In this document: positions 1-47,914 of the stretch, piece after piece | Position numbering within the stretch: the stretch's first letter is position 1 | Layout of the letters: each line of letters begins with the position of its first letter | DNA from: Mycobacterium sp. | GTDB lineage: Bacteria > Actinomycetota > Actinomycetes > Mycobacteriales > Mycobacteriaceae | Reading direction: 5' to 3' | Length of the DNA: 47,914 nt | NCBI GenBank assembly: GCA_003987775.1 | Contig: RXJD01000078.1 | Coordinates: 1 to 47,914 of the forward strand | Notes under the pieces: generated by a model | Seen by the model: the letters and a program-made list of their open reading frames with translations, nothing else | Databases searched by the model: none | What the model was told of the DNA's origin: nothing | Made by a program: the position numbers and the translations under genes

Positions 1-87
1 GATCATCAGAGCGACCCTGCACCCACCAATTGTCCCCAAAACCCCAGCACAACCAGCCCCGCCACGCGGGATTAATTCAGCAGTCTC

Positions 88-202
88 CTAGCGATCGACC
101 CCGCCCATGGCGGCGACCCGCCGCGCCCGACTGCGCCGCGCTAGCGATCGACCCACCCATGGCGGCGACCCGCCGCGCCCGGCTGCGCCGCGCTAGCGAT
201 CG
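88..202. repeat. Tandem repeat (53 + 52 bp units) at the 3' end of ldtB
   Basis: The 10-mer CTAGCGATCG occurs at 88, 141 and 193, giving two nearly identical units of 53 and 52 bp and the start of a third. Each unit holds a short perfect hairpin (GCGGCG-ACC-CGCCGC, first copy 110-124). The stop codon of ldtB lies in the third CTAGCGATCG, so the array starts exactly at the gene end. It may serve as a terminator or be a mycobacterial minisatellite of MIRU type. Bases 1-87 show nothing recognisable. Confidence 0.85.
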
Positions 203-1401
203 CCGGTGTTGGCGTTGCCGGCGCGCCACACATCCCACGGGATGTTCCAGTCGCCGAGGCCGTCCGTCCCGGGCAGGATGCTGCCCACCGTGTTGACGAC
301 CTCCACGACGTCCCCGCGCTTGCTGTGGTCGTAGAACCACACGGCATTGCTGGGGCTCACATTCAGACATCCGTGACTGGTGTTGGAGTGGCCCTGGGCG
401 CCCACCGACCACGGCGCCGAGTGCACGAAGATGCCGCTGTAGGAGATCTGGGTGGCCCAGTCGACGTCGGTGCGATAACCGTTGGGCGAGTTGACCGGTA
501 CGCCGTAGGTCGAGGAGTCCATGATGATGTGCTTGAACCGCGCGCCGACGATGTAGACCCCGTTGTTGGTCGGGGTGCTGTCTTTACCCATCGACGTCGG
601 CATCGTCTTGACGACTTCGCCGTTGATCCGCACCGTGATGATCTTGGTGTTGTCGTCGACCGTGGCGATCATCTCGTCGCCGATGGTGAAGTGCATCTTC
701 ACGTTGTCCTCGCCGAACATTCCCTCACCGAGGTCGACGCCGTACGTGTTGACCGCGACGTCGACGTTGGTACCCGGCTTCCAGTAATGCTCTGGGCGCC
801 AACGCACTTCGCGCCGGTTCAGCCAGTAGAACGCGCCCTCCACCGGAGGGTTGGTGGTGATCTTGATGGCCTTCTCGGCCGCGGCGCGGTCGGCGATGTT
901 CTCGTCGAAGCGAATCGCGACCGGTTGCCCGACGCCCACCACCTCGCCGTCGCTCGGTACCACGTACGGCATCGTCAAGTGCGCCGGCGAGCTGGTCTGG
1001 AAGCTCATCTGGCGAGTCACCGCACCGCCGAGGCCGGTCGCCTTGGCGTTCAGCGAGTAGCGCCGGTTGTAGCCGAGTTGCTCGGTGGTCTGCCAGTGCA
1101 ATCCGTCTGGGCTGAGTTGCCCGGCGATGGCGCGGCCGTTGTCGTTGACCATCGAAACCGACGCGAGCACGCCGTCGGCGACGGTGACCGTCACCGGCGC
1201 GTCCACGGTGACCCCCACAGCACCGTCGGTCACCGAGGAGGTGAGCTTGGGCACCAGCAGATCGGCAAACGGCGTGCCCTTGTTTTCGATGACCTTGGCG
1301 GCGACGGGCGCACTGGGCCCGCTGCTGCAGGCAACACCGAACACAGCAACTAAGACCATGGCGGCAGCCAGCCACGATCGACGTCTGCGCAAAGGCGTCA
1401 T
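193..1401 (-). CDS. ldtB: L,D-transpeptidase LdtB (Ldt-Mt2 / LppS type), lipoprotein
   Basis: Forms 3-3 cross-links in peptidoglycan on the outer face of the membrane and is the main target class of carbapenems in mycobacteria. The 402-residue product starts at an ATG preceded by GGAAGG; a longer reading frame upstream lacks support. Residues 5-24 form a basic and hydrophobic signal ending at a lipobox-like GVAC with Cys25 as lipidation site (glycine at -3 is atypical). Two Ig-like domains (roughly 40-240) precede the YkuD catalytic domain, with the motif SHGCLN around nucleophile Cys345 and the upstream HSAPW. Sequence agreement with M. tuberculosis Rv2518c is very high along the whole length, including the C-terminal GDWNIPWD. 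It is transcribed alone, away from the tRNA gene, and its stop lies inside a tandem repeat. Confidence 0.96.
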
Positions 1402-1609
1402 CAAGTGACCTTCCACATTTTGTTTGCCTATCACGGTCACCGCTGACCCTGGATTGTTTCCAGCATTGTAGTGCCTCAACGGCACTCGCCGTGGCCATGC
1501 GGGGCGATTGGTGCCCGGCGGTTCGGCCGATTCAGCCCCTGGCCGACCTCGGGATTTCACTCTCCGACGGGATGCCTGTTATTGTCGAGAGCCGGTCTCA
1601 GGCCGGCAC

Positions 1610-1685
<76 letters not shown>

Positions 1686-1686
1686 C

Positions 1687-3075
1687 ATGCCAACGTCTCG
1701 ACACCCTTCCGAGCAAACGCGGCCGCAGGACCCGTCGGACGAAACCGACGACCTCGAGGCAGCGTTTCAGCGGGCTCTGCATTCCGGCGACCTTGAACAG
1801 GCGGCGCCCGCGGCGTTCGCCCTGGGACGCCGGCGGGCCGCCGAGGGCGACGCCGATGGCGCTCGGGCGGCCTATCAATGGGCCATCGACTCCCAGCACC
1901 CGCACTGGGGCTCCGCCGCCGCGTTCGCACTCGGCTCTCTGCTGGCCGGGCAGGGCGACGAGGCGGGCGCGACGGCGGCCTACCAACAGGCCATCGAGTC
2001 CGGCCACGCCGAACACGCGCCGATGGCGGCACTGAACCTGGGAAACCTGCTGGCAGAACGCGGTGAGGCGGATGAGGCAGAAGCGGCCTATCGAGTGGCG
2101 ATCGAGTCCGAGCATGAGCAGTCGATTCTGATCGCGCTGCTGCAACTGGGCGGATTGCGGGCCGGTCGCGGCAATGCCGCCGGGGCCGAGGTGGCCTACC
2201 GAATCGCCGCTGCATCCGGAAACCCCGAGGTCATTCCTACTGCCGCCTTCAATTTGGCACTAACCAGAGAAGCACTGGGTGACATCGAGGGCTCCGCGGA
2301 GGCCTACCAGATCGTCATCGCCACCGATCACCCCGAACTGGCACCCCTGGCCGTCTTCAATCTGGCCACCCTGCTGGAAAAGCAGGGTGATCTGGCCGGA
2401 GCGGCAACGGCCTCTCAGGCCGCGGTCGACTCCGGTCACCCTGAGCTGGTGCCCAGGGCTCTGGTCAATCTGGGACAGCTGCGGGAGAGATCCGGTGACT
2501 TCGACCGCGCGCGGGCGTCCTATCGCCTGGCGATGGACAGCGGGGACGCCGAGGCGGCGCCGCGGGCGGCGATCAACATGGCGAGGCTGCAGGAGAAGGA
2601 CGGTGATTTCGCCGACGCCACCGCGTTCTATCAGTCGGCGATCGATTCCGGGCATCCCGAGCACGCACCGGAGGCCGCGAATTCGCTGGGGATGCTGCGG
2701 GCCGGGCTCGGAGACATCGAGGGCGCCACGACCGCGTACCAGTTCGCACTCGACTCGGGCCACCCCGACCACGCGCCCGGAGCCGCACTCAGATTCGGAA
2801 TCCTGTGGGCGGGACGGGGCGAGGTGAAGCGCGCGGCGGCCGCCTTCCAGGAGGCGGCCGACTCCGGGAACACCGAGTCTGGGCCGGCGGCCGAATTCGG
2901 ACTCGGCACATTGTGGGCCGAGAACGGCGACATCCCGGCCGCCCAGGCAGCCTTCCGGCGCGCGATCGAATCTGGCCACCCGGTGTGGGCTCCGAAGGCA
3001 CTCGAACGCTCTCAGAGCACCCCGCCGCAAGCCCGGCGCGGTCTGTTCCGCCGAAAGCCGTCAGCCGGCGACTGA
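1687..3075 (+). CDS. Tetratricopeptide (Sel1/TPR-like) repeat protein
   Basis: The 462-residue protein is built almost wholly from eleven consecutive repeats of exactly 36 residues (about residues 40-435), of the form xAAxxLGxLxAxxGDxxGAxxAYQxAIDSGHPExAP. Such TPR solenoids bind other proteins; no catalytic domain, signal peptide or membrane segment is seen. The C-terminus is basic and rich in Arg and Pro. The ATG lies one base after the CCA of tRNA-Lys and no other in-frame start is found nearby, so translation would be from a leaderless or nearly leaderless mRNA, or from a tRNA-mRNA read-through transcript. The 3' end overlaps the convergent MpaB gene by 15 bp. Partner and function are unknown. 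Confidence 0.85.
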   Translation: MPTSRHPSEQTRPQDPSDETDDLEAAFQRALHSGDLEQAAPAAFALGRRRAAEGDADGARAAYQWAIDSQHPHWGSAAAFALGSLLAGQGDEAGATAAYQQAIESGHAEHAPMAALNLGNLLAERGEADEAEAAYRVAIESEHEQSILIALLQLGGLRAGRGNAAGAEVAYRIAAASGNPEVIPTAAFNLALTREALGDIEGSAEAYQIVIATDHPELAPLAVFNLATLLEKQGDLAGAATASQAAVDSGHPELVPRALVNLGQLRERSGDFDRARASYRLAMDSGDAEAAPRAAINMARLQEKDGDFADATAFYQSAIDSGHPEHAPEAANSLGMLRAGLGDIEGATTAYQFALDSGHPDHAPGAALRFGILWAGRGEVKRAAAAFQEAADSGNTESGPAAEFGLGTLWAENGDIPAAQAAFRRAIESGHPVWAPKALERSQSTPPQARRGLFRRKPSAGD

Positions 3076-3957
3076 GACTTCGGCAGCCTCTGCCGCGGCG
3101 CTGCCCGGAGTCATGATCCAGCGGATGCTCCCGACGGCCACACGACCGGCCATGCGTGTCACCGTCGTCTCCAGCAGCGGGACATAGGGAAGCAACAACG
3201 GCCGGCGTGCCCACCCCGGCAGCATCGCCACCGCGGTGGCGGCCAGCACGCCGTACGCGGGCCTCGCCGGCAATCGCAACGGAGGCGTCAACAGCAGGAA
3301 CCGGGCGGCATCCCGGGCAGCAGCCGTTCCGCGCAGTTCGGGACGGAATTCTTCGATGCGATCGTGCAGTTCTCGCTCGGTCATCGGCGGTGTGGGCACG
3401 CCGAGCGCGCCTGCCACGACGGCCATGTCGGCGACGTAACCGTCTCGGCCGGCCTGGTCGAGCGGGGCGGCACCGTAGAGCTGATGGGCGAGCAGGAAGC
3501 TGTCCACCTCGGCGATGTGAACCCACTCGAGCAGATGCGGGTCGGAGGCCTGATACGGCCGTCCGTCCGGTGCGACGCCGTGCACGTATTTGTGGATGCG
3601 CCGGACGTGGTCGACCGCGGCCTGGGCATCGGCGGCACAGCCGAAAGTGGTCGTGGCCAGGAAGGTGCTGGTGCGTTGCAGCCGTCCCCAGGGATCGCCG
3701 CGATAGTCCGAGTGCTCGGCCACCCCCGCCATGGCCAGCGGGTGCAGGGACTGCAACAGCAGGGCCCGCAATCCGCCGACGAACATCGACGCGTCGGCGT
3801 TGACCCGACGGATGGGGCGGTCCGCGGCGAACCACCGTTCACCCGGTGTGCCGTGGATGCGCTCCCGATTGGCCGGCCCGTCCGGCCCGGCCACCATGCC
3901 GAACAGCTTGCTTCCCAGGTCACGCCGAACAGCGCCGACCGCCGACAAGATAGTCAC
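3061..3957 (-). CDS. MpaB-family oxygenase (DUF2236)
   Basis: The 298-residue protein belongs to the DUF2236 / MpaB / latex-clearing-protein superfamily, putative haem-b oxygenases common in mycobacteria. Visible features are the GxRALLLQSLHPLAMAGV block with its conserved His near residue 75, the following HSDYRGDPWGRL segment, RRIHKYVHG, and a WVHIAEVDSFLLAHQ helix. The GTG start overlaps the stop of the upstream TetR gene in a GTGA quartet, so the two are translationally coupled and the regulator probably controls this oxygenase. Substrate unknown. A much longer reading frame upstream overlaps the TetR gene and is rejected. Confidence 0.88.
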   Translation of the reverse strand: MTILSAVGAVRRDLGSKLFGMVAGPDGPANRERIHGTPGERWFAADRPIRRVNADASMFVGGLRALLLQSLHPLAMAGVAEHSDYRGDPWGRLQRTSTFLATTTFGCAADAQAAVDHVRRIHKYVHGVAPDGRPYQASDPHLLEWVHIAEVDSFLLAHQLYGAAPLDQAGRDGYVADMAVVAGALGVPTPPMTERELHDRIEEFRPELRGTAAARDAARFLLLTPPLRLPARPAYGVLAATAVAMLPGWARRPLLLPYVPLLETTVTRMAGRVAVGSIRWIMTPGSAAAEAAEVSVAG

Positions 3958-4559
3958 GTGTCCACCGTACGAGTCGGAACACGCTGCGCGTCCGCGCTTC
4001 TCAAGACCATGTCGACAGCGGCCTCGATAATCTCGTCGTCCGGGAGGGTGCCGTACATCAGCGACGGACATGCGACGACACCGGTCAGCATGGAGACGGC
4101 CGCGTCCAGTGCCGCACCGGTGAACACCTCTCCCAGCATCGCGTACATCTGATGCTGGCCGTCGGTATTGACCTTGTCTCTGAGTGCCCTGATCTGCTCC
4201 TGGGACGCCCACTGCGCCATGCTGGCGAGCACCCGGTCGAGTCGCATGTCGATGATTCCGGAACGGAAGACCTTGAGTTCCCCGATGAGGTCCGTGCGCA
4301 GGTCGCCGGTCCGTTTGTGGTGCGGCATCTCCCCGAGTGATTCGATCGCCAGGGTGATCAGGTCCACGCGTGCCGGCCAGTGCGTGTAGACCGTGGTTTT
4401 GGAGTAGCCGGCCAGCTCAGCCACCCGCGCATGCGTAATCGCTTCGGATCCTTCGTCATTGAGGATCTTGAGGGTGGCCCGCGCAACGTCGCCACGAGTC
4501 CGTGCCACCCGTGCGTCTTCGCCGCCGTCGGACGGCCGGTTAGCCGGTGCCGGAGTCAT
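3954..4559 (-). CDS. TetR/AcrR-family transcriptional regulator
   Basis: The 201-residue protein has an N-terminal TetR helix-turn-helix (about residues 17-65; HARVAELAGYSKTTVYTHW) and a helical ligand domain. It is first in a two-gene unit with the MpaB-type oxygenase (GTGA overlap) and divergent from the six-gene mycosporine-type operon starting at 4806. The shared 246-bp intergenic region contains inverted repeats, so it is a candidate regulator of both. The inducing ligand cannot be told from sequence. Confidence 0.92.
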   Translation of the reverse strand: MTPAPANRPSDGGEDARVARTRGDVARATLKILNDEGSEAITHARVAELAGYSKTTVYTHWPARVDLITLAIESLGEMPHHKRTGDLRTDLIGELKVFRSGIIDMRLDRVLASMAQWASQEQIRALRDKVNTDGQHQMYAMLGEVFTGAALDAAVSMLTGVVACPSLMYGTLPDDEIIEAAVDMVLRSADAQRVPTRTVDT

Positions 4560-4715
4560 CTCTGCCGCGCCTCTGCTTTCGCAACGGCCCCCTCTTCGCC
4601 TTCGCCGTCCGCTGGCTCGTTCGGGCCAGAAGTCTACTGAACAACACGTCGGCCCTGCGTAACGCGACGGCGAGTCCGCGCGCTACGCGGGGAAGGACAT
4701 TTGCTGGACAGAGTA

Positions 4716-4765
4716 TCCACTATCCGCAGCTCTAATCATTACTGTACGTTTAGATCAGTAGTGGA
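4716..4765. promoter_or_regulatory. Candidate operator in the divergent TetR / mys promoter region
   Basis: A perfect inverted repeat, TCCACTA (4716-4722) and TAGTGGA (4759-4765), flanks a second one, TACTG-N11-CAGTA (4740-4760). The block is AT-rich for this genome and lies 40-90 bp before the start of the operon at 4806, between it and the divergent TetR gene. TetR binding is inferred from position only. Confidence 0.45.
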
Positions 4766-4805
4766 CGGGGCAACCACCATCAGTCCACTCGATCAAAGGA
4801 AACTC

Positions 4806-5480
4806 ATGACAGCCGTCCTTTTCGGATCCATCAGCACTCTTGCCGACACATCGGAACTTCAGCGCAGGGCATTCAACGAAGCGTTTGCCTCTTCCGGGCT
4901 CGACTGGGAGTGGTCGCGTGACGAGTACGTCGGGATGTTGGGATCCAACGGCGGCGCTCAACGGATCCGGGACTATGCGCAGTCGCGCGGGCAGGACGTC
5001 GACGCCGCGGCGGTGCATGCACTGAAGTCGGAGATTTTCCAGCGCCTGCTCGGCGACTCTGAGGTGACCCCGCGCGATGGCGTCACCGCCACGATCGCCG
5101 AGGCCAAGAAGAACAACCACAAGGTCGGCTTCGTCACCACCACCTCGCCGGCCAACATCGACGCGCTGCTGTCGGCACTCGAGCCGGAGATCAGCGCCGA
5201 GACCTTCGACCTCATCGTCAACAAGGAATCCGTGGCGGCCGCCAAACCCGATGCGGCGGCGTACGAATTCGCTTTGGGCAAGCTCGGTGAGCGCGCCGAC
5301 AGCGTCGTCGCGATCGAGGACAACCTGGGCGGTGTCGCGGCAGCGGTGCAGGCAGGTATCCCGTGCATCGCGTTTCTGAACGAGAACACGAGCCGAGCCG
5401 AGCAGGCCGAATACACGGCTGCGATCCAGATCGTCGACTCCCTGGACCCCGAAACGGTTCTCGGCCTCGCCACGTCCTGA
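4806..5480 (+). CDS. HAD-like protein lacking the catalytic aspartates
   Basis: The 224-residue product starts at an ATG preceded by AAAGGAAA. Its fold matches HAD phosphatases of the beta-phosphoglucomutase/phosphoglycolate type: cap helices at about 20-85, motif II Thr in VGFVTTTSP, motif III Lys in AAAKPDAAAY and motif IV VAIEDNLGG. Motif I, normally DxDGTL, reads FGSISTL here: both the nucleophile and the general acid Asp are replaced (Gly and Ile). The usual phosphoryl transfer is therefore not expected; a structural, binding or altered-chemistry role is more likely. It is the first gene of the operon, 42 bp before the sugar phosphate cyclase gene. Relation to the cyclase substrate, a sugar phosphate, is suggestive but unproven. 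Confidence 0.8.
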   Translation: MTAVLFGSISTLADTSELQRRAFNEAFASSGLDWEWSRDEYVGMLGSNGGAQRIRDYAQSRGQDVDAAAVHALKSEIFQRLLGDSEVTPRDGVTATIAEAKKNNHKVGFVTTTSPANIDALLSALEPEISAETFDLIVNKESVAAAKPDAAAYEFALGKLGERADSVVAIEDNLGGVAAAVQAGIPCIAFLNENTSRAEQAEYTAAIQIVDSLDPETVLGLATS

Positions 5481-5522
5481 CCCCATCCCCCATCAAGACC
5501 CCCCGCCCCGAGGAGTAACGCC

Positions 5523-6749
5523 TTGAGCAACCTTCAAGCCCGAGTGACGGCCGGCGACAGAGCCTTTCACGTCGAAGGCTACGAACGAATCGAGTACGAC
5601 CTGCTTTACGTCGACCACGTGTTCGCGCCGGACAACACCGAACTCGCGGACAGTTACCGGGAGTACGGACGCGCGCTGGCGGTGGTCGACGACACGGTCT
5701 ACCAGATCTACGGCGATGCGATGCGGTCCTACTTCAGCCATCACGACATCGAGCTCACCGTGATCCCGGTGCAGATCCGCGAAACGGCCAAGTCGCTGGA
5801 GACCTACGAGCAGATCGTCACCAGGTTCGACGCCTTCGGTCTGGTGCGCACCGAACCGGTGCTGGTCGTCGGCGGCGGGCTGACCACCGACGTCGCCGGA
5901 TTCGCTTGCGCCAGTTACCGGCGCAACACGCCCTACATTCGGATTCCGACCACGCTGATCGGCCTGATCGATGCGAGTGTCTCCATCAAGGTGGCGGTCA
6001 ATCACGGCAAGCACAAGAACCGGCTGGGCGCCTACCACGCATCCGAGAAAGTGCTGCTGGACTTCTCGTTCCTGAAGACGCTGCCCGAAGATCAGGTGCG
6101 TAACGGCATGGCCGAACTGATCAAGATCGCGGTGGTTGGCAACGCCGAGATCTTCGAGCTGTTGGAAGTGCACGGCGCCGATCTGCTGCGAACCCGGTTC
6201 GGCCACCTCGACGGCACCGCGGAGCTACGTGCCGTGGGAGACCGGCTCACCTACCTGGCGATCGCAACGATGCTCGACCTGGAAGCGCCCAATCTGCACG
6301 AGATCGACTTGGACCGGGTTATTGCCTTCGGGCACACGTGGAGTCCGACTTTGGAACTCACGCCACCCACCCCGTTCTTCCACGGCCACGCCATCAACAT
6401 CGACATGGCGTTGTCGACGACGCTTGCCGAGCAGCGCGGACACCTCTCGGTCAGCGATCGTGACCGCATACTCAACGTGATGAGTGCGCTGGGCCTGGCC
6501 CTGGACAGCGAGCATCTGACCTCGGAGCTGCTCGAGCGGGCCACAGTGGCGATTCTCAAGACACGCGACGGCCGACTGCGGGCGGCCGTACCCGACCCGA
6601 TCGGCCGGTGCCACTTCCTCAACGACGTCACTACCAGCGAGCTGGCCGATACGTTGTTGCTGCACAAGAAGATCTGCCTCGAGTTTCCCCGCGCAGGAGA
6701 CGGCGTCGACGTCTTTGCGGCACCTGCGCCGGGAGCGATGCGCACGTGA
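5523..6749 (+). CDS. mysA: Sugar phosphate cyclase, DDGS/EEVS type (MysA-like)
   Basis: Cyclises sedoheptulose 7-phosphate, most likely to desmethyl-4-deoxygadusol, the first step of mycosporine biosynthesis. The 408-residue protein has the NAD-binding [13 protein letters not shown], the [20 protein letters not shown] block, the NRLGAYHAS segment and [11 protein letters not shown]. Metal ligands in family position are Glu198, His271 (FGHTWSP) and His287 (FFHGHAIN). Sequence agreement with cyanobacterial DDGS/MysA is strong throughout and extends to the C-terminal DGVDVF region; ordinary 3-dehydroquinate synthases are shorter and differ in these blocks. DDGS versus 2-epi-5-epi-valiolone synthase cannot be settled without comparing active-site residues. 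TTG start with GAGGAG upstream; GTGA overlap with the next gene. Confidence 0.92.
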
Positions 6750-8095
6750 CGGCCACGTTGGACGAAGCCACCGGTGTTCGGGTACACCGGATCTCGGATG
6801 CCGACGTGGGCCGCACGCTGGCCACCCTTGTCGTCCTGTTCGGCACGCTGCCGTTCGACCTCGCGCTGGTGCTGGTCGCGTTACTCGCCGGACGGCGGCC
6901 GTCGCGCGGGCGCCTGCCCGCCCAGGCTCGCCGAACCATCCTGCTCAACGGCGGGAAGATGACGAAGGCGCTGCAGCTGGCGCGGTCGTTTCACCTGGCC
7001 GGGCACCGGGTGATCCTCGTCGAATCCGAGAAATACCGGTGGACCGGGCATCGGTTCTCCCGCGCGGTGGACGCGTTCTACTGCGTGCCGGAGCCGACCG
7101 AACCGGGTTACGCGCTGGCGCTGCTCGACATCGTCCGGTACGAGAACGTCGACGTCTACGTGCCGGTGTCCAGCCCTGCCGGAAGTGTGCCCGATGCGGT
7201 GGCGCGCGAGTTGCTCGACGGCGCCTGTGACGTCGTCCATTCGGACGCCAAGACGGTGCAGTTGCTCGACGACAAGGCCGAGTTCGCCTCGACCGCAGCA
7301 TCATTGAGCCTGCGCGTGCCGGACTCCCACCGCATCACCGACGCCCGGCAGGTGGTCGACTTCGCATTCCCGGCGGGGCGCAGCTACATCCTCAAACGCA
7401 TCGCGTACGACCCCGTCGGACGGATGAACCTCACCCGGTTGTCCGGAGCGACGCCCGACCACAATGCCGCCTACGCGCGATCGCTGCCGATCTCCGAGGA
7501 CGACCCCTGGATCCTGCAGGAATTCATCGAAGGGCGCGAGTACTGCACGCACGGCACCGCCCGCAGTGGGCGCCTGCAGGTCTACGGCTGCTGCGAATCC
7601 TCCTCCGCCCAGGTCAACTACCGCAATGTCGACAAGCCGGAAATCCGGCGGTGGGTCGAGACGTTCGTGAAGAACCTCAACCTGAGCGGGCAGGTGTCCT
7701 TCGATTTCATCGAGGCCCGGGACGGGCAGGTGTACGCCATCGAGTGCAATCCGCGGACCCACTCGGCAATCACCATGTTCCACGACCATCCGGATCTCGC
7801 GGCCGCCTATCTCGATGACAACCATCCGCTTATCACCCCGAACGACGGCGCTCGGCCCACTTACTGGATCTACCACGAACTTTGGCGCCTGCTCCGGCAC
7901 CGCGGGCGGATCAGCAGGCTCGTGACCATGCTGCGGGGTAAGGACGCGATCTTCGCCGGATGGGATCCGATGCCCTACCTGATGGTGCATCATCTGCAGA
8001 TCCCGGCGCTGCTGTGGGCCAATCTCCGAGCCGGAAAGGGTTGGAGCCGTATCGACTTCAACATCGGAAAGCTCGTCGAGAACGGCGGGGACTGA
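6746..8095 (+). CDS. mysC: ATP-grasp mycosporine synthase (MysC-like)
   Basis: In cyanobacteria MysC joins glycine to 4-deoxygadusol to give mycosporine-glycine. This 449-residue protein has an N-terminal hydrophobic segment (about residues 22-50), then [22 protein letters not shown], an ATP-grasp core ([48 protein letters not shown]) and the typical C-terminus [13 protein letters not shown]. These blocks match cyanobacterial MysC closely. The GTG start overlaps the stop of the cyclase gene in a GTGA quartet, and the mysD-like gene follows directly (TGAATG), so translation is coupled. In known clusters an O-methyltransferase gene sits between mysA and mysC; here there is none. Confidence 0.93.
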
Positions 8096-9154
8096 ATGAC
8101 CGCGCCGCCCCGCGTATCGGTCCTGCATCTCGTGGGGTCCGCGGTCGACGAGTTTCATGCCGAATTGTCACGGCTCTACGCGCGCGCCTGCCTGGCCGCG
8201 CTGCCGGGCGAGGACTATGACGTGCTGCTGGCATACGTGTCGCCCGACGGGTCCTGGCGGTTTCCCGCGGACCTCAGCGCCGAAGCGCTGAGTTCGGCCA
8301 GGCCCTTACCAGTTTCGAAGGCGATCGCGCATCTGCGTTCGCTGCGGGTGGATGTCGTGGTGCCGCAGATGTTCTGCCTGCCCGGGATGACCTCCTACCG
8401 GCGCCTGCTGAGCGCACTGCGACTCCCCTTTATCGGCAACCCGCCCGAGGTGATGGAGATCGCGGCGGACAAGGCGGCAAGCCGGGCGATCGTCTCCCAG
8501 GCAGGCGTCGCGGTGCCCGCCGGTGAGGTGGTGCGGGCCGGTGACCGCTCGACCCTGCCGCTGCCAGTGGTCGTCAAGCCGGTCTGCGCGGACAACTCGG
8601 TGGGCGTGTCGCTGGTGCGCACACCGGCCGAACTCCCGTCAGCGATCGATCGGGCGCTCGCCCACGGAACCTCGGCTTTGGTCGAGACTTACGTCGAGCT
8701 GGGCCGAGAAGTCCGGTGCGGCATCGTCGTTCGTGACGGAGAGCTGGTGTGCCTGCCGCTGGAAGAGTACGCGGTGGACACCACCGCCAAGCCCATCCGC
8801 GACCACGAGGACAAATTGCGCCGCTCGCAGGGTGGTGAGCTGTACCTCGTCGCGAAGGACGCGTGTCATGCGTGGATCGTTCCCGTCGACGACCCGATCA
8901 CCGACGTGGTCTGGGAAGCCGCGCGGCGCTGTCATCTGGCACTGGGATGCCGCCACTACAGCCTGTTCGACTTCCGCATCGACCCCGACGGACGGGTGTG
9001 GTTCCTCGAGGCCGGCCCGTACTGCTCGTTCGCCCCGACCAGCGTCATCGCCGTGATGGCGGCAGCGGCGGGCATGGACGTGGCGGAGTTGTTCGCCGAC
9101 CAACTCCGCGAACTCGGTCTCGAAGGAACGCCATGCTTGAGTGCGCAACGCTGA
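8096..9154 (+). CDS. mysD: D-Ala-D-Ala-ligase-like amino acid ligase (MysD-like)
   Basis: MysD adds a second amino acid (Ser, Thr or similar) to mycosporine-glycine, forming the imine chromophore of shinorine or porphyra-334. The 352-residue protein opens with VSVLHLVGSAVDEF, followed by VSPDGSWRFP, VVPQMFCLPGMTSYR, the ATP-grasp lysine block VVVKPVCADNSVGVSLV, GREVRCGIVV and CLPLEEYAVD, and ends with CRHYSLFDFRIDPDGRVWFLEA. All match cyanobacterial MysD. The start codon follows the mysC stop directly, and its last 22 bp overlap the next gene. Amino acid specificity cannot be read from sequence. Confidence 0.93.
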   Translation: MTAPPRVSVLHLVGSAVDEFHAELSRLYARACLAALPGEDYDVLLAYVSPDGSWRFPADLSAEALSSARPLPVSKAIAHLRSLRVDVVVPQMFCLPGMTSYRRLLSALRLPFIGNPPEVMEIAADKAASRAIVSQAGVAVPAGEVVRAGDRSTLPLPVVVKPVCADNSVGVSLVRTPAELPSAIDRALAHGTSALVETYVELGREVRCGIVVRDGELVCLPLEEYAVDTTAKPIRDHEDKLRRSQGGELYLVAKDACHAWIVPVDDPITDVVWEAARRCHLALGCRHYSLFDFRIDPDGRVWFLEAGPYCSFAPTSVIAVMAAAAGMDVAELFADQLRELGLEGTPCLSAQR

Positions 9155-9933
9155 AACCGCTGGGCGCCTTGGTGACCGACCTAAAGGTCGGCGCGCTCAG
9201 TGAGAGCGAAGTGCACCAGTTGCGGACCGTGCTTGCCCGGCGCGGTGTCATCGTTCTGCCGGGTCAGGCCGTCGACGACACCGCGTTTCTGCAATTCCTG
9301 CGCAGCTTCGGCGATCCGGTATTCACGGTGGGCGAGACTCCCGTACCGGACTTTCCGGACCTCAACGTGGTGAGCAACGTCGGCCGCGACCGCCCGCCCC
9401 GCTCCACGTTTCACACCGATACCAGTTACGTGCGAAATCCCCCCGCCTATACCGCTTTACGAGCGGTCAGGGTGCCCAGCCGCGGCGGGCACACGCTGTT
9501 CACCGACCAGTACGCGGCGTACGAGACGCTGCCCGAGCGGGTCCGCGAGTGCCTTTACGGGCGCACCGTAACCCACATCATGACGGGGCTGGAGTTGGAC
9601 GAAGACCAGGAGACGTCGGCGGAGCATCCGATCTTCCGGCCGCATCCGCTGTCCGGGCGGACGGCGCTGTACCTGTCGGCGCCGCAGCGCTGCGCCGCGG
9701 TCAGCGGGATGACGCCGGAGGTGGCGGCCGAGACCGTCGCGTACCTGTTTCGGCATTCCACGCGAGCGGACAACACCTACCGTCACGAATGGTCGGAAGG
9801 CGACGTCGTGATGTGGGACAACCGCTGCGTGCTGCACTGCGCCGACCACAGCGGGGTGGTCGGCGACCGCGTCATGCACCGCGGTATGGTCGCCGATCAC
9901 CGGTCAGGTTTTCCAGTTCCACCGAAAGAGTGA
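9133..9933 (+). CDS. TauD/TfdA-family Fe(II)/2-oxoglutarate oxygenase, mycosporine tailoring
   Basis: The 266-residue protein carries the facial triad His94-x-Asp96 (FHTDTSY) and His235 (CVLHCADH), with Arg250 (MHRGMV) placed to bind 2-oxoglutarate, as in taurine and alkylsulfonate dioxygenases. The ATG is preceded by GAAGGAA and overlaps the end of the mysD-like gene by 22 bp, so it is part of the same operon. In some cyanobacteria another 2-oxoglutarate enzyme, MysH, converts shinorine/porphyra-334 to palythines; this protein may play a similar part but looks like the TauD branch, so its reaction (hydroxylation, N-dealkylation or decarboxylation) is open. Confidence 0.88.
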   Translation: MLECATLKPLGALVTDLKVGALSESEVHQLRTVLARRGVIVLPGQAVDDTAFLQFLRSFGDPVFTVGETPVPDFPDLNVVSNVGRDRPPRSTFHTDTSYVRNPPAYTALRAVRVPSRGGHTLFTDQYAAYETLPERVRECLYGRTVTHIMTGLELDEDQETSAEHPIFRPHPLSGRTALYLSAPQRCAAVSGMTPEVAAETVAYLFRHSTRADNTYRHEWSEGDVVMWDNRCVLHCADHSGVVGDRVMHRGMVADHRSGFPVPPKE

Positions 9934-9939
9934 GCTGAT

Positions 9940-11181
9940 ATGGACGAAACGGAAGTTCTGGTCATCGGCGCGGGGCTGGCCGGCCTTCGCTGCGCCGACG
10001 TGCTGGCGGCCGCCGGTCGCGACGTGCTGATCTGGGAAGCCAAGAGCGCCGTGGGCGGCCGTATCCGTACCGACAACGTCGACGGGTTCCGGTGCGACCG
10101 CGGCTTTCAGGTGCTCAATCCCGCCTACCCGGAGCTGCGTCGCGCGGTCGATCTGGCAAAGCTGAAACTGCAACCGTTCGGCGCGGGTGTCGTGGTCCGC
10201 CGCGAAGAGGGTTCGGCGGTGTGGGTGCATCCGCTGCGCGCCCCCGGGCGGGTGCCGGCCATGCTGGCCTCCGGCGGCATCTCGCCGCGCGATGCGCTGG
10301 CAGTGGCGCGCTGGGCCGCCCCGGCGCTACGGCCCAAAACGCTGAAGACCCACACCGATCGCGACGTCAGCCTCAGCGAGGCGCTGGATCGGGCGGGCGT
10401 CCGTGGCGAGGTGCGCAGGGTGATCGACCGCTTTCTGGCGGGGGTCCTCCTGGACACCTGCGGGGAGAGCTCGAACGCGTTCGCGCTACTTCTGGCGCGC
10501 ATGTTCCTGCTCGGGGTGCCTGCGCTGCCGGCCGGCGGCATGGAGGCCCTCCCCCAACAGCTTGCCGCCCGCGTCGGTGAGCGAATAGCGTTCAACCACA
10601 GGGCGTTCCGAATCGACCCGGATGTCAAGGAGTACCAGGTCCACGCGGATGGGGCGCGCGTCCGGGCGCGACACGTGGTGGTGGCCACCGAAGCCGTAGC
10701 GGCCGCGTGGCTGACGTCGGAGACGGCACCGCCCATGCACGGGGTGGTGACCGATTGGTGGGCCACTGGGGTGCCGGTCGCGGGACCACCGATGCTCCGG
10801 GTGGACGGCCGCCGGCACCCGCCGGGTCCGGTGCTGAATACGGCGGTGATCAGTGCTGCCGCCCGCACCTACGCCCCGCCTGGCCAACACCTCATCGCGG
10901 CGTCAGCGGTGGTGGAGCGGGACGGGACGGTGCCCCCGGAAAATGTGATGCGCGAACACGCGGCCGACATCCTCAACAGCGATCAACGTCAGTGGAGGCC
11001 GTTGGTTCGCCACGTCATCCCCAATGCGCTCCCGGCGCAGACCCCGCCACTCTCGGTTCGCCGCCCGATCCGCACGCAGGCCGGTGTCTGGCTGTGCGGT
11101 GACCATCGCGACACCGCCTCCATCCAGGGTGCGCTGGTCAGTGGGCGCCGTACCGCGGAGGCTATTCTCGCGGCGCGATGA
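9940..11181 (+). CDS. FAD-dependent amine-oxidase-like oxidoreductase
   Basis: The 413-residue flavoprotein has an N-terminal Rossmann motif (VIGAGLAGLRCADVL, about residues 7-21), the GGRIRTD segment after the second strand, and a C-terminal FAD site (WLCGDHRDTASIQGALVSGRRTAEAI). It resembles the flavin amine oxidase / protoporphyrinogen oxidase / phytoene desaturase superfamily. It lies 6 bp after the TauD-type gene and ends the operon, overlapping the convergent TetR gene by 20 bp. Co-transcription with mycosporine genes suggests oxidation of the amino acid side chain or ring. Relatives also occur in unrelated actinobacterial settings, so pathway membership is inferred. Confidence 0.85.
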   Translation: MDETEVLVIGAGLAGLRCADVLAAAGRDVLIWEAKSAVGGRIRTDNVDGFRCDRGFQVLNPAYPELRRAVDLAKLKLQPFGAGVVVRREEGSAVWVHPLRAPGRVPAMLASGGISPRDALAVARWAAPALRPKTLKTHTDRDVSLSEALDRAGVRGEVRRVIDRFLAGVLLDTCGESSNAFALLLARMFLLGVPALPAGGMEALPQQLAARVGERIAFNHRAFRIDPDVKEYQVHADGARVRARHVVVATEAVAAAWLTSETAPPMHGVVTDWWATGVPVAGPPMLRVDGRRHPPGPVLNTAVISAAARTYAPPGQHLIAASAVVERDGTVPPENVMREHAADILNSDQRQWRPLVRHVIPNALPAQTPPLSVRRPIRTQAGVWLCGDHRDTASIQGALVSGRRTAEAILAAR

Positions 11182-11740
11182 TTCGCCGGGCGGCCTCGAC
11201 GAGGGCCGCCCGCCGCGCCGCGATGGCCTCGGGATCGGACGTCCGCGCGTCCGGGTGCGGCGACTGCGCCCACGACAGCCCGACGCCGAACAACACCACC
11301 AGCAACTCCAACGGGGCCCACGCCGGATCGACCTGCCCGGCCGCCTGCGCTTCCTGGATGGCACGGATGTCGCGGGCCGGCACGGAATCCCACTCCTGCG
11401 AAGGCGGCGGGTCGAGCGTCAGCCCCTCCAGGTTGGCCCAGGTGATCATGCGCAGGTGTTCCGGACGCCGGCAGGCCAGGTCGTAGATGTCACCGACGAA
11501 CTCCGCGACGGCCTCGGGCCGGACCACTACGGCGGCGAAGAACTCGGCGCTGTCGGCCGCGACGACGCTGCGAAACAGCGTTTCTTTGTCCCGGAAGTGC
11601 GCGTACAACCGCTCTTTGCTGGCATTTGCCGCGCGGGCGATTCGGTCGATCCGGGCGCCGGCCAGACCGAACTGAGCGAACTCCGATCGCGCTGCGGTCA
11701 GGATCGTGTCGCGGAGTTCATCTTTACTACGCACCTCCAA
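11162..11740 (-). CDS. TetR-family transcriptional regulator
   Basis: The 192-residue protein has a TetR DNA-binding domain (about residues 8-55; GARIDRIARAANASKERLYAHFRDKETLF) and a ligand domain resembling the TetR_C-type found in mycobacterial repressors. The TTG start has no clear ribosome site; a GTG six bases later is an alternative. It is divergent from the acyltransferase at 11797 with a 26-bp palindrome between them, so auto-regulation and control of that gene are likely. Its 3' end overlaps that of the convergent FAD oxidoreductase gene. Confidence 0.92.
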   Translation of the reverse strand: MEVRSKDELRDTILTAARSEFAQFGLAGARIDRIARAANASKERLYAHFRDKETLFRSVVAADSAEFFAAVVVRPEAVAEFVGDIYDLACRRPEHLRMITWANLEGLTLDPPPSQEWDSVPARDIRAIQEAQAAGQVDPAWAPLELLVVLFGVGLSWAQSPHPDARTSDPEAIAARRAALVEAARRIIAPRE

Positions 11741-11744
11741 AAGG

Positions 11745-11770
11745 TACCATACGAACTAGTTCGTTCGGTA
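11745..11770. promoter_or_regulatory. Palindromic TetR operator
   Basis: A perfect 14-bp palindrome ACGAACTAGTTCGT (11751-11764) is extended by TACC (11745-11748) and GGTA (11767-11770), giving a 26-bp site with only one unmatched pair of dinucleotides. It lies between the TetR start (11740) and the acyltransferase start (11797), the usual place for a TetR auto-repressor site. Confidence 0.8.
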
Positions 11771-11796
11771 TAGTGACCGGAGAAACGGAGGACACC

Positions 11797-12645
11797 ATGA
11801 CCGAGACACACCTGACAGTGATGAACCACCCCCGCCGGGTGCAGAAGTTGAGCGAGGCGCTGCAGAAGATCCAGGCCGGCATCGAACCCGTCGTCGACCT
11901 GTACCGCCCTTATGTCGACGGGCTGGAAAATCTGCCCACAGATGGCCGATTCCTGTTGGTGGGCAACCACACTCAACAGGCATTCGCCGAGATTCTGCTC
12001 ATTCCGCACTACGTACGGCGGGCGATCGGGACGCGGGTGCGGCCACTGGCCGACCGCAGGTTCGGTGAGAGGAAAGGACTCGGGGGTGACATCATCGCCG
12101 CCTACGGCGGCGTCGTCGGCTCCCCGGAGACGGCGCGCGAATTGATGCGCCACGACCAGACCATCCTGGTTTTCCCTGGCGGCGGCCGCGAGATCGCCAA
12201 GTTCAAGGGCGAGGAATACCGGCTGAATTGGCAGGGCCGGTCCGGATTCGCGCGCCTTGCCGTGGAATGCGGCTATCCGATCGTGCCGGTCGGATTGGTC
12301 GGCGGCGACGACGTCTACAAGAGCCTGGTGACCCGCGACAGCAGGGTGGGCCGGCTCAGCCAGGCGGTCAGCAAGAGACTGAGCGGCACGGCCGATATGG
12401 CAATGCCCTTGCTCAGAGGCATCGGCCCGACTCTCATCCCCCGTCCACAGCGGATGTACCTACGGTTCGGCGACCCGATCAATACCGTCAAACCACAACG
12501 GGTGAAAGCCGATTCGTGGGTGACGACGGTACGTGACAACACTCAGCACGAACTCGAAGCGATCCTTCGCGATCTGCAGGTGTTGCGGGCCGACGACCCG
12601 TTCCGGGAACTCAATCCGCTGGCGTGGGCACACGCGGTCGCCTGA
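11797..12645 (+). CDS. Lysophospholipid / diacylglycerol acyltransferase-like protein
   Basis: The 282-residue protein shows the LPLAT (PlsC superfamily) pattern: VGNHTQQAFAEIL with the catalytic His near residue 53, FPGGGREIAKFKGEEYRLNW (the glycerol-phosphate or acyl-acceptor block of the MGAT-like branch) and IVPVGLVGGDD. The usual HX4D reads H-TQQA-F, so the paired acidic residue is shifted or missing (an E follows three positions later), as in MGAT-like relatives. It probably acylates glycerolipids at the inner membrane. ATG start after ACGGAGGA. Divergent TetR and palindromic operator suggest lipid-responsive control. Confidence 0.85.
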   Translation: MTETHLTVMNHPRRVQKLSEALQKIQAGIEPVVDLYRPYVDGLENLPTDGRFLLVGNHTQQAFAEILLIPHYVRRAIGTRVRPLADRRFGERKGLGGDIIAAYGGVVGSPETARELMRHDQTILVFPGGGREIAKFKGEEYRLNWQGRSGFARLAVECGYPIVPVGLVGGDDVYKSLVTRDSRVGRLSQAVSKRLSGTADMAMPLLRGIGPTLIPRPQRMYLRFGDPINTVKPQRVKADSWVTTVRDNTQHELEAILRDLQVLRADDPFRELNPLAWAHAVA

Positions 12646-12646
12646 G

Positions 12647-13447
12647 TCAGGCCGGGCGCGACCCTGAGAGTGCCTGCCGCGCAACGAGATCCAGCGCATA
12701 ACCGATAACGCCGATCACGACGATTACCGCGACCACCTGCCCGTACGCCAACTGATCGCGGGCGTTGAGGATCTGGTAGCCCAGTCCTGAACGCACACCG
12801 AGCATCTCGGCCGGCACCAGCACGACCCACGCGATACCCAGTGCCACCCGCAGGCCGGTTTGCAGGTGACCGCGGATCGCGGGCAGCACCACGACGGTCA
12901 GCTGCTCGAGCCGGGTGGCGCCGAACGACCGGGCGACCTGTAGGTAGCCCGGATCGATGGCGTGCACCCCGGCGGCGGTGTTGATCAGGATCGGCCACAC
13001 CGCTGCCGCCGCGATCAGGAAGATGACCGGTTCGTCGCCGATTCCGAACAATGCCACCGAGATCGGCGCCCAGGACAGGGGCGAGATCATCCGCAGGAAT
13101 TGGACGACGGGACGCGTGGCGCGATCGGCGGTGTCGTTGAGGCCGATCAGCAATCCGGCGGGCACGCCGATCACGGCGCCGACCAGCAACCCGACCAGCA
13201 GCCGCCACAGACTCACCCCGGTGTCGGGTAGCAGCACGCCCCGGTTGTACAGCTCGACCAGCGACTTCACCACTTTCACCGGCGTCGTCTCGCGAAGCAG
13301 GGACTGCGAGGGAGCCAGAACCGCGGTCGCCAGCCACCACCCCGCCACCGCGACAGCGATCGCCAGTGCCGGCGGCCACCAGCGCCGGATGGGCCGCGCC
13401 GACGACGGCGGTTGGGGTAGCGAGGTGGTCGAGGTGGACAGAGTCAT
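12647..13447 (-). CDS. ABC transporter permease (SsuC/TauC/NrtB family)
   Basis: The 266-residue membrane protein has about six transmembrane segments and the EAA-loop of binding-protein-dependent importers (residues about 170-200; GYLQVARSFGATRLEQLTVVVLPAIRGHL). It would form the channel for uptake of a nitrate-, taurine- or sulfonate-like solute. It is the last gene of a three-gene operon; its ATG overlaps the stop of the binding-protein gene (ATGA). The partner ATPase gene is frameshifted, so transport may be lost or may use an ATPase encoded elsewhere. Confidence 0.9.
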   Translation of the reverse strand: MTLSTSTTSLPQPPSSARPIRRWWPPALAIAVAVAGWWLATAVLAPSQSLLRETTPVKVVKSLVELYNRGVLLPDTGVSLWRLLVGLLVGAVIGVPAGLLIGLNDTADRATRPVVQFLRMISPLSWAPISVALFGIGDEPVIFLIAAAAVWPILINTAAGVHAIDPGYLQVARSFGATRLEQLTVVVLPAIRGHLQTGLRVALGIAWVVLVPAEMLGVRSGLGYQILNARDQLAYGQVVAVIVVIGVIGYALDLVARQALSGSRPA

Positions 13448-14604
13448 CGCGGCTGCACCTGTTCGGTTCGGGTCAGATCGTCAGAGATTCCGAAGGCTGC
13501 TGGTCCGCCGTGCGCGGCCAGTGCCTGGCGGACGAAGGTGTCGTCGACCAGCTCGGAATGCACCGACGCGGGGTCGATCCGGTCCAGGAAGGAGCGGTCG
13601 CCGTCGACGACGGTGTCGTGCATGGCCTCGACGAGTCGGCGGGTGAAGCTCGGAAAGGGAAACGGCTGATACCCGAGCCGTTGCGGCTGCCAGTCCGGGT
13701 GCAGGAAGCGGTAGTCCCCGGAGCGGTAGGTCAGCGCGGTCTTGATGGCAGGTTGAGGTTGCGGTAGGTAGGTCCCCGCCGACAGGGCAGTCGCCGCCGC
13801 GGGCCGGTCGGAGTTGATGCGCTGCTGTGCCGCCACGATCGAATTGACCAGTGACGCAGCCGCATCCGGTCGGTGCTCGATCAGGTCGTCATGGGCCAGC
13901 ACCACGCAGCAGGCGTGGTCCCGCCACACGTCACCGAGAAACGTGTGGATGCGGCCGATCTTGCGCACCTGCGCCATGGCGTTGAACGGATCGGCCACCA
14001 CGTAGCCACTGATGGAACGGTTTGCCAGGGCGGGCACCATATCCGAGGGGCTCATGACGATCAGCTCGACGGTGCGGGCGCTGCGCGAGGCGCTGCGGCG
14101 GACTACCGGCACCAGGTCGTGAGCCCGCAGCAGTTGCTGGAGGATGATGTTGTGAATCGACCACCAGAACGGGATGGCCACCTGAGTTCCGGCGAGTTGC
14201 CCGAAATCGGTGATCCCGGGCGCCACGGTGAAAGCCGAGCCATTGGTGTGATTCCAACTCAGCACCCGCACCGGGCTGCGCAGCAGGAAGCGCAACTGGA
14301 TTGCGGTGGGCATCAGCATGTGCACGGCGTCGACCTGGCGGGTGACGAACGCTTCGGCGAGCGACGCCCAGCTGCGGAACAGCACCGGTTTGGCCGAGCT
14401 CACCACGCCCGGTTGATAAAGGCCTGCCGCGTGCGCGATCAACAGCGGCGCCGCATCAGTGATCGGCAGATAGCCGATTCGCAGTTGTCCGCTGGTGTTG
14501 GTGCGGTCCACGCTGGCCGCATGGGCGAGGTCTGCGATGCCGGCCAGCCCGCCCGCCGCGGCCGCGCCGATCAACAGGCGCCGCCGCGTGATGAGTCCCG
14601 TCAC
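13444..14604 (-). CDS. ABC transporter substrate-binding protein (NrtA/SsuA-like), Tat signal
   Basis: The 386-residue product starts at a GTG overlapping the ATPase stop (GTGA). A twin-arginine signal (ITRRRLLIG followed by a hydrophobic stretch ending at DLAHA) predicts Tat export. The mature part has RIGYLPITDAAPLLIAHAAGLY near its N-terminus, typical of NMT1/THI5-like periplasmic binding proteins for nitrate, taurine, alkanesulfonates or pyrimidine precursors. An uninterrupted reading frame extends upstream into the ATPase gene because of the frameshift there; that fusion is not a real protein. Substrate not determinable. Confidence 0.88.
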   Translation of the reverse strand: MTGLITRRRLLIGAAAAGGLAGIADLAHAASVDRTNTSGQLRIGYLPITDAAPLLIAHAAGLYQPGVVSSAKPVLFRSWASLAEAFVTRQVDAVHMLMPTAIQLRFLLRSPVRVLSWNHTNGSAFTVAPGITDFGQLAGTQVAIPFWWSIHNIILQQLLRAHDLVPVVRRSASRSARTVELIVMSPSDMVPALANRSISGYVVADPFNAMAQVRKIGRIHTFLGDVWRDHACCVVLAHDDLIEHRPDAAASLVNSIVAAQQRINSDRPAAATALSAGTYLPQPQPAIKTALTYRSGDYRFLHPDWQPQRLGYQPFPFPSFTRRLVEAMHDTVVDGDRSFLDRIDPASVHSELVDDTFVRQALAAHGGPAAFGISDDLTRTEQVQPR

Positions 14605-15342
14605 TGCTCGACCAGGCGGTAATGGTCCAGGATCTCCTGCCGCAGTTGCTCGTCGCCAGTGCGGACTGCGGCGGTGAGGGCCGGCTGCCACTCCCGGCGG
14701 ATCCTGCCGTCGGGCCCGAGCAGCACCACGCGGCCCGCGAGCAGTAGAGCCTCGTCCACATCGTGGGTGACCAGCACCACGGTGATCCCCAACTCGGCCG
14801 CCAGATTGGCGAGCCAGGATCGCAGGTCCCCCCTGATCGCCGGATCCAGCGCGCTGAACGGCTCGTCGAGGAGCAGCAACCTCGGCCTGGTCGCGACGGC
14901 CCGGATGATCGCCACCCGCTGCGCCTGGGCCGCCGGACAGCTGATCGGGATAGCGGTCGGCCACCCATTCCAGGTCGAAGCGGCGCAGCAGTTCCTCGGC
15001 ATATTCACGCTGGAACGTCGCTTTGTTCGCGGCGAATCGCCCAGCGATGGCCACGTTCTCACGAACGGTCAGCCACGGCATCAGCAGGGCCTGCTGGAAC
15101 ACCACGCCGGTGTGCGGACGTGCCACACCGTTGGCGCTGGACCATTCGACGGTGCCCGTGGTCAGCGTCTCCAGGCCGGCGATGACGCGCAGCAGTGTGG
15201 ACTTGCCGCTCCCGCTGCGCCCGAGAATCGCCAGGAAGTCGCCGTCGTCGATGGTCAGGTCGATGTCGTTGAGGACGTGGCTGTGGGCATCGAAGCGCTT
15301 GTGGCCACCGAGTATTCGTACGGTGGCTGCTCCCACCTTCAC
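14601..15342 (-). pseudogene. ABC transporter ATP-binding protein with a frameshift in the signature motif
   Basis: GTG start with AAGGAA upstream. Frame 1 encodes Walker A GRSGSGKST, Q-loop VVFQQALLMPWL and DQLSGG; the reading frame then shifts, and AQRVAIIRA, Walker B LLLLDEPFSALD and H-loop VLVTHDVDEAL continue in another frame to 14601. One extra G in the GGG run at 14927-14929 (CCC in the coding strand) explains this: with one base fewer the sequence reads LSGGQAQRVA and a normal protein of about 246 residues results. The signature motif is broken, so the protein as given would be non-functional. Either a true recent mutation or a sequencing or assembly error in a homopolymer. Confidence 0.9.
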
Positions 15343-15769
15343 ATTCCTTTCCAGAGACCGATACGACCCACATTTCCCTGGCGTGCCGCGCCGTGTCACG
15401 TCCGTCGATGCCGCACAGGTGAGCGCGCGCCGCGCGCCGCTGTGGCGGTACCGTCGAGCGAGCGAGAACCGCTTACCCACGAATAGCCTTGTTAATGAGC
15501 ATGTTTCACTGCCTTCCCGTGGCTCGGCGCGCGCGGCGCGATGCCGGCGGCCGCCGGCCCGGTGGAGATGGGATCCCGCTGATCGCAACCGCGCGACCGG
15601 ATCGGCAGATTCCCCTCCCGCTCAGTCGACGCAGGCCTGTCGCCCCAACCGCGGCGCGGGTAATTTCTTCTGACAGCCCGACCTTCGCTCGCGGGCGTCC
15701 TGGCACACTGCCGGTCACGGCGGCGCGTCGTTGGCACCCGTGGGCGCTCGCCAGTTCGAAGGAGCAGCA
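15343..15769. other. Intergenic region between divergent ABC operon and DUF3556 gene
   Basis: A 427-bp GC-rich stretch without a convincing gene. It holds a perfect 16-bp palindrome GCCGGCGGCCGCCGGC (15543-15558) and presumably the two divergent promoters. I looked for a sulfur-related riboswitch before the ABC operon and could not recognise one. GAAGGAG at 15758-15764 is the ribosome site of the next gene. Confidence 0.6.
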
Positions 15770-17530
15770 ATGGGGTTCATCCAGCCGAACCTGCCGGTCG
15801 TCGAAGTGGCCGAATGGAGCAAACTTCCGCGCTCCCAACGTGTGATACCGATGATGCAGCACATCGCCGCGAACGGCTTCGGAACGCCGCTGGTGATGCA
15901 CGTGATGTACGGCGTGAAGATCGGGCTCTACATCCTGGGGGCCTGGGTATTCGCCTGGACCACAACGGGCATCGGCGGCTTCACCGACATCGCCTCGTGG
16001 TGGACCGAGCCGATCGTCTTTCAGAAGGCCGTGCTCTACACGATGCTGTTCGAAGTCGTCGGACTGGGTTGCTGCTTCGGGCCGCTGGCCGGACGGTACT
16101 TCCCGCCCATCGGTTCGGCCCTGTACTGGCTGCGCCCCGGGACCATCCGGCTGCCCCCGTGGCCCGATCGGGTGCCGTTGACCAAGGGCACCAATAGAAC
16201 CCCGTTCGAGGCCGTGCTCTATGCCGCCCTGCTTGCCCTGCTGGTCACCGCGTTGGTGTCCGATGGCACCGGGCCGATTCCCGCCCTCGGTACGGCGATC
16301 GGTGTACTCCCCCGCTGGCTTCCGGTGGCGATTCTCTCGGTGCTGGCGGTGCTTGCGCTGCGTGACAAGATCATCTTCCTGGCCGCCCGCGGCGAGGTGT
16401 ATGCGCCTCTGACCGTGGTCTTTCTGTTCTCCGGGGCCGACATCGTGGTCGGGGCCAAGGTCGTCTTCATGGTCATCTGGCTCGGCGCGGCAACGTCGAA
16501 GCTCAACAGGCATTTTCCCTTCGTCATCTCGACCATGCTGGCGAACAACCCGTTCATCCCGTCGGGCTTCCTCAAGCGGTCGTTGTTCAAGCGCTACCCG
16601 GATGACCTGCGGCCCAGCGCCTTATCGGGCTTTATCGCGCACTTCTCCACCGCGATCGAGGGTCTGGTTCCGTTGGTGCTGCTCTTTTCCCATGGTGGAT
16701 GGCCCACGGCGATCGCAGCATTCGTGATGATCGTGTTCCACCTGAACATCCTGCTGGCTTTTCCGATGGGGGTTCCGCTGGAGTGGAACGTCTTCATGAT
16801 GTTCGGGGTGCTGTGGCTGTTCGTCGCGCACGCGCACATCGGCCTGTCGGATGCGCATCAGCCGGCGCTGGTGGCAATGCTGTTCGCCGTGGTCGCCGGC
16901 ACCGTCGTCGTCGGAAACCTGTTCCCGCGCAAAGTTTCCTTCCTCCCCGGCATGCGGTATTACGCCGGGAACTGGGACACCACGGTGTGGTGCGTCAAGC
17001 CGTCGGCCGACGAGAAGATCCGCATCGGCTCGCGCGCCCTCGGGCCGATGCAGCACCTGCAGCTCGAGCGGTTGTACAAGAGCAAAGAGGCGACGTTGGT
17101 TCCCATCCATCTCGCCTACGCATTCCGCGGAATGAACACGCACGGGCGCGCGCTGTTCACCCTCGCGCACCGGGCCCTGGCCGGATACGACGAAGACGAC
17201 TACAACCTGTGCGAAGGCGAAGTGCTGTGCGCGATGGTGCTCGGCTGGAACTTCGGCGACGGGCACCTGCACAACGAGTGCCTCATCGAGGCGCTGCAGG
17301 AGAGATGCAATTTCGAGCCGGGCGAGGTGCGGGTGGTGATTTTGGACTCTCAACCCATCCAGACGCAGCGACAGGAGTACCGCCTCGTCGACGCCGCGAC
17401 GGGCGAGTTCGAGCGCGGCTACGTCGAGGTCACCGACATGGCGAACGCCCAGCCCTGGGACGACGACATTCCCGTCCACGTCACCAAGCAGGCGCCGGGC
17501 ATGAAGGGCATGAAGGGTCTGCCCGCATGA
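15770..17530 (+). CDS. DUF3556 integral membrane protein
   Basis: The 586-residue protein resembles the mycobacterial DUF3556 family. After a short cytosolic N-terminus there are about nine or ten hydrophobic segments between residues 45 and 400 (for example VKIGLYILGAWVF, VLYAALLALLVTALV, LPVAILSVLAVLAL, WNVFMMFGVLWLFVA), followed by a soluble C-terminal domain of about 170 residues containing DEDDYNLCEGEVLCAMVLGW. ATG with GAAGGAG eight bases upstream. It is translationally coupled to the following SDR (ATGA overlap), suggesting a shared process, possibly on a lipid or other hydrophobic substrate. No catalytic motif recognised and function unknown. Confidence 0.8.
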   Translation: MGFIQPNLPVVEVAEWSKLPRSQRVIPMMQHIAANGFGTPLVMHVMYGVKIGLYILGAWVFAWTTTGIGGFTDIASWWTEPIVFQKAVLYTMLFEVVGLGCCFGPLAGRYFPPIGSALYWLRPGTIRLPPWPDRVPLTKGTNRTPFEAVLYAALLALLVTALVSDGTGPIPALGTAIGVLPRWLPVAILSVLAVLALRDKIIFLAARGEVYAPLTVVFLFSGADIVVGAKVVFMVIWLGAATSKLNRHFPFVISTMLANNPFIPSGFLKRSLFKRYPDDLRPSALSGFIAHFSTAIEGLVPLVLLFSHGGWPTAIAAFVMIVFHLNILLAFPMGVPLEWNVFMMFGVLWLFVAHAHIGLSDAHQPALVAMLFAVVAGTVVVGNLFPRKVSFLPGMRYYAGNWDTTVWCVKPSADEKIRIGSRALGPMQHLQLERLYKSKEATLVPIHLAYAFRGMNTHGRALFTLAHRALAGYDEDDYNLCEGEVLCAMVLGWNFGDGHLHNECLIEALQERCNFEPGEVRVVILDSQPIQTQRQEYRLVDAATGEFERGYVEVTDMANAQPWDDDIPVHVTKQAPGMKGMKGLPA

Positions 17531-18315
17531 CGACCGCGTTGATCACTGGCGCCTCGACCGGCCTGGGACGCGAGCTGGCCGTCCTCTTCGCGCGCGACGG
17601 AATCGACGTGGTGTTGGTGGCAAGCGAACGCAGCACCGCGCAGCTCGCCGAGTTCGCCGGCGAACTTCGCGCACGCCACGGCGTACGCGTGGACCCGCTC
17701 ACGATGGATCTGGCCGCACCCGGCGCGGGGCCCGAACTGGTCGGCCGGGTCGACGAACTCGGCGTCGACGTCGAGTACCTGGTCAACAACGCCGGAGTCG
17801 GAATTCTCGGTCTGAAGATCCAGGATTCCGACCCCGTCGCGGTATCGAAGATGGTCCAGCTGAACGTGGTGACGCTGACGGATCTGACGACGATGTACGC
17901 CGCGCGCATGGTGCAGGCCGGCCGCGGGGCGATCCTGAACGTCAGCTCGGTCGCCGCCTACGTCATCCCGCACGGGCTGGAGGCCGGTTATGCCGCCAGC
18001 AAGGCCTACGTCAGGAGCTTCTCGGAGGCGGTGGCCGATGACCTGCGCGGCACGGGTGTGACGTGCACGCATCTCGCGCCGGGCCCGACCCGCACGGAGT
18101 TCGGGCGTACCGCCGGCGTCGGGGACTGGTCACGGCTGGACCGCTACATGATGGATGCCGCACCGGTGGCGGCGGCCGGATATGCCGCGATGCGGGCAGG
18201 ACAGGCCGCGGTGATGCCCGGATTCGGGACCAAAGTGATGAGAGTGGCTTCGACGCTGTCGCCCTCGCGAAGGTTGACGGCGCTGGTGTCCGGCTACTTC
18301 GTGGCCCGTCACTGA
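17527..18315 (+). CDS. Short-chain dehydrogenase/reductase (SDR)
   Basis: The 262-residue classical-type SDR has the cofactor motif TGASTGLG (residues 7-14), VNNAGVG, the catalytic Ser in LNVSSVAAYV and YAASK (Tyr-x3-Lys) in an expected order. The C-terminal 60 residues are basic and less conserved. It oxidises or reduces a hydroxyl/keto group with NAD(P); substrate unknown. Its ATG overlaps the stop of the DUF3556 gene by four bases, so both are made from one message. The region before it carries no separate promoter. Confidence 0.93.
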   Translation: MTTALITGASTGLGRELAVLFARDGIDVVLVASERSTAQLAEFAGELRARHGVRVDPLTMDLAAPGAGPELVGRVDELGVDVEYLVNNAGVGILGLKIQDSDPVAVSKMVQLNVVTLTDLTTMYAARMVQAGRGAILNVSSVAAYVIPHGLEAGYAASKAYVRSFSEAVADDLRGTGVTCTHLAPGPTRTEFGRTAGVGDWSRLDRYMMDAAPVAAAGYAAMRAGQAAVMPGFGTKVMRVASTLSPSRRLTALVSGYFVARH

Positions 18316-18369
18316 GGTGCGCGCCGGTGCCGAGCGGGACGCTGGCTTCACGCTCGCGGCACGCCTGTG

Positions 18370-18597
18370 TCAGTGCTTCCTGATCCGGTAGATGACCACC
18401 ACGACGGCGGCCGCACCGAGCCCCGTCAACGACACCGTCACAATGGGCTTGTTCAGGAACTCGATGACCTTGGCCTTGACGTCGTCAGCCAGGCGGCGAG
18501 GATTGGCCCGCTCAGCAAGCGAGTCGACGGTTGCCGCCAGTTGCTCGCGGGCCTGATCGATCTCCTGCTTGATGGTGTCGGGGTCGCGGTCCGCCAC
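18370..18597 (-). CDS. DUF3618 small membrane protein (Rv2520c-like)
   Basis: The 75-residue protein starts at GTG with GGAGG eight bases upstream; a longer frame to 18627 would ignore that site. It has the DUF3618 pattern RDPDTIKQEIDQAREQLAATVDSLAERANP, an amphipathic helical N-terminus, then one transmembrane segment (about residues 49-69) and a basic tail. M. tuberculosis Rv2520c has the same length and lies beside bcp, as here. Role unknown. Confidence 0.88.
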   Translation of the reverse strand: MADRDPDTIKQEIDQAREQLAATVDSLAERANPRRLADDVKAKVIEFLNKPIVTVSLTGLGAAAVVVVIYRIRKH

Positions 18598-18677
18598 GTG
18601 TCTGTCCTCCAAGTCAGGCTGGTGCACTGAGGAACTACCCTAGTGCCGACGCTTCGGCGACAAGAAAGGGATGCACC

Positions 18678-19151
18678 TTGACCGAGACCACGCGCCTGGC
18701 GCCAGGCGACAAAGCGCCCGCCTTCAACCTGCCCGACGCCGACGGCAACAAGGTTTCGCTGTCGGACTACAAAGGACGGCGGGTCGTTGTGTACTTCTAC
18801 CCGGCAGCCTCCACGCCCGGCTGCACCAAACAAGCCTGCGACTTCCGGGACAGCCTGGCCGAACTCAACGAAGCCGGCATCGACGTCGTGGGCATCTCCC
18901 CCGACAAGCCGGAGAAGCTGGCCAAGTTCCGCGACGCGGAGGGCCTGACCTTCCCGCTGCTGTCCGACCCGGAACGCAAGGTGCTCACGGCATACGGCGC
19001 CTTCGGCGAGAAGCAGATGTACGGCAAGACGGTCACCGGCGTGATCCGCTCGACCTTCTTGGTCGACGAGAAGGGCAAGATCGCCGTGGCGCAGTACAAC
19101 GTCAAGGCCACCGGGCACGTCGCGAAGCTGCGCCGGGACCTGTCGGTGTAG
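18678..19151 (+). CDS. bcp: Thioredoxin-dependent thiol peroxidase (BCP / peroxiredoxin Q)
   Basis: Reduces peroxides with electrons from thioredoxin in the cytosol. The 157-residue protein shows the peroxiredoxin active site STPGCTKQAC, with peroxidatic Cys49 and resolving Cys54, the thioredoxin-fold strand VVVYFYP and the later STFLVDEKGKI. TTG start with AGAAAGGG seven bases upstream. It is divergent from the DUF3618 gene, as with Rv2521 and Rv2520c in M. tuberculosis. Confidence 0.96.
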   Translation: MTETTRLAPGDKAPAFNLPDADGNKVSLSDYKGRRVVVYFYPAASTPGCTKQACDFRDSLAELNEAGIDVVGISPDKPEKLAKFRDAEGLTFPLLSDPERKVLTAYGAFGEKQMYGKTVTGVIRSTFLVDEKGKIAVAQYNVKATGHVAKLRRDLSV

Positions 19152-19280
19152 TTATGCGCACGACGTTGCCGGTATCCGTCACATCCGGCACACACCGGCC
19201 ATTGGCAGGACCGAGGCACGTGGCGCCCGCCGTTGAGCGACAAGCGCGGTGTCGCTATGAGGCGGGCCACAGCGTGCCGA

Positions 19281-20642
19281 CTAGACCAGAGACGAATCCG
19301 CCGGACCCGTGGCCAGGTTCGCCAGCAGCAGTGCCTCGCTGATCGCAGCACGCTCCAGCACACCCAGGTCGAGGCTCTCGTTGATGCTGTGCGCCTGTGT
19401 ACCCGGATCTTCCACCCCAGTGACCAGAATCTTGGCGTGCGGGAACGCCTTGGCGAATTCGGCGATGAACGGGATCGACCCACCCATGCCCATGTCGATG
19501 GCGTCCACACCCCATGCCTGCCGGAACGCCGCTCGGGCGGCGTCATAGACCGGCCCGCTGGCGTCTATCGCGTACGGCTGACCAACCTCGCCGCGCAGGA
19601 CGTTGACGTGCGCGCCCCACGGGGCATGCCGCTTGAGATGGTCCTCCACCGCGTCCAAGTGCTTCGCTGCGTCACCACCGGGCGCCACCCGGATGCTGAT
19701 CTTGGCCCGCGCCCGCGGTATCAGCGTGTTCGACGCGGCGGCGACCGGCGTCGTATCGATTCCGATCACCGTGATCGCCGGCTTGGCCCACAGCCGCTGC
19801 GGCACCGAACCGCACCCGATCTCGGTAACGCCGTCCAGCAGACCCGACTCCTTGCGTACCCGTTCCGGCGGGTACTCGGGATACTTCAGATCAGCGCTGC
19901 GCATTTCGTGCAGCCCTTCGACCGCGACGTTCCCGTTATCGTCGTGCAGGCTGGCCAGCAGCCGCACCAGCACGCTAAGCGCGTCGGGCACCACCCCACC
20001 CCAGAGTCCTGAGTGCAGGCCGTGATCCAGGGTGGCGACCTCCACCACGCAGTCGGCCATTCCACGCAGCGACACCGTCAGCGCGGGAATCTCGGTGCTC
20101 CAATTGTCCGAGTCGGCGATCACGATCACGTCGGCGGCCAGCTCGTCGCGGTGGGCGGCCAGGAACTGGCCCAACGTCGGTGAGCCCGATTCCTCCTCCC
20201 CCTCGACGAACACCGTCACTCCCACCGGCGGCCGGCCACCGTGTGCCCGGAAAGCCGCCAAATGTGTTGCGATGCCGGCTTTGTCGTCCGCCGTGCCCCT
20301 GCCGTACAGCCGCCCGTCGCGTTCGGTCGGCTCGAAGGGCGGCGAGTGCCACTGGCTCCGGTCGCCCTCGGGCTGCACGTCATGGTGGGCATACAGCAGC
20401 ACGGTGGGCGCACCCGGCGGCGCGGGATGGTGCGCGATGACCGCCGGAGCACCACCTTCGGTGACGATACGGACATCGTCAAAACCCGCCTGGGACAACA
20501 AATCCGAGACCATGCGGGCGCTGCGCTGCACCTCGTCGCGCCGGCCTGGGTCGGCCCACACCGATTCGATCCGCACCAGATCCTCGAGATCGCGCCGCAC
20601 CGAAGGCAGTACCTCGCGCACCCGCTCAACCAGATCAGTCAT
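19281..20642 (-). CDS. M20-family metallopeptidase (dipeptidase, Rv2522c-like)
   Basis: The 453-residue protein has the M20 di-zinc site: YAHHDVQP (His and Asp ligands), GRGTADDKAG, and the catalytic/ligand acids in VEGEEESGS, with the dimerisation domain between about 190 and 310 (SLRGMADCVVEV). It cleaves small peptides or amidated amino acids. The ATG at 20640-20642 (MTDLVERV) is preferred; an upstream extension would nearly reach the PE gene. The PE gene lies 55 bp upstream in the same direction and could be co-transcribed. The backbone neighbour in M. tuberculosis is Rv2522c. Confidence 0.92.
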   Translation of the reverse strand: MTDLVERVREVLPSVRRDLEDLVRIESVWADPGRRDEVQRSARMVSDLLSQAGFDDVRIVTEGGAPAVIAHHPAPPGAPTVLLYAHHDVQPEGDRSQWHSPPFEPTERDGRLYGRGTADDKAGIATHLAAFRAHGGRPPVGVTVFVEGEEESGSPTLGQFLAAHRDELAADVIVIADSDNWSTEIPALTVSLRGMADCVVEVATLDHGLHSGLWGGVVPDALSVLVRLLASLHDDNGNVAVEGLHEMRSADLKYPEYPPERVRKESGLLDGVTEIGCGSVPQRLWAKPAITVIGIDTTPVAAASNTLIPRARAKISIRVAPGGDAAKHLDAVEDHLKRHAPWGAHVNVLRGEVGQPYAIDASGPVYDAARAAFRQAWGVDAIDMGMGGSIPFIAEFAKAFPHAKILVTGVEDPGTQAHSINESLDLGVLERAAISEALLLANLATGPADSSLV

Positions 20643-20697
20643 GACTCCGAGGCTAGCCAAACCGACTTCATTACCGGCTTGGCGTCCCGCATCGCAG

Positions 20698-22167
20698 TTA
20701 GAGCGCAGGCGGTACTGCCCCAATGGCTTGCGCGAATTGTTCGGGCAGGTAGGTCAATAGGCCGGGAAGGATGCCACCGAACTCCGCGCCGCCGAGAGGG
20801 AAGGGCACTCCGGGCGTGATGTCTGTGATGAGTTGGCCACCTTGCAGCGGAGTGAGTATCCCGCCCAGCGGCAGATACGTCGTCGAATTTAGAACCCCAC
20901 TGCCTCCTGGGAAAGAGACCCCAGCATTCAGTGGCAGCGCCGTCTGCCCGTTGAGGAAGCCGTTGGCAACGTTCGCTGGGGCCGCCAGGATTGCGGCTGC
21001 GGCCCCGGCCACATCGCCGGTTTGTACCGCTGCCGACAATGACGCCAGGCTCGATTGCATCGCATCGCCGGTGGTGAGCACGGGACCTACAGCGTCGAGA
21101 GCCAGAACGACGGGCAACCCGACGTGCAAAGGGATAGGAAGGCTGCTCACACCGAGGTTGATCCACTGTGACGTGTCGGTCGCGGTGTCGATGACGTTGG
21201 TGAGGTTCTGGGAGATCATCGCCGGAATCGAACCGGCGGGCAATAGGTTGGTGAAGTTCTGTGCCATCTGTCCAGGGATGGCGAAGATCGGGGTCAGATC
21301 TCCGAAGGCGCCCTCCGGCGTTACGTTGACGAAGCCGGTGCCGAAGTCGAGCTCACCACTGAACCCGGTCAGGAACAGATTGACGAAGCCGGCCGACACG
21401 TCGTCGACCGCGCCCTGCAAATCTCCTGCCTGCAGGGCTTGGCCAGCTGCCTGGAAACTGGCGGGCAACGCCTGCAAGCCCGCCATGAAATCTTTGCCAG
21501 CAGCTTGAAGTGACGTCGAGATCGTGTTGAAGTAGCCGATCTGATTGTTGATCACCGACTGCGCAAGAGCGCTGGGTTGGAAATTCGCGAGGACCTGTAT
21601 GTTGCCCTGAATCGAGAGCGGTAAGTTGGCTATCGCAGCAGGCGCGTTTCGAACAGCATCGACGAACGCGACTGCGGCTGTCTGCAGGTAACTGCCTTGA
21701 TTTGCGATTAACTGACGCAGGAACGGCATCGGATTCGCCGCGATGGCACTACCCAGGCTCTGTAGGTTCGCGACGGTGTTTGCGAAAAGCGTCTGGTAGG
21801 GGGCCGCGACAGCACCCGCGAATGACGACAGCGGCTCCATGGGCGACGTCCCCGCACTGGCACCGGAGCCGGCGAGCAGCGCTGCCGCAGTCGCTTCGGC
21901 ACTGGCATACTGCGCCGCACCTGAAGTCAATAGGCTGACAAACTCGTTGTGAAACAACGTGGCCCGGGTACTGAAAGCCTGAAAGGCTTGGCCATGAGCA
22001 CCGAACAGTGCGGCGATCGCCGTGGACACCTCGTCGGCTCCGGCCGGCAACACAGATGTCGTCGCAGCCGCCGCGGATGCCGTCGCCTCCCCCACGGCTG
22101 ATCTAATGCCCTCCAGGTCTTCGGCTGCCACCTCTACCAACTCGGGTACGGCGATCACGAAAGACAT
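20698..22167 (-). CDS. PE-family protein, probable ESX (type VII) substrate
   Basis: The 489-residue protein opens with a PE domain (residues 1-93): [11 protein letters not shown] with Pro8-Glu9, the [11 protein letters not shown]-type turn, and YASAE, a YxxxE secretion signal at 87-91. PE proteins pair with PPE partners and leave the cell through ESX-5 type systems. No PPE gene is adjacent. The C-terminal 390 residues are hydrophobic and Ala/Gln/Asn-rich, without PGRS glycine repeats or a recognised catalytic domain; they may form an outer-membrane-associated helical module. Start supported by AAGGAGA. Local base composition is visibly less GC-rich than the neighbours, which suggests a separate origin. 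It is not in the position of PE26 of M. tuberculosis. Confidence 0.9.
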
Positions 22168-22643
22168 CTACGTCTCCTTTGATTAGCTGCGGGCAATGAC
22201 CAGTGGTCGCTGAACGAAGATGAATTTAATGCGCGACGGCACGGTAATCGCTATTCTCAGCCAACTGGCAGGAACTTTTACTCAAGTACCAAGATTGAAT
22301 CTTGAGCAGCGCCTATTGCCCCCCAAGAACATCACTTGGGGAGTGCCTAATATGCATGAATAGAGCAGCCATTCCGCGCGCTCTGCGATCGAACGAAGTT
22401 AGCTGGAGACCATTCCCGTCCAGCCGATCACCGGCGCAACGCGCGGTTGATCGACGTCGTGCTCGTGACGAGTCGTGGACCTACTTCTCAGGCGACCCCC
22501 CAGTAACTTACCGCAGAGTAATATTCCGAAGGCTAACTGCTGTTCCATACGTGCGCAATAGGGTTGGTCGTAGCAACAGACTGACCGACAGCCGAAGGAA
22601 GCAGATCGGTCGGGCCTGCGAAGCTGGCTATGCTGAGCCCGTA
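22168..22643. other. AT-richer intergenic region between PE and sensor kinase genes
   Basis: A 476-bp stretch without a convincing gene, clearly less GC-rich than its surroundings. It contains a palindrome AAGATT-G-AATCTT (22291-22303) within CTCAAG/CTTGAG (22281-22286, 22301-22306) and a hairpin CCCCAAG-N7-CTTGGGG (22321-22341). Both divergent promoters must lie here. A reading frame runs into the kinase gene but has no plausible start. Confidence 0.6.
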
Positions 22644-23774
22644 ATGGCGAGCACCGGCCCCGACCCGACGACACCGCTGTGGCGCGCGGCGCAGCTGTTT
22701 CGGCTGCTGAGCTGCCTCTACGCATTGGGCTTTCACGTCGCTATCAGTTCGGACCTGCGTCATCCCGCGGTGGGCTGGTTGCTGTTCGGCGTGCTGCTCG
22801 GCTGGAGCGCAGTGTGCGCATTCGCATACCTGCGCGGGTTCGGCCGGCGGCCGGCGTGGGTGGTCGCCGAACTCGTGGTGGTGGTGGCGCTCATGCTGTC
22901 GACCGAGTTGGTCGCGTCCGGGCAGTGGGCCCACAACAATCAGACCTGGCCGACGACCCTGTGGGCCAGCAACGCCACCATCTCGGCGGCCCTGCAGTTC
23001 GGCCCTACCGGCGGCATGTTGACCGGGCTGGCGGTCACCGCAGCCAGTGAGTTCGTCAAGGGCTACATCAACGTCAACCTGGGACGCAACGCGACGATCA
23101 TCGTCGAGTTGGCGGCCGGTCTCGCGGTGGGACTCGCGGCCAGCACGGCCCGGCGTGCCCACGACGAACTGCAACGCGCGGCCCGTCTGTCGGCAGCTCT
23201 GGAAGAACGGGAGCGGCTATCCCGCCAGGTGCACGACGGTGTCATTCAGGTGCTGGCGCTGGTCGCCAAGAGAGGCCGCGAAATCGGTGGCGCGGCATCC
23301 GAACTCGCCACGCTCGCCGGCGAACAGGAACGGGCGCTGCGCAGTTGGGTGACCTCCACCGAGATGGAACGCGAGAGCGACCGGACGGTCGACGTGCGGG
23401 CGCTGCTGCGCCGCCGGGAAGGCGAGCGCGTCTCGATGAGCCTGCCCGGCACCGCCGTGGTGCTGGACGGAAATGTCGCCACCGAACTGGACGCGGCGGT
23501 GGGTAACGCCCTGGACAACGTGCGGGCGCACGCCGGGCCGGAGGCCCGCACCTTCGTCCTGCTCGAGGACCTGGGCGATGCCGTCACGGTCAGCATCCGC
23601 GATGACGGCGTGGGCATTGCGCCCGGACGCTTGCAGGAGGCGGTTGACCAAGGGCACGTGGGCATTTCGAAGTCGATTGTGGGACGGTTGAAATCGTTGG
23701 GCGGCAGCGCCGAACTGCACACCGGTGTGGGAGAGGGAACGGAATGGGAATTGAGCGTGCCCCGTCATGACTGA
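22644..23774 (+). CDS. MacS-family sensor histidine kinase
   Basis: The 376-residue protein has about five N-terminal transmembrane helices (residues 15-160), a short coiled linker (AHDELQRAARLSAALEERERL), a HisKA_3 dimerisation site with phospho-acceptor His197 in RQVHDGVIQ, and an ATPase domain with NALDNVRAHA (N box), DDGVGI (G1) and GVGEGTEWEL (G2). This layout, with the membrane domain resembling DUF5931, is that of the MacS family of actinobacterial kinases. The stop overlaps the response-regulator gene by 8 bp, so the two form a two-component system. Signal unknown. Confidence 0.92.
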   Translation: MASTGPDPTTPLWRAAQLFRLLSCLYALGFHVAISSDLRHPAVGWLLFGVLLGWSAVCAFAYLRGFGRRPAWVVAELVVVVALMLSTELVASGQWAHNNQTWPTTLWASNATISAALQFGPTGGMLTGLAVTAASEFVKGYINVNLGRNATIIVELAAGLAVGLAASTARRAHDELQRAARLSAALEERERLSRQVHDGVIQVLALVAKRGREIGGAASELATLAGEQERALRSWVTSTEMERESDRTVDVRALLRRREGERVSMSLPGTAVVLDGNVATELDAAVGNALDNVRAHAGPEARTFVLLEDLGDAVTVSIRDDGVGIAPGRLQEAVDQGHVGISKSIVGRLKSLGGSAELHTGVGEGTEWELSVPRHD

Positions 23775-24423
23775 GGCGGCCGAGCCCACGGTGATGGTCG
23801 TCGACGACCACCCGATCTGGCGGGACGCGGTGGCCCGTGACCTCGCCGACGACGGTTTCAAAGTGGTCGCCACCGCCGACGGTGTCGCGTCCGCACGCCG
23901 GCGCGCGGCAGTGGTCAAGCCGGACGTGGTGGTGATGGACATGCGACTGGCCGACGGTGACGGCGTGGCGGCGACGACCGAGGTCCTGGAGGTGTCGCCG
24001 GACACCAGAGTCCTGGTGCTCTCGGCCTCCGACGAACGCGACGACGTGCTGGAAGCGGTCAAGGCCGGTGCGACGGGATACCTGGTCAAGAGCGCCTCCA
24101 AGGCCGAACTCGCAGACGCGGTGCGGGCCACCGCGGCCGGGCGCGCCGTGTTCACGCCGAGCCTGGCCGGGCTGGTGCTGGGCGAATACCGGCGTATCGC
24201 AACGAACCCGACCTCCGACCCGGCCACCCCCCGCCTCACCGAGCGCGAGACGGAGATACTGCGATTCGTGGCAAAAGGATTGTCTTCCAAGCAAATTGCG
24301 GAGCGGCTCTCGTTGAGCCATCGAACGGTGGAAAACCATGTGCAGGCGACGTTCCGCAAGTTGCAGGTAGCCAACCGGGTGGAGCTGACGCGCTACGCCA
24401 TCGAGCACGGACTCGACGAATAG
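23767..24423 (+). CDS. NarL/FixJ-type response regulator
   Basis: The 218-residue protein has a receiver domain (residues 8-125) with acidic pair Asp13-Asp14, phospho-acceptor Asp58 (VVVMDMRL), Ser/Thr in LVLSAS and Lys in YLVKSAS, then a LuxR-type helix-turn-helix (about 155-215; LTERETEILRFVAKGLSSKQIAERL). It works with the upstream MacS-type kinase, with which it overlaps. A DUF2339 membrane gene follows after 59 bp and may be a target. Confidence 0.95.
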   Translation: MTEAAEPTVMVVDDHPIWRDAVARDLADDGFKVVATADGVASARRRAAVVKPDVVVMDMRLADGDGVAATTEVLEVSPDTRVLVLSASDERDDVLEAVKAGATGYLVKSASKAELADAVRATAAGRAVFTPSLAGLVLGEYRRIATNPTSDPATPRLTERETEILRFVAKGLSSKQIAERLSLSHRTVENHVQATFRKLQVANRVELTRYAIEHGLDE

Positions 24424-24482
24424 CGGCATTCAGGTAGTCCTACTCATCCGATGGCGCCGCCGCCCCGGCAGGGTGGGACACC

Positions 24483-26363
24483 ATGACCGAGTCGCATCAG
24501 GCTGTGATCAGCCGGCTTTCGCACGAGTTCGACGCCCTGGCCCGGCAAATGTCCCGGGTGTCGGGCGAACTCACGCAGTTGGACAGGCTGTTCGCCAACA
24601 CTGAGGCCACCCCCGCGCCAGCGCCCGCTCCGCAGTCAGCGCCCGCTTCGCCGCAGGCGCCCGCTCCGCGCCCGGCGCCCGTGTTCGTACCACCGCCGCC
24701 AGTCGCGCCCCAGCAGGCATCGCCTCAGCAGGAGGCAGCGTCGTACTGGCAGAACTACTGGCAGTATTGGCAGCCCGCATCGGTTGCGCCGCCCGCACCC
24801 CGACCTCCGCGCCAATACCCGCCAAGGCCGGTTGTGTCCCCTCCCGCCCAGCGCCCGGACACCGGGTCCGACCCCGCCGAATCCGGCTGGATCGGCAAGC
24901 TGCTCGCGGTCGCCGGAGTGGCGGTGACACTGATCGGCGTCGTGCTGCTGCTGGTGCTGGCCGCGCAGGCCGGGCTGCTTCGACCGGAGATCCGGGTAAC
25001 CGGTGGCATCGCTTTGGCGGGTGCGTTGCTGGGGATCGCAGTCCGGTTGCGCGGACGGCCCGGCGGCCGAATCGGAGCAATTGCGTTGGCGGCCACAGGT
25101 ATTGCCACCGCGTATCTGGACGTCGTCGCGGTCGTCACCATCTATAAGTGGGTGGCCGCACCGGCCGGGCTGGTCCTGGCCGCCGTCGTGGGCGGTGCGG
25201 GACTCGCCTTGGCCCGGCGCTGGGACTCCGAACACCTGGCTCTGCTGGTACTGGTGCCGCTGATCGTGCTGGCACCTGAGATCACCCACGGCGTGCACCT
25301 GTTGCTGATCAGCTTCATGCTGGCACTCTCCGCCTCCGCGCTGCCGGTGCAGCTGGGCAAGGATTGGACCTGGATGCACGCCGCCCGGATCGCGGCGACG
25401 ACGCTGCCGTTGCTGGTCGCGTTGCCGGCGGCCCGCGACAACGCGTGGCTGCTCGGCGGTGCGTGCGCGGTGGCCGCAATCTTGGCGATCGCCAGCGGTC
25501 TCATTCTGCTGCCGTCCACCAAAAACCCCAGCGCGCTGGCTATTTTGACCTCGGTCGGCACTGCCCCGGTGCTGGCCGCTGCGATCTCGGTAGATCGTGT
25601 GTTGGCCGCCGTTCTTGCGGCCGCGTTGGCGGTGGGCATGTTGACGGCCGCGCTCATTGACCGGCACCCGCGGATCGTCACGCAGATCTGGTTGGTGTGG
25701 TCGGCGATCTCAGGGCTGATCGCCCTCACCGTCGCCTGCTCCGGTTACGTCGAAGGCCCGGTGCTGTTGGCACTGGCCATCGTCATCGCCATGGTGGGCC
25801 GCCAGGAGACCGTGGCCCGCTGGATTGCTTTGGGATTCGGCATCATCGGCTGCGGACTGTTCTACAGCTATGCGCCGCTGCACGCGTTGGTGCGGGCCAC
25901 CGCGATGCCGGGTGCGGTCGCGGCGTCCACTCTGGCGGCCAGCCTGCTCGTCATTGCCTTCGCGGTGGTGATGACCCGGGTATGGCTGGACTCCGAAGCC
26001 GCTGGCTTGCTGATGGCCACCGCGGCAGCGCTGATCGTCTACGCCGTGACGGCTTTCACGGTGACGGCCGGTGTCTTCATCGGTGGCACCGGCGGCGGAT
26101 TCCTGGCCGGTCACATGGCTGCGACAATCTGCTGGATCGGTATGGCCGCAGCACTTTTCGTCTACGCGCTGCGGCTGGCCGGCGGGGAGCGTCGTACCGA
26201 GTCGATCACCGCCGGTCTGGCGTTGACTGGTGCGGCCACCGGCAAGCTGTTCCTGTTCGACCTGGCCACCCTCGACGGCATCTTCCGGGTGGCGGCGTTC
26301 GTCATCGTGGGCCTGGTGCTGCTGAGCATGGGCGCCGGTTACGCCCGCAGCCTGGCCCGCTAA
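24483..26363 (+). CDS. DUF2339 polytopic membrane protein
   Basis: The 626-residue protein has an N-terminal coiled coil (about 5-40), a Pro/Ala/Gln-rich low-complexity linker (42-135) and then some 15 to 18 short hydrophobic helices (from about 138 to the end). This pattern fits DUF2339. No catalytic motif is seen. ATG with GGTGGGA upstream. It follows the two-component system and faces qcrB, from which it is separated by a 58-bp palindrome that can terminate both. Function unknown; an envelope role is only a guess. Confidence 0.82.
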   Translation: MTESHQAVISRLSHEFDALARQMSRVSGELTQLDRLFANTEATPAPAPAPQSAPASPQAPAPRPAPVFVPPPPVAPQQASPQQEAASYWQNYWQYWQPASVAPPAPRPPRQYPPRPVVSPPAQRPDTGSDPAESGWIGKLLAVAGVAVTLIGVVLLLVLAAQAGLLRPEIRVTGGIALAGALLGIAVRLRGRPGGRIGAIALAATGIATAYLDVVAVVTIYKWVAAPAGLVLAAVVGGAGLALARRWDSEHLALLVLVPLIVLAPEITHGVHLLLISFMLALSASALPVQLGKDWTWMHAARIAATTLPLLVALPAARDNAWLLGGACAVAAILAIASGLILLPSTKNPSALAILTSVGTAPVLAAAISVDRVLAAVLAAALAVGMLTAALIDRHPRIVTQIWLVWSAISGLIALTVACSGYVEGPVLLALAIVIAMVGRQETVARWIALGFGIIGCGLFYSYAPLHALVRATAMPGAVAASTLAASLLVIAFAVVMTRVWLDSEAAGLLMATAAALIVYAVTAFTVTAGVFIGGTGGGFLAGHMAATICWIGMAAALFVYALRLAGGERRTESITAGLALTGAATGKLFLFDLATLDGIFRVAAFVIVGLVLLSMGAGYARSLAR

Positions 26364-26394
26364 CTCCCGCGGGTTTCCCGCGAGCTTTCCCCCG

Positions 26395-26452
26395 CGAGCA
26401 GACGCAGAATCGCGCTGGAACAGATGTTCCAGCGCGATTCTGCGTCTGCTCG
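26395..26452. terminator. 58-bp near-perfect palindrome, bidirectional terminator (element copy 1)
   Basis: Arms of 28 bp (26395-26422 and 26425-26452) are perfectly complementary with only GA between them. It begins two bases after the qcrB stop and lies 31 bp after the DUF2339 stop. It shares the sequence GAGCAGACxCAxAATCGCG with the element at 28284-28347, so it is one of a repeated family, not just any hairpin. No U-run is present. Confidence 0.85.
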
Positions 26453-26454
26453 GC

Positions 26455-28020
26455 CTACCTGTTCGCGTCGCGCAGGGCGGTGAGCGCGCGCTGGCGGGCC
26501 CGGTGGGCCGCCTCGCGCAGCGCCGCGTCCTCGGTGACCGGGTCTGCGAGCAGGAGGCCGCCGCTGCCCGGTGAGCCGCCGGAGCCCAGCTTGTTCATCC
26601 GCTTGGGCAGCGGTGCGCCCTGATAGCTCAACGGAATTGAACGCGCCAACGGCTGGTGCACTTCGATATACGCGCCATGCGGGAGGCGCTTGATGATGCC
26701 GGTCTCGACGCCGTGTTCGAGAACGTCGCGATCGCTGCGCTGCAATCCGACGGCCCACCGGTAGGTGATGAAGTAGACCAGCGGCGGCAGCAGCACCATG
26801 CCGATACGCCCGATCCAGGTGGTGGCATTCAGCGAAACATGGAACGTGACCGCGATGATGTCGTTCATCGCCGCCAGGGTGAGCACCAGGTAGAAACTGA
26901 TCGCCATGGCGCCGATTGCGGTGCGCACCGGCACATCCCGCGGTCGCTGCAACACGTTGTGATGCGCGTGATCCCCGGTGAACCGTTTCTCCAGGAACGG
27001 ATACGCGGTCAGCAGAATGAAGACCAGACCCATGATTAACGCGATCGCGACAGTCGCCGGCACCGTGTGCTGGCCGATGTACAGTTCCCAGCCCGGCCAT
27101 AGGCGTTGCAGACCGTCCGGCCACATCATGTAGAAGTCCGGTTGCGAACCGGCCGCCACCTGAGAAGGTTTGTAAGGTCCCAGGTTCCAGATCGGGTTGA
27201 TCTGCAGCAGTCCGCCCATGAACCCCAGCACACCGACGATGGATGCGAAGAAGGCGCCGGACTTGACCGCGAAGGTCGGCATCACGCGCACGCCGACCAC
27301 GTTGTGCTCGGTGCGGCCCGGTCCGGGGAACTGGGTGTGCTTCTGGAACCACACCAACGCCACATGCAATCCGATCAGCGCCAACAGAATCCCCGGAATC
27401 AGCAGGACGTGCAGGGCGTACAGCCGCGGTATCAATACCGTGCCGGGAAAGTCGCCGCCGACCAATGCCCAGTGCAACCATGTTCCAATCACCGGTAATC
27501 CGAGCGTGATTGACGACAGCGCCGCACGCAACCCGATGCCGGACAGCAGGTCGTCGGGCAGCGAGTAGCCGAAGTAACCCTCGAACATCGTCAGGATCAG
27601 CAACAGCGACCCGATCACCCAGTTGGCCTCGCGAGGCCGCCGGAACGCACCGGTGAAGAACACCCGCGCCAGGTGCACCATGATCGACGCGGCAAACATC
27701 AGCGCCGCCCAGTGGTGGATTTGGCGGACGAACAGACCGCCACGGACTTCGAACGAGATGTTCAGCGCCGTCTCGTAGGCCCGCGACATCTCGACGCCGC
27801 GCAGCGGCTGATAAACGCCGTGATACGTCACCTCGGCCATCGACGGGTCGAAGAACAACGTCAGATACACGCCGGTGATCAGCAGCACGATGAAGCTGTA
27901 CAGCGCGATCTCACCCAGCAGAAACGACCAGTGCGTCGGGAAGACCTTGTTCAGCTGCCGGCGCAGCGTTGCCGACGGATGGTAGCGGGAGTCGATTGCA
28001 TGGGCCGTCACAGCGGTCAT
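26455..28020 (-). CDS. qcrB: Orphan cytochrome bc1 cytochrome b subunit (QcrB paralogue)
   Basis: Cytochrome b of the menaquinol-oxidising bc1 complex. The 521-residue protein matches mycobacterial QcrB almost throughout: [24 protein letters not shown], the four haem ligands in [16 protein letters not shown] and the ALH...GLHVALVW helix, the Q-site PDFYMMW, and the C-terminal [10 protein letters not shown]. Canonical qcrB follows qcrC and qcrA; here it stands alone, with a slightly shorter N-terminus and a shorter tail. ATG 28018-28020 gives [16 protein letters not shown]. It is therefore probably a second copy that would need QcrA/QcrC from the main operon. The promoter has a repeated GTAGTA motif, and the 3' end a strong palindrome. 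Confidence 0.93.
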
Positions 28021-28346
28021 CCCCTCACCACCGGACCCGCGCCGTTGCGAGCCGGCTGTCGCACGTATTACTACGTTCGGTAGTACCACAAAGAGTAGTA
28101 CTTCAGCCGCCTCGTGTAAATGAATTCATTCAGCCGCATAATGCAACTTGGCCAAACATGTTGCGCGGCAGCCTAGTACAACCACCGAGACTGCAAATCT
28201 GCAGCGAAAGTGCGAGTGACAACCTGCACATTTGCCGCGTCGGCGGAGACACGCCGACCGCCACCAAGGTCCCCCACCCACCCGCGCGAGCAGACACAAA
28301 ATCGCGTTGGAGCGCAAGCTCCACGGCGATTTTGTGTCTGCTCGCG
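28021..28346. other. Promoter region of orphan qcrB
   Basis: A 326-bp gap between the acpS stop and the qcrB start, both on the minus strand. It includes the long palindrome after acpS, an AT-richer middle and a cluster of GTAGTA half-sites close to qcrB. No open reading frame or RNA gene was recognised. Confidence 0.6.
28069..28101. promoter_or_regulatory. Candidate operator upstream of orphan qcrB
   Basis: TACTAC (28069-28074) and GTAGTA (28080-28085) form an inverted repeat with a 5-base spacer, and a third half-site GTAGTAC lies at 28095-28101, 15 bp on. The block is 50-80 bp before the qcrB start. Repressor or activator unknown; no regulator gene is next to it. Confidence 0.5.
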
Positions 28347-28347
28347 C
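28284..28347. terminator. 64-bp long hairpin after acpS (element copy 2)
   Basis: Arms of 22 bp (28284-28305 and 28326-28347) are perfectly complementary; an inner 6-bp stem TGGAGC/GCTCCA closes on a GCAA tetraloop (28314-28317). The element starts in the acpS stop codon. It shares GAGCAGACxCAxAATCGCG with the palindrome at 26395-26452, and the changes between copies are matched on both arms. Confidence 0.85.
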
Positions 28348-28739
28348 TACGAGGTCTCCAGGATCGCGACCGCGGCCGCGGTGTCGGCTTCGTGCGTCAG
28401 CGACACGTGAATGGTCACGTCGGCCAGATGCTTGGCGATCTCACCGCTCAACCGGACCCGCGGCCGGCCCCACATGTCGGTGACCACCTCGATGTCGCGG
28501 TGGATGTCCTCCGGCAACACCGGCCGCTGGGCGAACCGGGAACCGGACCACGCCTTGATCACCGCCTCCTTGGCCGCCCAACGGGCGGCCAGGTGACGCG
28601 CCGCCGACGAACTCTTGTCAGAGGCGTCGCGGCGCTCACCCGGAGTGAAGGTCTCCGCGAACACCGTTCCCGGCTGGTCGACCTGCTCAGCGAAATCAGG
28701 TATGGAGACAAGGTCAATCCCGATTCCGACGATTCCCAT
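28347..28739 (-). CDS. acpS: Holo-[acyl-carrier-protein] synthase
   Basis: Transfers 4'-phosphopantetheine from CoA to the ACP domain of FAS I, whose own chain lacks this domain in mycobacteria. The 130-residue protein starts MGIVGIGIDLVSI, with magnesium ligands Asp9 and Glu58 (WAAKEAVIKAW), and agrees with Rv2523c over its whole length, including VRLSGEIAKHLADVTIHVSLTHE. A longer frame upstream would overlap the fas stop and is rejected. It lies 28 bp after fas and is co-transcribed with it. Confidence 0.96.
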   Translation of the reverse strand: MGIVGIGIDLVSIPDFAEQVDQPGTVFAETFTPGERRDASDKSSSAARHLAARWAAKEAVIKAWSGSRFAQRPVLPEDIHRDIEVVTDMWGRPRVRLSGEIAKHLADVTIHVSLTHEADTAAAVAILETS

Positions 28740-28767
28740 GGGTGGCCAGGTTAACGGATCCGGTGAG

Positions 28768-31700
28768 TCACTCGGCAGAGACCTGGTAGGCCCCATAGAT
28801 CTGGTCGTCGCCCAACCGGGCGGCCGGGTTCAGCAGCATGGAAGCCTCCTGTCGCTTCTCCGGCGCGTCGTGGTCGAACCGGCGGTCCGGCGGTCGCTGG
28901 TACATCGGCTCGCCACCGGCGATCGCCGACGCGAGACGGCGCTGACCGGCCAGCAGCCGCGCGTCCGCACGCCGCTGATAGTCAGCCCGCTGGCCGGCGT
29001 CCAGTGAGGCGATGAACGCCTGCGGGTGCACCAGCGCGACCAGACCCGACACATGGCCGAACCCGAGGCTGGTGAGCAGTCCGGCCTTGAGCGGGAACTT
29101 GTCGCCGAGCCGCAGCGTGTCGCGCAGCCAGACGAAGTGCGACGAACCGGCGAGCTCGTCGTCGACGCAGTCCAGGCTGCGGTTGGGCGGGATGACCCCG
29201 TCGCGCAGCATCTGGCACAGCCCCATCGTCTGGAAGACCGCCGCACCACCCTTGGCGTGACCGGTCAGGCTCTTCTGCGACACCACGAACAGCGGCGCCC
29301 CCTCGGAACGTCCCAGCGAGTCGGCGAGCCGCTCGTGCAGCTCCGTCTCGTTGGGGTCGTTGGCCAGCGTCGAAGTGTCGTGCTTGGACACCACCGCGAT
29401 GTCGTCGGCGGTCACACCCAGCTTGGCCAGCGAGCGCGCCAGCGCCGAATCCCTTCCGCCGCGGCCGGCGCCCAGCGCGCCGAGTCCCGGCGCCGGGATC
29501 GAGGTGTGCACTCCGTCGCCGAAGGACTGCGCGAAGGCCACCACGGCCAGCACCGGCAGTCCCATCCGCAGTGCCAGATCGCCGCGCGCGAGCAGGATGG
29601 TGCCACCGCCCTGGGCTTCGACGAAGCCCAGCCGGCGCCGGTCGTTGGGCCGGGAGAACTTCGAGTCCTCGATGCCGCGCCCACGCATCATCGACGTGTC
29701 GGCGGTGGCGGCCATGTCACCGAAGCCGATGATGGCCTCCAGCGTCAGGTCGTCCAAGCCGCCGGCCACCACCAGCTCGGCCTTGCCGAGCCGGATCTTG
29801 TCGACGCCCTCCTCGACCGACACCGCCGCCGTCGCACAGGCCGCGACCGGGTGGATCATCGACCCGTAGCTACCCACGTACGACTGCACCACATGCGCCG
29901 CAACGACATTCGGCAGAACTTCCTGCAGGATGTCGTTCGGCTTGTTACGGCCGAGCAGGTTTCCGTGGTACATGGTCTGCATCGATGTCATGCCGCCCAT
30001 GCCGGTGCCCTGGGTGCTGGCCACCAGGCTCGGGTGCACGTAACGCATCACCTCGGCCGGGCTGAACCCGGCGGACAGGAACGCATCCACCGTTGTCACG
30101 ATGTTCCACAGCGCCACCCGGTCGATCGAGGTGGCCATGTCGGGGCTGATCCCCCACACCGTCGGGTCGAACCCGGTCGGGATCTGCGCGCCGACGACTC
30201 GCGACAGCTTGGTCTTGCGCGGAACCCGGACTTCGGTGCCGGCCTTGCGGGTGACCTGCCAGTCCCCCGAATCGGGCGCCGGACGGATCACGGTGTGCTC
30301 GGGGTCGAACTCGGCGAAGGACCGGGCCTCGGCTTCCGACGACACGACGAAGGTGAAGTCCTTGTCCAGGAACACCGACACCAGCAGCGGCGAGGCGTGG
30401 TCGGGGTCGATCGCGCCGTCGTCGACGAACTCGCGGATGCCGCAACGTTCCACGACGGCGTCGTGGTACCGCTCGACCAGTTCGGACTCGTCCACCAGAT
30501 CGCCGGATTGTGTGTCGTACCAACCCGGTTGGGGGTCGTCCTCCCAGCGGATCAGTCCGGTGGTCCAGGCGAGTTCGAGAACGCCGGCGGCCGACAGTTC
30601 GTTCTCGACCTCCATCTCGAAGCGGGTGCGCGACGATCCGTACGGACCCAGTTCGGCACCACCGACGATTACCACCAGGTCGGCCGGGTCGACGTCGAGG
30701 TCGGCCCATTCCGGTGGCGGTGCCGGGGTGTATCCGCGGGGCGGTGACGGCAGCGCAGAAATGGTGCCTTCGGTCGGCGCGTCGTCGTCGGCGTGCGACT
30801 CGGCGGTCATCTCCTCGCGGGCCTTGGCCGCCAGTTCGGCCATGTCGAGGTTGACCTCGGCCAGGCCGCCGGTCAGGTCCGCCTTGATCGGCGAACTGGC
30901 TGCGGCCACTTTGGATTCCACATCGCAAAGGTCGAGCAGGAACCCGGCCATCTCATCAGTCGAGTAGGTCGTGACGCCGGCCTCTTCGACGGCGGTGACG
31001 ATGGCGTCGTTGTGACCCATCAGCCCGGTGCCACGGGTCCAGCCGATCAGCGCGTGCGCCAGGCTGACCCGTTCCGCCCACGACGTTTCCGCGTGCCAAC
31101 GGGTCACCACGGCGTCCAGCGCCGACTTGGCCTCGCCGTAGGCGCCGTCGCCGCCGAACATTCCGCGGTTGGGCGAGCCGGGAAGCACCACGTGCAGTCG
31201 CGAGGCGATGTCACGTTCGGCGCCGATCTTCGACAGCCCGCTGATCAGCCGCTGCACGGCCCACAGCAGCACCTTCATCTCCATCTCGGCGCGGGCACCG
31301 ACCTCGGACAGGTCACCGACCACGCGTGGGGCCGCGAACGGGAACAGCAGCGTCGGGGTCTGTGCGTCCTTGATGTGAATCGACTGCGGCCCAAGGCTTT
31401 CGCTCTGCTCATTGCCGATCCACTCGACCAGTGCGTCGATGTCGGAGTAGGAGGCCATGTTGGCCGGCACCACCCACAGCGCCGCGCCGTAGCGGGCGTG
31501 GTCGCGGTAGAGGGTGCGGTAGAACGCCAGCCGCTCGTCGTTGAGCTTGGACGTGGTGGCGATGACCGTGGCACCGCCGTCGAGCAGCCGGGCTGCCACC
31601 GAGGCGGCGATCGAGCCCTTGGAAGCGCCTGTCACCACGGCGATTTCGCTGCTGTGGGGACCGGGGTCGGGGTTCTCCGCGCCGGCGGCGATCCGGCCGT

Positions 31701-34700
31701 ACAGCGAGGCGTGGATCTGCTTGCCGGCGGCCAGCGACTTACCCTGCCACCAGGTGGCCTGGGTGGCGACGACGTGTCCGGCTCCCTCGAAACGCTCGGA
31801 CAGCCGCAGCCAGTCGGCGTCGATGTCACCCTCGTCGGTGAGCCACAGTTTGACCAGGTCCTCACGGGCGCTGGCCCAGCGGTCGTCGAAGACGACGGCC
31901 TTCTTGCCGTCGAACGTCGGCGCCACCAAACGTGGCCAGTCCGCGCCCAATTCGGCGGTGACGAGGTCGATCAGCTCGGCATCGCTAGCCCCAGTCGGAG
32001 CGGTGACCGGGTCGTCCAGGCCAAGCTGACCCAGCACCAGACGGGCCGCCGAGGCCAGCACGCCATCACGGCCGGTGATCTGGTCGGTGAACTCGCTCAG
32101 CGCCGCGGCGTCGACGGTCGCACCGCCCCCTCCGCCCGCGGACGGCATCGAGACGGGGATCCCCAGCCGGGCGCCGACGGAGGTCACCGCGGCGTCGATG
32201 ACCTTGTCCACCGACGCGGCGTCGGCCAGCGCGCCCTCGTGCAGGTGGCCCATTGCGCCGCCCCGCACGCTGGTGCCTTCGCGGGTGCCCAGCGCCACCT
32301 CGACGGTGACGTGCTTGGCCCAGCCCTCGCCCAGCTCCCACGTCTTCGTCACGCGTTCGGCGATCGCCGCCGGCCGCTTGCCCGAGGGTCCGAGCACCGT
32401 GCGCAGCTGGTCGTTGATCGCGTCGGAAAGCACTGGGCCGAATGGCTTGTAGGTGCGGGCCAGCTTGGTGACCTGCGCGCGCAGCCCGGCCAGGTCGGCC
32501 TCGGCGGCGCCGTCGATGGCGCCGAGGTTCAGCTCGGAGCCGAGGTCGACCAGCAGCTGGTTACGCCGCGACGAGGCGCCATCGGTGATCGACTCGATCG
32601 AGTCCAGCGGCTCGATCTGGTCCAGGCGCATCTTGGCCGAGATGGCGATCAGGGCCAAAGTGGCGTCGGCGGCGTCGAATCCGATGTCATCGGGGCGCGG
32701 AGCTCCGGACGGAGCCGCTGGCGCCGGCGCGGCCGGCGCGGCCTCAGACGGTGCGGCCTCAGACGCGGCCGAGTCGGAATCCTCAACCGGTTCGTCTTCC
32801 GGCTCCGGGTCGGTGTCGGTGGCGAACAGCACCGCCGCGTCGCGCTCGGCGTTGAGCACTTCGATTGTGCTGTGCGCATATTCGGGCAACTTGAGGGTAT
32901 TGGTGGCCAGGCCCGCGACGGTCGGCGCGGTCTTCACCCCGATCTCGACGAACCGCTCCACGCCCAGGCCGCCAGCGGCCTCCTCGATGAACAGCAGGTC
33001 CTGCGTCTCGATCCAGCGCACCGGGCTGGCGAACTGCCATGCCAGCAGCTCGATCAGGACCTTGCGCGCCAGGTCGCGCGGGCGCTCATTACGCCACGTG
33101 TCGTAGTCGGCAAGGATCTCGTCGAGCGGCTCGGCGGGCACCAGATCGCGGATCTCCTGGATGAAGTCGCGGTCCAGGGTGAACGGCCGCGGGACCAGGT
33201 TGGGGATGTAGCGCCCGATGATGACGTCGGGATCCTTGTCGCGCGGCATCAGGCGCTCGAGCGACCGACGGAACTCGGCCACACCCACCCGCAGCACCCG
33301 CGAGTGGAACGGCACGTCGATACCGGGCACCAGGATGAACGAGCGCTTGCCGCCGGTGATTTCGCGGCGCCGCTCGACCTCTTCCTCCAAGGCTTCCAGT
33401 CCGCGGACCGTGCCGGCGATCGCATACTGCGAACCGCGCAGGTTGAAGTTGACGATCTCCAGAAATTCCCCGGTGCGCTCGGCGATTCCGGCCACGAATT
33501 CGGTGACCTCGTCGTCGGGCAGGTCGATCTGGGAGGGCCGGATGGCGGCCAGGCGGTAGTTGGAGCGGCCCAACTCGTCGCGCGGCACGATGTCGTGCAT
33601 CTTGGAGCCGCGGTGGAACACGGCCTCCAGCAACGCATCCAGTTCGAACACGCCGCTGACGCAGGCCAGCGCGGTGTATTCACCGACCGAGTGGCCGCAG
33701 GTGATCGCGGTTTCGACGAAGGCGCCCTGCTCGCGCATCTCGGCCACCTGCGCGGCCGCTACCGTCGCCATCGCGACCTGGGTGAACTGCGTCAGGAACA
33801 GCACGCCGTCCGGGTGGTGGTAGTGCACGCCGCTGGCGATGATGCTGGTCGGGTTGTCCCGGACCACGTGCAGCACCGAGAAGCCCAGCGTGTCGCGGGT
33901 GAAGCGGTCGGCCTCGTCCCAGACCTTGCGGGCCGCCTTGGAACGGGCCCGAACGTCCATGCCCATGCCCTTGTGCTGGATGCCCTGGCCGGGGAACGCG
34001 TAGACCGTCTTCGGCGAGGCCAGCCGCGCGGTCGCTGACATCACCAGATCGGATCCGATCCGGGCGGCAACCTCCAAAACCTCTGCGCCCTGGTCGATGC
34101 CGACCCGGTCGACCCGGAAGTCAACCTCGTCACCGGGGCGCACCATGCCGAGGAAGCGGGCGGTCCAGCCGATCAGGCGGGCGGGCGGCCGCGCCTGCCC
34201 GTCCGTGGCGGTCACCGCGTGCTGTGCTGCGGCGGACAGCCACATGCCGTGCACGATCGGCGATTCCAGCCCGGCCAGCAGGGCGGCAGCCTTGTCGGTG
34301 TGGATGGGGTTGTGGTCCCCGGACACCTCGGCGAACGGGCGCATGTCGACCGGTGCGCCGATCGTGACGTCGCGGCGCCGGCGACGTGGGGTGTCGGTGG
34401 CGTTCTCGGAGACCGCGCCACCGGCCCGGGCGGGGTCGGAGAGTTCGGCGGCGCCGGTGCGACCCAGGATCGCGAACCGCTCCTCCATGGTGGCGACGGC
34501 GGCGCCGTCACTCGCGGTGACGGCGACGGTGACCGGGACGACTCGTCCCATGTCGGTGTCGACGGCCTCGGAAGCGGTTGCGGCGATGGTCAATCGAGCC
34601 GGTTCCTTGGGCAACTGACCGGCCAACTGGACGGCGTGGTCCAGGTGCACAAGGCTGAGCAGGCCTTCCACCACCGGGACACCGGCATCCGTGGCAGCCG

Positions 34701-37700
34701 CGCCGATGGCGGCGAAAACGGCCGGCCAGCAATGTCCGACGAGCGCGTCGGGCACGGTGGTCAGGCTCGGGGCCAGGAGCTCGCTGAAGGTCGCGGTGAC
34801 CCCGGTGTGGTCGGCGACCCGTTCGGGGTCCCAGTCCACCGTCAGGGTGGCGGTGCCGTTGACCACCTCGGGCAGCGAGTCCGGCCCGTCCACGCCGGCC
34901 GCGATGGCCAGCACGGAACGCATTGCGGCGGTTGCGTCTTCGGTGGAGACGACGGGGATGCCGCCGTCGATGGTGTTGGGGGGCAGGGTGAACTGGATGT
35001 CGATCCAGGTGCCCGAGACCGGCACGCTCAGGGTGACGCTGTCGGATGTCACCTGCAAGCGTGATCCGGTGGATGTGTGTGTCGCGGTGCGGTTTTCGTG
35101 TACCTGCCAGTCGCCCGGCTCGGCGATGCGGTGCACCGGGTTGATGGTGGTGCGACCCGCCCACAGCACGTCGGGCGCGTCGAGCACCACGGCCAGCGGT
35201 CCGCGGATGTCGGCGCGACCGAGCCTGCGTGCGGTCACGTCTTGCGGCTCGGCCCCGCTGCCCAACACCTCGTCGATGGCGGCCTGCTCGAAGCGGTCCA
35301 GCAGCTCGCCGACCGGTTCGTCCAGCCGGGTGATGCCCGCGACCGCCGCGGGGCCGGGGATGATGCAGACCTGGTCGGCGTCATAGCGCGCGTCGTGGGC
35401 CTGCCACAGCGAGTCGCTGCGCCACCAGCGGCGGACGTCCTTGTCGATGACCGGCACGAAGTTCACCGGCTTGCCGAGGGTCTTGCACAGGGAGATGAAG
35501 AACGGCACGTCGGCCGGGTGCAGCTGCACCGTCTCGGCGTCGGGGTAGTGCGTCACCAGCGTGGTGATGGCGCGCTCCGGGTCTTCCAGCAGCGCGGCGT
35601 CGCCGAACTGAGTCTCGATAGGACCGAAATCCTTTGCGTGCAAACGTGCTTCGGCCCGCTTGAGCATCTCCGCGAACCGCTCGCGCCAGGTGTCGGCCAG
35701 CCACGGGCTGCCCGGCGCCGCGGTGTCTGCGGTCGAATTGCCTTCTCCAATGGCCAGTTCGACGTAGCGCCGGAGCCACTGCAGGTAGGTCATGTCGCCG
35801 ACGTCGCCGAAATACGGCTTGGCGGTCTTGGCCATCGCGGCGATGATCTCGTCGCGACGCTCCGCGACGGCATCCGCGTCACCGGCCACCTCGTCGAGCA
35901 GCTGACCGCAGCGCGAGGCGCTGTTATCGATCTCGTGAATGTCGGCGCCCAACTGGCTGCGGCTGGAAGCCATGCCGCCCTGGGCTTTTCCGGCGCCGAT
36001 CCATTGATCGGTGCCGCCGGTTTCCACCAGCATCTTCTTCACCGAGGGTGACGTGGTGGATTCCAGCGTCGCCATCGCGGCGGTACCGACCAGGATCCCG
36101 TCGATTGGCATCAGCGGGAAGCCGTAGTCCTGCGCCCAGCGCCCCGACAGGTAGTCGGCGGCACGCTCCGGCGTGCCGATCCCGCCGCCGACGCAGACGG
36201 TGATGTTGGAGCGCGAGCGCAGCTCCGAGTACGTCGCCAGCAGCAGGTCGTCCAGGTCTTCCCAGGAGTGGTGCCCACCGGCGCGGCCGCCCTCGATGTG
36301 CATGATCACCGGGCGGGTGGGCACCTCGGTGGCGATGCGGATGACGGAGCGGATCTGCTCGATGGTCCCGGGCTTGAAGACGACGTGGCTGATGCCGATG
36401 TCGTTGAGTTCCTCGATCAGCTCGACGGCTTCTTCCAGGTCCGGGATTCCGGCGCTGACCACGACGCCGTCGATGGCGGCGCCGGACTGGCGCGCCTTCT
36501 GCACCAGGCGCTTTCCGCCCAGCTGCAACTTCCACAGGTACGGGTCCAGGAACAGCGCGTTGAACTGATAGGTGCGGCCGGGCTCGAGCAGCTGGGACAG
36601 CTCCGCGACGCGGGCGGCGAAGATCTCTTCGGTCACCTGCCCGCCGCCGGCCAGCTCGGCCCAGTGCCCGGCGTTGGCCGCGGCGGCCACAATCTTGGCG
36701 TCGACGGTGGTCGGGGTCATGCCGGCGAGCAGGATGGGCGACCGGCCGGTCAGCCGGGTGAACTTGGTCGACAGCTTGACCCTGCCGTCGGGCAGGCGGA
36801 CAACCGTCGGAGCGTAGCTGGACCAGGCACGGGCCACCTCCGGGGTGGCGCCGACGGTGAACAGGTTGCGCTGGCCGCCGCGGGTGGCCGCAGGCACGAT
36901 GCCGATGCCCAGGCCGCGGATCACCGGCGCGGTCAGCCGGGTGAGGATGTCACCGGGGCCCAGGTCAAGAATCCAGCGGGCGCCGGCGTCATTCACCTTG
37001 GTGATCTCGTCGACCCAGTCGACCTTGCGGACCAAGATGGCCTCGGCCATCTCTCGGGCGAGCGCGACGTCCAGGCCGACCTTCTCGGCCCAGCCGCCGA
37101 CGATGTCGATGCCGTCGGACAACCGCGGCGTGTGGAAGCCGACCTCGACCTTGACCGGATCGAAGACCGGCGCGAAAACGTCGCCGCCCCGCAGCTTGTT
37201 CTTGCGGTCGGCTTCCTCTTTCTCGGAGATCTGCTGGCAATAGAGCTCGAACCGCGACAGCTGCTCGGGGGTTCCGGTGATGACGACGGACCGGCGGCCG
37301 TTTCGAATCGACAGCACCGGCGGGAGGACCGTGCGTACGTCCTGCGCGAACTCGTCGAGTAGCTGGCTGATGCGCTCGGGGTCGGCGTTGGTGACCGACA
37401 CCATCGGTGGCCGGTCGCCGAGCACCGAAATACCACGACGGCGCGCCACCAGCGTGCCGGCTGCGCCGACGAGCTGAGCCATGGCCAGCAACTCCACGTC
37501 ACGGGTGCCGCCGGCTTTGAGCGCCTCCACCGCCAGCACGCCCTGAGAGTGCCCTGCCAGCGCTACCGGCGGGGTTTCGATCAGGTCCATGCCCTGGCGT
37601 GCCAGCGCGCGAACCGCGGCAACCTGTGTGAGCAGGACGCCCGGTATCGACACCGCCGCCGACGTCAGGTGCTTTTCCGAGGGAACGGTGTCCTCGGCCG

Positions 37701-37992
37701 CCAGGGCACGGACCCATTGCAGCGGCTCGAAGCCGATCGGACGGACCACGACCAGTTCTTTGGCGACGGGCTCGAGCAGCAGCTGCACCTCGCCGACCAG
37801 CTCAGCCAGTTCCGATTCGATGCCGGCCCCCGAGACCAGCTCCTCGAGCGTCTCCAGCCAGGCGCTGCCCTGGCCGCCGAACGCGACCGCGTAGGGCTCG
37901 CCCGCTGTAAGCCGATCGACCAGAGCGTGGGCGCTGTGCGGTCCACTGCCGTCGCGGTCGGCCGAGAGGCTATCTTGCTCGTGGATCGTCAC
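28768..37992 (-). CDS. fas: Type I fatty acid synthase (single-chain FAS I)
   Basis: Makes C16-C26 acyl-CoA, which feed phospholipids and mycolic acids. The 3074-residue chain carries, in order, acetyl/malonyl transferase (AGHSQG, Ser149), enoyl reductase (LLAGMTPTTVDAKI, about 420), a hot-dog dehydratase (SGDHNPIHTD, about 1225), malonyl/palmitoyl transferase (GHSVGEY, Ser1435), ACP (DGAS, likely phosphopantetheine Ser1807), ketoreductase (TGASKGS, about 2119) and ketosynthase (Cys2719 in HPVAACATAA, then SKHDTSTLANDP and SLTGHAKGG). GTG start with AGGAG ten bases upstream. Length and order match Rv2524c. Followed by acpS, as in all mycobacteria. No interruption or missing catalytic residue was seen. 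Confidence 0.98.
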   Translation of the reverse strand: MTIHEQDSLSADRDGSGPHSAHALVDRLTAGEPYAVAFGGQGSAWLETLEELVSGAGIESELAELVGEVQLLLEPVAKELVVVRPIGFEPLQWVRALAAEDTVPSEKHLTSAAVSIPGVLLTQVAAVRALARQGMDLIETPPVALAGHSQGVLAVEALKAGGTRDVELLAMAQLVGAAGTLVARRRGISVLGDRPPMVSVTNADPERISQLLDEFAQDVRTVLPPVLSIRNGRRSVVITGTPEQLSRFELYCQQISEKEEADRKNKLRGGDVFAPVFDPVKVEVGFHTPRLSDGIDIVGGWAEKVGLDVALAREMAEAILVRKVDWVDEITKVNDAGARWILDLGPGDILTRLTAPVIRGLGIGIVPAATRGGQRNLFTVGATPEVARAWSSYAPTVVRLPDGRVKLSTKFTRLTGRSPILLAGMTPTTVDAKIVAAAANAGHWAELAGGGQVTEEIFAARVAELSQLLEPGRTYQFNALFLDPYLWKLQLGGKRLVQKARQSGAAIDGVVVSAGIPDLEEAVELIEELNDIGISHVVFKPGTIEQIRSVIRIATEVPTRPVIMHIEGGRAGGHHSWEDLDDLLLATYSELRSRSNITVCVGGGIGTPERAADYLSGRWAQDYGFPLMPIDGILVGTAAMATLESTTSPSVKKMLVETGGTDQWIGAGKAQGGMASSRSQLGADIHEIDNSASRCGQLLDEVAGDADAVAERRDEIIAAMAKTAKPYFGDVGDMTYLQWLRRYVELAIGEGNSTADTAAPGSPWLADTWRERFAEMLKRAEARLHAKDFGPIETQFGDAALLEDPERAITTLVTHYPDAETVQLHPADVPFFISLCKTLGKPVNFVPVIDKDVRRWWRSDSLWQAHDARYDADQVCIIPGPAAVAGITRLDEPVGELLDRFEQAAIDEVLGSGAEPQDVTARRLGRADIRGPLAVVLDAPDVLWAGRTTINPVHRIAEPGDWQVHENRTATHTSTGSRLQVTSDSVTLSVPVSGTWIDIQFTLPPNTIDGGIPVVSTEDATAAMRSVLAIAAGVDGPDSLPEVVNGTATLTVDWDPERVADHTGVTATFSELLAPSLTTVPDALVGHCWPAVFAAIGAAATDAGVPVVEGLLSLVHLDHAVQLAGQLPKEPARLTIAATASEAVDTDMGRVVPVTVAVTASDGAAVATMEERFAILGRTGAAELSDPARAGGAVSENATDTPRRRRRDVTIGAPVDMRPFAEVSGDHNPIHTDKAAALLAGLESPIVHGMWLSAAAQHAVTATDGQARPPARLIGWTARFLGMVRPGDEVDFRVDRVGIDQGAEVLEVAARIGSDLVMSATARLASPKTVYAFPGQGIQHKGMGMDVRARSKAARKVWDEADRFTRDTLGFSVLHVVRDNPTSIIASGVHYHHPDGVLFLTQFTQVAMATVAAAQVAEMREQGAFVETAITCGHSVGEYTALACVSGVFELDALLEAVFHRGSKMHDIVPRDELGRSNYRLAAIRPSQIDLPDDEVTEFVAGIAERTGEFLEIVNFNLRGSQYAIAGTVRGLEALEEEVERRREITGGKRSFILVPGIDVPFHSRVLRVGVAEFRRSLERLMPRDKDPDVIIGRYIPNLVPRPFTLDRDFIQEIRDLVPAEPLDEILADYDTWRNERPRDLARKVLIELLAWQFASPVRWIETQDLLFIEEAAGGLGVERFVEIGVKTAPTVAGLATNTLKLPEYAHSTIEVLNAERDAAVLFATDTDPEPEDEPVEDSDSAASEAAPSEAAPAAPAPAAPSGAPRPDDIGFDAADATLALIAISAKMRLDQIEPLDSIESITDGASSRRNQLLVDLGSELNLGAIDGAAEADLAGLRAQVTKLARTYKPFGPVLSDAINDQLRTVLGPSGKRPAAIAERVTKTWELGEGWAKHVTVEVALGTREGTSVRGGAMGHLHEGALADAASVDKVIDAAVTSVGARLGIPVSMPSAGGGGGATVDAAALSEFTDQITGRDGVLASAARLVLGQLGLDDPVTAPTGASDAELIDLVTAELGADWPRLVAPTFDGKKAVVFDDRWASAREDLVKLWLTDEGDIDADWLRLSERFEGAGHVVATQATWWQGKSLAAGKQIHASLYGRIAAGAENPDPGPHSSEIAVVTGASKGSIAASVAARLLDGGATVIATTSKLNDERLAFYRTLYRDHARYGAALWVVPANMASYSDIDALVEWIGNEQSESLGPQSIHIKDAQTPTLLFPFAAPRVVGDLSEVGARAEMEMKVLLWAVQRLISGLSKIGAERDIASRLHVVLPGSPNRGMFGGDGAYGEAKSALDAVVTRWHAETSWAERVSLAHALIGWTRGTGLMGHNDAIVTAVEEAGVTTYSTDEMAGFLLDLCDVESKVAAASSPIKADLTGGLAEVNLDMAELAAKAREEMTAESHADDDAPTEGTISALPSPPRGYTPAPPPEWADLDVDPADLVVIVGGAELGPYGSSRTRFEMEVENELSAAGVLELAWTTGLIRWEDDPQPGWYDTQSGDLVDESELVERYHDAVVERCGIREFVDDGAIDPDHASPLLVSVFLDKDFTFVVSSEAEARSFAEFDPEHTVIRPAPDSGDWQVTRKAGTEVRVPRKTKLSRVVGAQIPTGFDPTVWGISPDMATSIDRVALWNIVTTVDAFLSAGFSPAEVMRYVHPSLVASTQGTGMGGMTSMQTMYHGNLLGRNKPNDILQEVLPNVVAAHVVQSYVGSYGSMIHPVAACATAAVSVEEGVDKIRLGKAELVVAGGLDDLTLEAIIGFGDMAATADTSMMRGRGIEDSKFSRPNDRRRLGFVEAQGGGTILLARGDLALRMGLPVLAVVAFAQSFGDGVHTSIPAPGLGALGAGRGGRDSALARSLAKLGVTADDIAVVSKHDTSTLANDPNETELHERLADSLGRSEGAPLFVVSQKSLTGHAKGGAAVFQTMGLCQMLRDGVIPPNRSLDCVDDELAGSSHFVWLRDTLRLGDKFPLKAGLLTSLGFGHVSGLVALVHPQAFIASLDAGQRADYQRRADARLLAGQRRLASAIAGGEPMYQRPPDRRFDHDAPEKRQEASMLLNPAARLGDDQIYGAYQVSAE

Positions 37993-38527
37993 CTTTTAAT
38001 CTCCTGTATGCGTCTGTGTCGCGCGTCTGCGTGTGCCACGTGTCGTTCGTTCGGGCCGGCCCCTGCCAAAAGGCCCCGTCACAATCCGGGCGATTCCACA
38101 CCGAATCGCAGCCGACAGTCGTCTGACCGGTGCTTTGTCGGCGCCTGGACCCTCCGTGAAGAGGCGGCATCGACCTGCATCGGACCCCATAAGAGTGTCA
38201 TAAGGGCCTGTACGTTTTCTTGACGTCGGAAGGTTACTGACGAGTTCTACGCGCGGGTAACCGTGTCGCGGGTAACACCGGCCCAAATGGGTGGCACGAG
38301 CGTCCCGAACAAACGTCCTGCATGCAGGTGGTTACGGTCGAGTAGCTATAACGGCGCTGTTCAAAGCAGCATTGTTACCAAATCGTTATGTCAAAAATTT
38401 CAGCTGTGTCGGCAACCGTCGATGTCACGGGTCGCGGCCGACCCGATTCATCGGTGTAGGCGACGGTGTGCACTGAGCGAACGAGTGTTTGCTGGAATGT
38501 TTGTCGAAGTCTTAGAAACCGGCCGGC
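37993..38527. promoter_or_regulatory. fas promoter region with repeated GGTTAC/GTAACC motifs
   Basis: A 535-bp gap before fas without a recognised gene. GGTTAC at 38232, GGGTAACC at 38255, GGGTAAC at 38270 and GGTTAC at 38329 form direct and inverted pairs; GCGGGTAAC occurs twice about 15 bp apart. The block lies 240-340 bp before the fas start. FasR, the known activator of fas in mycobacteria, and MtrA-like regulators are candidate binders, but which one fits cannot be decided here. Confidence 0.5.
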
Positions 38528-39247
38528 TCACGCCCACTGGCCGAACTGCGGCTTGAGAATCTCGTTGACGTCGACGCCGACGCCGCCCACCGACCGTTTG
38601 TCGATCTCCACCTGATGCAGATGCGCCGCGGGGTGGGTGTAGCCCTGGGGCGAGCCCCAGTTGTGCTGCCAGAAGTAGCTGCCCAATCCGTCCTGCAGGG
38701 CCCAGTCGATGGTCTTGGAGTTCGCGTACACGCCCGTGCGCTGGTGCCCGATGACCGATTCCCAGGAGCGCAGATACGGCACGATCTGGTTCTTGTACTG
38801 CTCCAACGACGGGTTGTCGTCGATCGACGCGTAGATCGGGGCCGCGGCGGGACCCCCGGCCGCGGCGTGCAGCTCTGCGCCCCGCTTGGCGTGCTGGATG
38901 CCGGCCGCCGCCCCACCCAGCCAGTCGGAGGAGCTGCCCTTGCCGAATTGGTAACACGAGACGATTTTGAGACCGCTGCCGTGCAGGTCCTGGGCTTCAG
39001 CGAGCTGAATCGGCTTTCCGAGCATCCAGTTGCCACCGGGCCGGCGATCCGACACGTATCGGATAGCCCCGACCGCACCCGCTGCCCTGATCTGACTGGC
39101 CGGGATGACACCTGCCGCATAGTCCAGCAATGTGCCCAGCGAGGCCGACGCCGGCGCAGCGCACACCGATGCCGCTGCGACCCCGAGCCCGAGCAGGCCC
39201 GGCGTCGCGGCGGCGAGTTTCAGCACGTCACGTCGCGATACCGGCAC
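38528..39247 (-). CDS. Tat-exported DUF1906 glycoside-hydrolase-like protein (Rv2525c orthologue)
   Basis: The 239-residue protein starts at GTG, giving VPVSRRDVLKLAAATPG: a twin-arginine signal (SRRDVLK) with a hydrophobic core and a cleavage site near ASA. The mature domain (DUF1906, TIM-barrel, GH25-like) runs from LLDYAAGVIPASQIRAAG to the C-terminal VEIDKR...GVDVNEILKPQFGQWA, with acids in YASIDDNPS. Rv2525c is a Tat substrate acting at the cell wall and linked to beta-lactam tolerance. Matching length and near-identical blocks support orthology. It lies upstream of fas in the same direction. Confidence 0.95.
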   Translation of the reverse strand: MPVSRRDVLKLAAATPGLLGLGVAAASVCAAPASASLGTLLDYAAGVIPASQIRAAGAVGAIRYVSDRRPGGNWMLGKPIQLAEAQDLHGSGLKIVSCYQFGKGSSSDWLGGAAAGIQHAKRGAELHAAAGGPAAAPIYASIDDNPSLEQYKNQIVPYLRSWESVIGHQRTGVYANSKTIDWALQDGLGSYFWQHNWGSPQGYTHPAAHLHQVEIDKRSVGGVGVDVNEILKPQFGQWA

Positions 39248-39380
39248 ATCGCACAGGGTACGCAACAACCTCAACAGGCTCAGGGACCTCACAAGTCACA
39301 GGTGTGTCACTTTGTCGCAACGCCGCCAGGCAAGCTCCGACCCGACGGGGTAGGTACGGCCGCATTTTGTTGTCACTATA

Positions 39381-39396
39381 AAGTTAGTAAAGTTAG
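39381..39396. repeat. AAGTTAG direct repeat in the Rieske oxygenase promoter
   Basis: AAGTTAG occurs at 39381 and 39390, nine bases apart, in an AT-rich patch 35-50 bp before the start of the Rieske gene and in the region shared with the divergent DUF1906 gene. A regulator-binding or core-promoter role is possible. Confidence 0.4.
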
Positions 39397-39429
39397 CCAC
39401 AGGCAATCGCTAAACCCGGGGGTTTCGGG

Positions 39430-40581
39430 ATGCAACATGACCAGCTCATCGACCTCACCCGCCGCGCCCTGAAGCTGGCGCGCGACAAGACAACTGACCT
39501 GGCGCCCGCCGAGCATCTGATCGACGCGCGCGAATACACCTCGGCAGAGCGGCACGAGCGCGACCGCGCCATGGTGATGGCCAGCCCCCAGTTGGTCGGC
39601 TACGCCTCCGAACTCGGCCGCCCGGGCGCGTACTGCACGAAGACGGTGATGGGCCGATCCATCCTGCTGACCAGAAGCACCGACGGTTCGGTCCGGGCTT
39701 TCGACAATGTCTGTCTGCACCGGCAGGCACAGGTGGCATCGGGCTGTGGCGTGGCCAAGCGCTTCACGTGCCCGTACCACGCCTGGACATACGACAACAC
39801 TGGCCGCCTGGTCGCCGTCCCGGGGCGCGAAGGCTTTCCCGATGTGACGGTGAAGGCCGACGGGCTGACCGAGCTGCCCGCCACCGAATTCGCCGGATTC
39901 CTCTGGGTGGCAATGACTCCCGGGTCACATCTGGACGTGGCGGCGCACCTGGGTCCGCTGGCCGAGGAACTTGATTCGTGGGGCGTCGGCCGGTGGTCGC
40001 CACTGGGTGAGAAGGTGCTCGACTCCCCCATCAACTGGAAGCTCGCGATCGACACCTTCGCCGAGAACTATCACTTCGCCACCGTGCACGAGAAGACCTT
40101 CGCGACCATCGCCCGCAGTAACTGCACCGTGTTCGACGCGTTCGGGCCGCACCACCGATTGATCTTCCCGCTCAACACAATCCATGATCTGGACGGCACT
40201 CCTGAGGACCAGTGGATTCCGCTGAACAACCTGGTGGTCATCTACGCGCTGTTCCCCAACATCGTGATTTCGGTGACGATCGCCAACGGCGAACTGTTCC
40301 GCGTCTACCCGGGCGACCTGCCGGGCCGGTCGACCACCGTTCACCAGAACTCCACACCGCTGGACATGTCCGACGAATCGGTCGCCGCCGGCGCACAAGC
40401 CGTGTTCGAGTACGCGCACGCTACCGTTCGCGACGAGGACTACCGCCTGGTCGAGGGTCTGCAGGCGAATCTGGAATCCGGTGCCCGGCAACGGCTGCGG
40501 TTCGGCCGCAATGAGCCTGGCCTTCAGCATCGACACATCGCGTGGGAGCGTGCGATCGCGACACTGGGCTCAGTCTTCTGA
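39430..40581 (+). CDS. Rieske non-haem iron oxygenase, alpha subunit
   Basis: The 383-residue protein has a Rieske [2Fe-2S] site, Cys95-x-His97 and Cys114-x2-His117 (CLH, CPYHAW), and a catalytic iron site with His215 and His220 in ENYHFATVH. It would hydroxylate or dihydroxylate an aromatic or terpenoid substrate, taking electrons from a ferredoxin/reductase encoded elsewhere. Length is a little below typical ring-hydroxylating alpha subunits. Its end overlaps the convergent CrtC/AttH-like gene by 12 bp. No beta subunit is present, so it is of the homo-oligomeric type. Confidence 0.92.
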   Translation: MQHDQLIDLTRRALKLARDKTTDLAPAEHLIDAREYTSAERHERDRAMVMASPQLVGYASELGRPGAYCTKTVMGRSILLTRSTDGSVRAFDNVCLHRQAQVASGCGVAKRFTCPYHAWTYDNTGRLVAVPGREGFPDVTVKADGLTELPATEFAGFLWVAMTPGSHLDVAAHLGPLAEELDSWGVGRWSPLGEKVLDSPINWKLAIDTFAENYHFATVHEKTFATIARSNCTVFDAFGPHHRLIFPLNTIHDLDGTPEDQWIPLNNLVVIYALFPNIVISVTIANGELFRVYPGDLPGRSTTVHQNSTPLDMSDESVAAGAQAVFEYAHATVRDEDYRLVEGLQANLESGARQRLRFGRNEPGLQHRHIAWERAIATLGSVF

Positions 40582-41883
40582 CAGCGCGGTGGCCAGATCG
40601 TCGAGAACGGACACCGGCTCGTGCTGGGTGGCCAGCAGTTTCGTGATCAGCGCGCGGGCCTCGTCGCGTCGGCCCGCCGCCAGCATCGACTGCAATTGAT
40701 CGACCGCGTCCTGCACTGACGGGTCATCAGCGACGGTGGCCAGCACGTCTACCAACTCCCAATCCCGGTACATCGCCAGCGACCGCTCGTTGAACGCGAA
40801 TCCGGTTACCGCCTCGCCGGCCAACGTGCCGCGGTAGCGGTACGGGCCTTCCATGTACTCGATCGGCAGGCCGTGCGCTGGGGCCGCTACCAGCGGCTCA
40901 CCCACGATGTCCAAACCCAGTGCAGCACAGGTTATCCGATGCCGATCCGGCATGTACCTGGCCTTGCTGGGTGGACGGATGAGGGTCCGGATCGCATCGG
41001 GCCACCGGACGTAGCTGTCGATCGTCACCTCGAAGTCCTCGGCGCACTGCGGCGGCCGCGCGTCGGGATAGCTCGTCGTGATGCCGGTAAACGGTTGCAG
41101 CGCATTGCCTTCGGTGCGCAGGAACTGTCGCCAGATGCTCATGTCGACGCCATTGTCGAAGTTGATCGTGCGCCACTCGTGCGACCGGGTGCGGGGCGGT
41201 TCACCGGTTCCCCCACCCGCGTACTTGGGAAACCACTGCCGGTCAACGTGCCCGGCCGTGCCACTGACCTGTTCTTCCGTCGCGCCCCAACGCAGGGTCC
41301 CGGACATCGTCATACCGGTCTGGAAGTACGAATACGTGTCGTCCTGGCCGAAGCAGGCGATCTTGCCGTTATACGTCGACGCCCCCAGTGGGGTCGGCGC
41401 CCGGGTGGGGGTGACGGTGAGGTCCAAACGCATGGGTTGGCCCACCTGGTCGGTGCCCACCAGGCTGATCTCATAGCTGTAGGGCCGCAGCGCACCGTCG
41501 GCGTCGCGCAACGTCGCCCAGCGAGCGGTACCCGTGCCGGTGTCGTAGGCCACGTCGAGATATCCGACGGCACTTGACATTTTCGGTGTCGCACCCGGTT
41601 CCATGCTCGCAGGCGGCATGTCGTAGTCGGTGTAGGTGCCGTACTCACCGGTGTCGAGATCGAACAGCGCCAGCGTGTAGAAGTCGGCGACGATGCTGCC
41701 ACCGGGCCGGTTCCTGTTGAAGATGGTCAGAAACGCAAACGATCGGTCGGCTGCGGCGAGTTCGCCGGCGATGAACCAGGTGTCGGACTCCTGATCAGGG
41801 TGCTGACCTTCTGCCGCGGGAAAATCCATTTGGCTGTCCCCGGGCACCAATTCGAACGGGTAGTTACGCCAATCGCCGGTCAC
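40570..41883 (-). CDS. CrtC/AttH-type lipocalin-like protein
   Basis: The 437-residue protein has two beta-rich parts resembling the AttH / carotenoid 1,2-hydratase (CrtC) double-lipocalin fold. Typical features are TWFIAGELAAADRSFAFLTIFN near the N-terminus, YSYEISL, GATEEQVSGTAGHVDRQWFP (HxDRQW) and SHEWRTINFDNGVDMSIW. Relatives include hydratases and pericyclase/Diels-Alderase-like enzymes. There is no signal peptide. A GTG start with GAGG six bases upstream is used. It is divergent from the aldehyde dehydrogenase gene. Hydration or isomerisation of a terpenoid or polyene substrate is an inference. Confidence 0.72.
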   Translation of the reverse strand: MTGDWRNYPFELVPGDSQMDFPAAEGQHPDQESDTWFIAGELAAADRSFAFLTIFNRNRPGGSIVADFYTLALFDLDTGEYGTYTDYDMPPASMEPGATPKMSSAVGYLDVAYDTGTGTARWATLRDADGALRPYSYEISLVGTDQVGQPMRLDLTVTPTRAPTPLGASTYNGKIACFGQDDTYSYFQTGMTMSGTLRWGATEEQVSGTAGHVDRQWFPKYAGGGTGEPPRTRSHEWRTINFDNGVDMSIWRQFLRTEGNALQPFTGITTSYPDARPPQCAEDFEVTIDSYVRWPDAIRTLIRPPSKARYMPDRHRITCAALGLDIVGEPLVAAPAHGLPIEYMEGPYRYRGTLAGEAVTGFAFNERSLAMYRDWELVDVLATVADDPSVQDAVDQLQSMLAAGRRDEARALITKLLATQHEPVSVLDDLATALSED

Positions 41884-41919
41884 GTCACGCCTCGCGTCGA
41901 AGGAAACCCCGCTTTTTTG

Positions 41920-41939
41920 GCTATGTTAGCATCAATAGC
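41920..41939. promoter_or_regulatory. Inverted repeat between CrtC-like and aldehyde dehydrogenase genes
   Basis: GCTAT (41920-41924) and ATAGC (41935-41939) flank TTAGCAT in the 92-bp divergent promoter between 41883 and 41976. It is the only AT-rich patch there and may be a regulator site for both genes. Confidence 0.4.
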
Positions 41940-41975
41940 GAAATTACCGTCGCCTGCCCTGAGGTGGTTGCCCCC

Positions 41976-43460
41976 ATGACGGCGAGTCTCCGTTCCTACG
42001 ACAAACTGTTCATCGGCGGACGGTGGCGCAAACCGTCCACCTCGCGACGCATCACGGTCGTCTCGCCGCACACCGAGGAGCCCATCGCGGAGGTACCTGC
42101 CGGCTCGGCCGGTGACGTGGACGCCGCGGTCGCCGCCGCCCGGCAAGCGTTCGACCACGGCCCGTGGCCGCGGCTCGAGCCGCATGAACGGATGCGCAAG
42201 GTCGAACAGCTGGCCGCTATCTATGGGCGCCACATCGAGGAGATGGCCGACCTGATCACGGCGCAGATGGGGTCGCCGCGGAGTTTCAGCCGGCTCGGTC
42301 AGGCTGCCGGGGCGGCTTCGATGATTCATCTGACACTCGCAGCCGCCCGCGAGTTCCCCTGGGTCGAGCGCCGCAGGGGCGTGCTGGGCGAAGCACATCT
42401 ACGCCGCGCCCCGGTCGGTGTGGTGGGCGCGATCGTGCCGTGGAATGTGCCGCAATGCCTGATCATGCCCAAACTCATTCCGGCGCTGATCGCCGGATGC
42501 AGTGTGGTCATCAAGCCTGCCCCCGAAACCCCTTTGGACGCTTTGTGGTTGGCCGAGATGATCGAGCAGCTCGAGCTGCCCGGCGGCGTCGTGTCGGTCG
42601 TGACCGGCGGCCCGGACATCGGCGAGGCGCTGGTTCGGCATCCGGGGGTGGACAAAATCGCTTTCACCGGATCCAGCGCCACTGGACGGCGCATCGCGGC
42701 GCTGTGTGGCGAGCAGTTGAAGCGGGTGAGCCTGGAGCTGGGCGGAAAGTCCGCGGCCATCGTGCTCGACGACGCCGACATCGCAAAGACGGTGGCCGGG
42801 CTGAAGACCGCCGGCCTGATGAACAACGGCCAGGCCTGTGTCGCCCAAACCCGCATCCTGGTCAGCCGACACCGTCATGACGAACTCGTCGACGCCTTGG
42901 CCGACATGATGTCGAGCCTCACCGTCGGCGACCCGACCGACGACAACACCGATATCGGACCCCTAGTCGCGCAACGTCAACAGCAGCGCGTGCAGGACTA
43001 CATCCGGTCGGGACAACAGCAGGGCGCCCGCGTGGTGGTCGGCGGCGCCGACTCCCCCGGGCCGCGCGGCTGGTACGTGCGCCCCACGCTGTTCACCGAT
43101 GCCGACAACGGGATGCGGATCGCGCGCGAGGAGATCTTCGGTCCGGTTCTGACGGTGCTCACCTACGCCGACGAGGACGACGCGGTCCGGATCGCCAACG
43201 ACAGCGAGTACGGCCTGGCCGGCTCGGTGTGGACGGCCGACACCGCCCACGGACTGGATATCGCGGCCCGCGTACGCACCGGCACCTACGGCATCAACAT
43301 GTACATGCTCGACATCAGCACGCCGTTCGGCGGATTCAAGCACTCGGGGATCGGGCGCGAGTTCGGGCCGGAGGGTCTCGACGAATACGTTGAGTTGCAG
43401 TCGGTGGCCTGCAACGGAAAGTTACCGCCGCTCAAAGCGGTTGGGGAAGCTGCAGAGTGA
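41976..43460 (+). CDS. NAD(P)-dependent aldehyde dehydrogenase
   Basis: The 494-residue protein has the full ALDH set: IVPWNVPQ, FTGSSATGR (cofactor), general base Glu254 in LELGGKSA, and nucleophile Cys288 in NNGQACVAQTR, then EEIFGPV and the C-terminal PFGGFKHSGIGREFG. It oxidises an aldehyde to an acid, which the acyl-CoA ligase nearby could activate. ATG 41976 is chosen over a GTG four codons earlier because the GAGG site spaces better to it. Its 3' end overlaps that of the convergent hot-dog gene by 29 bp. Confidence 0.94.
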   Translation: MTASLRSYDKLFIGGRWRKPSTSRRITVVSPHTEEPIAEVPAGSAGDVDAAVAAARQAFDHGPWPRLEPHERMRKVEQLAAIYGRHIEEMADLITAQMGSPRSFSRLGQAAGAASMIHLTLAAAREFPWVERRRGVLGEAHLRRAPVGVVGAIVPWNVPQCLIMPKLIPALIAGCSVVIKPAPETPLDALWLAEMIEQLELPGGVVSVVTGGPDIGEALVRHPGVDKIAFTGSSATGRRIAALCGEQLKRVSLELGGKSAAIVLDDADIAKTVAGLKTAGLMNNGQACVAQTRILVSRHRHDELVDALADMMSSLTVGDPTDDNTDIGPLVAQRQQQRVQDYIRSGQQQGARVVVGGADSPGPRGWYVRPTLFTDADNGMRIAREEIFGPVLTVLTYADEDDAVRIANDSEYGLAGSVWTADTAHGLDIAARVRTGTYGINMYMLDISTPFGGFKHSGIGREFGPEGLDEYVELQSVACNGKLPPLKAVGEAAE

Positions 43461-43872
43461 TCTGCACCGGGCAGCACAGCACATCGTGCTGGTTGCGCAC
43501 CTCGATGTTCAGGTCGACGAGGTAGCGGGGCGGGTCTACGGTGTCGTCGCGGCGCTTGGCCACCGCCCGCCCGCGGCCGACCATCGTGTCGCCCGCATAG
43601 ATGGAGCCCACCAGCCGCATGGAGCGTCGCACCACGCGACTGGCCGGTCCGGCCCAGTCGGTGGCGATCCGGTCGGCGAATCCCGCCAGGTGCATCGTAT
43701 TGACGAAAATCGTTGGGTTGCCTTGACTTTGCGCGTAGGCCGGGTCGAAGTGGCCGGGGAAGTAGTCCCAGGTAGCACCGGCGTTTTCGACCACCCGTTG
43801 GTAACTGATGTCGTCGCGCACATCCGGGAGCTCGGTGGGAATGCTGATCGCGTTCCAGTCCAGTTCGCTCAC
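43432..43872 (-). CDS. MaoC-like hot-dog protein (acyl dehydratase subunit)
   Basis: The 146-residue protein resembles the C-terminal half of two-part MaoC/(R)-enoyl-CoA hydratases: TWDYFPGHFDPAYAQSQG occupies the position of the catalytic DxxxxH segment, followed by FVNTMHLAGFADRIATDW and a hot-dog C-terminus. Its GTG overlaps the stop of the next upstream gene (GTGA), so both subunits are made together, as in heteromeric hydratases of sterol side-chain degradation and HadAB. It hydrates an enoyl-CoA, by inference. Last gene of a five-gene operon. Confidence 0.8.
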   Translation of the reverse strand: MSELDWNAISIPTELPDVRDDISYQRVVENAGATWDYFPGHFDPAYAQSQGNPTIFVNTMHLAGFADRIATDWAGPASRVVRRSMRLVGSIYAGDTMVGRGRAVAKRRDDTVDPPRYLVDLNIEVRNQHDVLCCPVQITLQLPQPL

Positions 43873-44405
43873 GGAGCCTGCTCGGGCGTGAATCGGAACA
43901 GCGTGTTGCGGGAGGTGGCGACGACAGCGCCGTCCTGGCGGCGATAGGTCTCCAGCGTCTCCACGAAATGTCCTACGCCCAGCCGGGTCCGCTTCTCCGG
44001 CGACACCGACACCAACTCCTCCACGGCAGTGAGCCGATCGCCCTCCAGGATCGGATGCAGAAACTCCACGTCGTTGGCGGCGTTGATGAATGTGGTGCCG
44101 GGCAATGGAACCCGCAGCGCCAGCGACGCGGTCGGCGCGCGACCCCCCGGCTGCCACGGTGGCGGAATCAGCCAGCCCATCAACAATGCCGGCGGCGCCG
44201 GCAACCCTCCCCACCGCGCAACGGCGAATTCGTGATCCCAATAAGAACGGTTGCCGTCGCGGACCATAGCGGCGAACAACTGGATACGCGCAGCACTGAT
44301 GGGTGTGGCCGCCGTGCGGGGTTCACCCGCCGTGCCGACCATCAGCAACGCGTCTTCGTAGGTGCCGAAGGCCAGCTGGTAACTCAGCTCCACGGCGCCG
44401 CTCAC
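43869..44405 (-). CDS. FAS1-type dehydratase-like hot-dog protein
   Basis: The 178-residue protein resembles the N-terminal, non-catalytic half of MaoC-like dehydratases (FAS1_DH region): an early YQLAFGTYEDALLMVG, AARIQLFAAMVRDGNRSYWD, and PLPGTTFINAANDVEFLHPILEGDRL. It forms a pair with the next gene. Both its start and its stop overlap neighbours in GTGA quartets. GTG start; a longer frame upstream would run into the NTF2-like gene. Confidence 0.78.
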   Translation of the reverse strand: MSGAVELSYQLAFGTYEDALLMVGTAGEPRTAATPISAARIQLFAAMVRDGNRSYWDHEFAVARWGGLPAPPALLMGWLIPPPWQPGGRAPTASLALRVPLPGTTFINAANDVEFLHPILEGDRLTAVEELVSVSPEKRTRLGVGHFVETLETYRRQDGAVVATSRNTLFRFTPEQAP

Positions 44406-44824
44406 ATGACGAGGTGGCGGCTCGGCACGGAATCCCACACGAGCTCGCGGGACGTGAAGTACCAGCCCCCGCGCTCATAGATCAGCTGATCGCGGTAGGT
44501 GCCGGTGGCCTGCAAGGTGGTGTCGTTGTGCACGGCGGCGAAAAGTATTGCCACACAATGCTGTGTCGCGTGCACGCCGTCGATGTGGATCTCATGGTCC
44601 ACGGCGACCAGGCGCTGCCCGTCGCCGCCGTCGAAGGCCGACCACAGATCGGTGAACGTCTCACCCCCACGGATGTAGCTGGCACCGGAATGGCGGAAGG
44701 TGCCGATCCACGCCTCGCGGTTCCCCTCCGAGTAGGCCCGGTTGTGCCGAGCGGTCAAGTCCAGGATGCCCGCACGCCCCGTCGCGGCCTGCAGCATCTG
44801 CTGCTCCTGATAGGTCATTGTCAT
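44402..44824 (-). CDS. SnoaL/NTF2-like protein
   Basis: The 140-residue single-domain protein has the SnoaL-like pattern RHNRAYSEGNREAWIGTF, HEIHIDGVHATQHCVA and a C-terminal DQLIYERGGWYFTSREL. Such cone-shaped folds act as isomerases, dehydratases or ligand-binding proteins; here it may isomerise a double bond of a CoA intermediate. ATG with GGAGAG six bases upstream. It sits 21 bp after the acyl-CoA ligase and overlaps the next gene (GTGA). Confidence 0.8.
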   Translation of the reverse strand: MTMTYQEQQMLQAATGRAGILDLTARHNRAYSEGNREAWIGTFRHSGASYIRGGETFTDLWSAFDGGDGQRLVAVDHEIHIDGVHATQHCVAILFAAVHNDTTLQATGTYRDQLIYERGGWYFTSRELVWDSVPSRHLVM

Positions 44825-44845
44825 CGTTGCTCTCCAACCTGTCTT

Positions 44846-46414
44846 TCACCGACTCAGTACGTATCCGTGGCGTTCACGATCCCATGCCCCTGCCGACAAT
44901 CCCCGGGCCCGCAACAGGTCTTTGCGTATTCGCCCGATGACGTTCCGCGGAAGTTCGTCGACGGTATCGACGTATCGGGGCACGCAGAAGTACGGCATCC
45001 GGGTGGCACAGTGATCAAGCAACTCTGCGCAATCCAGTGCCGCGCCGGGCCGTAGCGTCACCACCACGAGGATGTCGTCTTCGCCGAGTTCACTCGGTAC
45101 GGCGACGGCGGCGGCTTCGGCCACTGCCGGATGGGTCATCACCACCGTCTCCACTTCCACGGACGAGACATTCTCACCGCGCCGGCGCAGCGAGTCCTTG
45201 ACCCGGTCCACGTACAACAGGTTTCCATCGACGTCGAGCCTGCCCAGATCCCCGGTGTGGAACCAGTCCGGATGGGGCTCCACCTGCAGGCCCGGTCCTC
45301 CCGCACCGACGTACCCGTCACTCATCACCTTCGGGAACCTGGGTCGGCAGGTGATCTCACCGACCGATCCGGCCGGCAACTCCACGCCCCCGGAGTCCAC
45401 GATCCGCACCTCGAAGTTCGGATTCGTCCGGCCCGAGGAGCCTGGCACACCGTCGTAAGAGACACCGTTTACCGCGAGGGGAAATGCCTCCGTCATGCCG
45501 TACATGGTGACAATGGTGCAGCGGTAACGCTTTTCGATTGTCCGGTAGGACGCCGCGTCGATAGGTGCGGCCGAGATGAATCGCAACGGCAGCTGCGCGT
45601 CGCGCGGATCGGGCGGCAGATTCTGCAGCATCGACACCATCGCGCCGGCGCCGACGAAGCCGGCGGCACCGCGTGCCCGGACGTCGTCCCACACCGTGTC
45701 GGGGTGGAACGCGCCGGCGATCACCGTGGTTGCGCCGACCAGCATCGGTGCGAGCACGCTCGGTGCGGCGCTGAGATGGAACAGTGGCATCGCCGTCCAC
45801 AGCACCTCTTCCGCCGCCAGTTCCCAGGCTGCCACGGCGGTGGCTGCCACCGTGAACAGGTAGTGCCACGACGTGGCAACGGCTTTGGACGGGCCGGTGG
45901 TGCCCGAGGTGAAGAACAGCGCGCTCGGCCCGGTCATGGCAGCGGTCGGCACCGCGACGTCGCGGTCCAGTGCTTCGACCACCCAATCATCCTGCGCCAC
46001 CAATGTTCTTATGCCGTCTAGCTGAGCGGTGATCTCATCGACGCGATGCCGCCGATCGGCATCGGTGAGAATCACCTTGGCCTGCGACAGCCTGAGATTG
46101 TGCAGGAGAAAGTCACCCTTGTTGGCCGCGTTCACCGCGGCAGTCACCACGCCGATCCGGGCTGCCCCGAGCCAGAAGTAGACCCATTCCGGGCAGGTTG
46201 CGGTGAACAATGCAACGCAGTCACCCGCACCAATTCCCATCTCCAGCAGGAGATTCGCCGCCGCACACGATCGTTGCCGTAGCTGCCCGAAGGTGATATC
46301 GGTCCCGGCTACCGACAGCATCACCCGGTCCGGATACTGCTCAGCGCGGCGATCGAGCACTGCCGCGACGGTGAAGCTGTCTACACCGAAGTCGGCGGGC
46401 TCCGGGGGTTTCAT
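44846..46414 (-). CDS. Acyl-CoA ligase (AMP-forming)
   Basis: The 522-residue ANL enzyme has the P-loop FFTSGTTGPSKA, the adenine site YGMTEAFPL, DWFHTGDLGRLD, the hinge RVKDSLRRRGENVSS and the C-terminal catalytic Lys region near NVIGRIRKDLL. It activates a carboxylic acid (fatty, steroid or aromatic) as the CoA thioester through an adenylate. ATG 46414 lies ten bases after the upstream Rieske gene; the longer frame would overlap that gene by over 100 bp and is rejected. Next to dehydratase pair and oxygenases, it probably feeds a beta-oxidation-like route. Confidence 0.92.
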   Translation of the reverse strand: MKPPEPADFGVDSFTVAAVLDRRAEQYPDRVMLSVAGTDITFGQLRQRSCAAANLLLEMGIGAGDCVALFTATCPEWVYFWLGAARIGVVTAAVNAANKGDFLLHNLRLSQAKVILTDADRRHRVDEITAQLDGIRTLVAQDDWVVEALDRDVAVPTAAMTGPSALFFTSGTTGPSKAVATSWHYLFTVAATAVAAWELAAEEVLWTAMPLFHLSAAPSVLAPMLVGATTVIAGAFHPDTVWDDVRARGAAGFVGAGAMVSMLQNLPPDPRDAQLPLRFISAAPIDAASYRTIEKRYRCTIVTMYGMTEAFPLAVNGVSYDGVPGSSGRTNPNFEVRIVDSGGVELPAGSVGEITCRPRFPKVMSDGYVGAGGPGLQVEPHPDWFHTGDLGRLDVDGNLLYVDRVKDSLRRRGENVSSVEVETVVMTHPAVAEAAAVAVPSELGEDDILVVVTLRPGAALDCAELLDHCATRMPYFCVPRYVDTVDELPRNVIGRIRKDLLRARGLSAGAWDRERHGYVLSR

Positions 46415-46424
46415 CAGGCTGCCA

Positions 46425-47546
46425 TCAGGCCTCGGAGGCCGCCGGGTCCGGCTCGCCGTCTGCGGTGTAGCCGAAGTCGTTGGGCGACGGTTGTTTACCC
46501 GGGTAGAAACGGTGTGCCCAGCGCCGGAGTGCCGCATAGTCGTGCGCCTCTTCCGGTGCCAGGTTGGGCTTCTCCAGGTATTTCATGTTCTCCCAGGTGA
46601 AGAAGTCCTGCTTGATCACTTCCTGCTGCAGGGCAAGGAATTTGGCCGCGCGGCCGGTTGGCGCGTCACCGGTGTCGCCCGGCTCACGGATCGAGGCCTG
46701 GGTGTAGAAGTAGTCGGTGTAGTCCTCGTCGACCGGGGTCTGGCCGGTGACCTGGCAGGTGGCCACCAGGTCGCTCGGGAAACGCACGACGCCCAGTCCC
46801 AGTGAGTAGTTGTCGTAGATGATCTTGGCGTCCACCGGACCGTTCGGGGTCAACCAGGTCTTGGCCCGGCCGCCGCCGAAGTGGGCGTTGACCGTGGCGT
46901 GCAGGTGATAGCCGGATACCTCGAAGGATGCGGTGTTGGCGGGATTGGCCGCCTTGTGCACGTATTGCACGTGATACGGGTCGGCCGCGTTCTCGATGAT
47001 CATCTGCGCGTGCACCTTGACCCGGTTGACCATCCGGGTGTGCGGATGCAGCGGGTAGTACTCGTCGGTCTCCAGCTCGGGCAGCACCGGCGGCTGCCAG
47101 TAGGGCGCGCGGCCGTGCCGCTCGTGCCAGACCAGGATGAAGCCGTACCACTCGGTGGCCGGATAGGTCCGGATGCGGACGTTGTTCTTGCACCCGATCT
47201 TGCTGTAGGGGATCAGCGCGTTAGTGCCGTCACCGCGCCACTGCCAGCCGTGCCACGGGCAGACGATGTGTTCGCCCTCCACCGTGCCGCCGACGCCCAT
47301 GTTGGCGCCCAGGTGCTGGCAGTAGGCGTCCAGTACGTGCACCTTCCCGGACTTGGTGCGGAACAGCACCAACTCCTCGCCGAAGTAGTGCACCCGCTTC
47401 ACCTCGCCGGCAGCGAGATCGGAGGCGAAGCCGACGATGAACCAGCCCGTCGGGAAGCGGTAGGTGGACAGCGCGATCCCTGACGGTCCGAATTCCTGTT
47501 CCGAAGGGTCTTCGGCCGCTGCCAGGTCTGAGGATATTTCCGTCAC
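46425..47546 (-). CDS. Rieske oxygenase, KshA-like (3-ketosteroid 9-alpha-hydroxylase type)
   Basis: The 373-residue protein has the Rieske site Cys76-x-His78 and Cys96-x2-His99 (YCQHLGANMG, CPWHGW) and iron ligands His192 and His197 in NAADPYHVQYVH. The YCQHLGANMG variant and the general layout resemble KshA, which hydroxylates steroid C9 with the reductase KshB. It may be a KshA paralogue for another steroid, bile acid or terpenoid. GTG start with GGAGAAC upstream. First gene of the five-gene operon to 43432. Substrate not decidable from sequence. Confidence 0.9.
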   Translation of the reverse strand: MTEISSDLAAAEDPSEQEFGPSGIALSTYRFPTGWFIVGFASDLAAGEVKRVHYFGEELVLFRTKSGKVHVLDAYCQHLGANMGVGGTVEGEHIVCPWHGWQWRGDGTNALIPYSKIGCKNNVRIRTYPATEWYGFILVWHERHGRAPYWQPPVLPELETDEYYPLHPHTRMVNRVKVHAQMIIENAADPYHVQYVHKAANPANTASFEVSGYHLHATVNAHFGGGRAKTWLTPNGPVDAKIIYDNYSLGLGVVRFPSDLVATCQVTGQTPVDEDYTDYFYTQASIREPGDTGDAPTGRAAKFLALQQEVIKQDFFTWENMKYLEKPNLAPEEAHDYAALRRWAHRFYPGKQPSPNDFGYTADGEPDPAASEA

Positions 47547-47616
47547 GAGTTCTCCGTTTCCCACGCGGCGGCGCGGCGATGAGGCCGCCCACACTTCACC
47601 GCGGTTCGGCGCGTAA

Positions 47617-47638
47617 GTCTATTTTTACTATTTTAGAC
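47617..47638. promoter_or_regulatory. AT-rich inverted repeat before the KshA-like operon
   Basis: GTCTA (47617-47621) and TAGAC (47634-47638) flank a T-rich centre with TTTACTA, about 75-95 bp before the GTG at 47546. It is the one AT-rich patch in the 279-bp gap to the next gene. It does not match the KstR operator as I know it. Confidence 0.4.
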
Positions 47639-47825
47639 ATTGAACGTCAACGCGGGGGTGCACGACCAAGTAGGACACGAACTCCCCTGGTCTAGGAACG
47701 CCGTAAGCCAATTCCAGCAGCGGCCGCTTTCTGCTGCTTTCACCCACCGCGAAATCGCTTGGGCCGAGGCTCTTTCAGCTTGCAGCGGGCAACGACTTGT
47801 CGGTGTCTCTTCGTAGGATTGGGGT

Positions 47826-47914
47826 ATGCCATCGAGTTCGCCAGCGGAGATCGCCGAGGTCCTCGGCGGGCTCGAGGCATGTGCGGAGCGCTTGTGCGAG
47901 CTGACTTTTGAGGC
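47826..47914 (+). CDS. Start of a probable 13E12/DUF222-type gene (cut by window end)
   Basis: Only 29 complete codons are seen: ATG after GGATTGGGGT, then PSSSPAEIAEVLGGLEACAERLCELTFE. The pattern of a helical stretch ending in LxELTFE resembles the N-terminus of the DUF222/HNH (13E12-repeat) proteins common in mycobacteria. The assignment rests on a short segment and is weak. Confidence 0.45.
   Translation, partial: MPSSSPAEIAEVLGGLEACAERLCELTFE

Follow-up and report, generated by a model that had tools for sequence, protein, structure and literature searches.

Within Mycobacterium, three separate lineages have each cleanly lost the gene mysB from an operon that otherwise carries the genes for DDGS (MysA), MysC and MysD. 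One such operon lies in the window (the whole 47,914-nucleotide stretch analysed, from the Mycobacterium gordonae complex). Our favoured reading, held with moderate confidence, is that it is an actinobacterial mycosporine-type operon minus mysB, whose MysC takes the unmethylated ring and which would yield a 2-O-desmethyl product resembling a mycosporine-like amino acid (MAA). This desmethyl product would probably be a new relative of the sunscreens. The features considered are listed below.

3954..4559, minus strand: TetR-type regulator (TetR_N), divergent from the operon
4739..4763, plus strand: imperfect palindrome upstream of the HAD gene
4806..5480, plus strand: HAD-fold protein, CbbY-like
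5523..6749, plus strand: DDGS (MysA), sedoheptulose 7-phosphate cyclase
6746..8095, plus strand: MysC-like ATP-grasp ligase
8096..9154, plus strand: MysD-like ATP-grasp protein of the D-Ala-D-Ala ligase fold
9133..9933, plus strand: TauD/TfdA Fe(II)/2-oxoglutarate dioxygenase (TauD Pfam)
9940..11181, plus strand: FAD-dependent oxidoreductase (amine oxidase/PPO/phytoene-desaturase superfamily)

The six same-strand genes at 4806..11181 were present as the earlier note had described, with no MysB among them; its statement that most of them overlap went too far, as two junctions overlap and one abuts. Going from HAD to FAD oxidase, successive genes are spaced by 42, -4, 0, -22 and +6 bp, the fourth value being counted from the TauD ATG at 9133 (it is -13 from 9142, searches having used 9142-9933). 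The -4 bp junction, where the MysC start overlaps the mysA stop, is the site occupied by mysB in relatives.

The cyclase scored 545 bits against 5tpr (labelled 3-dehydroquinate synthase in the database), which we take to be the Anabaena DDGS, and 279 bits, a far lower score, against 4p53 (labelled cyclase), presumably the EEVS ValA, so that it was not placed in the EEVS clade. It also contains a stretch closely resembling the DDGS-diagnostic stretch quoted in PMC10057719. By match scores and motif, the cyclase is assigned to the DDGS kind and not to EEVS. In comparison with the cyanobacterial mysABCD cluster (shinorine) on a plasmid of Nostoc sp. HK-01, identities were 62% for DDGS (query residues 1-398/408), 55% for MysC (36-449/449) and 53% for MysD (5-349/352). 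The earlier family assignments of these three proteins, and the likeness of MysC and MysD to cyanobacterial enzymes, were thus upheld by scores, motif and identities. The Nostoc plasmid differs in that an O-methyltransferase is encoded between DDGS and MysC, and none of the window's HAD, TauD and FAD proteins had a match in the 15 kb compared. MysC is 53-72% identical to the MysC of 84 MysB-bearing loci and has an AlphaFold model of pLDDT 89; a sequence search found no relative of it in the PDB. MysD carries the L-A omega-loop pattern, from which a preference for serine is predicted under a rule that PMC11983340 derives from cyanobacterial enzymes. By sequence, the locus therefore has the DDGS, MysC and MysD of an MAA cluster and lacks its MysB.

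HAD and TauD are standard partners of this pathway, being found in 91/94 and 86/94 distinct DDGS-MysC loci respectively. The nearest solved relative of HAD by sequence was CbbY (PDB 4uat/4uar, 130 bits), presumably a xylulose-1,5-bisphosphate phosphatase; the aligned CbbY chain reads FDVNGT where the window protein reads FGSIST. The nucleophile position is Gly in all 93 aligned loci in place of the Asp of DxDGT, and HAD is therefore considered a putative pseudo-phosphatase. TauD has an HxD...H iron site, with H94 and D96 in 85/85 aligned rows plus a further conserved His. Both proteins have been published as usual parts of actinobacterial MAA clusters (PMC11888242), and TauD is described as an MAA-cluster enzyme in PMC10510106 as well. 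The TauD-family dioxygenase MysI of Nostoc sp. UHCC 0926 (PMC10510106), like MysH, belongs to an MAA pathway and is proposed to form palythine-type products; the window TauD is likened to MysI by family and description, its mycobacterial function being putative. Of the two oxidases that the earlier note regarded as added to the pathway, the FAD oxidase is indeed an addition, and TauD is not.

A TetR gene 62-74% identical to that of the window lies divergent from HAD in seven of eight mycobacterial operons of other lineages (L132 being the exception), and the divergent TetR is probably a dedicated regulator of the operon. The imperfect palindrome at 4739..4763 was the sole match in the window's genome at three or fewer mismatches and is likely a TetR operator/promoter region. 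Examined by eye in 18/93 upstream regions, a similar palindrome-like stretch was seen upstream of two of the MysB-less clades described below (A and B) and of several MysB-bearing mycobacteria.

The lack of MysB is genuine and unusual. Among 94 distinct loci, mysB lies between DDGS and MysC in 85, with a gap of at least 736 bp, and is absent from nine, with a gap of -4 to 28 bp. A decayed mysB in this gap was rejected, the gap being too short and no remnant being present in the four operons checked. A MysB hidden elsewhere in the genome was likewise rejected by profile search, the genome-wide search that the earlier note had proposed: the best MysB-profile score was 63-99 bits in all eight MysB-less genomes searched (G305, G534, G610 and G659 being single-contig assemblies) and 385-447 bits in all 17 MysB-bearing controls. 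In a separate set of ten genomes, the profile scored 434-455 bits in four MysB-bearing genomes, 89 bits in G000 and G267, and 69-101 bits in four genomes without DDGS; the search of the window's genome found no MysB, its best score being 89 bits against the 434-455 of MysB-bearing genomes. The absence of MysB that the earlier note had reported for the window thus extends to the rest of the genome. In a phylum-wide search, DDGS was found in 5/396 genomes: that of the window plus four more, and each of those four has an adjoining MysB.

A non-orthologous replacement, in which a methyltransferase from a different family, with its gene elsewhere in the genome, would lead to ordinary shinorine or palythine, is considered unlikely. 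Weak O-methyltransferase matches occur in all 25 genomes tested and, as set out below, a knockout in Phaffia says that methylation is needed, but the MysB-less genomes hold no closer O-methyltransferase than the others (63-99 bits at best), further copies in MysB-bearing genomes scoring up to 114 bits. Moreover, a Pfam scan of two operon flanks found no methyltransferase among nine flanking ORFs of L132 (clade C) or ten of L120 (clade B), these ORFs having been chosen by GC3, by which some may be missed; and three separate replacement events would be required. The methyltransferase elsewhere that the earlier note had allowed for is thus disfavoured in its MysB-like form (eight genomes, two flanks), and persists as a distant enzyme of another family at the low likelihood just given.

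The nine MysB-less loci form three clades (A, B and C) nested among MysB-bearing mycobacteria, and the tree forces three changes. A single clade of all MysB-less loci was rejected (AU p 1.2e-5), as was a clade uniting A and B (p 0.010). The five core genes (HAD, DDGS, MysC, MysD and TauD) are intact in 9/9 MysB-less loci, and in clades A and B, the two with several members and those to which this analysis was limited (clade C is a single genome, without TetR gene and operator stretch), their dN/dS is 0.05-0.27, similar to that of MysB-bearing pairs. The core enzymes are therefore under purifying selection in these two clades. That the operon is decaying after the loss of mysB and makes nothing is highly implausible: one genome, G404, does lack the five-gene cassette that its kin carry at the same place, but against this stand the intact core genes and a dN/dS range that holds between divergent species.

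Changes in MysC may reflect adaptation to the unmethylated ring, the signal of parallel change being weak. Position F243 is altered in all three MysB-less lineages and is the only such column, V272A and F288A/S occur in clades A and B, and T230P in clades B and C. When clade triples were drawn at random, the three-lineage count was matched in 1/60 draws and the two-lineage count in 7/60 (10/60 at a stricter cut). The same four positions also vary in some MysB-bearing loci, F288S being already present in L104 and L105, MysB-bearing kin of clade B. A strong operon-wide convergent adaptation was rejected, as the excess was confined to MysC (MysA was matched in 24/60 draws and MysD in 12/60).

Under the favoured reading of an operon that operates on the unmethylated ring, DDGS would form 2-desmethyl-4-deoxygadusol, to which MysC, having come to accept this ring, would couple an amino acid (canonically glycine); MysD would attach a second one, probably serine, and TauD may trim the product palythine-style. 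The resulting 2-O-desmethyl MAA-like amino-reductone would have a free enol OH, which would give it redox activity in addition to UV absorption. By the title of a 2015 paper by Pope, the O-methyltransferase is reportedly essential in Anabaena. Deletion of the OMT in the yeast Phaffia abolishes mycosporines (PMC10057719). Given these two cases, the unmethylated ring may not be a substrate for a canonical MysC. Alternatively, the pathway could have been diverted to a product unlike an MAA (e.g. a redox cofactor, a metallophore or an intermediate), MysC and MysD joining other amino acids; we judge this improbable. It would suit a pathway under selection without its canonical methylation step, and a free 2-OH would give a redox-active, chelating scaffold, yet the L-A specificity pattern persists in MysD, clades A and B retain the regulator and operator, and TauD and HAD are nearly unchanged (0-4 and 0-2 changes per locus, respectively, at columns conserved in MysB-bearing loci).

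The FAD oxidase belongs to the operon in all five gordonae-complex loci, and in that complex only among the loci read; it lies outside the operon in the other four MysB-less loci. It is probably co-transcribed with the operon in the M. gordonae complex, starting 6 bp after TauD in the window. A structure search placed it in the amine oxidase/PPO/phytoene desaturase superfamily, a level that does not specify a reaction. That oxidation of the desmethyl intermediate by this enzyme makes up for the missing MysB, and so made the loss of mysB possible, is quite improbable. Besides its place in the gordonae-complex operons, the gene was found in 8/8 MysB-less versus 10/17 MysB-bearing genomes (Fisher p 0.057), and it is associated with DDGS across 396 genomes of the genus (both genes in 27, DDGS only in 14, FAD only in 27, neither in 328; raw counts that ignore kinship, from a sample including incomplete genomes). 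Nevertheless, in clades B and C it is not linked to the operon, 27 genomes carry the gene but lack DDGS, and G404 keeps it intact at the same locus (dN/dS 0.16-0.19) with the five other genes gone. The idea that the FAD oxidase accounts for the missing methyl group was rejected on these grounds, which also weaken the earlier proposal that it oxidises the product to a new compound. As G404 kept the gene after losing the other five, the FAD oxidase is probably dispensable for the pathway. Outside the operon, no neighbour was common to most FAD loci; an acyltransferase like that of the window lies beside the gene in 2/23 loci outside the gordonae complex.

The actinobacterial MAA clusters described with GATOR-GC in PMC11888242 also comprise HAD, DDGS, MysC, MysD and TauD, mostly in the same order, but have mysB, unlike the window operon; the window proteins share 47-84% identity with their counterparts in the MysB-bearing loci that we compared. 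That paper cites, as unpublished, an operon of Rhodococcus fascians D188 that yields shinorine, palythine and palythine-serine. In the open-licence PMC literature, we found no paper on MysB-less clusters and none joining mycosporine with gordonae; genes for "mycosporine synthesis" are listed for one Mycolicibacterium strain in a genome paper (PMC6930893).

O-methylation by MysB or OMT has been treated as obligatory for mycosporines, in the Phaffia work (PMC10057719), reportedly in Anabaena by the title of the 2015 Pope paper, and in the large cluster survey of PMC11888242, which used an O-methyltransferase as required query; clusters without MysB could therefore not appear there, and surveys that demand a methyltransferase are blind to them. 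Three independent losses of mysB with the pathway kept suggest that the obligatory-methylation rule may have natural exceptions. More tentatively, and a little short of an even likelihood in our view, mycobacteria may have repeatedly turned a sunscreen pathway towards 2-O-desmethyl amino-reductones (with ascorbate-like redox and perhaps metal-binding properties) by deletion of mysB and adaptation of MysC. Closely related pairs with and without MysB could be used to probe the purpose of the methyl group, its control by MysC and the cellular role of an unmethylated MAA.

The window constitutes contig C15 in a genome of 7.29 Mb. Among named relatives, Mycobacterium gordonae CTRI 14-8773 stands nearest (locus L178; 92% cyclase identity, six genes and flanks as in the window). 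As still closer records may have been absent from the comparison, the window was placed within the M. gordonae complex rather than assigned to a species. The genes considered are the following:

3954-4559, divergent to the operon: TetR regulator
4806-11181, all on the + strand: HAD-fold protein, sugar phosphate cyclase (MysA), two ATP-grasp ligases (MysC, MysD), TauD-family dioxygenase and FAD oxidoreductase (FAD)

Further downstream (13444-15588), the frame of an ABC transporter ATPase appears to shift mid-gene and to continue into a substrate-binding protein, possibly a frameshift or sequencing error.

By phmmer, the window cyclase scored 545 bits against 5tpr and 279 bits against 4p53, which we take to be the Anabaena DDGS and the EEVS ValA, respectively. 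It also contains a close match (30 protein letters, not shown) to a stretch given as DDGS-diagnostic in PMC10057719, and on these two grounds was taken as a DDGS. Cyclase matches (E-value of 1e-80 or better) occurred in 51 of 301 sampled family genomes, five of them at only 40-43% identity and presumably representing a different type of cyclase. In the genus, 42 of 396 genomes had such a match, 41 with at least 76% identity and one with 42%. The loci read were 20 from the family, 36 further ones from the genus's 41, 65 of 66 named loci (omitting L243, 29% identical) and the Nostoc HK-01 plasmid cluster; family matches are thus covered where their locus was fetched or returned among the named loci. 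Once duplicates had been removed, MysA and MysC lay together on the same strand in 94 loci, with HAD in 91, MysD in 92, TauD in 86 and FAD in 5. HAD and TauD are therefore ordinary parts of the operon, and both were already reported from actinobacterial MAA clusters in a preprint (PMC11888242); a TauD-type MysI of Nostoc is described in PMC10510106. The proposal of the earlier note that two oxidases had been added thus holds for FAD and not for TauD.

MysA and MysC were separated by at least 736 bp, with MysB (O-methyltransferase) between them, in 85 of the 94 loci, and by -4 to 28 bp, without MysB, in the other nine:

Loci without MysB
Clade A (M. gordonae complex): the window, L033, L102, and the near-copies L103 and L178
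Clade B: L120, L123 and L129 (also named MAG Actino1, L211)
Clade C: L132

A search profile built from 11 MysBs gave, on 10 genomes, 434-455 bits in four MysB-bearing genomes, 89 in G000 and G267, and 69-101 in four without DDGS. The absence of MysB from the window, as first noted from the sequence, was borne out, the genome-wide homologue search then suggested also yielding only those 89 bits at best (G000). Across a second set of 25 genomes (that of L178 not included), the profile found no MysB-level protein in eight MysB-less genomes (best 63-99 bits, vs 385-447 in 17 MysB-bearing ones). Incompleteness is not the cause, because G305, G534, G610 and G659 are single-contig assemblies. Pfam scans of flanking ORFs (9 at L132, 10 at L120) detected no methyltransferase. 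Beside the clade C operon, a minus-strand ORF (L132:12446-13903) has a weak CPSase_L_D2 (ATP-grasp) match of 24 bits and is possibly a third ligase. L130, L131, L134, L135, L136 and L137 (also L218, L220 and L221), all of one MysB-bearing mycobacterial clade that is sister to clade C, have a further O-methyltransferase gene (39-40% to MysB) downstream of TauD and on the opposite strand.

In trees of 91 loci (FastTree) and of 54 of those (quick IQ-TREE), the MysB-less loci fell in three places, and starred branches force three changes. A single clade of all nine was rejected (p-AU 1.2e-5), as was holding clades A and B together (p 0.010, in a test chosen after the tree was seen). The direction of change is loss, since the MysB-less loci nest among MysB-bearing ones and MysB is also present in Rhodococcus, Williamsia, Pseudonocardia and Nostoc clusters.

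Eight pairs drawn from within clades A and B gave dN/dS of 0.05-0.27 for the five core genes, inside the range of ten MysB-bearing pairs (0.03-0.28, except for 0.50 for HAD in one pair involving L113, whose HAD looks odd), which places these genes under purifying selection in both clades; clade C, a single member, lies outside this comparison. L113 (G433:C37) has two separate HAD matches ahead of the cyclase (80% and 57% to the window's), representing either two genes or one with a frame change. Conserved-column changes were about as frequent in MysB-less proteins as in others, being somewhat high for clade B MysC (5-8, vs a 90th percentile of 6) and reaching 3-5 for MysD of clades B and C (90th percentile 3). 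The imperfect palindrome upstream of HAD, a likely TetR operator, is unique in the window's genome and, by eye, retained in clades A and B, not in C.

All three clades differ at MysC F243 (Y, L, Y); V272 and F288 are altered in clades A and B, and T230 is replaced by P in clades B and C. When triples of MysB-bearing clades were drawn at random, they reached the two-clade count in 7/60 cases at an 80% cut and 10/60 at 90%, and the three-clade count in 1/60 at either; the other four genes had no excess of parallel change over such triples. F288S also occurs in L104 and L105, both with MysB. Adaptation of MysC to MysB loss is thus suggested only. In the MysC model, positions 230 and 288 lie in two less confident loops (block pLDDT 77 and 73, respectively). 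MysC has a long hydrophobic N-terminal helix (window 6806-6889, residues 21-48); its patterning is seen again in the consensus of the alignment, and the protein is possibly membrane-associated.

The nearest solved relative of the HAD protein by sequence is CbbY. The nucleophile of this family is an Asp, and its position is held by Gly in 93/93 aligned rows (the window and 92 other loci; motif mostly FGSIST); the HAD protein is therefore a pseudo-enzyme. Though conserved, it cannot, judging by this motif, be a normal phosphatase, and a scaffold or regulatory role is a guess. In its description of the HAD protein of actinobacterial MAA operons, one survey names it only HAD (PMC11888242).

FAD starts 6 bp after TauD in the window, lies in the operon in all five clade A loci and has a dN/dS of 0.11-0.19. 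Orthologs (58% identity or more, near full length; a partial 63% match in G383 excluded) were found in 54/396 genus genomes. By hand count, 27 genomes had both FAD and DDGS, 27 FAD only, 14 DDGS only and 328 neither (Fisher p 5e-17, uncorrected for kinship). In a gordonae-complex relative (L245, G404:C16:22000-40000), the window's flanks are present, HAD-mysA-mysC-mysD-tauD is missing and the TetR gene and FAD are 117 bp apart. Two short matches remain there, namely an operator-like stretch and the bases immediately preceding the start of FAD. In G404, DDGS was not found by the genus search that detected it in 42 other genomes, nor MysC by a search run without its own positive control. Deletion of a five-gene cassette appears likelier than its insertion in kin, because regulator and operator also accompany MAA operons without FAD. 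Retention of FAD without the other five genes argues, therefore, for a role outside the pathway.

As to the product, the DDGS would yield desmethyl-4-deoxygadusol, to which MysC would attach glycine, its canonical substrate. The window MysD loop has an L-A pattern (numbered on MysD of Nostoc HK-01, in which the F-S pair agrees with the published positions), which PMC11983340 ties to shinorine by a rule made on cyanobacterial enzymes. The inferred product, from DDGS through MysD, would be a desmethyl compound of shinorine or palythine type; the lack of mycosporines in Phaffia OMT deletion mutants, described in PMC10057719, counts against an unmethylated product. The operon itself is a real and recurrent variant of the known pathway.
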